Of a stretch of DNA of 64,000 bases, positions 1 to 64,000 are shown piece after piece. Below the pieces are notes generated by a model. It was not told the origin of the DNA. It made no database searches and saw only the letters and a program-made list of their open reading frames with translations. Where the stretch lies: NCBI GenBank assembly GCA_900316795.1, contig ONEF01000005.1, positions 1 to 64,000 on the forward strand, written 5' to 3'. Position 1 is the first letter of the stretch. Every line of letters begins with the position of its first letter. This stretch comes from an uncultured Bacteroidales bacterium (lineage in GTDB: Bacteria > Bacteroidota > Bacteroidia > Bacteroidales > UBA932). Both the position numbers and the translations under genes were made by a program.

Positions 1-1
1 G

Positions 2-214
2 TTCTCAAATGCATCCCCCGCAGAAAACTTTTATAAAGACGGCAAATTGATTTCTCGAGATTTTGTGGGCAATAATAAGTATTCAGTTTGCATACTGCCA
101 AGAATCGGGATTAAACTGTTCAACCACTTACGTTTCTCGATAGAGTATAAAATTGAAGAGAAGGCCAGCAGCAATGTTGCTTTTAATGTTGGTTTTACAA
201 TTGGAGGGAAATGA
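2..214 (+). CDS. C-terminal fragment of a probable outer-membrane barrel protein
   Basis: The reading frame is open from the window edge and stops with TGA at 212-214, leaving 70 residues. The last 35 residues alternate polar and hydrophobic positions (for example RFSIEYKIEE, then AFNVGFTIGGK), as in terminal strands of a beta-barrel. The rest of the gene lies outside the window, so the family cannot be named. It could equally be another secreted beta-rich protein. It ends 8 bases before the stop codon of the convergent gene at 223-1194. Confidence 0.5.
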   Translation, partial: FSNASPAENFYKDGKLISRDFVGNNKYSVCILPRIGIKLFNHLRFSIEYKIEEKASSNVAFNVGFTIGGK

Positions 215-222
215 GTGTATTC

Positions 223-1194
223 TTACTCTATCGGGATGTACATTGAAAACCTTCCGGTAGCTTTATAAAGGATGTTATTGCCATTTTTGTCCTTGGCAGG
301 AAGGATTCTTGGGAAGTCTTTTATCTTTTGTGTCAGATAACTATCTAGTTCTTCATCCAATCCACGGATTATACTGAATGTGTTAAGGTATCCGTACATA
401 TTGATATAGAACTCAACGTGGAAATAGCCTTTTACAATGTTTCCGGAATAGCCCTCCGGTATTTTAACATTGTCTTTGCACCATTCCATAAAGCGTACGC
501 AGAATGCTCTTTCTTGGAATGATAGAACATTGCTAATCGCTTGTAAGAAAATCGTGTCTCTGTTAAGAGAATCCTGAGGGAAACACGGCATTAATTTCAC
601 CTCGCTGTTAGTCATATCAATTCCTCCTTTGCACTTGAACCTATCTTCAACATCCACGGTGGAGTTCTTTATTGCAAAAAGGAAATCAGACCGCTTTTTC
701 TCAGGAATCAGTTTTTTATACCTAAAAGCGTATTCTCCATCTTTACAGGTTACAATGTCATATTGGTCTGCTATTGTGAGTAAGCTATCGTTGAGCCTAA
801 TGTATCTATAACTGGATTTGAAGTCGTAGAAATTATTAGTGTATGCTATAGGTGCGTCAGCTCTTAACTCTTTCCTTGAATAACTACCCTTGAAGACAGG
901 AATAAAAGAAAAGAAAACCTTATCTATATCTTTTCCTCTATAACTATGATAGCAGGTAGAAATGGAGTCTTTGGTTATTCTATAAACGATGCAGTTGAAA
1001 TTGTTGTCCTTTTCCGGATTCTCGGTGTAAAAGTTAAAATGGCTCAAATACCAAGTGCCTTCGACTTTCTCTGCGTCAATGTTTTCCACCTTGACAGGAG
1101 GCAGTTTCCCCCTTTCAGAAAGCTGGGCGTATATGTTTTGCCCTGAAAGAAACAGAGCACAAACAAGAGTCAGAATAATATAGATTCGTTTCAT
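223..1194 (-). CDS. secreted protein with TonB C-terminal-like domain
   Basis: A 323-residue protein with a Sec signal peptide (about residues 1-23, ending in NIYA). The last ~70 residues resemble the TonB C-terminal fold: a GYFHVEFYINMYGYL strand-turn-strand, then IIRGLDEELDSYL, then FPRILPAKDKNG, matching the family pattern of G-x-V-x-V-x-F, an RG-x-x-x-x-LD helix and a P-x-x-x-PAK-x-x-G loop. There is no N-terminal membrane anchor of the usual TonB type and no proline-rich linker, so it is probably a periplasmic relative rather than an energy-coupling TonB. The middle (about 40-240) is not recognised. It is divergent from the gene at 1290. Confidence 0.6.
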   Translation of the reverse strand: MKRIYIILTLVCALFLSGQNIYAQLSERGKLPPVKVENIDAEKVEGTWYLSHFNFYTENPEKDNNFNCIVYRITKDSISTCYHSYRGKDIDKVFFSFIPVFKGSYSRKELRADAPIAYTNNFYDFKSSYRYIRLNDSLLTIADQYDIVTCKDGEYAFRYKKLIPEKKRSDFLFAIKNSTVDVEDRFKCKGGIDMTNSEVKLMPCFPQDSLNRDTIFLQAISNVLSFQERAFCVRFMEWCKDNVKIPEGYSGNIVKGYFHVEFYINMYGYLNTFSIIRGLDEELDSYLTQKIKDFPRILPAKDKNGNNILYKATGRFSMYIPIE

Positions 1195-1212
1195 AATTAA
1201 TGACTTCTCAAA

Positions 1213-1246
1213 TTTGTTGGCAAATTTATGTTTTTTTTTATTTTTG
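1213..1246 (+). promoter_or_regulatory. promoter for the secreted protein at 1290
   Basis: TATTTTTG at 1239-1246 fits the Bacteroidota -7 consensus TAnnTTTG. A GTTG (1216-1219) lies 19 bases upstream and a TTTG at 1213-1216. The run of T before the -7 box recurs upstream of the paralogue at 2377 (about 2293-2310). Confidence 0.5.
1221..1228 (-). promoter_or_regulatory. promoter -7 box for the TonB-C-like gene
   Basis: Read on the minus strand the site is TAAATTTG, a match to TAnnTTTG, with a TTG 19 bases upstream. It lies 26 bases before the ATG at 1194 and overlaps the region used by the divergent promoter. Confidence 0.5.
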
Positions 1247-1289
1247 CCAATGAAAGGGTCATCTAAACATTAAAATTATAATTAGAATT

Positions 1290-2141
1290 ATGAAACGATC
1301 ATACAAATACTTTTTATCATTGCTGTTTATAATGACGGCCATACCTTTTCTCTGCATTGCCCAGACTCCAAAGAAACTGAAGAAAGCAGATGTTCTTGTT
1401 CGCTCGGACAAGGAGTTTTCAGTATCGGGGAAGAAGGTTTTTATAGTAGCGTATTCACCTTCTAATCTTTCTGAAGAAGAATTGTCATACAGAGATGCTC
1501 TACTTTCCGGATTCCTGACAAATCAAGGTGCAATTGTAGTTGATAAAGAGAGTGACGCTGAATGCATTGCAATCAGCGTCTTTAAAGATACGACCTGGAC
1601 TAATTCCTGGGTGGATATGGATAAGAGCAATAGACTGGTTCTTTCAGAAAACAACAATTTATACAGAGGATTATACAGAGAACAATCTTCTGGTCAAATG
1701 ATTATCAACGGAGAGAGAGTATCTCCATACCAAAATGTTGAAAAGAAATCTGTCTATTCTACCAAGACAACCAAAGAAGACAGGTTCCGCTATGACCACG
1801 GCCTCTATATCATTAATCGCGACAGAACAGACAACTCATATCTGTACTATTTCCAAAGTACTATTTTGCAGTCAAAGCCTTGTAGATTCGAGGATGTCTT
1901 GTCTTTAATGATGCTCGCATCTAATGATAACTTCGGGAACAATATCGGAGACAAATACAAGCATATTAAGGTTAAGAACAGTGACAGCCATTACAATTAC
2001 TATAGCGATGATGTTAGACAGGAACAACGGTGGTTGAGACTCAAGGAAAAGGGAAGGGGCTGGAGTCCCGATATGAACAAAAAAAATGTTCCGGTAAGCC
2101 CAACACTATATCCAGATTATAGCGCAAAATCTATCAAATAG
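1290..2141 (+). CDS. secreted protein of unknown function, paralogue A
   Basis: 283 residues with a signal peptide (about 1-24, ending CIAQ). The family is not recognised. It shares a layout with the protein at 2377-3480: a GKK-[VF]-x-[IV]-A strand after about 45 residues, then a segment ending QGAIVVDKESDAE against KGAVEVQDKQEAD in the neighbour, followed by I-x-x-S-x-x. The two are probably old tandem paralogues. The C-terminal half is rich in polar residues and tyrosine (HYNYYSDDV). Likely periplasmic or surface-exposed; no catalytic motif seen. Confidence 0.6.
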   Translation: MKRSYKYFLSLLFIMTAIPFLCIAQTPKKLKKADVLVRSDKEFSVSGKKVFIVAYSPSNLSEEELSYRDALLSGFLTNQGAIVVDKESDAECIAISVFKDTTWTNSWVDMDKSNRLVLSENNNLYRGLYREQSSGQMIINGERVSPYQNVEKKSVYSTKTTKEDRFRYDHGLYIINRDRTDNSYLYYFQSTILQSKPCRFEDVLSLMMLASNDNFGNNIGDKYKHIKVKNSDSHYNYYSDDVRQEQRWLRLKEKGRGWSPDMNKKNVPVSPTLYPDYSAKSIK

Positions 2142-2200
2142 GGATAATCTTTGGGCCCCTTGTGCGATACGATTTTAACGGCTATATTCGCTCAAGTTTG

Positions 2201-2233
2201 TCGCCTATATGTCGCCAAAATTTAACCATCATT
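2201..2233. repeat. 33-bp direct repeat, copy 1
   Basis: The stretch matches 4339-4371 at 31 of 33 positions, in the same orientation. The shared core is TCGCCAAAATTTAACCATCA. Each copy sits after a gene's stop codon, and together they bracket the genes at 2377-3480 and 3498-4214. Confidence 0.75.
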
Positions 2234-2376
2234 TGCTGTCTTCCTAGGAAAAGTTTTGGAGATTTATTTGCATAAGTGCTTGGAAAATCGCTGTTTTTTT
2301 TTATTTTGCAACCGAAGGTAGTGTCCTTCTGCAACAGAATAGAATAAGTGTGTTACAAACATAGAATAGATTAGTT

Positions 2377-3480
2377 ATGAAACGATTTATCTGCTGTTCA
2401 ATTATAATCTTGATATCAACCCTTCTGTGTCTGGGGCAGAGTAACAAGCAGAAACAAATAGAAAAGTTTATTACCAATGCCTTGAGCACCCCAGCTCCAA
2501 AAAACTATAAGCCTTGCTACCGTCCGGTTGTCAATTCAGAGGGAGATTATGATTTGAGAGGCAAGAAATTCTACATTGCTGAGATACAATATGATTCTGT
2601 GGGAACAGTTATTTCTGAATCTAGGCTTAAGACTTTCGGAAATTATGTTCGTCAAAGCCTTTCTCTTAAAGGAGCCGTAGAGGTTCAAGACAAACAGGAA
2701 GCGGATTTTTCTATCAATGCGTCTATTCGTTTTTGGAACGATGAGTCAGAGTCTGGGTATTCAGTTCCAACCCGAAGAGTTGGAGGAAAGGGAGCGCGGG
2801 CTGATGCTTGGAAATCTTTTAGAGACACGATTTCTATAGACTGGACCGAAAGAGATAAAAGATATCAGGAGAAGGTAGTATCAAAGAAGACACATCACCA
2901 TAATTATTTTCACAAGATGATAGAGATAGTCGCTTTAGATAAGGCTGAAAAGCCGCTTTTTAAATCAACCGTTCGGAGCGACAACAGAGACTTTGGTTTC
3001 CGGGCGCTCAATCCAAATGAGGTAATGCTTTTCCTGGTGGCTGATTCTTATGGAAATACTGCAAGATACGGATTCAACCTTGATGCTTACAACAGTTATC
3101 TCGCCTTGTTCAAGAAAGGGGAGTTGGTCGGTGATTGTAATGTTACATATGCCCCAGAGGCCATATCACCTTCCAAGGATGTAAGTGTTTTCTTGGTTGA
3201 CCGTCAAGAGGATAAAACAATTGTGGTTGTGAAGGATGAAGGAATACTGAAACTTGATCAGAACAAGAATAAAACTGCAATGCTGAAGGTTGGTGATACT
3301 CTTCTACCTTGTTCAAATATGTCATACAGTGCTACTAAGATAGCACAGGGAGTGCGTCTTCTTACTCTTGAGTTTCCTTCCCTCGGCGATGCAAATGAAT
3401 TTGACTTGCTTTTCTGCAAGAAGAACAAGGAAATACTTGCCCTAAACATTAATCTGGATAGAAAAGAATTGAATCATTAA
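2377..3480 (+). CDS. secreted protein of unknown function, paralogue B
   Basis: 367 residues with a signal peptide (about 1-20, ending LCLGQ). It resembles the protein at 1290-2141 in its first ~150 residues (GKKFYIAEI; KGAVEVQDKQEAD). It has an additional C-terminal half with repeated beta-like patches (VSVFLVDRQEDKTIVVVKDEG). No enzyme motif is visible. It is probably co-transcribed with the membrane protein that starts 18 bases later. Confidence 0.6.
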   Translation: MKRFICCSIIILISTLLCLGQSNKQKQIEKFITNALSTPAPKNYKPCYRPVVNSEGDYDLRGKKFYIAEIQYDSVGTVISESRLKTFGNYVRQSLSLKGAVEVQDKQEADFSINASIRFWNDESESGYSVPTRRVGGKGARADAWKSFRDTISIDWTERDKRYQEKVVSKKTHHHNYFHKMIEIVALDKAEKPLFKSTVRSDNRDFGFRALNPNEVMLFLVADSYGNTARYGFNLDAYNSYLALFKKGELVGDCNVTYAPEAISPSKDVSVFLVDRQEDKTIVVVKDEGILKLDQNKNKTAMLKVGDTLLPCSNMSYSATKIAQGVRLLTLEFPSLGDANEFDLLFCKKNKEILALNINLDRKELNH

Positions 3481-3497
3481 CAATCTCAAGTGTTGCT

Positions 3498-4214
3498 GTG
3501 GAACGTTTTTCCGTGAAATACTGGTGGGGTTTTCCTCTGTTGCTGCTAGGTCTTTTGATAGCCTTGCTTTTTGTGACTCTCTCAACTTATGGCTTTTGGG
3601 AAATATTATTGGTTCTTGCTGTCCTTGCGATGGTTGTGTTAACTATAGTTTCTTGGGCTTTTTTGTTGGCAAACAAAAAATGGTGGCAGTTTGCCGTCTC
3701 GCTTATAGCTACTATTTTCATTGTTGTTATTTCATTGCTTCCTTTGGGCATGGCGGCCCAGATGGGGCCAGATAGCTTTGGCAAGCACCCCATTCCAGAA
3801 GGGCTGGAATATAACGAGCCTTTGCAAGAGGACTTTGATGGAAATTATCCAGTTGTGGAAGTTGATTCTTTGGATTCCAGCACTTGGCTTCAGCTTCGAG
3901 GCACTTGGATTGAATATTCATACGACTTCTATTGCAGCAACCTTCCGAAAGGTGATATTTTTATCCGCGCCTATGAGGTAACTGAGAACATCCCTTTGAC
4001 GGTGAGGCCTGGAATTGGAGATGACTTCTATGCGAAGATAGATTCTGTCAAGACTTTCACAAAGATTGTTGACAACAAGAGCTTTGTAATAGAGGAAGGT
4101 GACCCCGGCGATTCTTATGCGGCACGCATAGAGGTCTGGCATAGTGATGCGAAGACTGGCAAGGAAAGGAAGCTTGTCGAAAAAGTCTACAAAGTTGAAG
4201 GTTGGTCTTGGTAG
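3498..4214 (+). CDS. membrane protein with three N-terminal helices and extracytoplasmic tail
   Basis: 238 residues if the GTG at 3498 is the start; no ATG is available before the first helix. Three hydrophobic segments lie at about 9-30, 34-56 and 64-85. A soluble domain of ~150 residues follows (YEVTENIPLTVRPGIGDDF, then ARIEVW and a KVEGW near the end). The family is not recognised. The tail looks beta-rich and could face the periplasm. It follows the secreted protein at 2377 by 17 bases, so the two may act together. Confidence 0.55.
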   Translation: MERFSVKYWWGFPLLLLGLLIALLFVTLSTYGFWEILLVLAVLAMVVLTIVSWAFLLANKKWWQFAVSLIATIFIVVISLLPLGMAAQMGPDSFGKHPIPEGLEYNEPLQEDFDGNYPVVEVDSLDSSTWLQLRGTWIEYSYDFYCSNLPKGDIFIRAYEVTENIPLTVRPGIGDDFYAKIDSVKTFTKIVDNKSFVIEEGDPGDSYAARIEVWHSDAKTGKERKLVEKVYKVEGWSW

Positions 4215-4415
4215 TATTTTAATCGCAATCTCAAATCAGGTCAGTCAGTCAGGAATACCGCCAAGATTACAGGAGTTTCTCAATCTACAGTCCAGCGGGT
4301 TACAAGATACCATCGCCGAGAATCCTTCCCCCTCTCCATCGCCTATGCGTCGCCAAAATTTAACCATCATTATCCCGGAGATTGCCAGGATTTTCAAGAC
4401 AGACTAAAGCCATAG
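4215..4415 (+). pseudogene. relic of a serine recombinase C-terminal helix-turn-helix
   Basis: In the same frame as the preceding gene, after its TAG, 66 codons run to a stop at 4413. They include SGQSVRNTAKITGVSQSTVQ, which resembles the C-terminal helix-turn-helix of resolvase/invertase-type recombinases (pattern G-x-S-x-R-x-x-A-x-x-x-GVS-x-x-TV-x-R). There is no start codon and no catalytic domain, so only a remnant is present. The part after about residue 38 overlaps the 33-bp repeat and is probably not recombinase sequence. That the frame matches the upstream gene is likely chance. Confidence 0.55.
4339..4371. repeat. 33-bp direct repeat, copy 2
   Basis: Partner of 2201-2233 with two mismatches (positions 10 and 11 of the unit). 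It lies inside the recombinase relic frame, in the 283-base gap between the membrane protein and the immunity gene. Beyond the relic and the repeat nothing else is seen in that gap. Confidence 0.75.
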
Positions 4416-4497
4416 TCCTATTTTCTGGAACCACTATAACTTGCCTTAGTCATATAATGGGAATTTACAAAGGAAATAGTTCAAAGAATGAGAGACG

Positions 4498-4938
4498 TTA
4501 TTGAGAAGACAAGTTGTTACCTTCAGTACTTTGAATAAATGACAGCACATTACGTTTAACTCTTTTAGGCAAATCAGACTCCAATAGAATAGCTTCATTT
4601 TTACATATCAGGTCGTACACGGAACAACGTAATTCTTCGTGATCTTGCCAAAAAGACGTTGGTACTTGAAGAACAGAAGAGAGTAAATCTCCTTCATAAA
4701 AATCACCTTCCGCTAAAATATTTTGTGAGAGCACACATATAGCTTTTGGGATATATATATCTAAACCAATTTCTTGAAGAATAATAAACCTAAGATCTTC
4801 AACAGAAAAATCGTCATTATTTTTTCTGCTCAAGGAATAAAGTGTCTTTTCCACATAAGAAGCATCATCAGAAGGGATAGGCCCTTCCCACCGTTTTTTT
4901 ATTACTTGTTCTTCTTTATTTAAAATATTTGGATTCAT
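4498..4938 (-). CDS. CDI-type immunity protein (CdiI-like), orphan
   Basis: 146 residues. The core FSVEDLRFIILQEIGLD, then YIPKAICVLSQN, ILAEGDFYEGDLLSSVL and FWQDHEEL, follows the pattern known for a contact-dependent-growth-inhibition immunity family: VEDLR-x-L-I-x-Q-x-IGL, P-x-A-L-x-x-L, N-x-L-x-EGD-[FY]-Y-x-GDLL and FW. Such proteins are cytoplasmic and neutralise a cognate CdiA C-terminal toxin. No CdiA or other toxin with a delivery domain is next to it, so it is an orphan or scavenged immunity gene. The gene is more AT-rich than the core genes. Confidence 0.8.
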   Translation of the reverse strand: MNPNILNKEEQVIKKRWEGPIPSDDASYVEKTLYSLSRKNNDDFSVEDLRFIILQEIGLDIYIPKAICVLSQNILAEGDFYEGDLLSSVLQVPTSFWQDHEELRCSVYDLICKNEAILLESDLPKRVKRNVLSFIQSTEGNNLSSQ

Positions 4939-4949
4939 TTATTGCTTGA

Positions 4950-5075
4950 TTAAGAATATTTAAGTATGTATCTTTTCTTTTTTTGAATAGTTTTATATAG
5001 TGATTGGGCGGCACTTAATGCGTCTCCAGTGGGGATTTCAAATATGTCACCGATGTGTGTTGCGGGTGCTCTCAT
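4950..5075 (-). CDS. possible small ORF upstream of the immunity gene
   Basis: A 41-codon frame begins with ATG at 5075 (MRAPATHIGDIFEIPTGDAL) and ends 11 bases before the immunity gene's ATG, on the same strand. It could be co-transcribed, and might be the tail of a lost toxin or a separate small protein. The frame is open for only about ten codons upstream of the ATG. No family is recognised. The rest of the 4939-5256 gap holds only the parD promoter region. Confidence 0.3.
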   Translation of the reverse strand: MRAPATHIGDIFEIPTGDALSAAQSLYKTIQKKKRYILKYS

Positions 5076-5215
5076 ACTATTCAGATTTATCAGATACAAA
5101 TATACTTATTATACCTCTTGAGCACAATTTGACCACTTTTTTAGAAAAGTTCCCGCCTGCAGCGCCTTTAAAAGATTGCGTCAATTCTTAGAATTCTGCT
5201 TAATGTTAAGAATAA

Positions 5216-5237
5216 ATAAGAAAATTTCTTATATTTG
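5216..5237 (+). promoter_or_regulatory. parDE promoter with overlapping palindromic operator
   Basis: TATATTTG at 5230-5237 fits the TAnnTTTG -7 box, 19 bases before the parD ATG. It is overlapped by a perfect 17-base palindrome at 5216-5232 (ATAAGAAA, central A, TTTCTTAT). Ribbon-helix-helix antitoxins such as ParD are known to bind palindromes over their own promoter; that this is the ParD operator is inference. Confidence 0.55.
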
Positions 5238-5256
5238 TGGTGAGGAATAAAGCAAT

Positions 5257-5511
5257 ATGAAAACAACAACAGTAGCATTAGGAGCTCATTTTGATGAATT
5301 TGTAAAGGCAACAATCCAAAGTGGACGTTATACCAACGTTAGCGAGGTTATTCGAGCCGGACTTAGAAGGTTGGAAGAGGATGAGCAGAAGATTGCTGCT
5401 CTCCGTGCAGCTATTGAAGACGGTGAGAACAGCGGATATGTTGAGAATTTTGATTTTAAGAAGAACTTGGAGAATTTGAGGGCAAGCAGGAGAAAAGATG
5501 GGACGGTATAG
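5257..5511 (+). CDS. parD: ParD-family type II antitoxin
   Basis: 84 residues. The N-terminal part (TTVALGAHFDEFVKATIQSG, then RYTNVSEVIRAGLRRLEEDE) is the ribbon-helix-helix signature of ParD antitoxins: a short strand for DNA contact, then the N-x-SEV-I-R-x-GLR-x-LE helix. The C-terminal tail (about 48-84) would wrap the toxin. It overlaps the toxin gene by 14 bases, a usual arrangement, and a palindrome over the promoter suggests self-repression. Confidence 0.9.
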   Translation: MKTTTVALGAHFDEFVKATIQSGRYTNVSEVIRAGLRRLEEDEQKIAALRAAIEDGENSGYVENFDFKKNLENLRASRRKDGTV

Positions 5512-5740
5512 GATTTCAAAACGAGCTCAAGCTGTCAAATATTATAATCAGATTTATACTTCAATAGAAAACCTTTCAGAAAATCCAGACTATAAAGGTT
5601 TACGATATGACTTTATAAAGGAGGGTTTGTGGGGATACCGTGTCGGTCATCACATAATCTTCTACAAAATCCTTTCAGAGAATTACATATCAGTAGATCG
5701 TATTCTCCATGAAAGAATGGATTGTCAAAGACATCTTTAG
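5498..5740 (+). CDS. parE: ParE-family toxin, apparently internally shortened
   Basis: 80 residues, against the roughly 95-100 usual for ParE. The start (MGRYRISKRA) and the end (GLWGYRVGHHIIFYKI, then VDRILHERMD) are typical of RelE/ParE toxins. Between KRA and QAVKYYNQIY about 18 residues expected for helix 1 (the DL-x-x-IW-x-Y-T region) are absent, while the frame is kept. AGCT repeats at the junction would suit a small deletion. ParE poisons gyrase or similar targets; this copy may be inactive. A naturally short variant cannot be ruled out. Confidence 0.8.
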   Translation: MGRYRISKRAQAVKYYNQIYTSIENLSENPDYKGLRYDFIKEGLWGYRVGHHIIFYKILSENYISVDRILHERMDCQRHL

Positions 5741-5757
5741 AATCAACGTTGAAAAAT

Positions 5758-6975
5758 CTATCTATCAACAGGGACGTTATAATCCTTGATTCTGTTGTTC
5801 TTTTTGATCAGAGTCCAACCGGAGGTGGCAATAGTGTCGTTGTTGAAAGAAAGCGTGTCTAGGCGAGGCAGTTCAATCCTGCGCCAGTCACTTGTCACTT
5901 TCAGCGGATGACCTTCTACAGAGCCCCAGTCGCAAAAAGCAGTGCAGCCATAGATGACCATACTCCCGTCATCCATTTTAATCATGCCATCAGGGGAGAA
6001 CTGAATAGAGAGATTTGGGCATTCCAGGGTGATAACATTATCGGGAGCAAACAATTTGCGAAGCGTCTCATTCCTCTCTTCCAGTTTACGCTGAAAAGCT
6101 TCTTCTGCTGCATCAATGGTTTCAAAGTCATACTTGGCTTTGGCTGTTTCTGCGGCTTCTTCCAGGTTTTCCGGAAGAGTTATTCCGTAAATCTCCATCG
6201 CTGAGGAGCCAAGATCACTGCCAGAGTTCATCTCTTTATGCCAAGAATGGTTGGACTGATCCAGAATCAAACCATAAAGGGGTCCGGAAAGGTATGCAAA
6301 AGAGCGAGTCAGGTTGTCTGATTCATATAGGTAGTCAAGGTCTGAAAGAGACTGTAGATATTCCTTGTCGGAAGGGATTGTAATGCGCCTGCCGGTGTAC
6401 TCGGCAAGTCCTTCCAGAACCTCCAGAGCGTTCTCTTCTGCGGCAAAGTCTGGATACAGGTGTCTTCTCCAGGCGCGGAAACTCAAGGCATCTTTAAGAG
6501 CGGTTTTCTTTTGCTCGCCATCATAAGATGCAGCAGCCTTCAGCGCGTTCCACTCCAGCTTCAGAAGCGTACGGGCATCTCTGTTGGAAAGATGAGAGTT
6601 GTTAGGATCTTTATCCACCCAAAGCCCAAGCTCCGGCTGGTGATAGTGAAACATCTCGTGGACAAGAACAATCAGCTGGTGCTTCTCGTCTCCGGACAGA
6701 GGCCACAAAACCGTTGTCCAGCGCTTGCCGTCCAGTTCGATTGTAGAATTTGCAACCGGCTTGTCTGAGGGATATGTTTTTGGCGCGTCAGAGACATTGC
6801 TGACAATATTCCTCAGCGAATCCACTCCAAGAACAGGAGCATAGAGGTTGATGCCCCAAAGTTTGCCATTGTCTTTATTGCACAGTTTCTCAACTTGATC
6901 AAAGATAGACACACGAGAAGTATGGCAGCAGATAAGCAGCATCAAGGCCGCCATCAAATAAATACCCTTTTTCAT
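5758..6975 (-). CDS. putative zinc-metallopeptidase-like lipoprotein
   Basis: 405 residues with a hydrophobic leader and a possible lipobox (LLICC, about residues 13-17). The centre holds VLVHEMFHYHQPELG: HEMFH fits the HExxH zinc motif. About 80-90 residues later comes LEVLEGLAEYTG, whose glutamates could supply the third ligand as in gluzincins. The last ~80 residues look beta-rich. No named family is recognised, so peptidase activity is inferred from motif geometry. It converges on parE with a 17-base gap. Confidence 0.55.
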   Translation of the reverse strand: MKKGIYLMAALMLLICCHTSRVSIFDQVEKLCNKDNGKLWGINLYAPVLGVDSLRNIVSNVSDAPKTYPSDKPVANSTIELDGKRWTTVLWPLSGDEKHQLIVLVHEMFHYHQPELGLWVDKDPNNSHLSNRDARTLLKLEWNALKAAASYDGEQKKTALKDALSFRAWRRHLYPDFAAEENALEVLEGLAEYTGRRITIPSDKEYLQSLSDLDYLYESDNLTRSFAYLSGPLYGLILDQSNHSWHKEMNSGSDLGSSAMEIYGITLPENLEEAAETAKAKYDFETIDAAEEAFQRKLEERNETLRKLFAPDNVITLECPNLSIQFSPDGMIKMDDGSMVIYGCTAFCDWGSVEGHPLKVTSDWRRIELPRLDTLSFNNDTIATSGWTLIKKNNRIKDYNVPVDR

Positions 6976-6980
6976 ATGAG

Positions 6981-6988
6981 CAAAATTA
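6981..6988 (-). promoter_or_regulatory. -7 box directly before the metallopeptidase-like gene
   Basis: Minus-strand TAATTTTG matches TAnnTTTG and lies only five bases before the ATG at 6975. If used, the transcript would be nearly leaderless. Confidence 0.45.
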
Positions 6989-7029
6989 CGAAACCTTTAA
7001 GAGAAGAGCACAATAACTATTCATATGTA

Positions 7030-7857
7030 TCAGCGATGGAGCTGAATCATCTCAGCCAGTTGCAAGAAATAATCCGTTGACCATATATCAAGCTCGTGAG
7101 GATTGTTCAAGAATGGGAGAACATCTTCTTTTACCTGATTGATATCAGCTCCTGCTAAACGATTCTTCAGTTTTTCCTTGAATACATCAAAAGTAATGTC
7201 TTGATTGTTAAACTGATAAATTCTCTCATGAAGATTCTCCCAATCCAGTGGTATTCTATTGCGTACATACCACTCAAAGTCGTACCAGTCTCGCCCCTTT
7301 ATCCTGTTTTTCCACACCCGATATACCAGAGCGTGAATTTTTCCTGCAAATAGGCTAGGAAGGGTGACACAGCGAGTCAAGAAAGATTTTGGCTGCAACA
7401 GCAATTTTTGTTCTGTCCTGAACTTTCCCGGAGGCACGGTATCCACTTCTATTTTAACCTTAATCGTTTTTTCCGTTTTAAATGAGACGTCATATACATC
7501 TGTAGTGTCCTTAAGAAAGGCAGACTCTACCTTGCCGAAATTCTTTTTGTCTTTCTTCTTAATCTCAACTTGGCGTCCGACAAGCGCAAACTGATCGATA
7601 ATAGCCTGAAAGTACTCTTCGAATCTGAAAGAATCATCATTTTTAAGGAGCGTGAAGTCCATATCTTCGCTGAATCGGTTGAGTCCATGAAATATCCTCA
7701 GGCATGTTCCGCCATAGAAAGCCGCCTTGTCAAAGAAACCTCCATCAGAAAGTCCTGACAACACAATTTGCTGGCTCACTTCGTAAATGGCATTCCGTCT
7801 TGCTGCATCTGTGCTCTGGTCATAGGCCGATAGCATCTTTTCATAAAGTTCATTCAT
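7030..7857 (-). CDS. abiEii: AbiEii/AbiGii-family nucleotidyltransferase toxin
   Basis: 275 residues. Family motifs are intact: AFYGGTCLRIFHGL near residue 47, then RFSEDMDFTLL near 60 (the GG-x-x-LR and R-x-S-x-D-x-D nucleotidyltransferase motifs), KIEVDT in the middle, and FAGKIHALVYR with RIKGRDWYDFEWY at about 180-210. The AbiE toxin transfers nucleotides to targets such as tRNA and causes abortive infection; its partner is encoded just upstream with a 4-base overlap. No inactivating change is seen. Confidence 0.9.
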   Translation of the reverse strand: MNELYEKMLSAYDQSTDAARRNAIYEVSQQIVLSGLSDGGFFDKAAFYGGTCLRIFHGLNRFSEDMDFTLLKNDDSFRFEEYFQAIIDQFALVGRQVEIKKKDKKNFGKVESAFLKDTTDVYDVSFKTEKTIKVKIEVDTVPPGKFRTEQKLLLQPKSFLTRCVTLPSLFAGKIHALVYRVWKNRIKGRDWYDFEWYVRNRIPLDWENLHERIYQFNNQDITFDVFKEKLKNRLAGADINQVKEDVLPFLNNPHELDIWSTDYFLQLAEMIQLHR

Positions 7858-8480
7858 CTGTCAAGAAGTTTAATGATTGTTTCAATGGATCTGGCTTTTC
7901 TGCCTGCTTTTGCACATTGAATGAAAATATTCTTGTCTAAATTCAGGAAGGCTTCCATATTGAGTCTCAAATCTTCTTCAAGAAATACACGCGCCTGAGA
8001 AACATAACGAAGGTATACCCCAGACGTGGAGATGACAAGATCACACAGCGCCTTCTCCGGACTGGCTATTATAAAAGAACCATCTTCAGTCTGTTCTTGA
8101 CGAATGCCAATATGGAAATAGTTCCTAGGTACACAGGTATAATCGAAAACACCTAATGAATTCTCAAACCTGCGTGAATGCTTTACAGTCATACTTTGAA
8201 TCCTAAACACCCTCTCTGGAATAAGCCCATACCAGCGGAGAGCTGTTTGCAACGATATGTATGAAGGGGAGTAGATATGATTTGCAACTAATTCAAGGTT
8301 TAATCTTTTTTCGCTCCACTGCGGGTTCACAACATACAAACCCCGCTTTAGACGGAGTAATTTTCCGCTGTGCTCAAGGGCTGCAACTTTCTGGTTTACT
8401 CCAGACACATTTGGGTAAAGAGAAGCAATTGTCTCTTTAGTGGCAGGCACATTTCCCAGTATTTCTAGAACATCCTTCAT
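7854..8480 (-). CDS. abiEi: AbiEi-family antitoxin/repressor
   Basis: 208 residues. The N-terminus (DVLEILGNVPATKETIASLY, then a GKLLRLKRGLYVV wing) is the winged helix-turn-helix of the AbiEi family. The rest (ANHIYSPSYISLQTALRWYG, and IIASPEKALCDLV) is the usual C-terminal antitoxin domain. The known partner is the AbiEii toxin, encoded directly downstream. AbiEi proteins are reported to repress their own operon by binding inverted repeats, and a good inverted repeat lies at 8512-8547. Confidence 0.9.
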   Translation of the reverse strand: MKDVLEILGNVPATKETIASLYPNVSGVNQKVAALEHSGKLLRLKRGLYVVNPQWSEKRLNLELVANHIYSPSYISLQTALRWYGLIPERVFRIQSMTVKHSRRFENSLGVFDYTCVPRNYFHIGIRQEQTEDGSFIIASPEKALCDLVISTSGVYLRYVSQARVFLEEDLRLNMEAFLNLDKNIFIQCAKAGRKARSIETIIKLLDR

Positions 8481-8484
8481 ATTG

Positions 8485-8547
8485 CAAATATAGTAAAATT
8501 TTGAACAATTAGTAATATTTTACTTGTTTTTCTGTACTAAATATTAC
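8485..8547 (-). promoter_or_regulatory. abiE promoter and candidate operator
   Basis: Minus-strand TATATTTG (8485-8492) lies four bases before the abiEi ATG, so the transcript may be leaderless. Just upstream is a perfect 9-base inverted repeat, GTAATATTT at 8512-8520 and AAATATTAC at 8539-8547, spaced 18 bases. AbiEi autorepression through inverted repeats is established for other members; its use here is inference. Confidence 0.5.
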
Positions 8548-8575
8548 CTCGGCGATTGTTTCTGCAAAGCAATAA

Positions 8576-8604
8576 AAAAGCGCACCCGTTTAGGATGCGC
8601 TTTT
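8576..8604 (-). terminator. terminator of the fimbrillin/LRR gene
   Basis: The stem AAAAGCGCA (8576-8584) pairs with TGCGCTTTT (8596-8604). On the minus strand it ends in a run of T. It lies 24 bases after the stop codon of the gene at 8628. Confidence 0.75.
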
Positions 8605-8627
8605 ATAGATGTCTTTGTGGTTTTCAA

Positions 8628-10547
8628 CTATTCCTCTACAACAGTCCATCCGGAACGAATGCCATTGCTATCATTTGTCCAGGTTGTTACACCGGCTTTC
8701 TTTGTGAAAGTTCCTGTAGCAGGAACACCACTCAACCAACCCTTAGTATAAGGATTGTTAGAGGTCGCAGATGATGGATTTGTGGCCAAGCATTTTACTG
8801 AGGAAACCTTAGTGTTCATAAACATTGTTTCGTAACAGCACTTAACTAATGTAGCAGCTGGCAGATCAGGTGCATTTGTCAATTTTTCGCATTGGTAAAA
8901 CATTGAAAAATAGCACTCTTCCTTAAGTTCTGTCACATGGCTTAGCAAATCCTGAGGTACGGTTTCCAAAAATTTGCACCTCCCAAACATCTGTCTATAA
9001 CATCCTTTTGCAAGAGTTGTAGCCGGAAGAGTGGGAACTACTGTAAGGTGGCAATCCTCAAACATAGATTGGCAACAACCTTCTGCAAGTATAGTAGCCT
9101 TGATAACAGGAGCGGAAGTAAAGGCCGTGCACCCTTTGAACATACCGTTGCAGCAGTATGGAGCCATCTCGTAAGCTGATATAATAATATGCTTTCCTGT
9201 TGTAATGGAAGTGTTCGCCCTGAACATATTCTGATAGCAATTCTCTTTAAGATGCTGAGCGGAAAGCACTAAATATCTGGTTGGGTGTATATCAATATTA
9301 TTAATGCCCCAGAAAGCGCCTCCAAACTCATAATCGTTATAAATAGTGGTTCCTCTTATATATTCATCGTCTTCATCTCCAGTACACTTTAGGCTCATTA
9401 TGTCTCCAAATATGTACACTTTCTTGGAGAAAGTAAATATGGGTAAAGTACCTTGGGTCGGATATGAACCAGAATGATGAACTTGGTTTTCATAGGAAGC
9501 TGTCCTTTTGCTCCTGAATAGAACTGTAGTATTAGCAGAAGGAACTTCTAATACATCGCCCGGAGCATAATCAGCCCAGTCTGCGTCTCCCAATTTATAC
9601 TGTGCGCCATCCCCTGAAGACACATGGTTAAATGTGATAGTTGTGTTAGCTTCTCTGGTCTGAACTGCAAACTCGCTGGACGAAATTCTTGAAACGTTAT
9701 ATTTCTTGTTGCCAGCCAAAGTTGCATTCGTAAGATAGAATGGCCTTTTAGGATAATCTCCACCTCCTACCTGAACGGTAATAATCGCCTTGTTAAGAAC
9801 TGTTCCTGCAGGGAAGGCGGCTACGAAATTTGTTACAATATCTTCTGCTTCCTTTTTAAGTACCATAGAGCCCGAACGGGAAGAAACAGGATCAGTAGTG
9901 TGGCCATCATTTAGATGATTGGTAAAATTTATTGCAACAGTCTTCTTATCCGTAGATTCATCAAGAATTGTCTCCGGAAGATCCACATACTTGACCGTAA
10001 AGTTCAGAAATGCAGAATTCTGATGGAGGGTAAAACTCTTTTTTGCGTATTCGCTCTCTGCTGTAAAATCGCTGTACCACTCAACAGCTTCCTGCAAGGA
10101 AGAAGCAATGGCATCTACAGATGTAGGGTAAACGGTTGCATTTACAAATCCCGGGTTGGTTGTAATATCGTGTATCTTGTCTGTGGCGCTGACAAGCGTA
10201 GCGTTAATTATCAGCGTTGGAGAAGGTTCATCTCCTGATGGATAGGAAAGGTCTCCGGAAAAAGTGGCTGAACTGGTACCGGCACCGCTAACAAGATTCA
10301 GTATTCCATGAACATTGCCACCGTCTCCTGTAACATACAGTTTATCCTCTGCCTGGAAAATATAGGATGTTCCGTTCAATGAAGCACGTGTTGCTGTTCC
10401 ATCTTTAACAGCTACGGTATAAGCAATTGTGTTTTCCTTTAGCTCAGGTTCTTGTTCCGGGGTATAGCGGTCTTCTTTTGAGCAGGAAGCGGAAAATATT
10501 GCCAAAAGCAAAGCGGTGTATAATAATACTCTTGATTTCATCTTCAT
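8628..10547 (-). CDS. fimbrillin-like lipoprotein with C-terminal BspA-type leucine-rich repeats
   Basis: 639 residues from the ATG at 10547 (another lies at 10541). An upstream in-frame ATG at 10652 was rejected because it overlaps the short peptide gene and would put 35 residues before the signal. A lipobox (FSASC) ends the signal peptide. Residues ~20-330 resemble the N-terminal half of the 10906-11811 lipoprotein (SYIFQAEDKLYV; GTSSATFSGDL). The C-terminal third has about six repeats built on C-[CY]-x-x-MF-x-x-C-x-x-L-x-x-x-P and closes with GWTVVEE, as in BspA-like surface proteins. Likely outer-membrane and surface-exposed; probably in an operon with the 40-residue peptide. Confidence 0.8.
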   Translation of the reverse strand: MKMKSRVLLYTALLLAIFSASCSKEDRYTPEQEPELKENTIAYTVAVKDGTATRASLNGTSYIFQAEDKLYVTGDGGNVHGILNLVSGAGTSSATFSGDLSYPSGDEPSPTLIINATLVSATDKIHDITTNPGFVNATVYPTSVDAIASSLQEAVEWYSDFTAESEYAKKSFTLHQNSAFLNFTVKYVDLPETILDESTDKKTVAINFTNHLNDGHTTDPVSSRSGSMVLKKEAEDIVTNFVAAFPAGTVLNKAIITVQVGGGDYPKRPFYLTNATLAGNKKYNVSRISSSEFAVQTREANTTITFNHVSSGDGAQYKLGDADWADYAPGDVLEVPSANTTVLFRSKRTASYENQVHHSGSYPTQGTLPIFTFSKKVYIFGDIMSLKCTGDEDDEYIRGTTIYNDYEFGGAFWGINNIDIHPTRYLVLSAQHLKENCYQNMFRANTSITTGKHIIISAYEMAPYCCNGMFKGCTAFTSAPVIKATILAEGCCQSMFEDCHLTVVPTLPATTLAKGCYRQMFGRCKFLETVPQDLLSHVTELKEECYFSMFYQCEKLTNAPDLPAATLVKCCYETMFMNTKVSSVKCLATNPSSATSNNPYTKGWLSGVPATGTFTKKAGVTTWTNDSNGIRSGWTVVEE

Positions 10548-10581
10548 CTTCTTTTTAAGTAAAACATAAACAACAAAAAGA

Positions 10582-10704
10582 CTAGAGATCTCCTCCTTCT
10601 TCTGGACCCGGCTGATCGAATCCACCGGATCCGACGCAGACAATAGCTTCAAATTGGTAACTCAGTACCTTAATTTTAGGTGAATCATAAAGCTGCTTTT
10701 TCAT
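10582..10704 (-). CDS. short peptide with acidic/glycine tail, cassette 1
   Basis: A 40-codon frame starts MKKQLYDSPKIKVLSYQFEA and ends in FDQPGPEEGGDL. It lies 34 bases before the lipoprotein gene on the same strand, and a promoter fits just upstream. It shares the pattern Y-x-[SK]-P-x-x-x-V, a hydrophobic patch and an acidic, glycine-rich tail with the peptides at 29004-29135 and 31030-31173. Each also precedes a large lipoprotein. Small proteins of this kind are annotated in Bacteroidales without a function. No signal peptide is apparent. Confidence 0.65.
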   Translation of the reverse strand: MKKQLYDSPKIKVLSYQFEAIVCVGSGGFDQPGPEEGGDL

Positions 10705-10803
10705 ATTTACCCTTTGATATTATAAAGTGGTGACTTTTATTTTCAAATGTTAATTTGTTGATTCTGAAGCCGAATCGGCATTTTTTTCGGTCGAAAAACT
10801 GCG

Positions 10804-10811
10804 CAAAGATA
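10804..10811 (-). promoter_or_regulatory. promoter of peptide/lipoprotein cassette 1
   Basis: Minus-strand TATCTTTG matches TAnnTTTG, with GTTG ending 19 bases upstream. It lies 99 bases before the peptide ATG. The leader contains a short GCCGA/TCGGC palindrome. Confidence 0.65.
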
Positions 10812-10905
10812 ATACATTCTTTTAAAATAACAACAAAACAAGAAGAATTCCACACATTTTTTTGCGCGGAATCTTGATATAAAAGAGGAAGTTGCAGAAA
10901 TGTTG

Positions 10906-11811
10906 CTAAATACTTATAGATACGTCCACGATACTCCTTCCCACATTGTAAGACTTGTTTGCTTGCAGAGTATTTGAACTGCCAAAGGAAACCACCTTGT
11001 GGTAATTGTTTGGAGAAAGAAACCAGTTGAGAGAAATGCTGGCATCTGCATCCAGCTTTGTTCCACCAGGGAAGGCTGCGGTAAACATAATCTTCTTGTA
11101 CGATCCTGGCTGAACAACTACAAGGGAAGCTGAACGGCTTGTTGAAGGATCGGAATTAGGGGTAACGGCAACATCTACGATTTGACCCAGAGAAATCTTG
11201 TCTCCCACTTCAAATAAAATAGAAAAGGAGACAAAAGCAGAACTTTGCTGCAGAATGAAACTCTTGGTACCATAGAGGCCCGTAGAAGTAAAATCGCTGA
11301 ACATGCTTACAGCTTCAGCCAAATCAGCGGCAATGGAAGAAGGGTAGGAAGTGCCCGTTATTGTAAAACCGTCTGAAGAAATGGAGTGAATCCTATCGTT
11401 AACACTAACAAGAGTAGCCTTTAAAGGAGTGTTGTCTGCCGGAGTGAAGCCATTCTTGGAATAGAGTGTGCCGTCGAAAGTAGCTGAACTGGTGCCTTCT
11501 CCAGTTGCAATGGTCAGATAACCGTAAACGTCTCCCTCATGGCCGCTGTCTGTGTTTTCTACGAAGAGTCTGTCTCCGGCCTGGAAGATATACTTCTTGC
11601 TGCTGTTTATTGTAGCGCGAGTTTGGGGAGCTGTAGAAGAGTCGGTATTGTCGCTCCCTACGGAAGCGGTATATGGAATAGCTACAACCTTTGTTTCAGG
11701 TTCTTCCGGATCCTGTACAATAGAAGACTTGCTGCAGGATTGGAAAGAAATGGCAAAAGCCGCTAATGCAGCACAGCAGGCAACTGATTTAATAAGGCTG
11801 ACAGTTTTCAT
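10906..11811 (-). CDS. fimbrillin-like lipoprotein
   Basis: 301 residues with a lipoprotein signal (SFQSC near residue 26). It resembles the N-terminal ~300 residues of the neighbour at 8628-10547: YIFQAGDRLFV, GEGTSSATFDGTL and a TAAFPGGTKL near the end. It carries no repeat region, so the neighbour looks like the same module plus leucine-rich repeats. Such proteins are exported to the cell surface and may polymerise or display. No short peptide gene precedes it. Confidence 0.75.
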   Translation of the reverse strand: MKTVSLIKSVACCAALAAFAISFQSCSKSSIVQDPEEPETKVVAIPYTASVGSDNTDSSTAPQTRATINSSKKYIFQAGDRLFVENTDSGHEGDVYGYLTIATGEGTSSATFDGTLYSKNGFTPADNTPLKATLVSVNDRIHSISSDGFTITGTSYPSSIAADLAEAVSMFSDFTSTGLYGTKSFILQQSSAFVSFSILFEVGDKISLGQIVDVAVTPNSDPSTSRSASLVVVQPGSYKKIMFTAAFPGGTKLDADASISLNWFLSPNNYHKVVSFGSSNTLQANKSYNVGRSIVDVSISI

Positions 11812-11864
11812 GACATTCCAAATTTGTGAAACAAAAATAACAAAAAGATGCTTGAAACGACTGG

Positions 11865-12764
11865 CTATTCTGAAAGTTCTTTAAGAGCTTTCTCAGCGAT
11901 TTTCTTGTACTGCGGATCGGTAGTCTTTGAAAGCAGCTTGTAATACTCGAGAGCTTTTGCTTTGTCTTTCTTAAGCTCATAAGTATAAGCGATGTTGTTG
12001 ATTACAACAGGATCTTCCGGATCTATCTTGTGAACCTTGAGGAAGTTTGCCAGGGCTCCGTCAATGTCTCCTGCAGTGTAAGCAATTACAGCTTTGTCGT
12101 TGAGGAAAATAACATTGTTCGGATAAAACTCCAGAACCAGGTCTGCAATCCGGTCGGCAAGGTTCAAGTTTTGTTCAAACACTTCCGAGAAATATCCCTG
12201 GAACGTGCTAAACAATTCAGCCTGACCGTCTCCCACCTTTTCGTCAAAGGTCCAGAGCCAGTTGTTCTTGTTTGCCACGGAGCGTTTCAGAATATCAGAA
12301 AGCACTGTTATAAAGTCTTCGTCCTCATAGAAACTCATTACCATATATGCCTTTCCAAACCATAGGTCAAGCCTGTCTGGATGTTTTTCAACTCCTTTTC
12401 CCAAAACATCTATGGACTTGTCTATCCACTCCATATCAACATCCAGCTTGCTGTACATATAATACTCCTTGCCAGTAGAGTCCACCGTAACAAACACTTC
12501 TTCATCTTCAGGCTTTTCCGCAGAAATAATTACGACCTCCTTTTCTGCCCTGAGCGTGTAAAGATTTGAATATAAGGCACATATTTGAGCATCCTTAGGA
12601 TAGAGCTTTTCCCATTCGCCGATAATATTTTTAACAGAAGCAGAATCTTTTTCCTGCATTGCGCTTGTGAATCTGTCATAAAGTTCCTGCCTTGTCTGCG
12701 CTATGCAAACACTTGAAAATAAAAATGCCGCAGCGGCAAACAATAAAAACTTTGTTCTGTTCAT
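11865..12764 (-). CDS. secreted TPR protein
   Basis: 299 residues with a signal peptide (about 1-22, ending VCIAQ). The C-terminal part contains tetratricopeptide-like helices: AVIAYTAGDIDGALANFLKV, then DPEDPVVINNIAYTYELKKD and KALEYYKLLSK. Upstream helices around 30-60 may be degenerate repeats. TPR domains bind partner proteins; a periplasmic scaffold role is inferred. It precedes the fimbrillin-like genes on the same strand by 53 bases. Confidence 0.75.
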   Translation of the reverse strand: MNRTKFLLFAAAAFLFSSVCIAQTRQELYDRFTSAMQEKDSASVKNIIGEWEKLYPKDAQICALYSNLYTLRAEKEVVIISAEKPEDEEVFVTVDSTGKEYYMYSKLDVDMEWIDKSIDVLGKGVEKHPDRLDLWFGKAYMVMSFYEDEDFITVLSDILKRSVANKNNWLWTFDEKVGDGQAELFSTFQGYFSEVFEQNLNLADRIADLVLEFYPNNVIFLNDKAVIAYTAGDIDGALANFLKVHKIDPEDPVVINNIAYTYELKKDKAKALEYYKLLSKTTDPQYKKIAEKALKELSE

Positions 12765-12813
12765 AATGATATCCCGTGTTGTTTGTCAGAAAGTAAAATT
12801 ACAATAAATCTAT

Positions 12814-12821
12814 TAACTTTG
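12814..12821 (+). promoter_or_regulatory. -7 box for the gene at 12844
   Basis: TAACTTTG matches TAnnTTTG and lies 22 bases before the ATG. No clear -33 element is seen. Confidence 0.45.
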
Positions 12822-12843
12822 GGAAAACAAAAGCAACGTTTCT

Positions 12844-13461
12844 ATGAAAAGGTTTTTCCTTATATTCATTGCTCTGTGCTTTGCTCTGACGGCAGGAGCT
12901 CAGAAAATAAAGACTGCTTATCTTGCTCCGGCCGGGGCGGACCAGACGATTTTTTACTACAAAGTTCAATACAGCACAGATCTAAACGTTCATCTTTACC
13001 GCAAAGACGGAAAGCTAATGCTCAATCTCTCCCATCCGCACGTAAAACGTCCGGAAAAGATTGTCAGATTGCTTAACCCGGACGGAACCCTGGAACCCCT
13101 GCCGGATACTCTTAGGGGAAAGGCAAAGGATTATGTAGATAGAGTTGTGTTTGTGGATGATTCCGTTGAAGTTACGGTAAGGCGGATGATAAAGCATATG
13201 AATGCGCGCAAGTTAAAGCCTTACTACGATAACAAATACAAAGACAACGAAATACAGCCGACAGGAGGATCTTTCTGGGAACTGCTGTTCCTGGACAAAA
13301 AAGACAAAGAACATCACAGCGGAGGCCGCTTCTATGTTAATTCAGAGAAGCTGCAGAAAGAAATAGATTCTTATATGGAAGTAATCCGCGGAATTACCTT
13401 ATACCTTTTGTCTGTTGACGTAAAGTATTGTCCCCAGGAAGGAGATTCCGGAAAATTCTAG
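12844..13461 (+). CDS. secreted protein of unknown function
   Basis: 205 residues with a signal peptide (about 1-19, ending TAGAQ). Charged, with alternating beta-like segments (DLNVHLYRKDGKLMLNLS; VEVTVRRMIKHM). No family or catalytic motif is recognised. Its stop overlaps the stop of the convergent M20 dipeptidase by four bases. Confidence 0.55.
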   Translation: MKRFFLIFIALCFALTAGAQKIKTAYLAPAGADQTIFYYKVQYSTDLNVHLYRKDGKLMLNLSHPHVKRPEKIVRLLNPDGTLEPLPDTLRGKAKDYVDRVVFVDDSVEVTVRRMIKHMNARKLKPYYDNKYKDNEIQPTGGSFWELLFLDKKDKEHHSGGRFYVNSEKLQKEIDSYMEVIRGITLYLLSVDVKYCPQEGDSGKF

Positions 13462-14804
13462 TAGTACTTGTAGAACAGGGCGATTGACTCCATTCCCCCG
13501 AAGAATTGCTTGAGCAGGTAGCTTTCGTTAGGGGAGTGGATGGTGTCTCTTTCAAGCCCGAATCCCATAAGTAGAGGATCTGTGCCCAGAATCTTCTGCA
13601 TATCTGCCAGAACGGCGATGCTTCCGCCACCGCGGCTTGGAACAGGCTCTATTCCCAAAACTTCTGTCATAGCCTTGGAGGCAGCCTGGAAAGCAGGAGA
13701 TGTGATAGGAATCAGGAATCCGTTTCCGCCTTCCTTTTCTTCTACCTTCACTTTTACATATTTAGGAGCGATGGCCAGGAAATGCTGCTTGAAGAGCTTG
13801 GTTATCTTGGCGCTGTCCTGATTAGGAACGAGCCTCATGGATATCTTGGCGTGGGCTGTGGAAGGAAGCACGGTCTTGGCGCCTTCTCCGGTGTAGCCAC
13901 CCCAGATTCCGCAGACGTCCAGGCAAGGACGGATGCCGGTTCTCTCGAGGGTGGTGTAGCCCTTTTCTCCCTTGACTTCCTTTATGCCGAGGAATTTCTT
14001 GTACTCGTTGAGGTTGAAAGGAGCCCTGGCAAGCTGGGCGCGGTCTGCCTTTGAGAGGTTGACCACATCGTCATAGAAGCCTTTTACCTTCACCTTTCCG
14101 TTCTTGTCTATCAGCGATGAAATCATATCGCAGAGGACATTGATAGGGTTGGCGACAGCTCCTCCGTAATGGCCGGAGTGGAGGTCTTTGTTAGGGCCGG
14201 TGACGGTTACTTCCAGATAGGCAAGGCCTCTCATTCCGCAGTTGATGGAAGGGACTTTCTCGCTGATCATGGTGGTGTCGGAGACAAGGATGACATCGCT
14301 TTGGAGCATCTTCTTGTTCTTCTTCACCCATGCAGGGAGTGATGGGCTGCCGATTTCTTCCTCTCCCTCAAAGATGAACTTGACGTTGTGCTTGAGCTGC
14401 TTGGTCTTTACCAGATATTCGAAGGCCTTGATGTGCATGAACAGCTGGCCCTTGTCGTCATTGGCGCCTCTTCCCCAGATGGCACCGTCGTGGATCTCGG
14501 GCTCGAACGGGTCTGAGTTCCACTTCTCCAGAGGTTCCGCAGGCTGAACGTCATAGTGTCCGTAAACCATGACGGTCTTTGCCTTCGGGTCCACTGTCTT
14601 CTTGCCGAAAACTACCGGATTGCCGGCTGTAGGATAGACATCGGCCTCGTCCGCTCCTGCTTTTTTGAGAAGCTCAACCAGCCTTTTGGCGCATTTGAGC
14701 ATATCGCCTTTGTGTTCTTTTTTTGCGCTTATGGAAGGGATTCTGAGGATGGAGAAAAGTTCTTCAAAGAACCTGTCCTTGTTCTGCTCGATGTATTGTT
14801 TCAT
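13458..14804 (-). CDS. M20-family dipeptidase
   Basis: 448 residues from the ATG at 14804; an earlier in-frame start at 14927 would overlap the upstream gene. It has the M20 metal-site landmarks: VYGHYDVQPAEP (zinc His and Asp), GRGANDDKGQ (bridging Asp), FEGEEEIGSPS (base and ligand Glu), a SDTTM Asp and a late HS-P. The dimerisation domain is inserted in the middle (about 190-330). Closest to cytosolic non-specific dipeptidases that hydrolyse short peptides. No signal peptide. It ends the long minus-strand gene run. Confidence 0.9.
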   Translation of the reverse strand: MKQYIEQNKDRFFEELFSILRIPSISAKKEHKGDMLKCAKRLVELLKKAGADEADVYPTAGNPVVFGKKTVDPKAKTVMVYGHYDVQPAEPLEKWNSDPFEPEIHDGAIWGRGANDDKGQLFMHIKAFEYLVKTKQLKHNVKFIFEGEEEIGSPSLPAWVKKNKKMLQSDVILVSDTTMISEKVPSINCGMRGLAYLEVTVTGPNKDLHSGHYGGAVANPINVLCDMISSLIDKNGKVKVKGFYDDVVNLSKADRAQLARAPFNLNEYKKFLGIKEVKGEKGYTTLERTGIRPCLDVCGIWGGYTGEGAKTVLPSTAHAKISMRLVPNQDSAKITKLFKQHFLAIAPKYVKVKVEEKEGGNGFLIPITSPAFQAASKAMTEVLGIEPVPSRGGGSIAVLADMQKILGTDPLLMGFGLERDTIHSPNESYLLKQFFGGMESIALFYKYY

Positions 14805-14856
14805 GGCAAGTGTATTTTTGTTGATTATCAAAGATAGGAAAAATAATGAACCGGAC

Positions 14857-17493
14857 CTAGAAGCTGAATTCAAATCCGAAGTTGATGGCGGCGTGGTGCT
14901 TGTTGCGGACTTTGACACCGTCAACAATCCTGTTGCGGTGTGTCATCCTCCAGAAGCAGTCCACGCGGAATACCCTGAAGATGTTGGTTATGCCAACGCC
15001 CATTTCCACATACGGTTTGCGCAGGGAGCTCATGCCTTCAGGGAAGAGCATACGGGCTTCCATACCTTCATATTTTTCCCCGACACCGGTGCCTGGAACA
15101 GGGCTGAGCGGGTTGCCTATCTTTCCGTCTGTGATGCCGTTGTTTACCTTGGAAAGTGTGCCGTATCCGGCTTTGAGCGTAAAGACCTCTCTCCACTGGA
15201 GCCTCTTCATGAGAGGAATCTTGCCCAGGAAGAAGCCTTTGAAGTTATGTTCGTAGAAGAGGGTGGTCCAGGTATCTGACGCAAACTCATAGAAATCCAT
15301 GCAGGCGAAAGAGCTCTTGTCCAGGAAGTATGTTCCGTTTCCTTCGTGGAGCTTGAGGAAAGGGTATGGTACCTTGCCTATGATCTTGCCGCCGGTCAGG
15401 TGGAACTTGGAGGTTCCGAACGGGGGAAGCGGCAGAGTGTAATCCACGGTGGCCTCTGCCCTGAAGAATCCGAAGTCATTGTCAGAAAGTCCTTTGGCGG
15501 CGCCTATGAGGTCTATAGTAATTACCGGATAATGGGTGAGGACATAAATCTTGTCAAAGGTTCCCCTTGTAACGGTCTCGTCCCAGGAGAAGCGGGCCGT
15601 GTAGTGCAGCTGGCTTGCAGACACGCTTGTTATGTGTGTGCTGTCCGGGGAGAACATCGGCACGTAGCGGTTGGAGTAAATTCTCCGTGTCTCCAGTCCT
15701 ATGCTGTTGTTGAAGCCCTCGTTCCACTCGTGTATATAGCTTATGGAATAGTCGTTTACCGGGCTGATTCTCTCGCTGTTGCCTTTGTTGAGCAACGAGG
15801 ACATGATGTTGCCCTCGGTCAGCGCGTCCGTGCCTCTTCCCATCTGGACCATATCCCTGCTGGCGCTTGCCACGAGCTTTCTGGTAGGCATGTTGCTGAA
15901 CATGTATTCAGCCATGATCTTGCCCTTGAACTTGTGGTCTTTGGTTCCGTAGGCTATGTGGCCGGAGAGCCTGAGCTTCTTGCTGAAGTCTTCCGTGGTG
16001 CGTCCGCCGAACTGGAACCTGGCGCCTTCCAGGTTGTTGAAGCTGAACAGTTTGAAATATGGTCCAACTCCAAAGTACTTGTAGTTGTAATAGCCGTTTA
16101 CAAAGGTGTTTACTATAGTGTAAATGTTGCGGTACAGCGGAACGTTCTTTATGGAATCCACCATCTTGTAGATGTTGCTTTCCTTTTCGCTGAGGGCGTA
16201 AGGGCGGTTCTGCTGCCAGTAAGCCTCGTCGTTTACCAGAGTATCGCTGGACATTATCACGCTGCTCATCAGGCGGGCCACGCTGTCCGGCATCGGAGTG
16301 TCAAACCGTGGATCGATATAGTCGCACTGCCTTCTGCCGAGGAAAGACATCAGCTTGGAGGAATCTCTCATTGTGACGGAGAAGTCTGCATACATCTTGT
16401 CCTGCTTGAAGAACCACAGGGAATCCTTGCCCTCGTAAGAGCCTTTGCCTCCTACGATCTGGTATTCAGAGTCCAGAACAAGGTCTCTTATCCAGTTGAC
16501 GTTTGAGCCTTTCTTGAGCTTCACGTGGATTTCCCTTACGGCCCAATCCTGGGCATCCACTCTCATTTCTCCGTCAAAGGTCGGCGATGAAACAAGTTTA
16601 GCGGGGTGGAAACGTATCTGGTAGGTTTTTCTTCCGTCAATATTGAGGCTGTCTATCAGGAAATAGTCATAGAACACGTTAGGGCCTTTGACAGGAGATG
16701 GAATCTGTATGTCAAAGAGGTTGATGAAATCGTCATAGAAGTTGGTGCGGATGTGCATGTTGCCGGTGAACTGGGCGAACGTGGCTTCATCCTTGACTCC
16801 TGAAATGCGGCTTGCCTTGATGACTTCCTTGGACATGGTCGGGTCTTTCTGTTTGTAGAACATGGAGTTGTTCTCCGATATCATTATCGGCAGATAAGGC
16901 TTTCCTGAAACAACGGAAGTGTCCATATAGTCGAACACGAATCCGAAGTTCTTCCTAAGAAGCTTGTTCTTGATCTGGGTGTCGGCATTGACCAGGTCCA
17001 GTTCCATCTTGGTGTACAGGCGGCACTGGTAGCGGTCTCTTTCTTCCGGGTTGTTGTATTTCTTGTTCTTCTCTATGTTGGAGAGAATCCATCTGATGTA
17101 GCGGTAGTCAGGCTTGACCACAATCTTGCTCAAAAGGTTTTCCTCCAGCTTCAGCTGGAAGTCCAGCTGGTTGAAGGCTCCCGGCTTGATTTTCTTTTCC
17201 TGGGGGATGTAGCTGACATATTCCACCCTGAGCAGATCTACATCCAGATTCCTGGTCTCCAGGGTGTAATAACCGTCATCATCTGTGGATACTCCTATGG
17301 AAGTACCTTTGAAAAACACGTTGGCATAAGGGAGAGGGTCTCCGGTTTCAGAATCGGTGACACGCCCTTTTATTCTTGTACTCTGCGAATATGAAACGGT
17401 GGACAGCAGGCAGCAAAACAATACGGCAGTCAGGGCCAAGAATCGCCGAGGCGTTGAGAAACCGTGTCTTTTACGAATGCGTTCCAATTTCAA
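14857..17493 (-). CDS. DUF5686 outer-membrane protein with carboxypeptidase-regulatory-like domain
   Basis: 878 residues. A signal peptide (about 15-37) is followed by a carboxypeptidase-regulatory-like beta sandwich at ~40-115 (RIKGRVTDSETGDPLPYANV). The DUF5686 region then runs through IRWILSNIEKNKKYNNPEER, and a C-terminal region ends in NFGFEFSF, with a terminal Phe as in barrel proteins. The family resembles TonB-dependent receptors without a plug; its substrate is unknown. It follows the LolA-like gene by 18 bases and so is likely in the lipid/export operon. Confidence 0.85.
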   Translation of the reverse strand: MKLERIRKRHGFSTPRRFLALTAVLFCCLLSTVSYSQSTRIKGRVTDSETGDPLPYANVFFKGTSIGVSTDDDGYYTLETRNLDVDLLRVEYVSYIPQEKKIKPGAFNQLDFQLKLEENLLSKIVVKPDYRYIRWILSNIEKNKKYNNPEERDRYQCRLYTKMELDLVNADTQIKNKLLRKNFGFVFDYMDTSVVSGKPYLPIMISENNSMFYKQKDPTMSKEVIKASRISGVKDEATFAQFTGNMHIRTNFYDDFINLFDIQIPSPVKGPNVFYDYFLIDSLNIDGRKTYQIRFHPAKLVSSPTFDGEMRVDAQDWAVREIHVKLKKGSNVNWIRDLVLDSEYQIVGGKGSYEGKDSLWFFKQDKMYADFSVTMRDSSKLMSFLGRRQCDYIDPRFDTPMPDSVARLMSSVIMSSDTLVNDEAYWQQNRPYALSEKESNIYKMVDSIKNVPLYRNIYTIVNTFVNGYYNYKYFGVGPYFKLFSFNNLEGARFQFGGRTTEDFSKKLRLSGHIAYGTKDHKFKGKIMAEYMFSNMPTRKLVASASRDMVQMGRGTDALTEGNIMSSLLNKGNSERISPVNDYSISYIHEWNEGFNNSIGLETRRIYSNRYVPMFSPDSTHITSVSASQLHYTARFSWDETVTRGTFDKIYVLTHYPVITIDLIGAAKGLSDNDFGFFRAEATVDYTLPLPPFGTSKFHLTGGKIIGKVPYPFLKLHEGNGTYFLDKSSFACMDFYEFASDTWTTLFYEHNFKGFFLGKIPLMKRLQWREVFTLKAGYGTLSKVNNGITDGKIGNPLSPVPGTGVGEKYEGMEARMLFPEGMSSLRKPYVEMGVGITNIFRVFRVDCFWRMTHRNRIVDGVKVRNKHHAAINFGFEFSF

Positions 17494-17511
17494 ATGTCAT
17501 TTTTGCTGAGC

Positions 17512-18189
17512 CTAGTAATTGAACATGTCATTTGAGATGACGCCGTTGAACTCTTTGTCAAGAGTGTTGTATGTGGTTGTGTTTCCGTTTTTTTCCTCAA
17601 GTTTGAGTATGCACAGAGACATGTCTTTCTTGCTGTATGAAGCCTCGAGGTGGTTCCACCGTCCCTTGGTGTTCTTGGCTACGTCTATGTCAAAAACATA
17701 GTATTTGTCCGTAACCTTCATGTTGACTTCCGACTTGTTTACCTTGGCTGCCTCGTTCACCTGGCCCTTTATGCAGAAGAGAAGCGTCTGCTGGAGGAGC
17801 TTCATGTTGTGGTCGCTCTTGGTGTTGAAGACATTTCTGGCTCCACCGTTTATCTGCACGACTTTGTCTCCATTGATAATCAGCTGACTTCCCTTTTCCT
17901 TTCCGCTGGCCTTATGGTTGGTGAACTGCATCTTCATCTGGTTGTTTTCCCTGACAAAGTACATGGTGCCCTGGATGGTTACGTTCTTCTTCATGCCCTT
18001 CATGGTTTTCACTTGGGTGCAGGAAGAGACGATGGTCTTGTAGGCCTCGTTCTTTTTCTGGATGTCTGCCAGAGTCTTTTCCTTGCTCTGCGACCAGGAA
18101 GGAACAGAGGCAAATATCCCGAAAGCAAAAACAAGCACAGCGAGGACTCTCAGCTGTATTTTCTTGTGGTCAAAATAATTTCTTTTCAT
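17512..18189 (-). CDS. LolA-like periplasmic lipoprotein carrier
   Basis: 225 residues with a signal peptide (about 1-34, ending PSWSQ). The mature part follows the LolA-type layout: GTMYFVRENNQMKMQF (beta strands lining the lipid cavity), QLIINGDKVVQING and, near the end, LEASYSKKDMSLCILKLEEK. Such proteins carry lipids or lipoproteins between membranes; versions inside aryl-polyene and flexirubin clusters are known. Its place next to an MMPL exporter suggests a dedicated carrier rather than the general LolA. Confidence 0.75.
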   Translation of the reverse strand: MKRNYFDHKKIQLRVLAVLVFAFGIFASVPSWSQSKEKTLADIQKKNEAYKTIVSSCTQVKTMKGMKKNVTIQGTMYFVRENNQMKMQFTNHKASGKEKGSQLIINGDKVVQINGGARNVFNTKSDHNMKLLQQTLLFCIKGQVNEAAKVNKSEVNMKVTDKYYVFDIDVAKNTKGRWNHLEASYSKKDMSLCILKLEEKNGNTTTYNTLDKEFNGVISNDMFNY

Positions 18190-18196
18190 AACGGTG

Positions 18197-18204
18197 CAAA
18201 TTTA
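18197..18204 (-). promoter_or_regulatory. possible internal promoter for the LolA-like gene
   Basis: Minus-strand TAAATTTG matches TAnnTTTG and sits over the end of the upstream oxidoreductase gene, seven bases before the ATG at 18189. Confidence 0.35.
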
Positions 18205-19701
18205 CTCCAAAAAAGATACCAACGGCTCTCTCCCTAAAATTTCCGAGCAGGTCATCAGCGATGTGATGGACACTCCCAGAACTCCGTGCAGGTTGAGGTT
18301 CTGCCCTGTGAAGAACAGGTTGGGAACTGGTGTCTTGGGAGCCAATAATGTTTTTATCAGGTTGTTGCAGTCTTTTCTTATGCCGTAAGCCGTGCCTTGT
18401 ATGGCTCCGGTGTAGAACTGGTAAGTGAGCGGTGTGCTGGTATAGGTTTTCAGTATGGAATCTTTGAGGTTTGGAATAACGGAGCAAGCCATTCTGATGC
18501 ACTCCTCCGCCATCTTGGCCTTGTATTCCTTATAGCTTTGAGGGCGGGTTGCGGGAGTGGTGTCTTTCCACTGCTTGACCATTGCAAAGCTCATTGGAGC
18601 CAGAATGTCCAGGTGAGTTGCAAATCGGCCTTCATCCTGAGGAACTTGCTGGCTGACAAGCACTCCTTTGATCTTGCCCTGGTCTGCCAGAGATGAAATG
18701 TCCCATACAGTTTCAACATCTGGACTGTAGCAATAGAAGTTACGGTTGAAGTAGGGCACCTTACCTTCTTTGAGCAGGATGTTTACGGTGAAAAATCCGT
18801 AAGTCTGTTCCAGTTTTTCTATCCGGTGGCGGAAAACGGGTCTGATGCAGCTGCTCTCCTTGACAAGCTGCAGTGTCAGTTGCGGGCTGAGGTTGGAAAT
18901 GAATGTGTCTGCGTAGATCTTCTCTCTCTCTCCGTCTTTCCGGTTTACCAGGATGTGCTCGATTTTTCCGTTTTTCTCAACGATTTCCACGGCTTCGGTC
19001 GAAGTGTAAACCTCTCCTCCAAAGGACTTTATGCCTTTTATAAGTGTCTCGGCGATAAGGGACCCGCTGCCTTTGAGCCTCCATGCGCTCTGGATGTAGG
19101 AGCTGTTTATCTGGGCGAAGGTGTAGAGCGGAAGTGTCTCTTTCTTCAGCTCCAGTTTGAGGGAATTGCCGCTGAGGACGTTTATCAGACAAGGATCCCG
19201 GAAACTGTTCTGCAGGAAATCCCAGGCATTCTTGGACAGGAGCTTGTTGACAGAAAAAAAGCCGTCTCCGGGTTTTATGAGCGGGTCTGTGATTTTGCTT
19301 CCCACATCCTGCAGGAAGGAAGAATAGTCTCTTATCTGCTTTTCCTGATGAGGGAACAGCCTTGAAATGCCGTCTGCAAACCCTTCATATCCGTTGGGCA
19401 GGATATAGCTTTTGCCCTTGAGCACAATCTCGTCAAATCCGTCAGTATCAAGTTGGTGCCAAGGAAGTTCCATAAGGCCGAAATACCTGAACAGTTTCTC
19501 CAGAATCTGCCCGCGGCCCAAAGCTCCGACATAATGGAAGCCGGTATCGAATTCTTTCCCGCCACGGCGGAAACTCTGAAGGCATCCTCCGGGAACTCCG
19601 TTCTTCTCCACCACGCATACTTTCTTTCCGTTTTTGGCAAGTATGTATGCGCACTGGAGACCTCCCAGGCCGCTGCCGAGTATGACGGCGTCAAATGTCA
19701 T
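18202..19701 (-). CDS. FAD-dependent oxidoreductase, phytoene-desaturase-like
   Basis: 499 residues. The N-terminal Rossmann motif (ILGSGLGGLQCAYILAKNGK, then VVEKNGVPGG) binds FAD. FDTGFHYVGAL and a C-terminal GQNLNLHGVLGVSITSLM complete the pattern of the CrtI/retinol-saturase superfamily. These enzymes desaturate, saturate or isomerise polyunsaturated or isoprenoid chains. In this operon it may act on the acyl product. It overlaps the exporter gene by four bases. Confidence 0.8.
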   Translation of the reverse strand: MTFDAVILGSGLGGLQCAYILAKNGKKVCVVEKNGVPGGCLQSFRRGGKEFDTGFHYVGALGRGQILEKLFRYFGLMELPWHQLDTDGFDEIVLKGKSYILPNGYEGFADGISRLFPHQEKQIRDYSSFLQDVGSKITDPLIKPGDGFFSVNKLLSKNAWDFLQNSFRDPCLINVLSGNSLKLELKKETLPLYTFAQINSSYIQSAWRLKGSGSLIAETLIKGIKSFGGEVYTSTEAVEIVEKNGKIEHILVNRKDGEREKIYADTFISNLSPQLTLQLVKESSCIRPVFRHRIEKLEQTYGFFTVNILLKEGKVPYFNRNFYCYSPDVETVWDISSLADQGKIKGVLVSQQVPQDEGRFATHLDILAPMSFAMVKQWKDTTPATRPQSYKEYKAKMAEECIRMACSVIPNLKDSILKTYTSTPLTYQFYTGAIQGTAYGIRKDCNNLIKTLLAPKTPVPNLFFTGQNLNLHGVLGVSITSLMTCSEILGREPLVSFLE

Positions 19702-22217
19702 CTGTTGTTGCGCTTAGCCCTGAAAGCCTCCCACTTGTAGTAAAGGTAAGGTTGCAGGGTGAAAGTGATGAGGATGGTGGAGACCATTCCGGCCAAAGTG
19801 GAAAGACCTATGGAAGACAAGGCTGGGTGTACTGCAAGAAGCAGGGATGATACCGCCAGGATCAGCATCACTGCCGAGAAGAATATGGCGCTGCGGTGGT
19901 ATCTGAGAAGCTCCGTCTGGCTCTTGCCTTTGATGAGGCCGTCCATTACGAATATGCTGTAGTCCACTCCCATTCCGAAAATGAACGTGGAGATGACCAT
20001 GTTTATCAGGTTGAACTCCATGTTGAACAGTTTCATGAATCCAAGGACCAGGAACCAGCTCATGAACATCGGGAGGAAAGCTATTATGGCATGCACCACG
20101 TTCCTTAAGGCCAGGAGCAGTATCACCAGAACGAACAGGGAAGATATAAGAAGTACGGTATTGAAATCGTGCTCCATAATCTCCAGCATATCAGTTGTGT
20201 AGAACAATGGGTCTATCACAATCAGGCCGGAAGCCAGGGTTTTGTCCTCCCCTTGTCCGCCCTTGGCGAGAATCTCTGAAGCCTTCCAGAGAGCAAGGCT
20301 GTCCTTGTGCTTTATGGTTGTCAGGACAAGGTAGGTTCCGTCCTCGTTCTTCTCCATGAAGTTGCCAATGATTTCTTCCGGAATGACACCGCTTCCGAAG
20401 ACATCCACCGGTTCATATTGTTTGTCCAGGGCCTCGTAGAAGCTGTCGAACATTTCCTTCTCAAATCCGTTTCTTTCAGCGGCAGCTGCGGTAAGGGCCT
20501 TTACCTTTGATTTCTTTTCAGGAGTGAAATAATTGTTCCATTCCTCTATCTGCTTGTTCTGCTGTCCGGATGTAAGAAGCAGAGAAGAAAGGTTGTTGAA
20601 CGCCGACAGTTTGCCCTCGTCTTTGAGAATCTGGCATTGGTCGGCAAGCATCTGGTTGAGGGCTAGAGCACTGTCAAGATTCTTGGAATGGACGGCTATA
20701 TACTTGCTCTGAAGCCCCTGCTGAGTTTTTTCCGTATAGAGGTTTTCCGCCTCGGTCAGCCGAGGTGAACTGTAGGATAGATGAGACAGGTCAGTGTCAA
20801 AGTTGGCCTGTCCGCGAGTGAATACCACGCTGAGGACAAACAGTATGATAACCAGCACAATGAGCCAAGTATGCCTGTAGTACGGCTTTGTGGTGATCTT
20901 CTCTATTGAGGCAAAAGCTTTGTCGTTTTTCTTTCCCGTGGTGCTCTTGAAGAACTGAGGCAGGAAGAATATGGCGGCAATGGTGGTACCAACCATCACG
21001 AAAGAGGCCATGATGCCGAAATCTCGGAGCAAAGCTGACTTTGTGAAAATCAGGCCCAAGAGAGAACCTACGGTGGTGATGCAACCAAGGGTTACGGGTT
21101 TTGCCTGGTCTTTGATAACCTGCTCTACATCACCCACATACTTGTGGTGTGTGATGATATGGATGCAGTAGCTCAGGGCCACTCCGATGACTATACATCC
21201 GATTCCCAGGGCTATGAAGGACATCTGCCCCTGTATCAGGTAAACGGCGGCAATCGCCATTACCACTCCCCACAGAAGAGGCATCAGCAGGTAGAACACG
21301 GTGTCCTTTGTCCTGAAGCAGAACCCTATGATGAGGATTATCAGTATCATCGCGATTGAAACCGTGATGACCAGATCCTTCTTGATTCTCTTGGATGTGT
21401 AAACGCTCTTGGCTGATTTTCCGCTTATGAGAACCTCCACGCCTGACTGCTCTTCCAATTGCCGGCCCTCTTCTTCAATCAGGTCTATGAGCCTGGAACC
21501 GGCCTTGCTGTCCATTGCCCTGAAGGCAGGGGAAATGAATACCAGGGCTGTGGTGCTGTCTGAGGAGAATAGATGGAAGTCTGTCAAGGTCAGTGAGCCT
21601 TCGCTCTTGCTGGCTGAACCTCCTGACATGTCAGCGGAAGAAGCAATGTTCTTCATCGCGATATTCCTGAAGGCCAGAGGGTCTTTGCAGACGATGTCAT
21701 ACATCATGCCGGAAGCGTCGTCTTCCAGCAGATCCATATTCTCCCTCATCAGGGAATCCATACTGGCGGTATTGAGCATCTTGTCCAGCTGAGGATAGAA
21801 CGTGCTGTCCAGAAAACAAGGGGCGTTGTCCAGAATCAAGGCGGCCCCATCCCCCAGGATGGAAGGATCCACCTTATAGAGAATGCCTTCTATGTCTGAA
21901 TACTTGTCGTGTGCCAGAAGAGAATCGCAGAGACGGCTGGCAGCAGGGATAAGAGTATCCAGCATGTCTTGTTTAGGCATGCTTGGATCCTTTACCCTAA
22001 GTTCCACGAATATCTTGTCCTTGACCTTGAGTTTGTCAAAGACAAATCTTACGCCGCTGTTACCTTCTGTTGCCGGAAGAAGCTTGGTGATGTCTTCTTC
22101 ATAATACATCCTGTTGGCCAGATAGGCCATAACCAGAAAACTTCCAAGCAGGATAAGGTAGAAAACGCTCTTGTGGCTTTTGAAAAAGCGATATACGGCC
22201 AGAGCAAGCTTGGTCAT
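19698..22217 (-). CDS. MMPL/RND-family lipid exporter
   Basis: 839 residues in the two-fold RND layout. A first helix (about 17-34) is followed by a periplasmic domain. A helix bundle at ~275-420 includes the GCITTVGSLLGLIFTK segment, then a helix near 450, a second periplasmic domain and a second bundle at ~690-825 (FIFGMGVDYSIFVMDGLIKG). It has the D-x-x-IF-type signature of MMPL transporters. These export lipids or polyketides by proton motive force. Its stop overlaps the FAD enzyme start. Confidence 0.85.
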   Translation of the reverse strand: MTKLALAVYRFFKSHKSVFYLILLGSFLVMAYLANRMYYEEDITKLLPATEGNSGVRFVFDKLKVKDKIFVELRVKDPSMPKQDMLDTLIPAASRLCDSLLAHDKYSDIEGILYKVDPSILGDGAALILDNAPCFLDSTFYPQLDKMLNTASMDSLMRENMDLLEDDASGMMYDIVCKDPLAFRNIAMKNIASSADMSGGSASKSEGSLTLTDFHLFSSDSTTALVFISPAFRAMDSKAGSRLIDLIEEEGRQLEEQSGVEVLISGKSAKSVYTSKRIKKDLVITVSIAMILIILIIGFCFRTKDTVFYLLMPLLWGVVMAIAAVYLIQGQMSFIALGIGCIVIGVALSYCIHIITHHKYVGDVEQVIKDQAKPVTLGCITTVGSLLGLIFTKSALLRDFGIMASFVMVGTTIAAIFFLPQFFKSTTGKKNDKAFASIEKITTKPYYRHTWLIVLVIILFVLSVVFTRGQANFDTDLSHLSYSSPRLTEAENLYTEKTQQGLQSKYIAVHSKNLDSALALNQMLADQCQILKDEGKLSAFNNLSSLLLTSGQQNKQIEEWNNYFTPEKKSKVKALTAAAAERNGFEKEMFDSFYEALDKQYEPVDVFGSGVIPEEIIGNFMEKNEDGTYLVLTTIKHKDSLALWKASEILAKGGQGEDKTLASGLIVIDPLFYTTDMLEIMEHDFNTVLLISSLFVLVILLLALRNVVHAIIAFLPMFMSWFLVLGFMKLFNMEFNLINMVISTFIFGMGVDYSIFVMDGLIKGKSQTELLRYHRSAIFFSAVMLILAVSSLLLAVHPALSSIGLSTLAGMVSTILITFTLQPYLYYKWEAFRAKRNNR

Positions 22218-22466
22218 TTATTTTTCAGAAATTCTTTGGAACAGGAAATCGTAAAGCTGGCTGAATGTAGCAGTCTGGAGAAGGTCAGAGCCTTTGATCT
22301 TTATGTCAAAATTTTCCTCTATCAAAGCTACGAGATCTACCAGGGATAGGCTGTCCAGGTCAAGGGTCTTCTTGATGTCAGCCTCAGGTGTGATTTCTTC
22401 CTTGTCAACTTCAAATTCTTCTGCCAGGATATCAACAGCCTTGGCAATCATTTCTTCTTTAGTCAT
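22218..22466 (-). CDS. acyl carrier protein
   Basis: 82 residues. DLDSLSLVDLVALIEENF contains the serine (first S of the DSL motif) that carries phosphopantetheine, followed by the recognition helix. The end (TATFSQLYDFLF) differs from housekeeping AcpP, so this is a cluster-specific carrier. It abuts the exporter gene without a gap. Confidence 0.9.
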   Translation of the reverse strand: MTKEEMIAKAVDILAEEFEVDKEEITPEADIKKTLDLDSLSLVDLVALIEENFDIKIKGSDLLQTATFSQLYDFLFQRISEK

Positions 22467-22494
22467 ATTTTCAGGTTTTGTTTATCGTAGTGTC

Positions 22495-23715
22495 TTACAG
22501 GTTCTTGATTATTAGAGTAGAGTTCGTGCCTCCAAATCCGAACGAGTTGGAAAGGAAGCAGTCAAAATGCTTCTCGATTCTCTTTGCCGGAATATTCAGC
22601 TTTGCCGAGTCTTCATCCGGGGTCTCGAAGTTGAGGTTTGCACCCACGAAGCCGTTTTTCATCATCAGGGTGGAGTAGATCACTTCACTGGCACCCGCCA
22701 TCCACATTTCGTGTCCTGTCTGGCTCTTTGTGGATGTTACAGGTGGCATATTGTCTCCGAAAACCTGGTAGATTGCCTTGGCCTCGTTCTGGTCTCCTAC
22801 CATGGTGCTGGTGGCGTGGGCGTTGATGTAGCCTATATCTGAAATCTTCAGTTCAGAATGAGCGAGAGCCATTCTGAGACTTCTTGCCGGACCGTCCACG
22901 TTAGGCACTGAGATGTGGTCTCCGTTGGAAGAGAATCCGTATCCGAGTACCTCAGCGATGATAGGGGCACCTCTTCTTACTGCACTCTCGTAATCTTCCA
23001 GGATTACAGTTGCAGCTCCGCCGGAAGGAACAAGCCCGTCCCTGTTCTTGTCAAACGGACGGGAAGCTTTTTCGGGTTCGCTTTCTCTCTTGGAGAAGGC
23101 ACCGATACCGTCAAAACTGCATACGGAATAAGGATTGACTTCCTGCGCTCCGCCGCAGATGACCATATCCTGAAGGCCGTTCTGGATGAGCATGGAACCC
23201 CATCCGATAGCGTGGGAGCCGCTGGCGCAAGCTCCTGATACGGTGAGATTTATACCTTTAAGCTTGAAGATGCAGGAAAGGTTCATCGTGACGGTGGAGT
23301 TCATACTCTTGAAAATGCCGCCGCTACCTATCATCGAGGTGTCATTCTTGGCCCTCATGGCATCTACGCTGGCTACGACAGGTTCCGCACTGGAATCGTT
23401 TCCGTAAAGCAGACCTACCTCGTGACTGTCCAGATAATCCTGTTCAATCTTTGCGGCTTTGAGGGCATCTGCCGTTGCGCAGTATGCGTACAAAGCCTCT
23501 TCCGGCATATATACTCTCTGGTTGCGGCTCAATACACCTTTCAGGTTGGGAATTTCCAGATGTCCCGTCAGGGCTGACAGAAACCCCATTTCTTTTCTTA
23601 CGGGATCGAAAACGATGCCGCTTTTCCCGTTATAAAGGGAATCTCTCACCTCGTCCAAAGTCTTGCCAAGACAGGAGTAGATACCCATTCCTGTTATTAC
23701 AACTCTTCTCTTCAT
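22495..23715 (-). CDS. beta-ketoacyl-ACP synthase (KAS I/II type)
   Basis: 406 residues from the ATG at 23715, which overlaps the acyltransferase stop as ATGA. The Cys-His-His triad is present: VSGACASGSHAIGWG (nucleophile Cys), NAHATSTMVGDQNEAKA and SQTGHEMWMAGASEVIYS. A GFGGTNSTLI end is typical of FabF/FabB. It condenses acyl chains with malonyl-ACP, here presumably on the neighbouring carrier. No ketoreductase or dehydratase gene lies nearby, so those steps would come from elsewhere. Confidence 0.88.
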   Translation of the reverse strand: MKRRVVITGMGIYSCLGKTLDEVRDSLYNGKSGIVFDPVRKEMGFLSALTGHLEIPNLKGVLSRNQRVYMPEEALYAYCATADALKAAKIEQDYLDSHEVGLLYGNDSSAEPVVASVDAMRAKNDTSMIGSGGIFKSMNSTVTMNLSCIFKLKGINLTVSGACASGSHAIGWGSMLIQNGLQDMVICGGAQEVNPYSVCSFDGIGAFSKRESEPEKASRPFDKNRDGLVPSGGAATVILEDYESAVRRGAPIIAEVLGYGFSSNGDHISVPNVDGPARSLRMALAHSELKISDIGYINAHATSTMVGDQNEAKAIYQVFGDNMPPVTSTKSQTGHEMWMAGASEVIYSTLMMKNGFVGANLNFETPDEDSAKLNIPAKRIEKHFDCFLSNSFGFGGTNSTLIIKNL

Positions 23716-25106
23716 TTCTTGAATATCGACCACAAACGGTCTTCTAATTTTTCACTGTTTTTCCTAAAACCTTGCAATATAGCAAAATTTGATTTCTTGG
23801 AAAGTCTCAATAAACGCAGCTCCTCCTTAACCTTGTCCCACCACTCAGTGTAATACCAGCAGAAGAGTGCCAGCGGAGGCATAAGAAGCAGGTAAATTAC
23901 AGCCATATAGACTGTCATGAAGCACCACACGAGGACAAAGGAAATTATTGCAAACAACGGTATGGTCACCACCGCGTTGATACCTAGCAGGAAGGAAGAT
24001 GAAAGCATCTTGTCCTTGACTCTTTTGGTAAGTTTCTTAGGGATCTGGTAGTTGAAGAAGTTCGGCCACAGCGAGAAGATCCACAGTGGAAGCAGCACAA
24101 ACATTCCAGCCAGTTTGAGGATGGTGGAAGTCCAGGAGACTTTCTTGCTCAGTCCCTTGAAAGTGATCTTTTTATCTTCCAGGAAAGTGCGGATGTCTTC
24201 AGCCTCCTTGTACACTGAACTTCTGACCTGACCGTCCAATCCGGCGAGGGCTGCCACAAACTTTTTCTCCACCTCCAGCTTTTCAGGCAAAGTCTTGTAT
24301 CCCATTTTGTTCAGCGATGCGAAAGTCCTGCCGTAGTTGGTGCGCAGAAAGTCTATGCTGTTGTAGTTCTCAAGATCCTGTATGTCCAGCATCATGGAAG
24401 AAACGGCTTTCCGTACCACCGCGTTCACCTCCCTCATTGCCGTCCTCGGCTTTTCCTTGTAGAGCTCGTAGTAAGGTTTAAGGGAAATCGGTGAGGAGAA
24501 CATAACGCACATTTCCCTTCTCATTCCAAAGTAGTTGGTGTAGTGGTTTGCCACCGGAAGGATGAATATCTCCTTTTCCCAGTTTCCTTTTTCGGCGGTC
24601 TTGAAGGCCATCGTGGTGTAGCCTGTCGTGAAATGCCCCAGATATCTCTTGTCCTGGTGCCCGGCCTCGGGGAATATCATCACGCTCTGGCCGTGCAGCA
24701 GCAGATGGTAACTCTCGTCAAAGGAAGCGCTGTTCTTGCCCACATCTTCCAATCCTTCGTGGTCCATCCTGAATGCCGGCATCAGTCCCAGGAACCTCAG
24801 GTATTTTTCCAGAAGCTTATGGACTGCAAAAATGTCTGCACGTGCCCAGAAGTAAGGTTTTCTTCCCGCTCCCTTGAAAGACAGCATCACGGCGATTGCA
24901 TCTACCAGACAGTTCTGGTGGTCAGAAACAATTACCTGCGGCTTGCCGTCTTCCAGTATCTTCTCAGTTCCGATGTAATAGACTTTCTTGTAGAGGAAGT
25001 GGTTGAAAAGAAGCCTGATAAACTCCTTGAACCACATATAGTACAAGCCACCCTTGAAAGTCTTCCTTAAATTGGCCTTCTCGTTCTGTATATTGCCTTC
25101 AGCCAT
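23712..25106 (-). CDS. PlsC-like acyltransferase with C-terminal membrane region
   Basis: 464 residues from the ATG at 25106; an in-frame start at 25229 would overlap the gene before it. VSDHQNCLVDA is the H-x4-D catalytic motif and IFPEAGHQD the substrate-binding FPEG-type motif of glycerol-3-phosphate/lysophosphatidate acyltransferases. Two or three hydrophobic segments follow (about 345-420). It probably transfers an acyl chain to a polar acceptor at the inner membrane. The unusual length and its neighbours argue for a cluster-specific role. Confidence 0.8.
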   Translation of the reverse strand: MAEGNIQNEKANLRKTFKGGLYYMWFKEFIRLLFNHFLYKKVYYIGTEKILEDGKPQVIVSDHQNCLVDAIAVMLSFKGAGRKPYFWARADIFAVHKLLEKYLRFLGLMPAFRMDHEGLEDVGKNSASFDESYHLLLHGQSVMIFPEAGHQDKRYLGHFTTGYTTMAFKTAEKGNWEKEIFILPVANHYTNYFGMRREMCVMFSSPISLKPYYELYKEKPRTAMREVNAVVRKAVSSMMLDIQDLENYNSIDFLRTNYGRTFASLNKMGYKTLPEKLEVEKKFVAALAGLDGQVRSSVYKEAEDIRTFLEDKKITFKGLSKKVSWTSTILKLAGMFVLLPLWIFSLWPNFFNYQIPKKLTKRVKDKMLSSSFLLGINAVVTIPLFAIISFVLVWCFMTVYMAVIYLLLMPPLALFCWYYTEWWDKVKEELRLLRLSKKSNFAILQGFRKNSEKLEDRLWSIFKK

Positions 25107-25152
25107 AGCTGTATCTCTTTTCAGTAAAACAGAAAGTGATTTTCCCCGCGCG

Positions 25153-26367
25153 TTATTCCTGCTGAATCCAGTCCTGGATGTCAAACGGTTCTTTGTCGTT
25201 GAGGAAAAGAGACAAGACCTTGTTTGCAATGTCGTGGCCGGCTCCGCTGTTGGCGAAATAAACCAGGGTTTTCTTCTGGCTCGGGATTATCACGAACAAA
25301 GCTTTTGTGTTGCCGTTGTCTCCCCAGTGCCAGAGCACCCTTCCGTAATGAGGGTTCTCCTCTATGCCGATTCCAAGACCCCAGAATATGCTTTTCTTCT
25401 CGTCTATTGGCCTTACCTTAGGAGGGAACTGCGTTGCAGGTCCGCTGCAAGGGGTGATCATAAGGGCGTGAGTCTGTGGCTTGAGGCCCGTTCCGTTTAA
25501 GATAGCCTTCAGGAATTTTGTATAATCTATGGCGTTGGTCCTCAGGGTGTATGCCACGTTCTGCCTCGGGAATTGCCTTACGCCCTGGCTTTCTCCGTTC
25601 CTTCTTACAGATGCTGTTGTTATGCCCTCGAATTCCGGAATCCACTCGTAGGAGGAAAGCGGCATATCCAGCGGTTCAAACACATACTCTTTGGCTATGG
25701 ACTGGATGTCTTTTCCCTTGATTGCCTCAACCGCTCTCTGCAGAAAAGCATAGCCTTCTCCTGAATAGCCAAAGATGGAATCTACAGGGAACGTGAACTT
25801 GATAGGAGAAGTTGGCCATTCGTCTGAAGACGGACTTGCCGCCCAGTCGTCTATGCCGCTGCGGTGCATCAGAATCAGCCTTGCAGTCAGCTTCTTGGCC
25901 ATATCCTTGTCTACAAACCTGTCTATATCCGTATACTCGTACAGCGGACGGTCTATGTCTATTTCCCCGTTGTCGTACATCTTGAGCACGATGTAGGCAA
26001 ATACCACTTTGCTCAGGCTTGCAGCCTGGAACACAGCCTCTTTCTCGTAATCCGGCTTGCCGGTTTCTTTCCAGCTGTACTTCAGCTTGCTCCATTCTTC
26101 TGCCCCAACAGCGGCGGAGTCTATTGCCACGGGCTGCTGGTCAGACCACGGGGTTACTCCCACTTGGCAGTATATGCTGTCATCCGGAGCGGTGTACTTT
26201 GCCTGAATCATAGGAATGTTGTGCTCCCTGATCATTGTCAGGAGAGAATCCTCATAGACTTTCTGCCTCTGCTGCATAGCCTTTTCCTTGTTTTTGCATC
26301 CCGACAGGCTGAATACAAGAGATGCGCCTGCCAAAAGCAGACCTGCCAGGCAAAGCACTTTTCGCAT
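25153..26367 (-). CDS. serine hydrolase of the class C beta-lactamase fold (lipoprotein)
   Basis: 404 residues from the ATG at 26367. A lipobox LSGC ends the signal. AASLSKVVFAYIVLK carries the S-x-x-K nucleophile motif and FGYSGEGYAFLQ the Y-x-G/N motif; LLMHRSGIDDW-like LILMHRSGIDD and a later WHWGDNGN complete the pattern. Members act on D-Ala peptides, beta-lactams or esters, so the substrate is open. It starts the likely operon with the barrel-like protein. Confidence 0.8.
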   Translation of the reverse strand: MRKVLCLAGLLLAGASLVFSLSGCKNKEKAMQQRQKVYEDSLLTMIREHNIPMIQAKYTAPDDSIYCQVGVTPWSDQQPVAIDSAAVGAEEWSKLKYSWKETGKPDYEKEAVFQAASLSKVVFAYIVLKMYDNGEIDIDRPLYEYTDIDRFVDKDMAKKLTARLILMHRSGIDDWAASPSSDEWPTSPIKFTFPVDSIFGYSGEGYAFLQRAVEAIKGKDIQSIAKEYVFEPLDMPLSSYEWIPEFEGITTASVRRNGESQGVRQFPRQNVAYTLRTNAIDYTKFLKAILNGTGLKPQTHALMITPCSGPATQFPPKVRPIDEKKSIFWGLGIGIEENPHYGRVLWHWGDNGNTKALFVIIPSQKKTLVYFANSGAGHDIANKVLSLFLNDKEPFDIQDWIQQE

Positions 26368-26395
26368 TTGTAACATAGATAAATACAAATTCTTT

Positions 26396-27130
26396 TTACA
26401 GAATTATACCAACGGAAATGTAGCTGAGCTTAGGGCCGTACTCCTTCTGGAAGAGAGAGTTAGGGGCGCACTTAACATACAGCTTAACTTCCGGCAGACC
26501 AATGGTCAGACGATATTCAGGAGTGAATCTCTGAGTCTTCCAGTGCTTGTATTTGATTTTTTCCTTGGAGCTGCCTTCCTTGTACTTGGTAACTCCCTTT
26601 GCAGAAAAGTTGTAGTTTCCTAAGACATCAAATCCGAGCTTGAGATCATCCATAACCTTTACCTCGTAGCCAATAGCTGCACCGAGTTCAAACACGTCCA
26701 GTCTGGATTTTCTCTTGCTGTGATTTATTGCATCCAGAGACAAGACCTCAAAAGGAACAGCTTTGTAAACACCGCTTGGCTCACCAGGAATCCCATAGTA
26801 ATAAGAGTTGGTTATCACATTCTTGTGGCGAGTTTTGAAGAACCTTGTTCCAAAGTTCAGGGCAAATGAAATCCTGTGCTGTTCAGCAGGCTTGTAGCTG
26901 AGGTTCACGATGTCGAATCCCAGTTCCCAGGACTTGAAGGCCTTCAGGCCCATTTCCTTTGGAGAATCCAGCGGAGCAACACCTCCGAAATAGAAATTTT
27001 CTCCGAATGATAAATTGACTTCTGATGTCTTTTCGTCGTCCGATACAGGAAGCACGTCAACATCTACAATCTGTGCCTGGAGGCTTGCAAACGCAAAGGC
27101 TGCCAGAGCGGTTAAAAACAGTTTCTTCAT
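26396..27130 (-). CDS. outer-membrane beta-barrel protein
   Basis: 244 residues from the ATG at 27130 (an earlier in-frame start gives a poor leader). A signal peptide (about 1-19, ending SLQAQ) is followed by alternating strands: WELGFDIVNLSY, HRISFALNFGTRFF, FELGAAIGYEVKV, LKLGFDVLGNYNF and a final YISVGIIL. Looks like a small PorT-type or OMP barrel of the Bacteroidota. No specific function is recognised. First gene after the promoter at 27172. Confidence 0.65.
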   Translation of the reverse strand: MKKLFLTALAAFAFASLQAQIVDVDVLPVSDDEKTSEVNLSFGENFYFGGVAPLDSPKEMGLKAFKSWELGFDIVNLSYKPAEQHRISFALNFGTRFFKTRHKNVITNSYYYGIPGEPSGVYKAVPFEVLSLDAINHSKRKSRLDVFELGAAIGYEVKVMDDLKLGFDVLGNYNFSAKGVTKYKEGSSKEKIKYKHWKTQRFTPEYRLTIGLPEVKLYVKCAPNSLFQKEYGPKLSYISVGIIL

Positions 27131-27171
27131 ATCTTTTTTAATGTTGTTTTCTGCAGAATAACTCAATCGTG

Positions 27172-27203
27172 CAAAGATAGTCTTTTATGCTTTTCAAGGC
27201 AAA
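27172..27203 (-). promoter_or_regulatory. promoter of the lipid/export gene run
   Basis: Minus-strand TTTG (27200-27203) lies 20 bases before TATCTTTG (27172-27179), an almost ideal Bacteroidota promoter. It is 41 bases upstream of the barrel gene and could drive the whole run to 13458. Confidence 0.75.
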
Positions 27204-27209
27204 TTCCGC

Positions 27210-27237
27210 AAAATTGCGGCAAGCTTCCCGCAATTTT
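27210..27237. repeat. 10-bp inverted repeat near the operon promoter
   Basis: AAAATTGCGG (27210-27219) and CCGCAATTTT (27228-27237) pair perfectly around an 8-base loop. The site starts just upstream of the -33 box, so it could be an operator or a hairpin; there is no T run. Confidence 0.5.
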
Positions 27238-27283
27238 AGCGCAAGATGGATAAGATTTATCTCCAAGTCTCAATATGGCAAGC

Positions 27284-27323
27284 AAAAAAAATCGTCCCCG
27301 ACGGTTATATAGTCAAGGACGAT
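27284..27323 (-). terminator. terminator of cassette 2
   Basis: On the minus strand the stem ATCGTCC/GGACGAT (27317-27323 with 27291-27297) is followed by a run of T (27284-27290). It lies 79 bases after the stop codon of the lipoprotein at 27402. Confidence 0.7.
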
Positions 27324-27401
27324 CTCGAATATGCTTATGAGAACCAGATTCCGCTCTGGATGTTCGGTTTCCTTTATTAGTCCCCGCCCGAATGTGAAAG
27401 C

Positions 27402-28991
27402 CTAAATCGCTTTTACTAATCTAACCGGGTAATAATCTGCGGCCGAAGATTTTGTAGAAGGACTAATTTGACTTGGACTCTCTAGCAATCGTGTATGATA
27501 CCCTATACTACCACTATAATGAGTACATGATACATAATGGCCTTCATCTTCACCGTCCCTCCAAGAGTTAAAAGTGGTACTAAAATAACCTGTAGCAGGC
27601 AAGAATATGCAGCCCGCATCCTCAAGAATGAGATACTGTTCATAAGTAATATTGTTGATATTGGAACCTTTACCCCAATATTGAATATTACCTTCTTTAG
27701 GAATATATGAACCATCCCTGAGAAAAAGAACCCCATAGCACTGTTGGGTTTCTTTTGTGATCAGCACAAAAGCATAGCCTTTTTCCTTAGAATAATAGTC
27801 TGTACCTATCGTTGATTCAGAGTCATCGGCATTCTGAATTGTAATCGGCTGCACTGGTGCTGATTTGATAATCTTCCCCCAATCGCTACTGTCAGAACTA
27901 CCGCTTGGCATTTTCCATCCGGACGGGAGTTTAGGGCTGTTTGCATTGATGTTATTTCCATCAGCGCCCAACTGATCGTCTCCTTTCAGGAAGTCGAACA
28001 GAAAATAAAACGTGTTCTTACTGCTTGCTTTACCATAATAATCATAAATTTCAAACGGATCGTCACCCGGAGTCAATCCATAGGTATTATCACTGTTAAG
28101 GATTAAAAATCCTTTGGATACTTCCAAACCGCGGAAAGCACGCTTGCTCCAAGTGGACATATTCAATCTTACGCTCGCGAGGCTTGTTAGCGCTTTATTG
28201 AAAGTCTTTGCCAGAGGTGTAGGGTCATCTCCGCTGTAGAGCATAAAATTATGATTCTTTGCCGTTGACCAAGTGCCGTCTATTTTAGCAGAAAACGCAA
28301 CTCCGGCATCATTGTAATTATAGCCCCAGAAAGTGTGTCCGGCGTTAAGAGAAGATTCTGCAAAAGCGCCAGCAGAAAAGCTCGCGCATGCTGTAGGAAC
28401 AATTCCTGAAGCAGAAAGACGATACTTCCCGTCCTCACAGTAATCTGAACCGTCTTTATCAATGAAGAACCATACATAATCATCTGGAATGCTCAGCGAC
28501 AGCTTCGGATTACAAGTCAATGTTCCAATGCTTCCAGATGTGGTTATCGTGTACTCTGCGTTTCCTGTCATATAATAGGTATAAACAGGCTTTCCATTGT
28601 CCAGGAAAGTAACGCCATTGGCACCGTCTGATGCTATGGTGATGTTTCCGAACGGGAAGTAAACTCCATAAAGAGTTCCGGCGGTTCCAAGTTCATTGGC
28701 ATCGGTAAGAGCTCCTCCGAGAGCACCGTCCCAGGTCGTGCCGTTATAGGTGAGAATCACATATTTGGCGGCATCAAGATGAGTGCTGCCAACTTTAAAG
28801 AAGGCGTATACCTTGTCTCCGGTCTCCCAGTCTTTCTTGACAACCTTGGTGCCCGGAGCCGAAGCGTTTTCCACTTGAATGTTAAAAATAAGCTTTGTGA
28901 TCTTTTGAGATGCAGGATTATCTTCCTTGTTGCAAGAAACAAAGAAAAGAACGAGCAGCATGCTGCAAATAACTGATAAATACTTTTTCAT
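27402..28991 (-). CDS. large lipoprotein with N-terminal fimbrillin-like and C-terminal Fib_succ_major-like domain
   Basis: 529 residues from the ATG at 28991, chosen because GGAGG lies seven bases upstream; the ATG at 28997 would be too close. A lipobox (FFVSC) ends the signal. The N-terminal half (TRV-like TKVVKKDWETGDKVYAFF) fits a fimbrillin-type module. The last ~180 residues (GWKMPSGSSD, LFLRDGSYIP, CIFLPATGYF, and YYPVRLVKAI at the end) fit the Fibrobacter-succinogenes major paralogous domain. Surface-exposed. Translation is probably coupled to the 43-residue peptide whose stop overlaps its ribosome-binding region. Confidence 0.75.
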   Translation of the reverse strand: MKKYLSVICSMLLVLFFVSCNKEDNPASQKITKLIFNIQVENASAPGTKVVKKDWETGDKVYAFFKVGSTHLDAAKYVILTYNGTTWDGALGGALTDANELGTAGTLYGVYFPFGNITIASDGANGVTFLDNGKPVYTYYMTGNAEYTITTSGSIGTLTCNPKLSLSIPDDYVWFFIDKDGSDYCEDGKYRLSASGIVPTACASFSAGAFAESSLNAGHTFWGYNYNDAGVAFSAKIDGTWSTAKNHNFMLYSGDDPTPLAKTFNKALTSLASVRLNMSTWSKRAFRGLEVSKGFLILNSDNTYGLTPGDDPFEIYDYYGKASSKNTFYFLFDFLKGDDQLGADGNNINANSPKLPSGWKMPSGSSDSSDWGKIIKSAPVQPITIQNADDSESTIGTDYYSKEKGYAFVLITKETQQCYGVLFLRDGSYIPKEGNIQYWGKGSNINNITYEQYLILEDAGCIFLPATGYFSTTFNSWRDGEDEGHYVSCTHYSGSIGYHTRLLESPSQISPSTKSSAADYYPVRLVKAI

Positions 28992-29003
28992 TGCCATTCC
29001 TCC

Positions 29004-29135
29004 TTATGACCAATCTTCTTCATCGTTAAAACCACGATAACCGCTAACTTGGTTTATAGTACTTTCCAGTACTACAGTGACGACCTTGCATACTGGCGAG
29101 GTGTACACTTCTGTTTTAATATTTTTAAGATTCAT
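29004..29135 (-). CDS. short peptide with acidic tail, cassette 2
   Basis: 43 residues: MNLKNIKTEVYTSPVCKVVT, a hydrophobic middle, and an end GYRGFNDEEDWS. Its TAA directly adjoins the GGAGG of the lipoprotein gene. The pattern Y-x-x-P-x-x-x-V and the acidic tail are shared with the peptides at 10582 and 31030. An excellent promoter lies 74 bases upstream. Function unknown; a leader peptide, a substrate for modification or a partner of the lipoprotein are all possible. Confidence 0.7.
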   Translation of the reverse strand: MNLKNIKTEVYTSPVCKVVTVVLESTINQVSGYRGFNDEEDWS

Positions 29136-29208
29136 AACTGTAGTGAATTTATTTTAAATACAAGGAAAATGCTTTGTTAAGTCGCATTTATCTTCTATAA
29201 ATTGGCCG

Positions 29209-29239
29209 CAAATATAGTGGTTTTTATTGAACTGACAAA
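29209..29239 (-). promoter_or_regulatory. promoter of peptide/lipoprotein cassette 2
   Basis: Minus-strand TTTG (29236-29239), 19 bases, TATATTTG (29209-29216): an exact match to the Bacteroidota vegetative promoter. Confidence 0.8.
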
Positions 29240-29302
29240 ATAGTATATCATTCCCCCGAAAAGGTCTATTAGGCCTTGTTTTTTTGGCCAACTGTCCCGT
29301 CA

Positions 29303-29337
29303 AAAAGAAAGAGAAAAGCCAAACGACTTTTCTCTTT
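29303..29337 (-). terminator. terminator after tRNA-Glu
   Basis: AAAGAGAAAAG (29308-29318) pairs with CTTTTCTCTTT (29327-29337) around an 8-base loop, followed on the minus strand by a short T run. It begins 4 bases past the tRNA 3' end. Confidence 0.7.
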
Positions 29338-29340
29338 TTG

Positions 29341-29412
29341 TAGGAGATAGGAGAATCGAACTCCTATTTAGGGAATGAGAATCCCTTGTCCTAACCGTTA
29401 GACGAATCTCCC
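29341..29412 (-). tRNA. tRNA-Glu (CTC anticodon)
   Basis: The minus strand folds as a cloverleaf of 72 bases without encoded CCA. The acceptor stem is GGGAGAT with ATCTCCT (first pair G-U), the D arm is GTCTAACGGTTAGGAC, the anticodon arm AGGGA-TTCTCAT-TCCCT and the T arm AGGAG-TTCGATT-CTCCT. The loop reads anticodon CTC, for GAG codons. The D arm is typical of tRNA-Glu. It stands alone between two peptide/lipoprotein cassettes, with its own terminator. Confidence 0.93.
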
Positions 29413-29496
29413 GATATGTTTCCCGATAGGGACTGCAAAGATATGAATTTGTTTCAAATCTGCAAAAAACATCAAAAATCAGGGAAACAAGCGATG

Positions 29497-29529
29497 AAAA
29501 AAGCGGAGACCGTGCAGCCTCCGCTTTTT
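29497..29529 (-). terminator. terminator of cassette 3
   Basis: AGCGGAG (29502-29508) and CTCCGCT (29519-29525) form a 7-base stem flanked by A and T runs, 24 bases after the stop codon of the lipoprotein at 29554. It could act on both strands. Confidence 0.8.
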
Positions 29530-29553
29530 GAATTCAAAACCCTGGCATAGGCT

Positions 29554-30996
29554 TTAGAAGGCTAATGTGGCAAGAACATAGCCGCCAAATACAGTCTTGT
29601 CGCGATTGTCGGCGTGGCCTGAATTTGAACTTGCTACAGAAACAAATCTCCAGGCGTTGCCTGAGGAGTATTCTGTGCTTGTCCACCAATCAGTCTCTCC
29701 GCCCCAGTATGTTATCAAATCGCTGCCTGTAGCATTTTTAACGCAATTGGTTAAATAGTAGAATCGTGTTGTGGTTTTGCCGGTTGTGCCCAGGTTGTCA
29801 TTGGTTCCGTTTACGGACTTGATGATCTGATTCCACTGGAAAAGAGAAGGAAGGAACCAGTTGCTTGTTCCTGAAGAAGGCTTGTCTTTAGTTGTTCCGC
29901 TGGCTACGGAAGAAATGCTGTTGTGGATGGCGTTGTAGAATGCCGGGAAATTTGTTTCGTCATCCTTTCCGGAACACAATGCAGAACCTGATTCTTTGGC
30001 AGCCAAAGCGCTTGTGATGTCTGTATATTGAGCCGGATTCTGAAGCCCTGTCGCTTCAGCCCATTTTTTTGTGCCGCTGCCTGCTGCTTTGGTAGATACG
30101 GCCAGCCCGTGCTTGTAGCCGGTTTCAGCTGTCTCATCGCCGAGGTAAACAATTACAGCGGAAACCAATGTTGAAGCCGCAACAGCACCGGCTTTGTCTT
30201 TGTAGAACTTGCCGTTGGCGCCTATGACATTTCCAATAGTTGCCATTTTTACGGTTGGAGTGTAGAACTTGCCGGCTGCAAGGCTGGCGGTTCCTTTGGC
30301 AACATATGGCTTGTCTGAAGCGATTGCCTCAAACCACATCAAATCGCTGGAAGCAGGAAGAGATACATACAACTCATTGGTTGCAGAGCCTGGAGTAACT
30401 GTGGTGATAATATTGTCTGAAGCGTCTTTGATTACAAAGCTGGTAACGTCAAGATCGTTGGAAGCGTCAACGTCCATTACGGAGAACTTGCATATTGCAT
30501 ACTGTGCGGCCAGAGTTGCGCCTCCGTTAAGGGTTGCGTCGGTGCCGTCTACGGAAATTGTACCGGTTCCCTTGCGCACGTCACGGTTGTTGCTGAGGGT
30601 TCCGTCCTGAGATGAGAGAATCGCAGAAAGGATGTTTCCTGTTGTTCCGTCGGCTGCGCTGGCCGGATAGATAAGAGTTACTGCTGTGCCGTTTGTAATT
30701 CCGCTTTGCAGGGTAGCGGTAATGGTAGCTGTTCCGCTGCTGTTTACTTCTTCAACCGTTGCAGTTGAGTTATAAGCTGTTCCGCCTACAGAGTAAACCA
30801 AAGCTACTGTTTCATCTACAGCCCAGGAAGATCCTATGGAAGTGCCGTTGTCTGTAAGAGCTTTTGTTGAAGGAGCCTTTACTGTTGCCTTGAAAGAAAC
30901 GCCTTTGATTTTTTCAGGAACAGTTTCATTTTTTGTGGAGCAAGCCATTGCCAACATAGCAACAGCTGCAATGCTCAAAAGTAATCTTGCTTTCAT
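29554..30996 (-). CDS. large lipoprotein, fimbrillin-like with C-terminal Fib_succ_major/DUF1566-like domain
   Basis: 480 residues with a lipobox (LAMAC, Cys ~19). The N-terminal half (VSFKATVKAPSTKAL, WAVDETVALVYS) looks like a fimbrillin-type module and is rich in Thr, Ser and Ala. The C-terminal third has SGTSNWFLPSLFQWNQIIKS and DWWTSTEYSSGNAWRFV, the pattern of DUF1566/Fib_succ_major domains. Surface-exposed. It follows a 47-residue peptide gene by 33 bases, as in the other cassettes. Confidence 0.75.
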   Translation of the reverse strand: MKARLLLSIAAVAMLAMACSTKNETVPEKIKGVSFKATVKAPSTKALTDNGTSIGSSWAVDETVALVYSVGGTAYNSTATVEEVNSSGTATITATLQSGITNGTAVTLIYPASAADGTTGNILSAILSSQDGTLSNNRDVRKGTGTISVDGTDATLNGGATLAAQYAICKFSVMDVDASNDLDVTSFVIKDASDNIITTVTPGSATNELYVSLPASSDLMWFEAIASDKPYVAKGTASLAAGKFYTPTVKMATIGNVIGANGKFYKDKAGAVAASTLVSAVIVYLGDETAETGYKHGLAVSTKAAGSGTKKWAEATGLQNPAQYTDITSALAAKESGSALCSGKDDETNFPAFYNAIHNSISSVASGTTKDKPSSGTSNWFLPSLFQWNQIIKSVNGTNDNLGTTGKTTTRFYYLTNCVKNATGSDLITYWGGETDWWTSTEYSSGNAWRFVSVASSNSGHADNRDKTVFGGYVLATLAF

Positions 30997-31029
30997 TTTG
31001 CTGTTCTTTTAGTTGTTTGACAATGTCTT

Positions 31030-31173
31030 TTAGAATGTGAATCCATCTCCGTCATTATCGTAATCATCATTATCCGGGATAGAATTTGGACTGGTGATTT
31101 GAAGCAGGTTTTCTGTGTTAACCTGATAAACCCTGACCTGGGGTTTAAGGTAATTGAGTAAGATTTTTTTCAT
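31030..31173 (-). CDS. short peptide with acidic tail, cassette 3
   Basis: 47 residues from the ATG at 31173 (an upstream in-frame ATG at 31215 would sit at the promoter). It begins MKKILLNYLKPQVRVYQVNT and ends DNDDYDNDGDGFTF. It shares Y-x-x-P-x-x-x-V, a hydrophobic core and an aspartate/glycine tail with the other two peptides. Its position before a surface lipoprotein repeats as well. The D-x-D-x-D-G tail could bind calcium, which is only a guess. Confidence 0.65.
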   Translation of the reverse strand: MKKILLNYLKPQVRVYQVNTENLLQITSPNSIPDNDDYDNDGDGFTF

Positions 31174-31212
31174 TTTAGAAACGTTTTTTAGGTAGATATG
31201 TTTTTGTAATCT

Positions 31213-31220
31213 CAAAATTA
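31213..31220 (-). promoter_or_regulatory. promoter of cassette 3
   Basis: Minus-strand TAATTTTG matches TAnnTTTG, 39 bases before the peptide ATG. The palindrome AGGTT-T-AACCT at 31225-31235 lies just upstream and may be an operator. Confidence 0.5.
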
Positions 31221-31305
31221 CGAAAGGTTTAACCTAAAAAACACTATCCTTTGGTATAGACTTTTGGGGCGGACAAGCAATCTTTTGGATAGAAATGAGA
31301 GATTT

Positions 31306-33777
31306 TTACAGGAAGGCGAAGGCTTTTGAGACGGCAAAGGCTACGATCCAGGCAAGGATGAGGGTGTAGCAGACGGTGAAGATGGCCCATTTCCAGCTGC
31401 CGGTTTCCGTCTTGATGGCGCCGATTGTGGCAACGCAAGGGAAGTAGATAAGAGTGAAGGCCATAAAGGCAAGGGCAACGGCCGGAGTAAGGACATTTGC
31501 AATGATGAGCTCTCCGTTAACGGTGTAGAGCATATTCATTGTGCTGACCACGATCTCCTTGGCAGCCATTCCGCTAAGAAGGGAAACGCTTTCCTGCCAG
31601 TGGAAGCCCAGAGGAGAAAGAATTGGAGCTATGAAGTTGCCTATCATTGCCAGATAGGAATGCTCAAGCCTTGCTGCAGGATCAGGGTCGCAGGTAGGGA
31701 AGTAGCTCAAGGCCCAGACGATAAGGGTTCCTATCAGGATAATGGTAGCGATCTTCTTCAGATACTGCTTGCCTTTGTCCCAGGTATCTCTCAGAAGGGA
31801 TTTCCAGGTAGGAATCCTGTAAGGAGGAAGCTCCATCACGAACGGAGTCTCGTCTGAGTTGAAAAGCGCCTTGCTGAAAATCTTTGCCATAAGAGCGGCA
31901 AGGAGAACTCCGCCAAGATAGATGCAGAAGATTACTAGACCGGCATTTTTGGGGAAGAAGATTCCTGCAAGCAGAAGGTAGATAGGAAGCCTTGCGTTGC
32001 AGCTCATAAGAGGGTTGATGAGGATGGTAATCATTCTGGCGTTGCGGTTCTCAATGGTACGGGTAGCCATAACCGCCGGAACGTTGCAGCCGAATCCCAT
32101 CATAAGCGGAATGAAGCTTCTTCCGTGAAGGCCGATCAGGTGCATCAGCTTGTCCATAATGAAAGCGGCCCTGGCCATATAGCCGGTAGCCTCCAGAATG
32201 GAGATGAAGAAGAAGAGTATCAGAATGTTAGGAAGGAAGACAAGTACGCCGCCAACTCCCGTAATTAAACCGTCTACAATCAGGTCTTTCAGCCAGCCGT
32301 CGCTCATAAGCTCTCCAACTTTCTCACCGAGCCAGCCAACTCCGGCGTCTATCCAGTCCATCGGATACTGGCCTATGGAGAAAGTAGCCTGGAAAATAAG
32401 GTACATCGCAACCAGGAAAATAGGGAAGCCCAGCCAGCGGCTGGTAACGATGTTGTCAATTTTTTCGGAGAGGGTTTTGCCGGGTTTTCTTTCTCCTCTG
32501 CGATAGGTTTCTCTAAGGGCTCCGTCTATGAAGCCGTACTTGGCATCCATTATGGCGTTTTCAGGACTGTCGCCGAGCTCCCTCTCTATTGTTTTTGCCT
32601 CGCGGTCTCTGACGGCTAAGATTTCCTCTTTGTTGGAGAAGGTGTCCAGAATCCGCTCTATCTCCCTGTCTTTCTGGAGGATACGCAAGGCTATGTAACG
32701 AGGTGTGAACTCGTCCATAGCGTTAGGGTTCTTGTAGATGACTTCCCTTATGGCGTCTATGCTCTTTTCTATAACCGGGCCATGGTTAACGTGGATGTGC
32801 TTGAGGATGCTGTGAATGGAATCTTGAGAGCTGGTCTTTCCCTTTCTGGAGTTTTGGAGAGGATATTTTCCTGAAGCATCTGTGCTGGAAACCTCGTCTC
32901 CCTCTTCGTAGAGTTCTATAATTGTGCTGAAAAGCTCAGCGATGCCCCTGCCGTTTACCGATACCGTTGGAACCATAGGAACACCGAGCAGTTTTTCCAG
33001 CTCCTTGTAGTCCAGGGCGTCTCCCCTGTGCTCCAGCTCGTCGTACATATTCAGGGCAATGACCATCCTCAGGTTCATATCTATAAGCTGGGTGGTCAGG
33101 AAAAGATTTCTCTCCAGGTTGGAGGAATCCACCACGTTGAGTATGACATCAGGCTTGTCGTTGATTAAGGTGTGCCTTACGTATTTTTCCTCTGGACTGT
33201 AGGCGGAGATTGAATAAGTGCCGGGAAGGTCTATCAGGTTGAAGCGGTAACCCTTGAAATACATCTTGCCCCTTACGGCATCCACAGTAACTCCTGAGTA
33301 GTTTCCTACTCTCTGGTGGCTTCCGCTGGCGCGGTTGAAAAGGCTGGTTTTGCCGCAGTTGGGATTGCCCACAAGCGCCACGGTGATTTCCTTGCTCTTT
33401 TCCCTTGCTCCGCGATAAAGGGCGTCTTCCTCTTCAGTTGTCTTCTGTATGCTGTCCCTGAACTTGCAGCCGGCTTCCTTGCAGCCTATGCAGGTGGGGG
33501 TGAAATTTCCTGTGACGGGGTTGTGTTCGGCGGCCAGATGTTCCGCCTCCTCAACAGATATGACCTCAATCTGGGAAGCCTCTTTCATCCTCAGAGACAC
33601 GTGATAGCCCAGGATCTGATACTCAACGGGATCCTGCAGGGGAGCCTTGTGGACAACCTCCACAGTCTTTCCCTGTAGGAAGCCCATCTCGATGATTCTC
33701 TTGCGGAACCCTCCGTGACCTTGAATCTTTACGATGACTCCTTTCTCTCCCGTATTGAGTTCAGACAACCTGCTCAT
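31306..33777 (-). CDS. feoB: ferrous iron transporter, FeoA-FeoB fusion
   Basis: 823 residues. A FeoA (SH3-like) domain occupies about 1-75. A linker has a cysteine cluster (CIGCKEAGC, about 96-104). The FeoB G domain follows: G1 GNPNCGKT at 137-144, G3 DLPG at 182-185, G4 NMYD at 242-245. The C-terminal half has the membrane helices with Gate motifs (GFGCNVPAVMATR, NPLMSCNARLPIY). It imports Fe(II) across the inner membrane. The fusion is known in Bacteroidota. Confidence 0.95.
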   Translation of the reverse strand: MSRLSELNTGEKGVIVKIQGHGGFRKRIIEMGFLQGKTVEVVHKAPLQDPVEYQILGYHVSLRMKEASQIEVISVEEAEHLAAEHNPVTGNFTPTCIGCKEAGCKFRDSIQKTTEEEDALYRGAREKSKEITVALVGNPNCGKTSLFNRASGSHQRVGNYSGVTVDAVRGKMYFKGYRFNLIDLPGTYSISAYSPEEKYVRHTLINDKPDVILNVVDSSNLERNLFLTTQLIDMNLRMVIALNMYDELEHRGDALDYKELEKLLGVPMVPTVSVNGRGIAELFSTIIELYEEGDEVSSTDASGKYPLQNSRKGKTSSQDSIHSILKHIHVNHGPVIEKSIDAIREVIYKNPNAMDEFTPRYIALRILQKDREIERILDTFSNKEEILAVRDREAKTIERELGDSPENAIMDAKYGFIDGALRETYRRGERKPGKTLSEKIDNIVTSRWLGFPIFLVAMYLIFQATFSIGQYPMDWIDAGVGWLGEKVGELMSDGWLKDLIVDGLITGVGGVLVFLPNILILFFFISILEATGYMARAAFIMDKLMHLIGLHGRSFIPLMMGFGCNVPAVMATRTIENRNARMITILINPLMSCNARLPIYLLLAGIFFPKNAGLVIFCIYLGGVLLAALMAKIFSKALFNSDETPFVMELPPYRIPTWKSLLRDTWDKGKQYLKKIATIILIGTLIVWALSYFPTCDPDPAARLEHSYLAMIGNFIAPILSPLGFHWQESVSLLSGMAAKEIVVSTMNMLYTVNGELIIANVLTPAVALAFMAFTLIYFPCVATIGAIKTETGSWKWAIFTVCYTLILAWIVAFAVSKAFAFL

Positions 33778-33800
33778 TGTTCTTGCTTTATCTCAAGCGG

Positions 33801-33808
33801 CAAAAGTA
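33801..33808 (-). promoter_or_regulatory. -7 box for feoAB
   Basis: Minus-strand TACTTTTG matches TAnnTTTG, 23 bases before the ATG. No Fur box was made out by eye. Confidence 0.5.
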
Positions 33809-33857
33809 CAATTTTTCTCCCAAGCCCATAATACCCATTTATAGGTATAAACAGCAA

Positions 33858-33882
33858 GTTCCCTCCTGGAATTGGAGGGAAC
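33858..33882 (-). terminator. hairpin after the C69 peptidase gene
   Basis: GTTCCCTCC (33858-33866) pairs perfectly with GGAGGGAAC (33874-33882) around a 7-base loop. It begins 36 bases past the stop codon at 33918. It lacks a strong T run, so termination is probable rather than certain. Confidence 0.55.
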
Positions 33883-33917
33883 TCACGGATTCTGTATGTC
33901 TTTGGCGAGTGACCTGC

Positions 33918-35630
33918 CTAGTAGGTTTTCTCTTCAGGGTTGATAGGAGTCATCTCCTTGGAGATGGCGTCCAGCCACTTCTGAGGGTAGCCAGGCTGGT
34001 CAGGCATCACGGCGTTGTCTTCGTTGTAGATGGTCTTGAAGCTGCCGTCAGGGTTCTGCTTCTTGATGTTGCCGTCCATGTATTTGACGAGCAGATACTC
34101 GTCAAGTTTCTTGAACTTGCGGAACATACGGTCTGCAATCTTGTTGGACCAGTCTGTCAGATAGGCCTTGACCTTCTGTTCATCGTTGCTCTCGCTGAGG
34201 ATCCTTACAGCGTTGGCATCTACCTCCGGAATTATTTTCAAGGCTCCGTTCTCGTGCTCGTCAATGGCTTTGCGTACCTCAGGGGCTATATCCATATAGC
34301 GGGTGTAGGCAAAGTTGGATATGCGGTTGAAGAGCCAGAAAGCGGAAGAGTCTGAATACTTGACCATGCTTCCGTTTCCTACCCTGAAGCAAAGCGGGGT
34401 TTCAAGTCCGCTGGAATAGACAGGGGTGAGGGAGCTTGTTGCGGTGTCGTCCACGCCGAACCAGATTATGCCGCCTACAACATCAGGGAGCCAGCCCCTT
34501 GCCTGCCCCAAAAGCCAGAACCCTGTCTGCTGGGTGGCGACAGACCTTTCAAACTCATACTTTTTCCCGTCTGAGACAAAAGACATAGGTCTCCATCTGT
34601 AAGGGTTTTGGTAAGGACCTGCGCCAAGATCATAACGGAAATCAAAAGGAGTGTCCTCGAAGTGGTCTCTCATTGCGTCAGCCACATCCTTGACAGTCAG
34701 AGGGTGAGCCGGTTTGATGTACAGAGGCATCTTGTTTGAAGGATTGGTTCCTGCGGCATAATCTACATAGAAGGAAGCGTCCTTGTCACCGATCTTTCCG
34801 CCGCCCAATATGTTGAAGAAACTCCATACCCTGGTTTCGCATCCTCTGAGGGTTCCGAAGGAAGCCGGGGCGAAGGCGTCACAGAAACTGAACTCGTTGT
34901 CCGGTCCGTCATAGTATCCGTTTTCCTTGGCAAACTTTATTATGTCTTTGGAATAGAGGCAGTTCTCAGGATCGTTGAGAGGGAAGGTGGATATCCTGGA
35001 GCAGTTGGCATGGCCACTGATATAGCCGTCCGGAATGCGGATTGCCACCCAGTTTGCTCCCTTGTTGAGGTTCTTGCCGTTCTTTCCAATCTTCACTCCC
35101 TTTCCCACGATTTCCATTATCCAGGCCTCGTTCTTGTCAGCGATGGAGAAACTTTCGCCCTCTGAGCAGTAGCCGTATGTTTCCATCAGCTCTGCCAGTA
35201 CCTTGATGGCCTCCCTGGCGGTCTTGGCTCTCTGGAGGGTAATGTAAATCAGGGAGCCATAGTCTATTCCTCCAGTTGTATCTACCAGAGTCTCAAGGCC
35301 TCCGAAAGTAGTCTCGGTAATTATGAGCTGGAACTCGTTCATGTTGCCCATCGTGGAATAGGTTCTGGATACCTGGGGGATGTCCATAAGGTACTTTCCG
35401 CTGTCCCATTCATAGATTTTGATCATTGTCCCTTTAGGCCAGACTCCGCCGTTGTGGTGGTAGAGTTCTCCGTACTGCGTGTGGGAGTCAGCCGCATAGG
35501 TTACCATCACGCTGCCGTCCTTTGATGCTCCCTTGGTTACAATGATATTGGTGCATGCCATTGCACTCTGGTAAGAAGCCAGAGCCAGCAAAGCTGCAAC
35601 CATAGCGATAAAATGAAGTCTGTATCTCAT
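33918..35630 (-). CDS. C69-family dipeptidase, secreted
   Basis: 570 residues. The signal peptide ends at QSAMA and the next residue is Cys26 (CTNIIVTKGASKDGS), which would become the N-terminal nucleophile of this Ntn-hydrolase family. TYAADSHTQYGELYHHNGG is the substrate-pocket region and GESFSIADKNEAWIMEIVG a core strand pair. The family cleaves dipeptides. A periplasmic or surface location fits the signal. Divergent from the gene at 35746. Confidence 0.88.
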   Translation of the reverse strand: MRYRLHFIAMVAALLALASYQSAMACTNIIVTKGASKDGSVMVTYAADSHTQYGELYHHNGGVWPKGTMIKIYEWDSGKYLMDIPQVSRTYSTMGNMNEFQLIITETTFGGLETLVDTTGGIDYGSLIYITLQRAKTAREAIKVLAELMETYGYCSEGESFSIADKNEAWIMEIVGKGVKIGKNGKNLNKGANWVAIRIPDGYISGHANCSRISTFPLNDPENCLYSKDIIKFAKENGYYDGPDNEFSFCDAFAPASFGTLRGCETRVWSFFNILGGGKIGDKDASFYVDYAAGTNPSNKMPLYIKPAHPLTVKDVADAMRDHFEDTPFDFRYDLGAGPYQNPYRWRPMSFVSDGKKYEFERSVATQQTGFWLLGQARGWLPDVVGGIIWFGVDDTATSSLTPVYSSGLETPLCFRVGNGSMVKYSDSSAFWLFNRISNFAYTRYMDIAPEVRKAIDEHENGALKIIPEVDANAVRILSESNDEQKVKAYLTDWSNKIADRMFRKFKKLDEYLLVKYMDGNIKKQNPDGSFKTIYNEDNAVMPDQPGYPQKWLDAISKEMTPINPEEKTY

Positions 35631-35745
35631 AATTTTATAACTTTGTTTTCTGTCAGGTACATGTTTTGTGGTGTTAAAGATAATGTTTTTTGCTGTTTTA
35701 CCCGCAAACCTGGCAAAAAGACCGATACATTAAATACTTGATGTT

Positions 35746-36177
35746 ATGAAAAAAACTTTCTTTATGGCGTTGATGTTCCTGGTTTTCGGAGCTGTCTGTT
35801 CATACGCCCAGAACAATGACAAGGAGCCGACCATAGAAGAGATGGCAGAGAAACACACCAAGGACCTCGTCCGCCGGCTGGGGCTTAATGAATCTCAGGA
35901 ATTTTATGTGGATTCCATTCTGGTCACCAATTATACAGGAGTCAAGTCAGCGCTTGAAGATCTTCAGCGTTCCGGTATGCAGGATCCCGAAAATTACCGT
36001 CATGTCAACGAGAGTTGGCAGCAGAAGACCTTGGACGCCCTGAAAAAAGTGCTGGATGAGCAGCAGTACATAGGATACCTTAGGTATATAGGCAAAGGCA
36101 AAGACTACAAGAAGGGCAAAGACGGGAAGTGGTATCTGAAGTCAGAACTCAAGAAGCAGAGTAAGAATCCTCAATAG
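35746..36177 (+). CDS. small secreted protein, Spy-like/hypothetical
   Basis: 143 residues with a signal peptide (about 1-22, ending CSYAQ). The mature protein is mostly helical and charged (EKHTKDLVRRLGLNESQEFY, LDEQQYIGYLRYIGKG), recalling LTXXQ/Spy-type periplasmic proteins, but the LTxxQ motif is degenerate (LNESQ). Function unknown. Its 3' end overlaps the convergent cdaA by 29 bases. Confidence 0.55.
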   Translation: MKKTFFMALMFLVFGAVCSYAQNNDKEPTIEEMAEKHTKDLVRRLGLNESQEFYVDSILVTNYTGVKSALEDLQRSGMQDPENYRHVNESWQQKTLDALKKVLDEQQYIGYLRYIGKGKDYKKGKDGKWYLKSELKKQSKNPQ

Positions 36178-36934
36178 CAAGCCTCAGTTCCGTGATGGAA
36201 CTTATGGTTTTTATTTCTCCGTTCTTTACAAAGGAAATTCCTCCGGTTTCTTCAGAAACCACAATGGCCGTGGCATCAGTTTCTTCCGTGACCCCTACAG
36301 CGGCACGGTGTCTCATTCCATATTGAGGCGGGATGTCCGGATTCTCTGATATGGGGAGGGTACATCTGGCGGCAATGAGTTTTGTGGTATCCATGATCAA
36401 AGCGCCATCGTGAAGAGGGGAATTCTTGAAGAAAAGATTTTCCACAAGCCGGCGGTTTATTATTGCATCTATCCTGTCTCCTGTTTCTACTATGCCCTCA
36501 AGGGAGGATTTGTGGGTCATCACGATCAAAGCTCCTGTCTTGGTCTCGGACATTTTCCTGACAGCTTGTGTGAGCTCGTCCAGAGTTGTCAGCGGAACCT
36601 CTCTTGGCTTGCTGCCGAACAGCTTGCGGGTGAGGAAGTTGCTGTTGCGATGTATAGAGTTGTTTCCCAGATGCAGCAGGAACCTTCTGATCTCTTGCTG
36701 GAAGATGATGATCAGGGCCAGCACACCCACTCCCAGAACCTGGCCAAGGATGGCGGATATGAGTTCCATGTGCAGGGTCTTGACAACCAGCCACACAAAG
36801 TAAAGGATGATGATTCCGATGAATATGCTCATTGCGGCCGTACCGCGAATAAGCTTATAAATCTGGTAGATGAGCAATCCGACCAGGATGATGTCTATAA
36901 TGTCTATCAGATGTATGTTTATAAAATCGAGCAT
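36149..36934 (-). CDS. cdaA: diadenylate cyclase CdaA
   Basis: 261 residues from the ATG at 36934. Three membrane helices fill about 10-85. The DisA-N domain follows, with SPLHDGALIMD (DGA motif) and GMRHRAAVGVTEETDA (RHR motif), both needed for joining two ATP to c-di-AMP. c-di-AMP controls potassium balance and cell-wall stability. It follows comF-like 36991 by 56 bases on the same strand. Confidence 0.93.
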   Translation of the reverse strand: MLDFINIHLIDIIDIILVGLLIYQIYKLIRGTAAMSIFIGIIILYFVWLVVKTLHMELISAILGQVLGVGVLALIIIFQQEIRRFLLHLGNNSIHRNSNFLTRKLFGSKPREVPLTTLDELTQAVRKMSETKTGALIVMTHKSSLEGIVETGDRIDAIINRRLVENLFFKNSPLHDGALIMDTTKLIAARCTLPISENPDIPPQYGMRHRAAVGVTEETDATAIVVSEETGGISFVKNGEIKTISSITELRLAIEDSYSAS

Positions 36935-36990
36935 ATCTTTCCTTTGAATACCGGGCAAATTTAATAAGAATCTCTTTAACGGCACATTCC

Positions 36991-37734
36991 TTACGGGACA
37001 TAAGCGAGGGTGGCTATGCTTATAGTGCAGTCCAGAGCCTCGAGAAGGTTGGTGGCGCAGGCGTCCAGAGTGGCCCCTGTAGTAAGCACATCATCCACGA
37101 GCAGGATATGGATTGGTCTTTCGCTCTGGCTCATCTGCAGGGTCTTGGCTCTTTTGGGGTTGATGCAGAACGCGTTTTTCACGTTTTCCCAGCGGTCCGC
37201 CCTGTCTTTCTGTGTCTGGGTGCGGGTGAAATTTCGCCTTTCAAGCAGCTTGTTCTCTATCTCCGGCTTGATATTGCCGACTCTAAGGGTTTCAGCTATT
37301 CCCTTGGCAATCAGTTCTGACTGGTTATATCCCCTCAGTCTTTTTTTACGCGGATGGAGAGGAACTGGAACTATTATGTCTGTTTCCTCAGCGATTCTTT
37401 CTCCCAGCATCTTCCCCAGCCTGACGGCAAGCCGGTGGTTGCCCTTGTATTTAATCGAGTAGATAAGTTTCTTGTATGGCCCCTTGTAGAGGAAAAGGGA
37501 GGTTACCTTGCCTGTGTTCACCCTTCCCCAGAAAGTCTTGTCCGCTCCGGAGGAAGGATCCTGCCATGTGAAAGACAGAGGCAAGTCTGCAAGACAAGAT
37601 GTGCAGATGTCTGTCTCAAAGGCCAAAAGTTCTCTCCGGCAGCAGATACATTCCCTTCTGAAGAACAAGGAAGCAATGCTTCTGCCCCACAATCTGATAG
37701 ATTTATTTATATGAAGGTCTTTACGGTTGGACAT
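36991..37734 (-). CDS. ComF-family phosphoribosyltransferase-like protein
   Basis: 247 residues. CICCRRELLAFETDICTSCL near residue 30 is the zinc-finger-type pair of C-x-x-C motifs. VPVPLHPRKKRLRGYNQSEL and ILLVDDVLTTGATLDAC (PRPP-binding) mark the type I phosphoribosyltransferase domain. ComF proteins take part in DNA uptake in some bacteria; the role here is open. Divergent from the PHP gene. Confidence 0.9.
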   Translation of the reverse strand: MSNRKDLHINKSIRLWGRSIASLFFRRECICCRRELLAFETDICTSCLADLPLSFTWQDPSSGADKTFWGRVNTGKVTSLFLYKGPYKKLIYSIKYKGNHRLAVRLGKMLGERIAEETDIIVPVPLHPRKKRLRGYNQSELIAKGIAETLRVGNIKPEIENKLLERRNFTRTQTQKDRADRWENVKNAFCINPKRAKTLQMSQSERPIHILLVDDVLTTGATLDACATNLLEALDCTISIATLAYVP

Positions 37735-37781
37735 GGCTTGTGGTTTTGCGGCAAAGGATGCGCAAGGTTGGAAGTTTTAAG

Positions 37782-37789
37782 TAAATTTG
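37782..37789 (+). promoter_or_regulatory. -7 box for the PHP gene
   Basis: TAAATTTG matches TAnnTTTG and lies 73 bases before the ATG at 37863. Confidence 0.45.
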
Positions 37790-37862
37790 CACGCCATCCG
37801 GTAAAGACATCGCTTTGCTGTGGTAAATTGAAGTTTTTGCTCCGCTTTTGGATAGTTTTGGT

Positions 37863-38675
37863 ATGCCTTTTTTTGACACACATACACATTCTGAGTTTTC
37901 TCCGGACAGCAAAGCCACGGTAGAGGGGCTTCTTCTGCGTGCCAGGGAATGTTGTGCAGGTGGAATTGCAATCACTGACCATCTGGATCTGGATGCGCCC
38001 AGGAATCCGGGACTGTTTGAATTTTCCATCGCTGAGCAGCAGCGAAAAATAGAAGAAAAGGCGCGGCAGATTTTTCCTGGTGGAGAGTGCAAGGTGCTCA
38101 AGGGTATAGAGATAGGCCTTCAGCCTGAAAGCATTCCGCATAGCCGGGACTTTATTTCCGGGTTCAGCTTTGACCAGATTACGGCCTCCATCCATTTCGT
38201 GGACGGGGAGGATCCATACTACGGAAACTACTATGAGGGGAAGGACTTCCGCCACTCCTACGGCAGGGCTTTGGAACTTATATACCAGACCGCCAGAGAA
38301 TTCGGGGATTTTGACATAATTGGCCATTTTGACTATGTGGCCAGATATGCTCCTTACAAAGTCAGGGACATCAGGTATGCGGACTTTCCGGATGAGCTGG
38401 ACGCGATTCTCAGATTCCTTGCCCAGGAAGGCAAAGCCCTGGAGATAAACACCAAGACTTACGATACGCACGTGGATCATCTTCAGACACTTGACACGAA
38501 TATCCTCAAAAGGTTCAGGGAACTTGGGGGAGAGTTTGTAACTTTGGGTTCGGACTCTCATTCAGCTGACCGCCTGATGGACAAGTTCGGGAAGTTCGCG
38601 GCGGTTTGCATCGAGTGCGGGTTTCCGTATCTGACGTATTTTGAGAAAAGGAAACCGCAGCTATACAGGCCTTAG
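37863..38675 (+). CDS. PHP-domain histidinol-phosphatase-like protein
   Basis: 270 residues from the ATG at 37863 (a TTG at 37848 is also in frame). PHP metal ligands are visible: FDTHTHSEFSPDS, IAITDHLD, LKGIEIGLQ, TASIHFVDG, IGHFDYVARY and LGSDSHSADRL. Fits the HisJ/HisK group that dephosphorylates L-histidinol phosphate, though other phosphoesters are possible. No other his gene is in the window. It precedes mutS2 by 48 bases. Confidence 0.88.
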   Translation: MPFFDTHTHSEFSPDSKATVEGLLLRARECCAGGIAITDHLDLDAPRNPGLFEFSIAEQQRKIEEKARQIFPGGECKVLKGIEIGLQPESIPHSRDFISGFSFDQITASIHFVDGEDPYYGNYYEGKDFRHSYGRALELIYQTAREFGDFDIIGHFDYVARYAPYKVRDIRYADFPDELDAILRFLAQEGKALEINTKTYDTHVDHLQTLDTNILKRFRELGGEFVTLGSDSHSADRLMDKFGKFAAVCIECGFPYLTYFEKRKPQLYRP

Positions 38676-38723
38676 GTGAAAGAGTGGCGGTTTTATACGG
38701 TATATTGAAGAAAACAGAAGCAA

Positions 38724-41234
38724 ATGCAAGATACTTTACAGCTTGAAAGCAAGATAGGATTCACATTCATAAGAGAGAGGATCAAGGCTCACTGCACCAC
38801 GCCGTATGCGGCTTCACGGGCTGAGGGAGAGGAGTTTTCTTCAGATGCCGAGGAAATAGTGCGCAGGCTTTCCCTGGTGGAAGAGATGATGGAGATCGCC
38901 GTCATGGAGAGCAAATTTCCCCAGGGCGGTTTTACAGACTGCACCGTCTTTCTTCCGGCCTTGCAGAAGGAGAGCAGCATAATTTCAATCGAGAACATGA
39001 AGAGGCTGTCCGCCTTCATGGATAACCTCAGGATGGTAACTTCTTTTCTGAGCGGTACCAAAGAGGGCAAGTATCCGTTCCTGAAGACTCTGGCTCTTCC
39101 CGTCCAGTATTTTCCGAACCTCAGGACAAAGATAGATTCCATCCTGGACAAAAACGGGATGGTAAAGGAGACCGCCACCCCTGAACTCCACAAGATTTCT
39201 TCCGAACTGCGTCAGGCCCAGGTGTCCGTAAGCCGAAGGGTGGAGTCTCTTCTGAAAAAGGCAAAGGATGAGAACCTTGCAGACGAGGACGCCACCATAT
39301 CCGTGCGTGACGGCAAGATGCTCATTCCGGTAAACGCCACCAGCAAGCGCAGCCTGCCGGGTATTGTTCAGGACGCCAGTGCCAGCGGCAAGACATTCTT
39401 CATTGAACCTATGGAGGTTGTGGAACTGAACAACCGCATCCGCCGCCTGATGTTCGACAGGCAGAGGGAAATCGAGCGCATCTTGCTGGACTTTACAAAC
39501 TTCTTGAGACCGTATATCCCTGAACTGATGGATGGTGCAAGATTCATCGGCGAGGTTGACTTCCTCAGGGCGAAGGCTGAATGTGCCCATCAGATGAGAG
39601 CCGGGAAACCCGTCCTTTCTGAAGACGGGACGATGCGGATATACGAAGGGAGGCATCCGCTTCTGGAGTCCGCTCTAACCAAGGAGGGAAAGAAGATTGT
39701 TCCCATAGACTTGTTCTTAAGTCCTGAAAAGCATATCCTGGTGATTTCCGGGCCTAATGCCGGAGGCAAATCCGTGGCCTTGAAGACAACAGGCATTCTC
39801 CAGTATATGTTCCAGTGGGGCATGCCCACTTCATGCAGCCAGAAAAGTGAGTTCCCTATATTCGATAATATACTCATCGATATAGGAGACCAGCAGAGTA
39901 TGGAGAACGATCTGAGCACATACTCATCCCATCTGCTGAACATGAGGAATCTGCTTAAAGAGGCAACTTCAAGGACTCTGGTCCTGATAGACGAGTTCGG
40001 AAGCGGGACCGAGCCTGCCGCCGGAGGTGCCATTGCCCAGACCATACTGGAGGAGCTTGAATCCAGAGGCACTTACGGGGTGATTACCACCCATTACACC
40101 AACCTCAAGGTTTATGCGGAAAGCAGCAGGGGAGTGGCAAACGGGGCAATGTTGTTTGACAGCGTGAACATCGCTCCGCTATACAAGCTGGAGATAGGAG
40201 TTCCCGGCAATTCATTCGCCTTTGACCTTGCCCGCAAGATGGGGCTTCCGGAGCATATCGTAAAGAGGGCTGAAGAGAAAGCCGGAGAAGACTTCATAGA
40301 CCTTGAACGCCAGCTCCGCACCATTTCAAAGAACCGTAGGAAGCTGGATGAGAAATTGGCCAGGATAAGGAATACGGACAAGACTCTTGAATCTGTGACA
40401 GAGAAATATTCAAAGGAACTGTCAGACATCCGCCAGGCCAAGAAGCAGATTTTGGAAGAGGCCAAGGAAGAGGCCCGTCAGATTATCGCTGAGGCTAACA
40501 GGAAGGTGGAGTCAACCATCAAGAAGATAAAAGAAGCACAGGCCGAGAAGGAGGCTACCAAGAAAGCTCGGCAGGATTTGAAAGCCGCAGGAGAACATAT
40601 TGAAAACAAAGGGGATACAGATAGAGACCGAAAGATAGAGGCAAAGATGAAGTCTTTGCAGCAGAGGAAAGAGCGGCAGATGGAGAGGAAGGCCAAAAGA
40701 GAGAAGGCCGGCAGCCTGGAAACCCATGAATCTCAGGAGCAGAAACCTCTTGTTCTGGAGGTGGGCAGCAAGGTTAAGGTGGAAGGCGGCAGCCTCATAG
40801 GAGAAGTCATGCAGATTGAGGGCAAATGGGTTACGATTTCTCTGGGCGACATTACCAGCCGCGTCAAGAAAGATTCCGTTACCGTCATTTCCAACAAGGA
40901 GTTCCAGAGCAAGACAGGGCCGTCTCCGGCGTCATCGCTGAGGAACTACAGCGTAACATTGGATGAGAGCATAAGCCGCCGCAAGCTGACTTTCAAAGAC
41001 GAGATAGACATAAGGGGCCAGAGACTGGAGGAAGCGTTGGTAAACGTGTCAAGGTTCATGGACGATGCCACTCTGGTGGGGGCTTCAAAGGTGCGTATCC
41101 TGCACGGCAAAGGCACCGGCGTGCTTAAGGAAGAAATACGCAAATGGCTTAAAACCAACCCCTCCGTCGTCAGCCTCAGCGATGAGGATGTCAGACTGGG
41201 AGGGGCAGGTATTACAGTAGTCAACCTTGACTGA
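38724..41234 (+). CDS. mutS2: MutS2 family ATPase/endonuclease
   Basis: 836 residues. A core/clamp region leads to the MutS ATPase: Walker A SGPNAGGKSVAL at about 343, LVLIDEFGSGTEP as Walker B, and a THY motif. A long charged coiled coil (about 520-680) follows, a KOW-like segment (VGSKVKVEGGSLIGEVMQ), then a C-terminal Smr nuclease domain beginning DIRGQRLEEAL with LHGKGTGVLKEEI. MutS2 acts on recombination intermediates or collided ribosomes, not mismatch repair. Full length. Confidence 0.95.
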   Translation: MQDTLQLESKIGFTFIRERIKAHCTTPYAASRAEGEEFSSDAEEIVRRLSLVEEMMEIAVMESKFPQGGFTDCTVFLPALQKESSIISIENMKRLSAFMDNLRMVTSFLSGTKEGKYPFLKTLALPVQYFPNLRTKIDSILDKNGMVKETATPELHKISSELRQAQVSVSRRVESLLKKAKDENLADEDATISVRDGKMLIPVNATSKRSLPGIVQDASASGKTFFIEPMEVVELNNRIRRLMFDRQREIERILLDFTNFLRPYIPELMDGARFIGEVDFLRAKAECAHQMRAGKPVLSEDGTMRIYEGRHPLLESALTKEGKKIVPIDLFLSPEKHILVISGPNAGGKSVALKTTGILQYMFQWGMPTSCSQKSEFPIFDNILIDIGDQQSMENDLSTYSSHLLNMRNLLKEATSRTLVLIDEFGSGTEPAAGGAIAQTILEELESRGTYGVITTHYTNLKVYAESSRGVANGAMLFDSVNIAPLYKLEIGVPGNSFAFDLARKMGLPEHIVKRAEEKAGEDFIDLERQLRTISKNRRKLDEKLARIRNTDKTLESVTEKYSKELSDIRQAKKQILEEAKEEARQIIAEANRKVESTIKKIKEAQAEKEATKKARQDLKAAGEHIENKGDTDRDRKIEAKMKSLQQRKERQMERKAKREKAGSLETHESQEQKPLVLEVGSKVKVEGGSLIGEVMQIEGKWVTISLGDITSRVKKDSVTVISNKEFQSKTGPSPASSLRNYSVTLDESISRRKLTFKDEIDIRGQRLEEALVNVSRFMDDATLVGASKVRILHGKGTGVLKEEIRKWLKTNPSVVSLSDEDVRLGGAGITVVNLD

Positions 41235-41248
41235 TCCGGCTGGTCCTG

Positions 41249-42517
41249 TTACTTCAGGCCGAAATGTCTGCGGATTGTCCCAACTGAATCTGTGAGTTCC
41301 CAACCGAAGAACTGCACCTTCTTTTTCAAGGTTTTACCGTTGCGCTCAAGTGTAACTTCCTTCACGTAAGGTTTTCTTCCCATGTGGCCGTATGCGGCGC
41401 AAGGCTCGTAGATAGGGTATTTCAGCCCCAGCTTCTCTATTATCTTGGCCGGACGGAGGTCGAAAATCTTTCCTACGGCTTCCGCTATCTGCCCGTTGGT
41501 CAGCACCTTGCCGTTTTTCTTCACCTTGGTTGTTCCGAAAGTGTTTATGAAGATGCTCAGAGGCTTTGCCACTCCGATTGCATAAGATATCTGTATCTGG
41601 CACTCGTCGCAGACTCCGGCCGCAACCAGATTCTTGGCTATGTAACGGGCTGCATAGGCGGCGCTGCGGTCAACCTTGCTCGGGTCTTTTCCGCTGAGGG
41701 CTCCTCCGCCGTGGGCACCTCTTCCTCCGTAAGTGTCCACGATTATCTTTCGTCCGGTAAGTCCGGTGTCCCCGTGCGGTCCTCCGATGACGAACTTTCC
41801 TGTAGGGTTGACATACAGCTTGTACGGTTTGCTGAAAAGGTTCCTGATACTCTCCGGCATGTCTTCCAGCATCATCGGGATGACGATGTTCTTCACGTCT
41901 TCCTTTATCTTCTTGAGCATGCGGGCGTCCTTGTCAAACTCATCGTGCTGGGTGGAGAGAACGATGGTGTGTACCCTGAGAGGCTTGCGGTCGTCTGAAT
42001 ACTCTATGGTGAACTGGCTCTTGGCGTCAGGCCTGAGGTAAGGCATCAGGTTTGTCTCCTTGCGGATATGGGCCAGAGTGAGCAGAAGATGGTGGCTGAG
42101 CCAAATAGGGAGCGGCATCAGGTCTTCGGTTTCCCGGCAGGCGTAACCGAACATTATTCCCTGGTCTCCTGCACCTTGGTCTTCTTTCTTCTTGCGGTCA
42201 ACTCCGCGGTTGATGTCGTCGCTCTGCTCGTGAAGGGCGGAAAGTATTCCGCAGGAAGAGCCGTCGAACTTGTATTCGGCCTTGGTATAGCCGATCCGGT
42301 TTATCACTTCCCTTGCAGTCTTCTGTATATCCACATAAGCTTCTGAACGTACTTCTCCGCCTATGACTACAAGACCTGTACTTACAAATGTTTCGCAAGC
42401 AACCTTGCTGGATTCGTCCTGGGAAAGGAACTGGTCAAGTATAGCGTCTGAAATCTGGTCCGCAACTTTGTCCGGATGCCCTTCTGACACGGATTCTGAT
42501 GTAAACAAATATGCCAT
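41249..42517 (-). CDS. metK: S-adenosylmethionine synthetase
   Basis: 422 residues from the ATG at 42517; a TTG at 42544 is in frame but unlikely. Signature motifs: [17 protein letters not shown] (ATP site), [12 protein letters not shown] and [16 protein letters not shown] (P-loop-like). It makes S-adenosylmethionine from methionine and ATP. A SAM-II aptamer heads its leader, so the product should repress its own synthesis. Converges on mutS2 with a 14-base gap. Confidence 0.97.
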
Positions 42518-42521
42518 AACA

Positions 42522-42578
42522 CTAAATATTTTTGATTTTGACAAAACTCCAGTGTCTGAGAAATGACGATACTTGCAT
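42522..42578 (-). CDS. candidate upstream ORF 2 in the metK leader
   Basis: An 18-codon frame ([18 protein letters not shown]) ends four bases before the metK ATG. The spacing would let ribosomes couple translation. No evidence of expression beyond position. Confidence 0.3.
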
Positions 42579-42586
42579 CCGGAAGC

Positions 42587-42608
42587 GGGCTTAAAGAAAC
42601 ATCAGCCC
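42587..42608 (-). promoter_or_regulatory. hairpin downstream of the SAM-II aptamer
   Basis: On the minus strand GGGCT (42604-42608) can pair with AGCCC (42587-42591) around a 12-base loop. No T run follows, so it may be part of the switch's expression platform rather than a plain terminator. Confidence 0.4.
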
Positions 42609-42623
42609 TGTTCGTTTTAGCAT
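42591..42623 (-). CDS. candidate upstream ORF 1 overlapping the SAM-II aptamer
   Basis: A 10-codon frame ([10 protein letters not shown]) whose ATG lies in the conserved AUGCUAAA strand of the aptamer. SAM binding would bury the start. Only the position supports it. Confidence 0.25.
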
Positions 42624-42660
42624 TTTTTAATGTGGTTGCAAGCAGTCAAATCTTTCCACT
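42611..42660 (-). promoter_or_regulatory. SAM-II riboswitch upstream of metK
   Basis: The minus strand carries the SAM-II elements in order: P1 GTGG, the conserved GATTT, TTGCAA, P1 partner CCAC, an A-rich TTAAAAAA linker, and ATGCTAAAACG that forms the pseudoknot. The aptamer begins about 12 bases after the predicted transcript start. SAM-II binds S-adenosylmethionine and normally lowers expression of the methionine/SAM genes it precedes; metK fits. Confidence 0.85.
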
Positions 42661-42676
42661 AACGGTTATACGGCGG

Positions 42677-42684
42677 CAAAAGTA
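42677..42684 (-). promoter_or_regulatory. -7 box of the metK promoter
   Basis: Minus-strand TACTTTTG matches TAnnTTTG and would start the transcript close to the 5' edge of the riboswitch. Confidence 0.65.
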
Positions 42685-42779
42685 TCATATTTTTGTACAT
42701 CAAGCAAGAGAAATCAATTATATTTTTCTCCGCGAAATATTTTGTAGGGTCTTTGTTGGGAAATCTCTTTGCTATTTTG

Positions 42780-42787
42780 TATTTTCG
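42780..42787 (+). promoter_or_regulatory. possible -7 box for the Oar-like receptor
   Basis: TATTTTCG matches TAnnTTTG in seven of eight positions, 44 bases before the ATG at 42832. TTTG runs lie upstream, but the spacing is uncertain. Confidence 0.35.
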
Positions 42788-42831
42788 CCCGTGGATTGAA
42801 ACAACAAACAAAACCTTATATTTTAATTTTT

Positions 42832-45800
42832 ATGAAAAAAACAATCAAGTTGTTTGCCTTAACGGTTTTGAGCATGTTTGTAGCCGGCAATGTACTTGCG
42901 CAGGTTACAACATCCTCAATGAGCGGTAAGGTAAGCGAAAAGGACGGAACAGGAGTTGCCGGTGCTACCGTCATAGCAACCCATACTCCTTCTGGAACAA
43001 AGTACTACTCCGTGACAGACAACAACGGAAACTACCGCATTCCAAACATGCGTGTCGGTGGTCCTTATGAAGTCACAGCTACTCTCCTGGGTTATGCAGA
43101 TGCAAAGACAGAAGGAGCTTATCTGAAATTGGGTGAGAACTTCGTACGCAACATAACCATCAGCGAGCAGTCCGTAGCTTTGGATGCCATTGTGGTAAAG
43201 GGTGGGGTGAACAACCCTATGCTCAATTCTGACAAGAACGGTGCTTCAACTAACGTAAGCTCTGCCCAGCTCCGTCAGCTTCCTTCCATAAGCAGGGGCA
43301 TTACAGACTTTACCAAGTTGACTCCTCAGGCAAACGGTACTTCCTTCGGCGGAAGAGACAACAGAATGAACACCATCACTATAGACGGTGCCGCATTCAA
43401 CAACAATTTCGGTCTGAGCACAACCCAGATACTTCCTGGAGGACAGGCTCAGCCTATCGCACTGGATGCTATCGAGGAAATCACCGTAAACCTTGCTCCG
43501 TTCGACATCCGTCAGAGCCAGTTTACCGGTGCTTCCATCAACGCTGTAACAAAGAGCGGTACAAATACCTTCGCAGGAAGTGTTTACACTTATTTCAGAC
43601 CTAAATCTTTCACTGGAGACAAGGTTGGAAACAGCAAGGTTGCAGGAGCACACGATTCCAAGTCACAGACTTACGGTGTTACCTTCGGCGGCCCTATCAT
43701 CAAGGACAAGCTCTTCTTCTTCGTCAGCGGTGAGTATGAGAAGACCACCAGGCCTTCAGGTTCTTGGGAGCCTAGCACCACTGGAGTTGCCGACAATGCT
43801 ACCAGAACTTCACGTACAACGGTTGCTGACCTTCAGAAGATGCACGATTATCTGCTTTCAACCTACGGATATGAGGCAGGTGCATACCAGAACTTCCGCA
43901 ACTTCGAGGAGAAGAACCACAAGATCCTCGCGAGAATTGACTGGAACATCAACAAGAGCAACAAGTTCACTCTCCGTTACAACGAGGTTGTAGGAACTTC
44001 AGATGTTCTTACCAACGGAACATCAGCTCCTAACCCAAGAGGATCAAACCGTATCTCCGCACAGTCCATTGCTTTCCAGAATGCATGGTACGGCTTCGAG
44101 AATACGGTAAGAAGCATAACCGCCGAGCTCAACTCAAACTGGGGCAGGGTATCCAACAATTTCCTGGCTTCATATACCATGATAGAAGACAAGAGAACCA
44201 CTGACTCTGACGTGTTCCCGTTCGTTGATATCTACAAGGGTGGTGACCAGTACATGTCTTTCGGTCTGGAGCTCTTCTCTTACAACAATGACGTGAAGAA
44301 CAATACCCTTTCCATCAAGGATAACCTTTCTTTCTCTCTTGGAGCACACGACATTACAGTAGGTGCAAGCTATGACCAGCTCTACTTCAAGAACAACTAT
44401 ATGAGAGAGGGTACTTCATACTACAGATACAACTACAACAATACTGCAGACCCTGCAACCGGAATCGTCTATACAGACGGTATGGAAGCTTTCTACGCAG
44501 GTGCAACCCCAACAGCCTTTGCTATCCAGTATGCTTACAAGGCAGGCGAGATGCCAGGTGTTGAGCTCTCATTCGGAATGGCTTCTTTGTATGCACAGGA
44601 CGAGTGGAAGGTTACAGACAACTTCAAACTCACTTACGGTTTGAGGGCAGAACTTCCTATCTACCTCAACAAGCTCGACGCCAACGCTGCTGTTGACGAA
44701 GTTGGTTTCAACAAGTGGAACAACAGCTGGAGAGACCACTACAAGGTAGGTGAGACTGCAGAGAAGAACTATCACATCCAGAGCGGCAAGTGGCCTAAGA
44801 GCAGAGTTCAGTTCTCTCCTAGGGTAGGTTTCAACTGGGATGTTATGGGCGACAGAAGCATCCAGGTTCGTGGAGGTACAGGTCTGTTCTCAGGCTTCCT
44901 TCCTTTCGTATGGTTCACCAACCAGCCTAACGGTGCTGGTATGATCCAGTCTCCTGAGGTTCTGATCACAAGCGCGGCAACACTTGCTGCCAACCACATC
45001 ACATTCAACCCTGATTTCAGAAAGCAGATAGAGGCTAACCCTACACTTCTCCCTACAACTCCGGGCAAACTTCCTAACAGCCCTGCATTCGCTGAGGTTG
45101 ACAAGAAGTTCCGCATGCCTCAGGTTTGGAGAACCAACGTTGCAGTTGACTTCGAGCTTCCTTGGAACATGGTATTCACCCTTGAGGAAATCTTCACCAA
45201 GGATATCAATGCAGTTATGCAGAAGAACATCAATATGGAGTATGCAGCCGGTTACTATTCAGGTTCAGACCGCAGACCTTACTGGACTACCCAGAAGATC
45301 AACAGCAACATCGGTTCTGCTATGCTGCTGACCAACACCAGCAAGGGATTCCAGAACTCTCTGACCGCACAGCTGACCAAGAACGCCTCCAGAGGTTTGA
45401 GCGGAAGTATCGCCTATACCTACACCATAGCTAAAGACGTTACTTCAAACCCTGGTTCTACTGCAGCTTCTGCATGGAGCTCCAACCCTGCAATCTACCA
45501 GCTCAACGATCCTGAACTCAGCTACTCCAACTTTGCCGTTCCTCACAGGGTAGTAGGAAACATCTCCTACAGGTTCGAGTGGGCAAGACATTTTGCAACC
45601 ACCTTCTCCCTCCTTTATACAGGAAGTGCTCAGGGAAGATGCAACTGGATGTACTCCAACGATATGAACAAGGACGGCTATTCCGCAGACCTTATGTACA
45701 TTCCTCGCAATGCAAACGACATAAAGTTTGTTGACGCAACATACAGCTGGACAGACGGTACAGGAACAAAGCACAATGTCCTGGTTCCGGCTGCAAAGGC

Positions 45801-46239
45801 TCAGGCCGCTTTCTGGCAGTATGTCAACGACACCAAGTATCTGCGCAAGCACAAGGGAGAATATGCAAAGAGATTCGCATACACCGCTCCTTGGCACAAC
45901 AGATGGGATTTCAAAGTTATGCAGGATATCTTCACCAACTTTGGAACCAACCGCAGATTCACTCTCCAGGCCAGCTTGGATATCGTTAACGTAGGTAACC
46001 TGATCAACAAGAAGTGGGGTGCTTACAAGAGCATGGCAAACCAGAGCTATGACAACCTCCGTCCTCTTACCTTCGTAAGCAATGCCGGTGGAGTTCCAAC
46101 CTTCAGGCTCAATGCAAATGCTACTGCCAACGATCCTCAGAGTGTTATAGACAACTTCTATAGCAGCAACTCCTGGAAGAAGACAGTTTCAACAAGCTCA
46201 ACTTGGGGAATGATGTTCGGTGTAAGACTTATCTTCTAA
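42832..46239 (+). CDS. Oar-like TonB-dependent receptor
   Basis: 1135 residues from the ATG at 42832. A signal peptide (about 1-23, ending VLAQ) is followed by a carboxypeptidase-regulatory-like domain (SMSGKVSEKDGTGVAGATV). The plug domain holds ITIDGAAFNNNFGLS, and INAVTKSGTNTFAGSVYTYF is typical of Oar/TonB receptors. A large barrel ends FGVRLIF with a terminal Phe. No SusD-type partner follows, unlike glycan-uptake pairs. The ligand is unknown. High use of AAC, AAG and CTC codons suggests strong expression. Confidence 0.88.
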   Translation: MKKTIKLFALTVLSMFVAGNVLAQVTTSSMSGKVSEKDGTGVAGATVIATHTPSGTKYYSVTDNNGNYRIPNMRVGGPYEVTATLLGYADAKTEGAYLKLGENFVRNITISEQSVALDAIVVKGGVNNPMLNSDKNGASTNVSSAQLRQLPSISRGITDFTKLTPQANGTSFGGRDNRMNTITIDGAAFNNNFGLSTTQILPGGQAQPIALDAIEEITVNLAPFDIRQSQFTGASINAVTKSGTNTFAGSVYTYFRPKSFTGDKVGNSKVAGAHDSKSQTYGVTFGGPIIKDKLFFFVSGEYEKTTRPSGSWEPSTTGVADNATRTSRTTVADLQKMHDYLLSTYGYEAGAYQNFRNFEEKNHKILARIDWNINKSNKFTLRYNEVVGTSDVLTNGTSAPNPRGSNRISAQSIAFQNAWYGFENTVRSITAELNSNWGRVSNNFLASYTMIEDKRTTDSDVFPFVDIYKGGDQYMSFGLELFSYNNDVKNNTLSIKDNLSFSLGAHDITVGASYDQLYFKNNYMREGTSYYRYNYNNTADPATGIVYTDGMEAFYAGATPTAFAIQYAYKAGEMPGVELSFGMASLYAQDEWKVTDNFKLTYGLRAELPIYLNKLDANAAVDEVGFNKWNNSWRDHYKVGETAEKNYHIQSGKWPKSRVQFSPRVGFNWDVMGDRSIQVRGGTGLFSGFLPFVWFTNQPNGAGMIQSPEVLITSAATLAANHITFNPDFRKQIEANPTLLPTTPGKLPNSPAFAEVDKKFRMPQVWRTNVAVDFELPWNMVFTLEEIFTKDINAVMQKNINMEYAAGYYSGSDRRPYWTTQKINSNIGSAMLLTNTSKGFQNSLTAQLTKNASRGLSGSIAYTYTIAKDVTSNPGSTAASAWSSNPAIYQLNDPELSYSNFAVPHRVVGNISYRFEWARHFATTFSLLYTGSAQGRCNWMYSNDMNKDGYSADLMYIPRNANDIKFVDATYSWTDGTGTKHNVLVPAAKAQAAFWQYVNDTKYLRKHKGEYAKRFAYTAPWHNRWDFKVMQDIFTNFGTNRRFTLQASLDIVNVGNLINKKWGAYKSMANQSYDNLRPLTFVSNAGGVPTFRLNANATANDPQSVIDNFYSSNSWKKTVSTSSTWGMMFGVRLIF

Positions 46240-46259
46240 AGAAGGTCTGATCCTTGACA

Positions 46260-46291
46260 AAAAAAGGGAAGCATCACGCTTCCCTTTTTTT
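46260..46291. terminator. bidirectional terminator between convergent genes
   Basis: GGGAAGC (46266-46272) and GCTTCCC (46278-46284) form a 7-base stem around a 5-base loop, with A and T runs on either side. It serves the receptor gene and perhaps the DUF4270 gene. Confidence 0.85.
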
Positions 46292-46374
46292 ATATCCGTA
46301 AGTCCAAGACCACAAGCAGACGCGTAAGCCTCAGGCTATAATATTATTACCCTAAAATCTTTCTCTAAAGGAAC

Positions 46375-47784
46375 TTAATCGTTCATCACGGCAAATACCA
46401 CTTCAACCGTAGGATAGTCAGTGTGCAGCGGCCCGTTGAGCTTTCCTATGAAGTAAGAAGTCAAATCAGTTGAGTAGGTTGTGGTCGTAGATGATGAATA
46501 ATAGTTGCTGGATGTGGATTCGCTGACCGGTGAGAACCACATTGCATATTCGGTCCAGTTGGCGGCTACGGCATCCTTGCTCAGGCCGATCAGTTTCTGG
46601 ATGACGCTGGAGATGTTTCCTGTATAGCAGCTGAGAGACCTGTTTACGCTGCCTGCATTGTTGGATGCTGAATAAATGTCTCCTATAGGAGAATACATAT
46701 AGCTGGTCTTGCTTGTGTTCCAGGTTTTGTTAAGAGGATAAAGGCTGGCAGGGAAACATCTGTTGATGAAACTTACGGTAGAGTTGTCTGTTACAAAAGG
46801 CAGTTTATAAGTAGCTTTTGCTACCAGAAGTTTGTCCGCATCATAGTTTTTCTTTGCAATCCAGTTGTCCAGGGTGTCTTTCAGCACGGATGGATCCACA
46901 TAAGCCTTGAGCCCGCCGATTCCCTCTACATAGATGTACTCTTTCTCCTCTTCACTTTCAAGCGGCTGTGACTCATAGGTTGAGAAGTTCTGGGTGTAGG
47001 TATTGTCTCCCAGAGGAATCAGCACCGTAGTGTCTTTTACAGCCAGTCCGCTTTGCCAGGTTGGCTGGAATGAGAAGGTCAGGTAAATATATGCTCCGGT
47101 CGTCGAGAATATATTCAGTCTTCCTCCGGTTGTTCCCTCCTCAGGAGGATCGCAGGTAAAATACAAAGCCTTGAAGCGGTCCATGAACCTTGAGGAAGAA
47201 TCCAACTCAAGTTGGGTAGCGTTGAGGAGATCCTGCCCGAAACTGTTTTTGAGCCATATCCTGAGAGTGTCTGATCCGGTATAGACTACACTTCCGGTGT
47301 CAACAGGGGTGTGGTTGTAGTCTGACGGCTTGAGGTCCCCTGCGTATCTCGAGGTTGTGTCAACCACACGGTTCATCCTGTAAACATGGAAATTCTGAGG
47401 AAGGCCCTCTTGGGCGTCATCAAGAATCTTGGTTGAAGACTTCTGTATGGTAAGGTAGGCGCTTTTAATCTTTCTGTTGGTTCCCCAGTTCAACTTTTTT
47501 GTGGTGTAATAAGGAGCATAGTTGGTGGCAAAGGAAAAATGGGCCAGACCGAACTCCTCAGTCCTGAACGCTCCGACGACAGCACTGCTGGTAGAGAGAG
47601 CCTGTATGTCATCCATCATCTTGGTTCTCAGAGGAAGATGAAAAGTAGCTGTCTGAAGGTGCAAAGCCTGTTCGTCTGGAACATTGTCTGCTCCGAGCGT
47701 CTTGTCAACAGTTATGCAGGATGTGGATATTAATGCCAGTGAAACTGTCATTGATAAGGCCAAAGCCTTGAAAACTGAATGCAT
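46375..47784 (-). CDS. DUF4270 family lipoprotein
   Basis: 469 residues with a lipobox (ISTSC, about Cys 23). The opening after the signal (VDKTLGADNVPDEQALHLQT, then TATFHLPLRTKMMDDI) and beta-rich body fit DUF4270, a Bacteroidota outer-membrane lipoprotein family. Its function is unknown. The start codon overlaps the stop of the glycosyltransferase-like gene by one base, so the two are co-translated; this pairing is common in the phylum. Confidence 0.8.
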   Translation of the reverse strand: MHSVFKALALSMTVSLALISTSCITVDKTLGADNVPDEQALHLQTATFHLPLRTKMMDDIQALSTSSAVVGAFRTEEFGLAHFSFATNYAPYYTTKKLNWGTNRKIKSAYLTIQKSSTKILDDAQEGLPQNFHVYRMNRVVDTTSRYAGDLKPSDYNHTPVDTGSVVYTGSDTLRIWLKNSFGQDLLNATQLELDSSSRFMDRFKALYFTCDPPEEGTTGGRLNIFSTTGAYIYLTFSFQPTWQSGLAVKDTTVLIPLGDNTYTQNFSTYESQPLESEEEKEYIYVEGIGGLKAYVDPSVLKDTLDNWIAKKNYDADKLLVAKATYKLPFVTDNSTVSFINRCFPASLYPLNKTWNTSKTSYMYSPIGDIYSASNNAGSVNRSLSCYTGNISSVIQKLIGLSKDAVAANWTEYAMWFSPVSESTSSNYYSSSTTTTYSTDLTSYFIGKLNGPLHTDYPTVEVVFAVMND

Positions 47785-48611
47785 TATTCTTTCAAAAATT
47801 TACCGTAAAACTTAATGTACTTGCTGGTATATGCAGCCGTGTTGCCTTCTGTTATCTCTGAATAAGCCAGGGAAGGAATCTTTTCCTTAGCGGCAAAATC
47901 AGTGATTTCCTTGCTTACGTTCTTGCTTCCGAAGATAACACCGTCTGCATACTTGACAGCGATTTTAGCAAGATTTGTACCAGTTGGCGTATTGAGCAGC
48001 TCAACATCGGATGGTTTGATGTTGTTTGCTATGATTTTCTTGGCAAAAGAGGAGGAAAAACGTTCCTTGCCGATTTCGTCGTAGATGGAGACTATTATCT
48101 TGCTGTCAGTAAATATAGGGTCTGCCTTGAAGGTCTTTTTCAGATAAAGCGGCACAAGAGCTGCCAGCCATCCGCTGCAGTGGATTATCGTTGGCTGCCA
48201 CCTGAGTTTCTTGACGGTTTCCAATGTTCCTTTGGCAAAGAGGATGGCTCTTTCGTCACTGTCTGCAAAGAACTTGTCCTTTTCATCGCGGAAGACAAAT
48301 TTCCTTTTGAAATAGTCTTCATTCTCAATGAAATAGACTTGGATCCTGGCCTGAGGAATAGAAGCCACCTTAATGACGAGCGGACGGTCAACATCGTTCA
48401 CCACGATATTCATGCCTGACAGGCGGATTACCTCATGGAGCTGGTTTCGGCGCTCGTTGATGCATCCGTACTTTGGCATAAAAGATCTTATCTCCATCCC
48501 GTTTTCCTGTGCAGCCTGAGGCATGTACCGGCCAACTGTTGCAGATGGACTCTCCGGAATGTAGGGAGTGATTTCTGAACTGATGTATAATATTCTTACA
48601 GGCGCTTTCAT
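47784..48611 (-). CDS. GT5 glycogen/starch synthase N-terminal domain protein
   Basis: 275 residues. It looks like the N-terminal (catalytic) domain of GT5 glycogen synthases: ILYISSEITPYIPESPSA at the start, GMEIRSFMPKYGCINERRNQ, IIHCSGWLAALVPLYLK and IVSIYDEIG. A full enzyme has about 470 residues; the ADP-glucose-binding C-terminal half is missing, so catalysis is doubtful. The form is recurrent next to DUF4270. Confidence 0.8.
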   Translation of the reverse strand: MKAPVRILYISSEITPYIPESPSATVGRYMPQAAQENGMEIRSFMPKYGCINERRNQLHEVIRLSGMNIVVNDVDRPLVIKVASIPQARIQVYFIENEDYFKRKFVFRDEKDKFFADSDERAILFAKGTLETVKKLRWQPTIIHCSGWLAALVPLYLKKTFKADPIFTDSKIIVSIYDEIGKERFSSSFAKKIIANNIKPSDVELLNTPTGTNLAKIAVKYADGVIFGSKNVSKEITDFAAKEKIPSLAYSEITEGNTAAYTSKYIKFYGKFLKE

Positions 48612-48628
48612 CCGTAAAATAGTTTATG

Positions 48629-48636
48629 CAAAGATA
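48629..48636 (-). promoter_or_regulatory. -7 box for the GT5-like gene
   Basis: Minus-strand TATCTTTG matches TAnnTTTG, 17 bases before the ATG at 48611. Half of a divergent promoter pair. Confidence 0.55.
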
Positions 48637-48658
48637 ACAAATTTTTTTAAGAAAACAT

Positions 48659-48666
48659 TATCTTTG
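48659..48666 (+). promoter_or_regulatory. -7 box for ftsX
   Basis: TATCTTTG matches TAnnTTTG and ends 10 bases before the ftsX ATG at 48677, giving a 5' leader of only a few bases. Confidence 0.6.
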
Positions 48667-48676
48667 TCTCTTGGTT

Positions 48677-49555
48677 ATGAACAGGAAGGATAAGGGCATC
48701 TTGCGCCGGCGTTTCTGGCGTTCTTACATATCTTCTGTGATCAGCATCTCTTTGGTTCTTTTCATAGTTGGTCTGTTTGCAGTGCTGTTTTTCAGCACCA
48801 GGAGAATTTCGGCCTACTTCAAGGAAAACGTGAAGATTTCTGTTATCCTGGCAGACAACGTAGCCTCTTCCCAGGCAGAGGAGTTTTCCGCAAATCTTGC
48901 AAAGATGCCTCAGGTCATGTCGGCTGAACTGATCACTCAGGAGCAGGGCACGGAGGAGATGAAGAAAATCCTCGGCGAAGACTTTCTGGAGGAATTCGAG
49001 ACCAATCCGTTGCCTTCCTGCGTGGAGCTTCAGCTCAAGGAAGCATATTTTGAAGCGGACAGCATAGCCAAGCTCAGGGATTTGCTCGTGGAGGACCCTA
49101 TGGTTGACGGTGTCGAATATCAGGAAGACATGATCAGTTCCATAAACCGGAACCTAAGACGGGCTACCATAGCTTTCGTGTGTCTGGCGGCACTTCTGGC
49201 AATTATCTCTATAGTCTTGATAAACAATACCGTACGCCTCAATATTTTTTCCAAAAGACATTCGGTCAGGACAATGCAGCTGGTGGGAGCCACTCCGGGG
49301 TTCATCCAGCGCCCGTTCCTTCTCAACTCCCTCCTTCAGGGAGTGCTTAGCGCTTTGGTGGCTATTGCCGCTCTTCTGGCCTTCGGGGTGCTGCTCAAAA
49401 AGCAGATTCCTCAGCTTTCCGCTATCATCGGAACGGAAACTTTCCTATATTGCAGCGCCGGATTGCTGGTCCTCGGCGTACTCATGTGCGTCGGGTGCAC
49501 TTATTTGATAGTAAGAAAAATGACGGCCTTGTCCGTGGACAGGCTTTACATATAG
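48677..49555 (+). CDS. ftsX: cell division protein FtsX
   Basis: 292 residues from the ATG at 48677. RRRFWRSYISSVISISLVLF starts the first membrane helix. An extracytoplasmic domain of ~120 residues follows (ISAYFKENVKISVIL, VEYQEDMI). Three helices lie at the end (TIAFVCLAALLAIIS; LQGVLSALVAIAALLAF; LLVLGVLMCVGCTYLIV). FtsX pairs with FtsE and activates cell-wall hydrolases during division. ftsE is not in the window. Confidence 0.9.
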   Translation: MNRKDKGILRRRFWRSYISSVISISLVLFIVGLFAVLFFSTRRISAYFKENVKISVILADNVASSQAEEFSANLAKMPQVMSAELITQEQGTEEMKKILGEDFLEEFETNPLPSCVELQLKEAYFEADSIAKLRDLLVEDPMVDGVEYQEDMISSINRNLRRATIAFVCLAALLAIISIVLINNTVRLNIFSKRHSVRTMQLVGATPGFIQRPFLLNSLLQGVLSALVAIAALLAFGVLLKKQIPQLSAIIGTETFLYCSAGLLVLGVLMCVGCTYLIVRKMTALSVDRLYI

Positions 49556-49561
49556 TGTTTT

Positions 49562-49813
49562 ATGGCTGACAACAACAATAAAGATTTTGCCCTTCCCAAG
49601 AGGAATCTCCTTTGGATAATCATCGGGTTTGCGGTGATGGTGTTGGGTTATATACTGCTTAGCGGTGGCGGCAGCTCAGATCCTTCTGAGTTTTCCCCGG
49701 CGATTTTCAGTTTCAGGAGGATGGTGGTGGCACCTCTGGTTATTGTATTGGGGTGCGCTCTGGTTGTCATCGCGATAATGCACAAAAACAAGAAGAATAA
49801 TCAAAACAGTTAA
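49562..49813 (+). CDS. DUF3098 small membrane protein
   Basis: 83 residues with two membrane segments (LLWIIIGFAVMVLGYILLSG and MVVAPLVIVLGCALVVIAIM) and a SDPSEFSPAIFSFRR link. Fits DUF3098 of Bacteroidota. It lies between ftsX and uppP with 6- and 3-base gaps, so a role in division or wall building is suggested by context only. Confidence 0.85.
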   Translation: MADNNNKDFALPKRNLLWIIIGFAVMVLGYILLSGGGSSDPSEFSPAIFSFRRMVVAPLVIVLGCALVVIAIMHKNKKNNQNS

Positions 49814-49816
49814 AAT

Positions 49817-50752
49817 ATGGATTGGTGGCACGGTCTGATTTTGGGCCTGGTTCAAGGCCTTGCGGAGTTTCTTCCTATTAGCAGCAGCGGACATCTTACA
49901 ATAATGCAGGAGACTCTGGGAATCGGAGGAGAAGGCAATCTGGCTTTTGACATAGCGGTTCATGTTGCTACGGTGCTCAGCACCCTGGTGATTTTCTGGA
50001 AGCCGATTTTCGGTATCGGAAAGGGGCTGTTTGCCAAAGGAATGAACCGGGAGAAAGATTATGTCTTGAAGATTCTCGTATCAATGATTCCTATTCTCCT
50101 GGTGGGTTTTCTTCTCAAGGATACGGTGGAGAGGATCTTTGATACGGAAAGAATAGCCCGTCATACCGGCAATCCTCTGCTTGTTGTGGGTATCTGTTTG
50201 ATAGTTACAGCAATACTTCTTCTTATCAGTGAGATCATCTCTGCTGTAAGAGACCTCAAAAAAGGCAAGGATGCGGAAGACAAGGAACAGAAACTGGCAG
50301 ACAGGATGACCGTCAATTCCGAAATGAGCGGTCCGGAAAAACGCAAGATATTCACTCTCCAGAACGGCATAAACTATTGGCAGGCATTTTTGGTTGGAGT
50401 GGCTCAGAGCATTGCTGTTCTGCCCGGCCTGTCCCGCTCCGGTTCCACTATAGCCACCGGTCTGATGGCAAAGGTCAGGAGGACTTCCCTGGCCCAGTTC
50501 GTGTTCATCATGGTGATAGTTCCGATTTTGGGCGAGGCTTTCCTGGAACTTCTGAAAGTGCTCCGCGGAAGTGACATGGGGCATTTCTTCACCATCCCTG
50601 TGCTTTGCGGATTTCTGGCTGCATTTGTTTCAGGGCTTTTTGCATGCCGCCTGATGGTGGGTCTTCTCAAAAAGTTCAGGCTCTGGGGTTTTGCCGTTTA
50701 CTGTTTCATAGTTGGCGTTCTTTGCATAGTCCTGCCATACGCTATCAGATAA
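49817..50752 (+). CDS. uppP: undecaprenyl-diphosphatase UppP
   Basis: 311 residues, multi-spanning. LVQGLAEFLPISSSGHL near residue 9-25 and LPGLSRSGSTIATGL are the two catalytic motifs (E/Q-rich and SGS loop). It recycles undecaprenyl pyrophosphate to the lipid carrier for peptidoglycan and O-antigen. The stop abuts the next gene's ATG. Confidence 0.95.
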   Translation: MDWWHGLILGLVQGLAEFLPISSSGHLTIMQETLGIGGEGNLAFDIAVHVATVLSTLVIFWKPIFGIGKGLFAKGMNREKDYVLKILVSMIPILLVGFLLKDTVERIFDTERIARHTGNPLLVVGICLIVTAILLLISEIISAVRDLKKGKDAEDKEQKLADRMTVNSEMSGPEKRKIFTLQNGINYWQAFLVGVAQSIAVLPGLSRSGSTIATGLMAKVRRTSLAQFVFIMVIVPILGEAFLELLKVLRGSDMGHFFTIPVLCGFLAAFVSGLFACRLMVGLLKKFRLWGFAVYCFIVGVLCIVLPYAIR

Positions 50753-51526
50753 ATGGCTCTGTATTATTTCATAGCAGACACTCATCTGGGCCTGGATTAC
50801 AAAGATTACAAGGCCCGGGAGAAGGCGTTCGCTTCTTTCCTGTACAATCTTCCGGCCGAGACTTCCGAGGTTTTTCTTCTCGGAGATATTTTTGACTTCT
50901 GGTACGAATACAAAAACGTGATACCAAGGCGTTTCACCCGTACCTTGGGGGCTTTGGCCAGTCTTTGCGACCGTGGCGTTAAAGTTCATTTCCTGAACGG
51001 GAACCACGATATCTGGACCTACAGTTACTTCCAGCAGGAGATAGGTGTCGTTTTCCACAAGCAGCCTTTGACGGTTGAGCTTGAAGGCCAGAGGTTCTGT
51101 CTGGGGCACGGAGATCTTCTCTGGGAGAGCAGCGGAACTTACAGGTCCCTCCAGAAAGTGTTCAAATGTCGTTTCGTGCAGGTTCTTTTCAGTGCCCTCC
51201 ATCCTCGCTGGGCCTTCCTCTTCGGCAACTCCTGGAGCAAGCACAACAGGTTGACAAGATATGAAGGGGAAAATGACCAATCCCAGAAAGCTTATCGCGA
51301 CAAGATATTCAAACTGAGCACGGAATGGGCAGCAAAGTACCAGTCCGTCCTTCCTGAAGGCCAGAAGATAGACCATTTCATTTTCGGGCACTATCACCTG
51401 CCGTTTACTTCCCAAATAGAAGGCGGAGGTGATTTTTCCATACTTGGAGACTGGATCCACAATCCTGAATACATGGTTTTTGACGGCAAGTCTGTTGAAA
51501 GGCATGCCTTCGGAGAGGCTTTGTAG
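50753..51526 (+). CDS. lpxH: UDP-2,3-diacylglucosamine diphosphatase LpxH-type
   Basis: 257 residues. The metallophosphoesterase motifs are complete: FIADTHLG, LLGDIFDFW, LNGNHDIW, LGHGD and FGHYHLP. The length and membership fit the LpxH group, which makes lipid X in lipid A synthesis. It sits at the end of an envelope operon (ftsX, DUF3098, uppP). Other UDP-sugar or nucleotide substrates remain possible. Confidence 0.85.
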   Translation: MALYYFIADTHLGLDYKDYKAREKAFASFLYNLPAETSEVFLLGDIFDFWYEYKNVIPRRFTRTLGALASLCDRGVKVHFLNGNHDIWTYSYFQQEIGVVFHKQPLTVELEGQRFCLGHGDLLWESSGTYRSLQKVFKCRFVQVLFSALHPRWAFLFGNSWSKHNRLTRYEGENDQSQKAYRDKIFKLSTEWAAKYQSVLPEGQKIDHFIFGHYHLPFTSQIEGGGDFSILGDWIHNPEYMVFDGKSVERHAFGEAL

Positions 51527-51539
51527 GCACCGGTCCTGT

Positions 51540-52310
51540 TTATTCGTAGAACATGGAATAATACAATGCGTCAAATGCACCGGCGTTGTACAGCATGATG
51601 AGGTCTTCCACCATGCGGTCTTCTCCGAACCTGTCGTACGGTTTCTTGAGGTCATTCCCGAAAACCCTGGCCACTGTCTGCCAGAATCCTGCTGCAAGTT
51701 TTCCCCGGTATTCCCGGATTATGTAGAAGGATGTCCTGCCCAATTCTCTGTCTATGAGTTTCATAAGCAGCTTGCCTTGGCTTATGGTCAGTTTTCTCAG
51801 AGGCTTTTCAAACTGTTTGAAGAGTTTTTTCTGGTATGAGGAAATGTATTCCTCCCGTTCAGAATCTGAAAATGCTCTGGTAGCCAGGACGCTGTCTGCC
51901 TCGTGGATTATTTCTTTGGCCTGCAGGGCATAAGGATAAGTCTTCTTGAAGTTATAGACAAGTCTTTTGTATTGTCTCCAGGATTTGCGGCTGCGGTTGC
52001 CCCTCATGCGGTCAAACTTGAAAACAGGGGTGAGGCTTCCTGTAAAAACAGTGTCTCCGTCTATTATCTGGTAGGTCATTGCCCATCCTGAAGCCGGGGC
52101 TCCTTTCCTGGCTTTCTCCCTTTCCAGCTGAAGGGCCCTTTTCTCTCTCTGTTTGATGCGTTTTTCTATGGCACGCTTGTCTTCAAGAGTTCTCTCGATG
52201 TCGGATTTGGAAATGTCTTTGAGGATGTCCGGCTCCTGCGCAGACAGAGAGGTCTGCATCAGAAGGCAAAGCAGAAGCATAAAGATCAATATGCCGTTTT
52301 TTTTTCTCAT
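51540..52310 (-). CDS. DUF4294 family secreted protein
   Basis: 256 residues with a signal peptide (about 1-24, ending LSAQ). The basic region near 45-70 (KRIKQREKRALQLEREK) precedes the DUF4294 part: YKRLVYNFKKTYPYAL, then KQFEKPLRKLTISQGKLLMK and LIDRELGRTSFYIIRE. The family is Bacteroidota-specific with no known function. Converges on lpxH with a 13-base gap. Confidence 0.8.
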   Translation of the reverse strand: MRKKNGILIFMLLLCLLMQTSLSAQEPDILKDISKSDIERTLEDKRAIEKRIKQREKRALQLEREKARKGAPASGWAMTYQIIDGDTVFTGSLTPVFKFDRMRGNRSRKSWRQYKRLVYNFKKTYPYALQAKEIIHEADSVLATRAFSDSEREEYISSYQKKLFKQFEKPLRKLTISQGKLLMKLIDRELGRTSFYIIREYRGKLAAGFWQTVARVFGNDLKKPYDRFGEDRMVEDLIMLYNAGAFDALYYSMFYE

Positions 52311-52391
52311 CCCTGGATTTTTCTACTGCAAATCTCGTACTTTTTTTGCTATCTTTATCATCGCTTTTGATTTGGCGTTATTTTTATCGAG

Positions 52392-53789
52392 ATGAACAGT
52401 TTTTTTCATTTTGAAGAATTTACTCCATGGGGCTTTCTTGTGGATATGGGCTTTTTGTCCTGTCTTCTTCTTGTTGGAAAGCTCATAAGGGTTAAAGTGA
52501 AAGTTGTACAGCAGCTTTTCATCCCTCCAAGCCTTATTGCCGGGCTTTTGGGATTGGCCTTGGGGCCGCACGGCCTTGGATGGATTCCTTTTACGGGGCA
52601 CCTCTCTTCTTATGCCGCCGTTCTTATAGCGCTGGTTTTCGCCACCCTTCCTTTTTCCTCACAAAAGGCTTCTGTCAAGGAGATTGTGACCAGAGTCGGA
52701 CCGATGTGGGTATATGCCCAGCTTGGAATGTTGCTCCAGTGGGGTATAATGGGTCTTCTGGGAATCTATCTTTTCAAGACCGTATGGCCTGACCTTAACA
52801 GTGCATTCGGGGCAATGCTTCCTACTGGCTTCTACGGTGGACACGGTACGGCTGCGGCCATCGGCAGCGCCTTTTCAAATCTGGAAGGGGGGCTGAAGTG
52901 GGAAGATGCCATGACGCTTGGCATGACTACCGCCACGGTTGGTGTGGTTATGGCAATCGTAGTGGGGCTTCTTATCATAAAGTGGGGGGCCAGGCACAAG
53001 CATACCAAGTTCATTACGGATTTCAAGGACCTTCCTCCTGAGCTCAGGACCGGCCTCCTTCCAGAAGGAAAAAGAAACACCCTGGGAGAAGCCACTACCT
53101 CGTCTATTTCCATAGAGCACTTTACATTTCATTTTGCCATAGTTTTTTTTGTGGCTTTTCTGGGATATGCCCTGAGCGTCGCTGTAAAAAACTGGTGCAG
53201 TGGCCTGGAGGCTCCTTACAACGGACTTGAGCTTCCTGTTTTCTCCTGCGCTTTCGTAGCCGGTCTGATTCTCAAAAAATTCTTTGACCTTACCAAGGTT
53301 ACCAGGTTTGTCAGCCATGAGACAATCCAGAGAGAAGGAAGCCTGTTCACCGATTTTCTTGTCACTTGCGGTGTGGCATCAATAAAAATAGGTGTGGTTG
53401 TCCAGTATTGGCTGCCGCTTCTGGTCTTGATACTTGTTGGAGTTCTCGTGGTCTTTTTCATCACTTTCTACTTCGGACGCCGGCTCAGCCCGTCTTACTG
53501 GTTTGAGCGTTCCATCTTCTCCTGGGGCTGGTGGACAGGCACTATGGCCATGGGAATAGCCTTGGAAAGGATCGTGGACCCTCAGATGAAGAGCAAGACA
53601 ATGGATGATTATGCCTTGGCATATCTTCCTATAGCGCCTGTTGAAATCATTCTTATAACATTGGTTCCGATTGCCTTTACGGCTGGCTGGGGAGCGCTGC
53701 TGATGTGGATTTGCCTTTTGTTCAGTGCAGTCTTGGTGCTGCTTTCATTCGCGATGAAGTGGTGGCACCCTGTCAGAAAGCATAGCTGA
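52392..53789 (+). CDS. sodium/glutamate symporter family protein
   Basis: 465 residues with about ten or more membrane segments. The GltS-type re-entrant region is visible as MLPTGFYGGHGTAAAIGSAF and ALERIVDPQMKS near the end. It should cotransport glutamate with sodium. The gene family has several substrates, so glutamate is probable rather than certain. Divergent from DUF4294. Confidence 0.85.
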   Translation: MNSFFHFEEFTPWGFLVDMGFLSCLLLVGKLIRVKVKVVQQLFIPPSLIAGLLGLALGPHGLGWIPFTGHLSSYAAVLIALVFATLPFSSQKASVKEIVTRVGPMWVYAQLGMLLQWGIMGLLGIYLFKTVWPDLNSAFGAMLPTGFYGGHGTAAAIGSAFSNLEGGLKWEDAMTLGMTTATVGVVMAIVVGLLIIKWGARHKHTKFITDFKDLPPELRTGLLPEGKRNTLGEATTSSISIEHFTFHFAIVFFVAFLGYALSVAVKNWCSGLEAPYNGLELPVFSCAFVAGLILKKFFDLTKVTRFVSHETIQREGSLFTDFLVTCGVASIKIGVVVQYWLPLLVLILVGVLVVFFITFYFGRRLSPSYWFERSIFSWGWWTGTMAMGIALERIVDPQMKSKTMDDYALAYLPIAPVEIILITLVPIAFTAGWGALLMWICLLFSAVLVLLSFAMKWWHPVRKHS

Positions 53790-53854
53790 GGAATGAACAG
53801 GACGGATTGATGAACACAATTGTAAGTATTAAACAGGACAATAAAAGAAGATTC

Positions 53855-55015
53855 ATGATGAAAAAAGCTTTCGTATTTGTAGCGGTTGCGGCTTTGCTTC
53901 TTGCCGGCAGCGCTTATGCACAGAATGAAGCTCATTGCGGAAAATGCAAAAGAAGCGGTGCGCTCAACCTGACAGACGCCGAGTATATGGCCCTGGCAGA
54001 CAGCATCCATAAGGTAGCAATCTCATTCGACACGCATATAGACACCCCGACTTACACTCTTCACCCGGAAGGCCATTATACCGTAGCGAAGGGTCAGGTG
54101 AGCTTTGAACTTATGAGAAAAGGAGGCCAGGACGGGGCTTTCTTCGCAATATATCTCGACCAGGGCCCTTGGCAGAACCAGAAGTCTCTGGATTCTGCGT
54201 ACAACTGGTGCCACAACGAGATCCAGAGCTGGAAAGACTATGTCTCCCTCCACAGCGACGAGGCCGAAGTGGCCTACTCCACTGACGATGTCTATCGCCT
54301 GAAGAAAGAAGGAAAGAGGATAGTGGTGCTCTGCATAGAGAACGGCTATCCTGTACGCACCTTGGAAGATCTGGACGAGTTCTACAAGATGGGGGTAAAG
54401 TATATAACCCTCTCCCACAACACCCCTAACCAGATCTGCGACGGAAGCCGTTATCCCAAAACATATTACTGGTACCCGAGCACCGGGCATGGCCTGTCTC
54501 CGTTCGGCTACAAGGTTGTGGAGAGGATGCAGCAGCTGGGCATAATGGTGGATGTTTCCCACATCTCCTCAGAGTCCCTGGTGGATGTGCTGAAGGTAAT
54601 CAAGGCTCCGGTTCTGGCCTCACACTCTTCCTGCAAAGCTCTCAAGCCTTCCCAGACCAGGAACCTCACGGATGATGAAATCCGCGCCATAGCCGCCGTT
54701 GACGGAGTCATCCAGGTAGGAACCGGCCGCTTTTTCCTCAGCGATGACCTTCCTTACTACAAGGTGGGCGTTGCCGTTCTGGCAAATCATATAGACCACA
54801 TCAAAAACCTTGTCGGTTACCGCCACGTCGGCCTGGGCACCGACTTTGACGGAGGAGGCGGAATCGTCGGCCTGGACAACTCTTCCCAGATGAAGAATCT
54901 TACCGTGGAACTTCTCAAGCGCGGCTGGACAGCGGAAGAGCTCAAAGCCTTCTGGGGCGGAAACCTTCTCCGCGTGTGGAAAGCCTGCGAAGACTACGCC
55001 GCCCGGTTCAAGTAG
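53855..55015 (+). CDS. M19 membrane dipeptidase, secreted
   Basis: 386 residues from the ATG at 53855 (53858 also possible). A signal peptide (about 1-20, ending GSAYA) precedes the zinc-binding motif SFDTHIDTP. Further M19 landmarks are GQVSFELMRKGGQDGAFFAI, IMVDVSHISSESLVDVL, APVLASHSSCKAL and LGTDFDGGGG. It cleaves dipeptides, including D-amino acid ones, outside the cytoplasm. It is the gene immediately before the ribosomal protein operon. Confidence 0.93.
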   Translation: MMKKAFVFVAVAALLLAGSAYAQNEAHCGKCKRSGALNLTDAEYMALADSIHKVAISFDTHIDTPTYTLHPEGHYTVAKGQVSFELMRKGGQDGAFFAIYLDQGPWQNQKSLDSAYNWCHNEIQSWKDYVSLHSDEAEVAYSTDDVYRLKKEGKRIVVLCIENGYPVRTLEDLDEFYKMGVKYITLSHNTPNQICDGSRYPKTYYWYPSTGHGLSPFGYKVVERMQQLGIMVDVSHISSESLVDVLKVIKAPVLASHSSCKALKPSQTRNLTDDEIRAIAAVDGVIQVGTGRFFLSDDLPYYKVGVAVLANHIDHIKNLVGYRHVGLGTDFDGGGGIVGLDNSSQMKNLTVELLKRGWTAEELKAFWGGNLLRVWKACEDYAARFK

Positions 55016-55038
55016 GAAGCGAGATTTTCGGAAGCGCA

Positions 55039-55078
55039 CACCCGTCTGCAAAAATGAGCATGCGGGTGCTTTTTTTTG
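55039..55078 (+). terminator. terminator after the M19 dipeptidase
   Basis: CACCCG (55039-55044) pairs with CGGGTG (55063-55068), followed by a T run (55070-55077). It separates the dipeptidase from the ribosomal protein operon. Confidence 0.75.
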
Positions 55079-55209
55079 CAAAAAAAAATCGCCGAGAAAT
55101 CCAAAAGCGGGTTTTATGTAAGGTTTTTCATTTTTATAAATCGCTGAGAATTGGAGGGTTGGCTATCAAAAAAATTTGGCCAAAACTTTGAAAAATTTTA
55201 GCGAAAAAA

Positions 55210-55240
55210 TTTGCAGATTCAGATATTTGTTTTACCTTTG
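55210..55240 (+). promoter_or_regulatory. promoter of the ribosomal protein operon
   Basis: TTTG (55210-55213), 19 bases, TACCTTTG (55233-55240): an exact match to the Bacteroidota consensus. The leader to rplP is about 65 bases. Confidence 0.85.
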
Positions 55241-55307
55241 CGTCCCGACATTTCGGTTCCGTTACAGCCAAAGTGTTGAGAATTAACGAGATAAAGCAAT
55301 TTTAGCT

Positions 55308-55730
55308 ATGTTACAACCAAAGAAAACCAAATTCAGAAGAATGCAGAAGGGCCGTATGAAAGGACAGGCCCACAGAGGAACTCAGCTTGCGTTCGGTTCA
55401 TTCGGCATCAAGACCATGGAGTCTTGCTGGATGACAGGTCAGCAGATCGAGGCTGCACGTCAGGCAGTGGTCCGTTATATGAAGCGTGAAGGATATGTTT
55501 GGATCCGTATATTCCCGGACAAGCCTTTCACCAAGAAACCTGCAGAAGTACGTATGGGTAAGGGTAAGGGTAGTCCTGAGGGATTCGTTGCTCCTGTAAC
55601 CCCTGGTAGAATGCTTATTGAGGTAGAGGGTGTTCCTATGGAAATAGCCAAGGAAGCTCTCAGGCTCGGAGCCCAGAAACTCCCTGTTTCTACTAAGTTC
55701 GTAGTAAGAAGGGATTATGTTAAACAGTAA
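55308..55730 (+). CDS. rplP: ribosomal protein L16
   Basis: 140 residues, a full-length L16 ([40 protein letters not shown]). It binds 23S rRNA near the A site of the large subunit. It is the first gene of this operon; the usual upstream rpsC is absent. Confidence 0.97.
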
Positions 55731-55744
55731 AAGAGATTAGTATT

Positions 55745-55948
55745 ATGGATATCAAAGAAATACGTGAAATGAGCGAGAAGGACCTCAGAGAGCGCATCGA
55801 GACTAGCCGCGCAGCTCTGAACCAGATGCTTCTCAACCACGCTGTCTCTCCATTAGAGAATACGTCTCAGATTAAAAAGGCCAAGAAAGATATCACCAGG
55901 ATGCTTACAGTCCTGACCGAGATCGAGAACAAAAAACAGAGCAAATAA
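55745..55948 (+). CDS. rpmC: ribosomal protein L29
   Basis: 67 residues, full length ([31 protein letters not shown]-like [13 protein letters not shown]). It sits at the polypeptide exit tunnel. Its stop overlaps the rpsQ start by one base (TAATG). Confidence 0.96.
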
Positions 55949-56202
55949 TGGAAAGGAAGCTTAGGAAAGTAAGAATAGGTGTTGTAGTCAGCAACAAGAT
56001 GGACAAGAGTGCCGTCGTAGCTGTAAAGACCAAGGAGAAACACCCTATTTACGGCAAGTTCGTAAATAAAACCACAAAGTTTGTAGCGCATGACGAAAAG
56101 AACGAGTGCTCTGAAGGTGATACCGTAAAGATCATGGAGACCCGTCCTCTTTCAAAGACAAAGCGCTGGAGATTAGTTGAAATCGTTGAAAAAGTTAAAT
56201 AA
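55948..56202 (+). CDS. rpsQ: ribosomal protein S17
   Basis: 84 residues, an OB-fold protein ([38 protein letters not shown]). It binds 16S rRNA and helps assembly. Overlaps rpmC by one base. Confidence 0.96.
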
Positions 56203-56205
56203 GCT

Positions 56206-56571
56206 ATGATACAGCAGGAATCAAGATTAATGGTAGCCGATAACAGTGGTGCAAAGGAAGTTCTCTGCATCCGTGTCCTGGGAGGTACCAGACGCCGTTA
56301 TGCCGGTGTCGGAGACAAGATAGTGGTAGCCGTAAAGAGCGCCATTCCAGGAGCAGACGCCAAGAAAGGCTCTGTGTCAAAGGCAGTTGTTGTAAGAACC
56401 AAGAAGGAAATCCGCCGTGCAGACGGTTCCTATATCAGATTTGACGAGAATGCTTGCGTTCTCCTTGACAACCAGGGAGAGGTAAGAGGAACCCGTATTT
56501 TCGGTCCTGTTGCAAGGGAACTCCGCGACAACTATATGAAGATTGTTTCACTTGCCCCTGAGGTACTTTAA
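56206..56571 (+). CDS. rplN: ribosomal protein L14
   Basis: 121 residues. [20 protein letters not shown] and [13 protein letters not shown] are highly conserved. It forms an inter-subunit bridge. Confidence 0.97.
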
Positions 56572-56588
56572 TCATAGGAGGTATTGCA

Positions 56589-56912
56589 ATGAACGTAAAA
56601 TTCCACGTAAAGAAAGGTGATATGGTCTTCGTGAACGCCGGTAATGAAAAAGGAAAGACCGGTAAAATCCTCAGAGTAGACCGCAAGAACATGCGCGCCA
56701 TCGTTGAAGGTCTCAACATGGTAAGCAAGAACACTAAGCCTAATGCCAACAACCCTCAGGGTGGTATCATCAAGCAGGAGGCTCCTATACATATTTCCAA
56801 CTTGCAGCTTGTGGATCCTGCAAAGGGTGGTCCTACAAGAATCGGACGCCGTCTGGACAGCAAGGGCAAGCTTGTACGTTATGCTAAAAAATCAGGGGAG
56901 GAAATCAAATAA
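56589..56912 (+). CDS. rplX: ribosomal protein L24
   Basis: 107 residues. [20 protein letters not shown] is the KOW motif. A clear AGGAGG (56576-56581) lies seven bases before the ATG, unusual for this phylum. Its stop overlaps rplE by one base. Confidence 0.96.
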
Positions 56913-57556
56913 TGGCAAAGGAAGTTAAGAAAGAGCAGGCCGCCAAGAATGCAAAGCAGTCTAAGGGCGAGGCAAAGTCCAAGAAAGGCGGTGAGCAGGT
57001 AGTTCCTAAAGGATGGATTCCTAACCTGCAGAAAGAATACAAGGAAAGGATAGCCGGCGAACTCCAGAAGCAGTTCAACTTCAAGTCTGTCATGCAGATT
57101 CCAAGACTCGAGAAGATTACCATCAACCAGGGCGTCGGAGTCGGTGTTGCAGACAAGAAGATCGTTGAGAACGCAGCTGAGGAACTGGCTATGATTACAG
57201 GTCAGAAAGCAATTCTTACCTACTCAAGAAAGGATATCGCTTCCTTCAAACTGAGAAAGGGTATGCCTATCGGTTGCAAGGTTACTCTCAGAAGGGCTAA
57301 GATGTACGAGTTCATGGAGAGGCTCATCAAGGTTTCTCTTCCTCGAATCAGAGACTTCAAGGGAGTTGAGGAGAAGTTTGACGGCAAGGGCAACTATACT
57401 CTCGGACTCAAGGAGCAGATTATCTTCCCTGAGATTGATATAGATAAAGTATCAAAGGTTCTCGGAATGGAGATTACCTTCGTTACCAGCACAACCAAGG
57501 ACGAAGAGGCTCGCGCTCTTCTTGCAGCCTTCGGAGTACCTTTCAAAAAGAAATAA
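56912..57556 (+). CDS. rplE: ribosomal protein L5
   Basis: 214 residues, longer than the ~180 usual because of a charged N-terminal extension (about 1-35, rich in Lys, Ala and Glu). The core is normal ([41 protein letters not shown]). It binds 5S rRNA. Confidence 0.96.
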
Positions 57557-57571
57557 CAAAAGAGTAAGTAT

Positions 57572-57841
57572 ATGGCAAAAGAATCAATGAAGGCACGTGA
57601 AGTAAAACGTGCGAAGTTAGTAGCCAAGTATGCTGAAAAACGCAAGGCTCTCAAGGCTGAGGGTAACTATGCAGCTCTGGACAAGCTTCCTAAGAACGCT
57701 TCTCCTGTAAGGCTTCACAACCGCTGCTCTCTTACCGGAAGACCTAAAGGATACATGAGGGTTTTCGGAATCAGCAGAATACAGTTCAGAGAGATGGCTT
57801 CAAAGGGCCTCATCCCTGGCGTACGCAAGGCCAGCTGGTAA
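57572..57841 (+). CDS. rpsN: ribosomal protein S14
   Basis: 89 residues, the long zinc-free form ([40 protein letters not shown]). Only one cysteine remains, so no zinc site. Confidence 0.96.
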
Positions 57842-57883
57842 AAACAATTAACTAAAGGATATCGATTATTAAAACTAACAACA

Positions 57884-58279
57884 ATGACTGATCCAATTTC
57901 AGATTTTTTGACTAGAATCAGGAACGCCTACAGGGCCAACCATAAGGTTGTTGAGATTCCTGCCTCCAAGATGAAGAAGGAGCTTACAAGAGTGCTCTTC
58001 GAAAAGGGTTACATCCTTAGCTACAAGGTTGTGGAGGGAAAGCCTGTGGCAACTATAAAGATAGCGCTCAAGTATCATCCTGAGACCAAGCTTCCTGCAA
58101 TCAAGAAGATTGTCAGGGTAAGCCGTCCGGGTCTTAGGCAGTACAGGGGAGTGGAGAACATGCCAAGAGTTCTCAACGGACTCGGAATCGCAATCCTCTC
58201 AACTTCCAAGGGAATCATCACAGACAAGGAAGCCAGGCTGCAGAATGTAGGCGGCGAGGTGCTTTGCTACGTTTACTAA
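57884..58279 (+). CDS. rpsH: ribosomal protein S8
   Basis: 131 residues (MTDPISDFLTRIRNAYRANH; STSKGIITDKEARLQNVGGE; ends VLCYVY). It binds the central domain of 16S rRNA. In other bacteria it represses the spc operon. Confidence 0.97.
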   Translation: MTDPISDFLTRIRNAYRANHKVVEIPASKMKKELTRVLFEKGYILSYKVVEGKPVATIKIALKYHPETKLPAIKKIVRVSRPGLRQYRGVENMPRVLNGLGIAILSTSKGIITDKEARLQNVGGEVLCYVY

Positions 58280-58297
58280 CAGAATAACATTATTGAT

Positions 58298-58855
58298 ATG
58301 TCAAGAATAGGAAAATTACCTGTAAGCCTTCCACAAGGAGTTTCAGTCTCCGTAGATAACAATGTGGTAAAGGTTAAAGGCCCTAAGGGAGAGCTCTGCC
58401 AGAAGGTAGATCCGGACATGGAGGTCTCCGTTGAGGGAGGCGTGCTTACTGTAAAAAGACCTACAGACCAGCCGCGCCACAGAGCTATGCACGGGCTTTA
58501 TCGTGCTCTCATCCACAATATGGTAGTTGGAGTTTCTGAAGGTTTCCAGACCAGCCAGGAACTCGTAGGTGTAGGTTACCGTGTTGAGGCCGCAGGCCAG
58601 CTTCTCAAGTTCAGCCTCGGTTATTCTCACGATATCTATCTCCAGCTTCCTGACGAGGTTACCGCTGAGGTTCCTCAGGTTAAGAAGGGTGCCAACCCGA
58701 TACTTATTTTGAAGAGTTCTGACAAGCAGCTTCTCGGTATGGTTGCAGCCAAGATACGTTCACTGCGCAAGCCTGAACCTTACAAGGGCAAGGGTATCAA
58801 GTTCACAGGCGAAGTGCTTCGCAGAAAGGCTGGTAAGACTGCTGCAGCTAAATAA
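58298..58855 (+). CDS. rplF: ribosomal protein L6
   Basis: 185 residues with two similar domains (MSRIGKLPVSLPQGVSVSVD; EPYKGKGIKFTGEVLRRKAG). Binds near the sarcin-ricin loop. Confidence 0.97.
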   Translation: MSRIGKLPVSLPQGVSVSVDNNVVKVKGPKGELCQKVDPDMEVSVEGGVLTVKRPTDQPRHRAMHGLYRALIHNMVVGVSEGFQTSQELVGVGYRVEAAGQLLKFSLGYSHDIYLQLPDEVTAEVPQVKKGANPILILKSSDKQLLGMVAAKIRSLRKPEPYKGKGIKFTGEVLRRKAGKTAAAK

Positions 58856-58868
58856 TGGAGGATAGGAT

Positions 58869-59225
58869 ATGAATAAGATAGAAAGAAGACAGAGAATCCG
58901 TTACCGTATCCGCAAAGTTGTCAGCGGAACACCGGAAAGACCAAGGATGAGCGTGTTCAGATCTAACAAGCAGATCTATGTTCAGTTCATCGACGATGTT
59001 AATGGCGTAACTCTCGCCGCTGCTTCATCTCTTGACAAGGCTGTTGCCGCTCAGACCGAGGGCAAGACCAAGACAGAGGTTGCTGCTCTTGTAGGAGCTG
59101 AGGCTGCTAAGGTGGCTGCTTCCAAGGGTATCACTGAAGTAGCTTTCGACCGCGGAGGTTACCTCTATCACGGAAGAGTTAAAAGTTTGGCAGATGCCGC
59201 ACGTAAAGGCGGTCTTAAATTCTAA
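58869..59225 (+). CDS. rplR: ribosomal protein L18
   Basis: 118 residues ([40 protein letters not shown]). It binds 5S rRNA with L5. GGAGG (58857-58861) lies seven bases before the ATG. The stop overlaps rpsE by one base. Confidence 0.97.
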
Positions 59226-59755
59226 TGACTATGGCAGAGATCAATAACAAGAACAAAGATATAAGGACTACAGACCTTGAGCTCAAGGACAGGTTGGTAG
59301 CAATCAACAGGGTGACCAAGGTTACAAAGGGAGGTCGCCACTTCAGCTTCGCAGCCATAGTAGTTGTAGGAGACGAGAAGAGTGTTGTAGGATACGGACT
59401 TGGCAAGGCCAATGAAGTTACCACAGCCATCTCCAAGGCTATCGAGGATGCCAAGAAGAACCTTGTGAAGGTTCCTGTTTACAAGAACACTATTCCACAT
59501 GAGCAGATTGCCAAATTCGGCGGCGCTGAGGTTTTCATGAAGCCTGCAGCTCCTGGTACCGGAGTAAAGGCCGGTGGTGCTATGCGTGCAGTGTTTGAGT
59601 CTGTCGGTATCCACGACATACTTGCAAAATCAAAGGGTTCTTCCAACCCTCACAACCTGGTGAAGGCTACCATCGCGGCTCTTTCACAGATGAGAGACGC
59701 TTACACTGTTGCCGGTTTGAGAGGTGTTCGTATGGACAAAGTTTTTAACGGATAA
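59225..59755 (+). CDS. rpsE: ribosomal protein S5
   Basis: 176 residues from the ATG at 59225, which shares a base with the rplR stop; an ATG at 59231 is an alternative. [20 protein letters not shown] and [16 protein letters not shown] are typical. Important for decoding fidelity. Confidence 0.97.
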
Positions 59756-59767
59756 GGAGATTCAGAT

Positions 59768-59947
59768 ATGGCTAAAGTAAAAGTAACACTGGTCAGAGGA
59801 AAGAGCGGCGCTACAAAAAGGCAGATCGCTACGCTCGAGGCTTTAGGAATCAAGAAGATTCACCATTCCGTAGAAGTTGAACTGACCTCAGTCATCAAGG
59901 GTATGATAGAGAAAGTCCGTCACCTTGTAACGATTGAGGAAATTTAA
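59768..59947 (+). CDS. rpmD: ribosomal protein L30
   Basis: 59 residues (MAKVKVTLVRGKSGATKRQI; LEALGIKKIHHSVEVELTSV). A GGAG (59756-59759) lies eight bases before the ATG. In the standard order between rpsE and rplO. Confidence 0.95.
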   Translation: MAKVKVTLVRGKSGATKRQIATLEALGIKKIHHSVEVELTSVIKGMIEKVRHLVTIEEI

Positions 59948-59959
59948 GGAGGATTACAG

Positions 59960-60409
59960 ATGAAACTCAATACATTAAAACCAGCTAAGGGCTCTTTGGG
60001 AAGAGAAAAGAGGATAGGTCGCGGAGAAGGATCCGGACATGGCGGAACTTCCACTCGTGGTATGAACGGTGCAAAGCAGCGCAGCGGATATTCCAACAAG
60101 ATTGGATTCCAGGGAGGTCAGATGCCAATCCAGAGGCAGCTTCCTAAATTCGGTTTCACCAACACCCGCAAAATTATCTACAAGGTTATCAACCTTTCAT
60201 CTCTTCAGTCTTTGAGCGAGAAGCTCGGAACTGACACCATCAGCCGCGAGACTTTGATCCAGAACGGTCTTGTTTCCAAGAATGACATGGTGAAGATTCT
60301 CGGCAACGGTGCTCTTACAGCCAAACTCAATGTTTCTGCAAATGCTTTCTCCAAGTCAGCAATTGCCAAGATAGAGGCTTTGAGCGGAACCGCAACAGTA
60401 ATCAAGTAA
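59960..60409 (+). CDS. rplO: ribosomal protein L15
   Basis: 149 residues (MKLNTLKPAKGSLGREKRIG; GQMPIQRQLPKFGFTNTRK). GGAGG (59948-59952) lies seven bases before the ATG. Confidence 0.97.
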   Translation: MKLNTLKPAKGSLGREKRIGRGEGSGHGGTSTRGMNGAKQRSGYSNKIGFQGGQMPIQRQLPKFGFTNTRKIIYKVINLSSLQSLSEKLGTDTISRETLIQNGLVSKNDMVKILGNGALTAKLNVSANAFSKSAIAKIEALSGTATVIK

Positions 60410-60415
60410 CAAACA

Positions 60416-61732
60416 ATGAAGAAATTAATAGAAACTATAAGGAACATTTTCAAGATCGAGGATCTGAGGAAGAGGATAATCTATACTTTCCTCCTCATTC
60501 TGGTCTATCGTTTTGGAAGCTTTGTAGTGATGCCGGGAATCAATCCGCACATGATTGCGGATTCCAACCTGACAGCTCAGACCTCTGAGGGTCTTCTCGG
60601 CTTGCTCAATATGTTCTCCGGAGGAGCCTTTGGAAACGCGTCCATATTTGCACTTGGTGTAATGCCTTACATCTCTGCATCTATCGTTCTCCAGCTCCTC
60701 GGCATTATGGTTCCATACTTCCAGAAGCTTCAGAAAGAAGGTGAGAGCGGAAGAAGGAAGATGAATCAGTGGACACGTTACCTGACCATAGTCATTTTGG
60801 CTATCCAGGGTCCTGCTTATCTTACCAACCTCCACAACCAGCTTCCTAGAGAAGCGTTCCTGCTTCAGGGCTTCTCCTTCAACCTGTTTGCCACTCTGGT
60901 GCTTATCGGAGGTACCATGTTTATCATGTGGCTCGGCGAGAGGATTACAGACCGTGGAATAGGAAACGGTATCTCTCTGATCATCATGATAGGTATCGTT
61001 GCCAGACTGCCACATGCCCTTGTAGCTGAGATCGGAACCAGGATGAGCGCAAGCATCGGAGGTCCTCTGATGCTCATTGTGGAATTCATACTCCTGTTTG
61101 TCGTATTCGCCCTCACAATTGCTCTTGTACAGGGAACCCGCAAGATTCCTGTACAGTATGCAAAGAGGATCGTTGGCAACAAGCAGTATGGTGGCGTAAG
61201 ACAGTATATCCCTTTGAAGATAAATGCTGCCAACGTTATGCCTATCATATTTGCACAGGCTCTTATGATGTTCCCTCTCTTGTTCTCCCAGTTTGACGCA
61301 ACAAGAGGATTTGCCGCAACATTCTCAGATGTCAAAGGTTTCTGGTATAATGCAGTGTTTGCATTCCTTATCATAATCTTCACATACTTCTACACAACTG
61401 TCATCATCAACCCGACTCAGATGGCAGACGAGATGAAGAAGAACGGCGGATTCATCCCTGGCGTAAAGCCTGGCAAGAATACCGCTGAGTACATAGACTC
61501 AGTAATGAGCCGTATCACTCTGCCTGGTTCCATCTTCCTGGCTATAGTAGGTATCCTTCCTGCACTGGCCATGATAGTTGGAGTAAACAACCAGTTTGCA
61601 CAGTTCTACGGCGGTACATCCCTGCTTATCATGGTAGGTGTTGTGCTGGATACATTGCAGCAGATTGAGAGTCATCTGCTCATGAGGCACTATGACGGCT
61701 TGACAAAGACCGGAAGATTGAAGGGAAGATAG
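60416..61732 (+). CDS. secY: protein translocase subunit SecY
   Basis: 438 residues with ten membrane helices. Conserved parts include GLLNMFSGGAFGNASIFALG, YISASIVLQLLG and GERITDRGIGNGISLIIMIG. It forms the channel for Sec export and membrane insertion; many secreted proteins in this window depend on it. Confidence 0.97.
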   Translation: MKKLIETIRNIFKIEDLRKRIIYTFLLILVYRFGSFVVMPGINPHMIADSNLTAQTSEGLLGLLNMFSGGAFGNASIFALGVMPYISASIVLQLLGIMVPYFQKLQKEGESGRRKMNQWTRYLTIVILAIQGPAYLTNLHNQLPREAFLLQGFSFNLFATLVLIGGTMFIMWLGERITDRGIGNGISLIIMIGIVARLPHALVAEIGTRMSASIGGPLMLIVEFILLFVVFALTIALVQGTRKIPVQYAKRIVGNKQYGGVRQYIPLKINAANVMPIIFAQALMMFPLLFSQFDATRGFAATFSDVKGFWYNAVFAFLIIIFTYFYTTVIINPTQMADEMKKNGGFIPGVKPGKNTAEYIDSVMSRITLPGSIFLAIVGILPALAMIVGVNNQFAQFYGGTSLLIMVGVVLDTLQQIESHLLMRHYDGLTKTGRLKGR

Positions 61733-61766
61733 CAGAAAGTTTTAAAGAGTCATTGAAGTCAGTAAT

Positions 61767-62540
61767 ATGATACACTATAAGACAGAGGAACAGATTCAGA
61801 TTCTCAAAGAGAATGCTATCCTGGTGTCAAAGACATTGGCTGAAGTTGGAAAGCACGTTGCTCCGGGTGTGACTTTGAAGCAGCTGGACAAGGTGGCCGA
61901 GACTTTCATTCGCGACAACGGGGCTGTTCCTGGGTTTCTTGGGTACGGAGGTTTTCCGGCAACGCTCTGCCTGAGTGTAAACGACATGGTAGTGCACGGG
62001 ATTCCCGATGGCTATGTACTCAAGGATGGTGATATCGTTTCAGTGGACTGCGGTACTGTCTATAAGGGCCTCTATGGAGATTCTGCCTACACTTTTCCTG
62101 TAGGCGAGGTTGACCAGGAGACGGCTTTTCTTCTCAAAACGACGGAGGAAAGCCTCTATCTGGGAGCCGCCCAGGCAGTGGACGGGAACAGGACAGGAGA
62201 CATCGGACACGCTGTCCAGTCCTATTGCGAAGCTCGCGGCTTCTCTGTAGTAAGGGAGCTTGTAGGGCACGGAATAGGGGAAGACATGCACGAGGATCCT
62301 ATGGTTCCCAACTATGGCAAGGCAGGAAGCGGCAAGAAACTCCGCGAAGGTATGGTCATCTGCATCGAGCCGATGATCAATGCCGGAGGCAAAGAGGTCT
62401 ATGAAAAGAGAGACGGTTGGGGAATCGCCACCACAGACGGCAAGAAGTCTGCCCATTTTGAGTTCACCGTAGCGGTACGCAAAGGTAAACCTGAAATACT
62501 GACGACATTCGATTACATTAAAAAGATCAAGGAATATTGA
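61767..62540 (+). CDS. map: methionine aminopeptidase type I
   Basis: 257 residues. Metal ligands appear as [20 protein letters not shown] (two Asp), [15 protein letters not shown] (His), [12 protein letters not shown] (Glu) and a late HFEFTVAV (Glu). It removes the initiator methionine. It ends one base before infA. Confidence 0.96.
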
Positions 62541-62541
62541 T

Positions 62542-62760
62542 ATGTCAAAACAAGAATCTATTGAAAGAGACGGCGTTATTCTGGAAGCACTTTCCAACGC
62601 CATGTTCAAGGTGGAGCTGGATAACGGTCCCATCATAATTGCCCACATCTCCGGAAAGATGAGGATGCACTACATCAAGATACTTCCTGGCGACAGGGTA
62701 AAGGTGGAGATGTCTCCGTATGACCTTACCAAGGGACGCATTTCCTTCAGGTACAAGTAA
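62542..62760 (+). CDS. infA: translation initiation factor IF-1
   Basis: 72 residues ([40 protein letters not shown]; ends RISFRYK). An OB-fold factor that binds the 30S A site. Confidence 0.97.
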
Positions 62761-62800
62761 TGTAATCGTTGAAAGAAAGATAATTAAAAAACTCAATACA

Positions 62801-62917
62801 ATGAAAGTCAAAGCTTCAGTAAAAAAGCGCAGCGAGGATTGCAAGATCGTAAGACGCAAGGGACGCGTTTACATCATCTGCAAAAAGAACCCTAAGTTCA
62901 AGATGCGTCAGGGTTAA
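62801..62917 (+). CDS. rpmJ: ribosomal protein L36, zinc-site-deficient
   Basis: 38 residues from the ATG at 62801. Of the usual zinc ligands (Cys11, Cys14, Cys27, His) only Cys14 and Cys27 remain; position 11 is Ser and the His position is Phe. It is therefore probably a zinc-free form. Confidence 0.95.
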
Positions 62918-62983
62918 TCGGGAGATTGCTCTGAAAACGTTTGTATAACAGAAAAATATAAAATCAAAGCAAAAAATTAGAAT

Positions 62984-63361
62984 ATGGCACGTATAGCCGG
63001 TGTAGATTTACCAAAAAACAAAAGGGGAGAGATAGGTCTTACCTATATCTTCGGAATTGGCCGCTCTTCTGCCCAAAAAATCCTTGACAAAAACAGCATT
63101 GACCGCAACATCAAGGTGCAGGATTGGACAGATGACCAGATTGCTGCAATAAGAAAGACGATTGCAGACGAGTATAAGATTGAGGGCGAGCTTCGTACCG
63201 CAACTCAGTTGAACATCAAACGTCTTATGGATATCGGATGCTACAGAGGTATCCGTCATAGACTAGGTCTGCCTGTAAGAGGGCAAAGCACTAAGAACAA
63301 TGCCCGTACAAGAAAGGGAAAGAAGAAGACTGTTGCAAACAAGAAGAAGGCAACCAAATAA
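62984..63361 (+). CDS. rpsM: ribosomal protein S13
   Basis: 125 residues ([40 protein letters not shown]). A basic tail reaches the P-site tRNA. A 66-base AT-rich gap separates it from rpmJ. Confidence 0.97.
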
Positions 63362-63374
63362 ACGGACTTAGATT

Positions 63375-63764
63375 ATGGCAAAGAAAGTAGTTTCAAACAG
63401 AAAGAGAGTTGTAAAGGTAGATGCAGTGGGCCAGGCTCACATTTCCTCTACATTCAACAACGTCATAGTTACGCTGACAAACTCTAAGGGTCAGGTAATA
63501 AGTTGGTCCTCAGCCGGAAAGATGGGCTTCAGAGGATCAAAGAAGAACACTCCTTACGCAGCCCAGGTAGCTGCAGAGGACTGCGCAAAGGTTGCATTCG
63601 ACGCTGGCCTTCGCAGAGTAAAAGCATACGTTAAGGGTCCGGGCGCCGGCCGTGAGTCTGCAATCAGGACTATTCACAATGCAGGTATTGAAGTGACCGA
63701 GATAGTTGACGTTACTCCACTTCCTCACAATGGTTGCCGTCCAAAAGGCCGCCGTAGAGTTTAA
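63375..63764 (+). CDS. rpsK: ribosomal protein S11
   Basis: 129 residues ([35 protein letters not shown]). It forms part of the platform near the E site. Confidence 0.97.
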
Positions 63765-63784
63765 CTGATTAATCGTTTAAGAAT

Positions 63785-64000
63785 ATGGCTAGATATACTG
63801 GACCAAAGACAAAGATCGCCCGCAAGTTTGGCGAGCCTATATATGGACCTGACAAGGCTTATGAAAAGAGGGTAAGGGACAACAAGAATTACCCTTCAGG
63901 ACAGCACGGTGCCGCAAAGAAGAGAAAGAAAGTATCTGAGTACGGTACCCAGCTGAAGGAAAAAGAGAAGGTAAAGTACACTTACGGAGTTCTCGAGAGA
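63785..64000 (+). CDS. rpsD: ribosomal protein S4, partial
   Basis: The first 72 codons ([40 protein letters not shown]). The gene continues beyond the window. In this phylum rpoA and rplQ normally follow. Confidence 0.96.

Follow-up and report, generated by a model that had tools for sequence, protein, structure and literature searches.

The window analysed here, a stretch of 64,000 nt from an uncultured Bacteroidales bacterium, holds three minus-strand cassettes in which a short peptide ORF, a putative RiPP precursor, lies before a same-strand, lipobox-bearing ORF, as the original prediction had described. In the first, peptide 1 (40 aa; 10582..10704; leader motif YDSPKIKV, tail ...GPEEGGDL) precedes lipoprotein 1 (8628..10541, or from a start at 10547); in the second, peptide 2 (43 aa; 29004..29135; YTSPVCKV, tail ...NDEEDWS) precedes lipoprotein 2 (531 aa; 27402..28997, or from 28991); and in the third, peptide 3 (47 aa; 31030..31173; YLKPQVRV, with an acidic tail) precedes lipoprotein 3 (480 aa; 29554..30996; lipobox MLAMACS). 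Depending on the start chosen, the gaps between peptide and lipoprotein are ~34–40 nt, ~6–12 nt and ~33 nt, respectively; in cassette 2 the peptide stop adjoins the ribosome-binding region of the lipoprotein, an observation of the earlier reading that the sequence bears out. Alignment of the three peptides places M, K, Y, P, V, E and S in register, so that a conserved E and S join the common Y-x-x-P-x3-V pattern and acidic tail already proposed. The peptides have no significant Pfam or NCBIfam match, and tRNA-Glu is the only named RNA element in 8000–32000.

Each cassette has a candidate promoter of its own, again as first proposed: minus-strand boxes of the TAnnTTTG or -7 type lie 107 nt before peptide 1 (TATCTTTG, 10804..10811), 81 nt before peptide 2 (TATATTTG, 29209..29216) and 47 nt before peptide 3 (TAATTTTG, 31213..31220). 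We take this box to be the Bacteroidota-type promoter element. Separate terminators had also been claimed for all three. Folding recovers a clear minus-strand hairpin plus T run after cassette 1 (8574..8604) and cassette 3 (29497..29529), and no evident terminator after cassette 2, where 92 nt were folded. At E values up to 10, Pfam assigns the lipoproteins to no family, and no two of them match each other by BLASTP at 1e-5 when searched against the ORFs of the studied loci; the proposal of a shared fimbrillin-like N-terminal half therefore leans on a weak W..GD signature at the N-terminus and on relatives, Mfa_like_1 being found in 4 of 90 linked lipoproteins. The C-terminal half of lipoprotein 1 resembles lipoproteins of two other loci (L024 and L041), and relatives of lipoprotein 2 within the genus are often accompanied by a peptide too.

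The window peptides exceed chance and are members of an extensive family. A profile built on these three peptides alone led to eight further places in the same genome, seven of which hold a YxxP peptide before a same-strand lipoprotein; the eighth (L012) has two internal stops and runs across another ORF. With a 22-peptide profile, which the three window peptides also match, the genome yields 15 matches, 13 of them followed by a lipoprotein (the three in the window included), the remaining two being one at a locus end (L079) and one without a lipoprotein after it (L080). Matches to profile A2 occur in 28/39 genomes of the genus, with up to 27 per genome, and matches to profile A3 in 53/149 genomes of the family, spread over 12/25 genera. 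Farther out, counts fall to 3/395 genomes in a phylum sample (profile A2; this genome, G101 and G458) and 3/395 in a class sample (profile A4; G077, G101 and G458), figures that are likely a lower bound because the profiles were built on few lineages; G101 and G458, which share the class of this genome but not its order, carry 8 and 15 matches. Across 84,980 species genomes, a degenerate, peptide-only DNA pattern hit 43 stretches; every one comes from a record titled Bacteroidales, Bacteroidia, Bacteroidaceae or Prevotella, and ruminants are mentioned in many of the titles. An automatic lipobox test places a lipoprotein directly downstream in 31 of the 43; in five more (L095, L102, L104, L107, L121) one is visible by eye, and in one (L087) a secreted protein without a lipobox follows. 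The other six show no ORF downstream; five of these six stretches end within 200 nt. A viral origin was considered and set aside: the lipoprotein 3 pattern led to two stretches among viral contigs, neither with a confirmed relative, and the peptide pattern had zero matches there.

Short ORFs are common, and the peptides could in principle be chance examples. Linkage argues otherwise. Under a strict test, 92 of 131 peptides have a lipobox ORF that starts no more than 60 nt from their stop, as against 25/729 control genes and 25/4096 control short ORFs; under a loose test the figures are 122/136 against 167/743 and 697/4177. The strict test is our headline, the loose lipobox test being passed by 291/810 control genes, but it misses lipoproteins visible by eye. 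Both draw on 156 distinct profile-found peptides, less nine from the window or from lipoprotein-fetched loci and less those near locus ends (11 in the loose test, 16 in the strict), and the linkage count falls short of a blind one, since the profiles were trained partly on peptides chosen upstream of lipoproteins. The median distance from peptide stop to lipoprotein start is 13 nt, and for a few copies no downstream lipoprotein was found. Constraint at the codon level points the same way: pN is below pS in 30/31 pairs picked by protein identity and, since that choice itself favours such an outcome, the analysis was repeated with pairs picked by DNA identity, where it holds in 27/28 and pN/pS is 0.38 for the leader and 0.42 for the tail or core. 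Together with the recovery of further copies by the three-peptide profile, these results leave chance a negligible probability, and both checks suggested by the original prediction, linkage and codon-level constraint, came out in its favour. The linkage and constraint tests favour peptides that are conserved, coding and lipoprotein-linked. A TAnnTTTG box lies within 250 nt upstream of 83/152 peptides, compared with 12.6% of mononucleotide shuffles. The YxxP motif is present in 156/156 profile matches, which the profile does not require although the training peptides had it; E stands at Y+13 in 135/156, S at Y+19 in 118/156, and a Ser falls within Y+17..+22 in 151/156. The tail is ~26% acidic and 2% basic.

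YxxP is described as the docking motif of RiPP recognition elements, or RREs (PMC13381572). The genome that carries the window has a single match to the PqqD-type RRE family (PF05402) in an assembly that is 92.75% complete, and this match lies in a four-gene block on contig C16: an HprK-like kinase (236374–237252), an S24/S26 peptidase (235962–236387), the PqqD-type RRE (235658–235927) and an ABC exporter (234014–235657). Pfam supports the RRE (PqqD, 1.3e-15), the peptidase (Peptidase_S24, 9.5e-8) and the exporter (ABC_membrane and ABC_tran). The kinase matches ScmC at 7.1e-8 and HprK_rel_A at 9.2e-4, both far below the model cut-offs, and its PDB matches are of P-loop type only; its GKST motif is present in 36/36 sequences, and the P-loop and NDD/PWSGK are invariant in 36. 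The S, H and D of the peptidase are kept in 35/35, as is the signature SMxP...HR...GD, which we read from the motif as resembling that of archaeal-type signal peptidases; its best PDB matches are LexA repressors. MsbA models are among the exporter matches, below cut-off, and the exporter matched ABC_membrane, ABC_tran and P-loop families in Pfam, with no C39 peptidase. An NTP transferase is present in 12 of the 36 loci scanned, and none was found beside the cassette of this genome. In the RRE, N35 and D73 are invariant (34/34). From our reading of the alignment, these would be the counterparts of N33 and D70 of LppB, which hold the Pro and Tyr of YxxP (PMC13381572). That the peptides are precursors recognised by an RRE is highly likely.

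The same features could suggest lasso peptides, in which a YxxP leader is bound by an RRE (B1) and the product is a macrolactam. The best RRE matches in the PDB are indeed lasso B1 proteins: the RRE of this genome is closest in sequence to TfuB1 (E 0.018, or 0.0018 with a profile; LppB, 9x8z, follows at E 0.28), and that of a second locus (L217) to TbiB1 (E 0.0098; TfuB1 and 9x90 are among its further matches). These matches are weak and mixed with unrelated chains, and a Prevotella RRE had no RRE match in the PDB. Paeninodin-type lasso clusters, as presented in PMC13381572, likewise combine an RRE, an HprK-like kinase and an NTP transferase with a [Y/W]xxP leader. However, the lasso B2 protein (PF13471) exceeds the cut-off in 0/39 genomes of the genus, and the sub-cut-off matches in 30/39 are mostly partial models inside larger ORFs; the leader residue here is Y, not W, and the cassette has an S24/S26-type peptidase. 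Judged by the B2 search and the type of peptidase, a lasso product is very unlikely.

The peptides and the cassette keep company across genomes. Among 149 family genomes, peptide and kinase are both present in 47, the peptide alone in six, the kinase alone in 12 and neither in 84 (Fisher 7.9e-21, a statistic that ignores phylogeny); the six genomes with a peptide alone have no kinase even at E 0.001. Within the genus, peptide and RRE are both present in 27 genomes, with the peptide only in one, the RRE only in five and neither in six (p 8.6e-4), and the sole genome with a peptide but no RRE (G007) has the kinase and the peptidase. The kinase is also found in G101, G458 and G077, and in 34 of 38 genomes retrieved by the peptide DNA pattern (three as split matches; four without), a set that leaves aside five of the 43 stretches sharing a record series with one used, and that overlaps the genus set, several of its genomes having the same kinase places. 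In 14 other stretches around RREs in the genus, a kinase lies near the RRE in all, and 16/18 family stretches around kinases contain an RRE.

Physical clustering of peptide and machinery is found at nine loci (L244, L248–L252, L260, L264 and L267). Five of these (L248–L252) were chosen because the listings already showed the two close together; in the other 13 family stretches a peptide lies beside the machinery in two (L260 and L264). In L244 (from G077) the peptide ends ~40 nt before the kinase, which follows directly, and in L267 (Phocaeicola massiliensis, OY725995.1) peptide, lipoprotein, RRE, NTP transferase, ABC protein, kinase and peptidase run in one direction. In L248–L252, L260, L264 and L267 the peptide is succeeded by a lipoprotein that lies within the cluster or on its border (recognised by eye in L264 and L252), and the lipoprotein thus looks more like a component of the system than a bystander. 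The clusters in L248 and L250 adjoin ORFs that, by resemblance, we take to be polysaccharide genes. In 15 stretches from the genus itself no peptide lies within the cassette, and in one a peptide lies ~5 kb away; none was found in 19.5 kb around the cassette of this genome, or in 24.7 kb of a Prevotella record with kinase, peptidase and RRE.

Part of this could be read as regulation in cis, with the peptide an upstream ORF whose translation couples to, or attenuates, that of the lipoprotein, and with no job once made. The 13-nt median gap suits such a role, as does the position of the peptide 2 stop beside the ribosome-binding region, and translational coupling may well occur in addition to the main role. 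As a full account it is improbable, since codon-level constraint extends over leader and core, peptides co-occur with the cassette, copies lie directly before the kinase or within an RRE–kinase cluster, and a few have no lipoprotein found downstream. Conservation is moreover centred on YxxP...E...S and not on the C-terminus, where that of arrest peptides lies. Another possibility is that the peptide serves in the cytoplasm as a chaperone of the lipoprotein, or helps to assemble it, and has nothing to do with the RRE cassette. This would account for one-to-one pairing and for the correlation between cores and lipoproteins described below; it would leave unexplained the YxxP motif and the association of the peptides, across genomes and in clusters, with RRE, kinase, peptidase and exporter, and we regard it as more improbable still.

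We consider it very probable instead that the peptides are dispersed precursors of an LPP-like RiPP, matured in trans by one enzyme set and exported. Linear polyphosphorylated peptides (LPPs) were described by Popov et al. 2026, who call their role unknown and their range restricted to Bacillota; the precursor has a YxxP...E...S leader (consensus YxxPxVLxHQxIxFETxxS) and a variable C-terminus, and a core Ser carries multiple phosphates (PMC13381572). The likenesses to that system are several: a discrete PqqD-type RRE, a kinase that looks HprK-like, a peptidase that looks SpI-like, an ABC exporter and sometimes an NTP transferase; a precursor whose leader has YxxP, whose E and S are conserved and whose C-terminus varies; and, for some clusters, adjacent genes that appear to concern polysaccharides, as at L248 and L250. 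The cassette of this genome appears to comprise most of the LPP core (kinase, peptidase, RRE and exporter). There are also differences. The host belongs to the Bacteroidota; the precursor is usually followed by a surface lipoprotein; and, unlike the one to three precursors of an LPP cluster, there are 15 matches here and up to 27 in a relative, dispersed from the machinery, the LPP arrangement being found in L244, L248–L252, L260, L264 and L267 and not in the cassette of this genome. The leaders agree with the LPP consensus at Y, P, E and S and not beyond. As phosphorylation here is predicted from the genes, and parts of the LPP definition do not apply, we do not assign the system to LPP proper. 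Bacteroidales RiPP clusters with GG leaders and C39 transporters come from the same order of bacteria and share the RiPP logic (PMC10352776), whereas the exporter here has no C39 match in Pfam and the peptidase is a separate gene.

Processing as in LPP is, by analogy, likely. The RRE would bind YxxP and present the peptide to the kinase, which would phosphorylate the conserved Ser or one close to it; the peptidase would cut off the leader around the E-x-G...[CA]-x-S segment, the ABC protein would export the acidic core, and the NTP transferase, where present, might attach a further group. Once exported, the core may work with the lipoprotein encoded downstream, as a ligand, an adaptor or a decoration of a surface adhesin. 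The original prediction had offered a leader, a modified product, an export or assembly signal, or a polymer cap as functions, and it is the modified product that the RRE–kinase–peptidase–exporter cassette, outside the window, best supports. Among the matches listed in our searches of the PMC library, which does not take in bioRxiv or most subscription papers, we saw no mention of these peptides, nor any account of LPP-like clusters from the Bacteroidota. The findings suggest that the LPP-like enzyme set now extends to that phylum, acting on many dispersed precursors, and that its product is tied to surface lipoproteins, which makes its function testable. They also offer a likely role for short ORFs without a significant Pfam or NCBIfam match and, for genome mining, indicate that RiPP precursors may sit far from their enzymes.

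How closely each peptide belongs to its lipoprotein can be gauged from 125 peptide–lipoprotein pairs. Core similarity correlates with lipoprotein similarity (Mantel r 0.60, p 0.001) more strongly than leader similarity does (r 0.29, p 0.001), although the core lies closer to the lipoprotein gene and the correlation can therefore be hitchhiking. Where cores are alike and leaders unlike (14 comparisons), mean lipoprotein similarity is 0.56; where leaders are alike and cores unlike (five comparisons), it is 0.03. At the DNA level, L122 and L091 agree at 100% in the core and 95% over the next 300 nt, against 51% upstream and 64% in the leader; for L077 and L151 the core and the next 300 nt agree at 89% and 98%, against 53% upstream and 54% in the leader. 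Four other such pairs are less clear-cut. These figures imply that promoter and leader are exchangeable while core and lipoprotein stay together. Such a pattern suits a dedicated core–lipoprotein pair, and recombination within the conserved leader would also yield it. That each core is dedicated to its own adjacent lipoprotein is a reading we give somewhat less than even odds. More tentative again is a peptide-per-adhesin arrangement, in which one machinery would serve up to dozens of dispersed precursors, each phosphorylated and exported core would be the dedicated ligand or adaptor of its co-encoded lipoprotein, and leaders and promoters would be swapped as modules while core and lipoprotein move together.

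The lipoprotein partners themselves recall Mfa/Fim-type fimbrillin lipoproteins in the W..GD signature of their N-terminal region and in the Mfa_like_1 matches noted above; they differ in that those of the window match no Pfam family and that some relatives carry lectin- or adhesin-like modules. Few partners match any Pfam family. Among the 90 of 98 linked lipoproteins entered in the Pfam and N-terminal signature scans, the other families found included Laminin_G_3 (4), Lcl_C (4), LRR_5 (2) and Fib_succ_major (2), an assortment that is in keeping with a putative role in adhesion.

The lipoprotein of cassette 1 has a shorter paralogue directly upstream of peptide 1, on the minus strand at 10906-11811 of the window; the two proteins share approximately 38% identity over the 282 amino acids compared, and no YxxP peptide precedes the paralogue among the listed window ORFs. 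Between cassette 3 and cassette 2, the same strand carries a tRNA-Glu gene (CTC anticodon; 29340-29412).

Beyond the window, in four stretches from other loci (L125, L147, L170, and L171), YxxP-family peptides occur with no downstream lipoprotein found within the sequence examined. In a further stretch, L087, the minus-strand reading of 4830-6900 places a YxxP peptide ahead of a secreted protein instead of a lipoprotein; this protein has a signal sequence of ordinary appearance and a region that we take to resemble a ubiquitin-like domain.

Prevotella sp. oral taxon 299 carries the kinase, peptidase, and RRE together (L266, 11791-13435), and no YxxP-family peptide was found within the 24.7 kb examined. 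An LPP-like cluster, resembling that for the linear polyphosphorylated peptides of Bacillota, is present on the Butyrivibrio fibrisolvens plasmid pNP243 (L268, 5578-7601), where a 57-amino-acid ORF containing YVKP lies between the kinase and PqqD genes.
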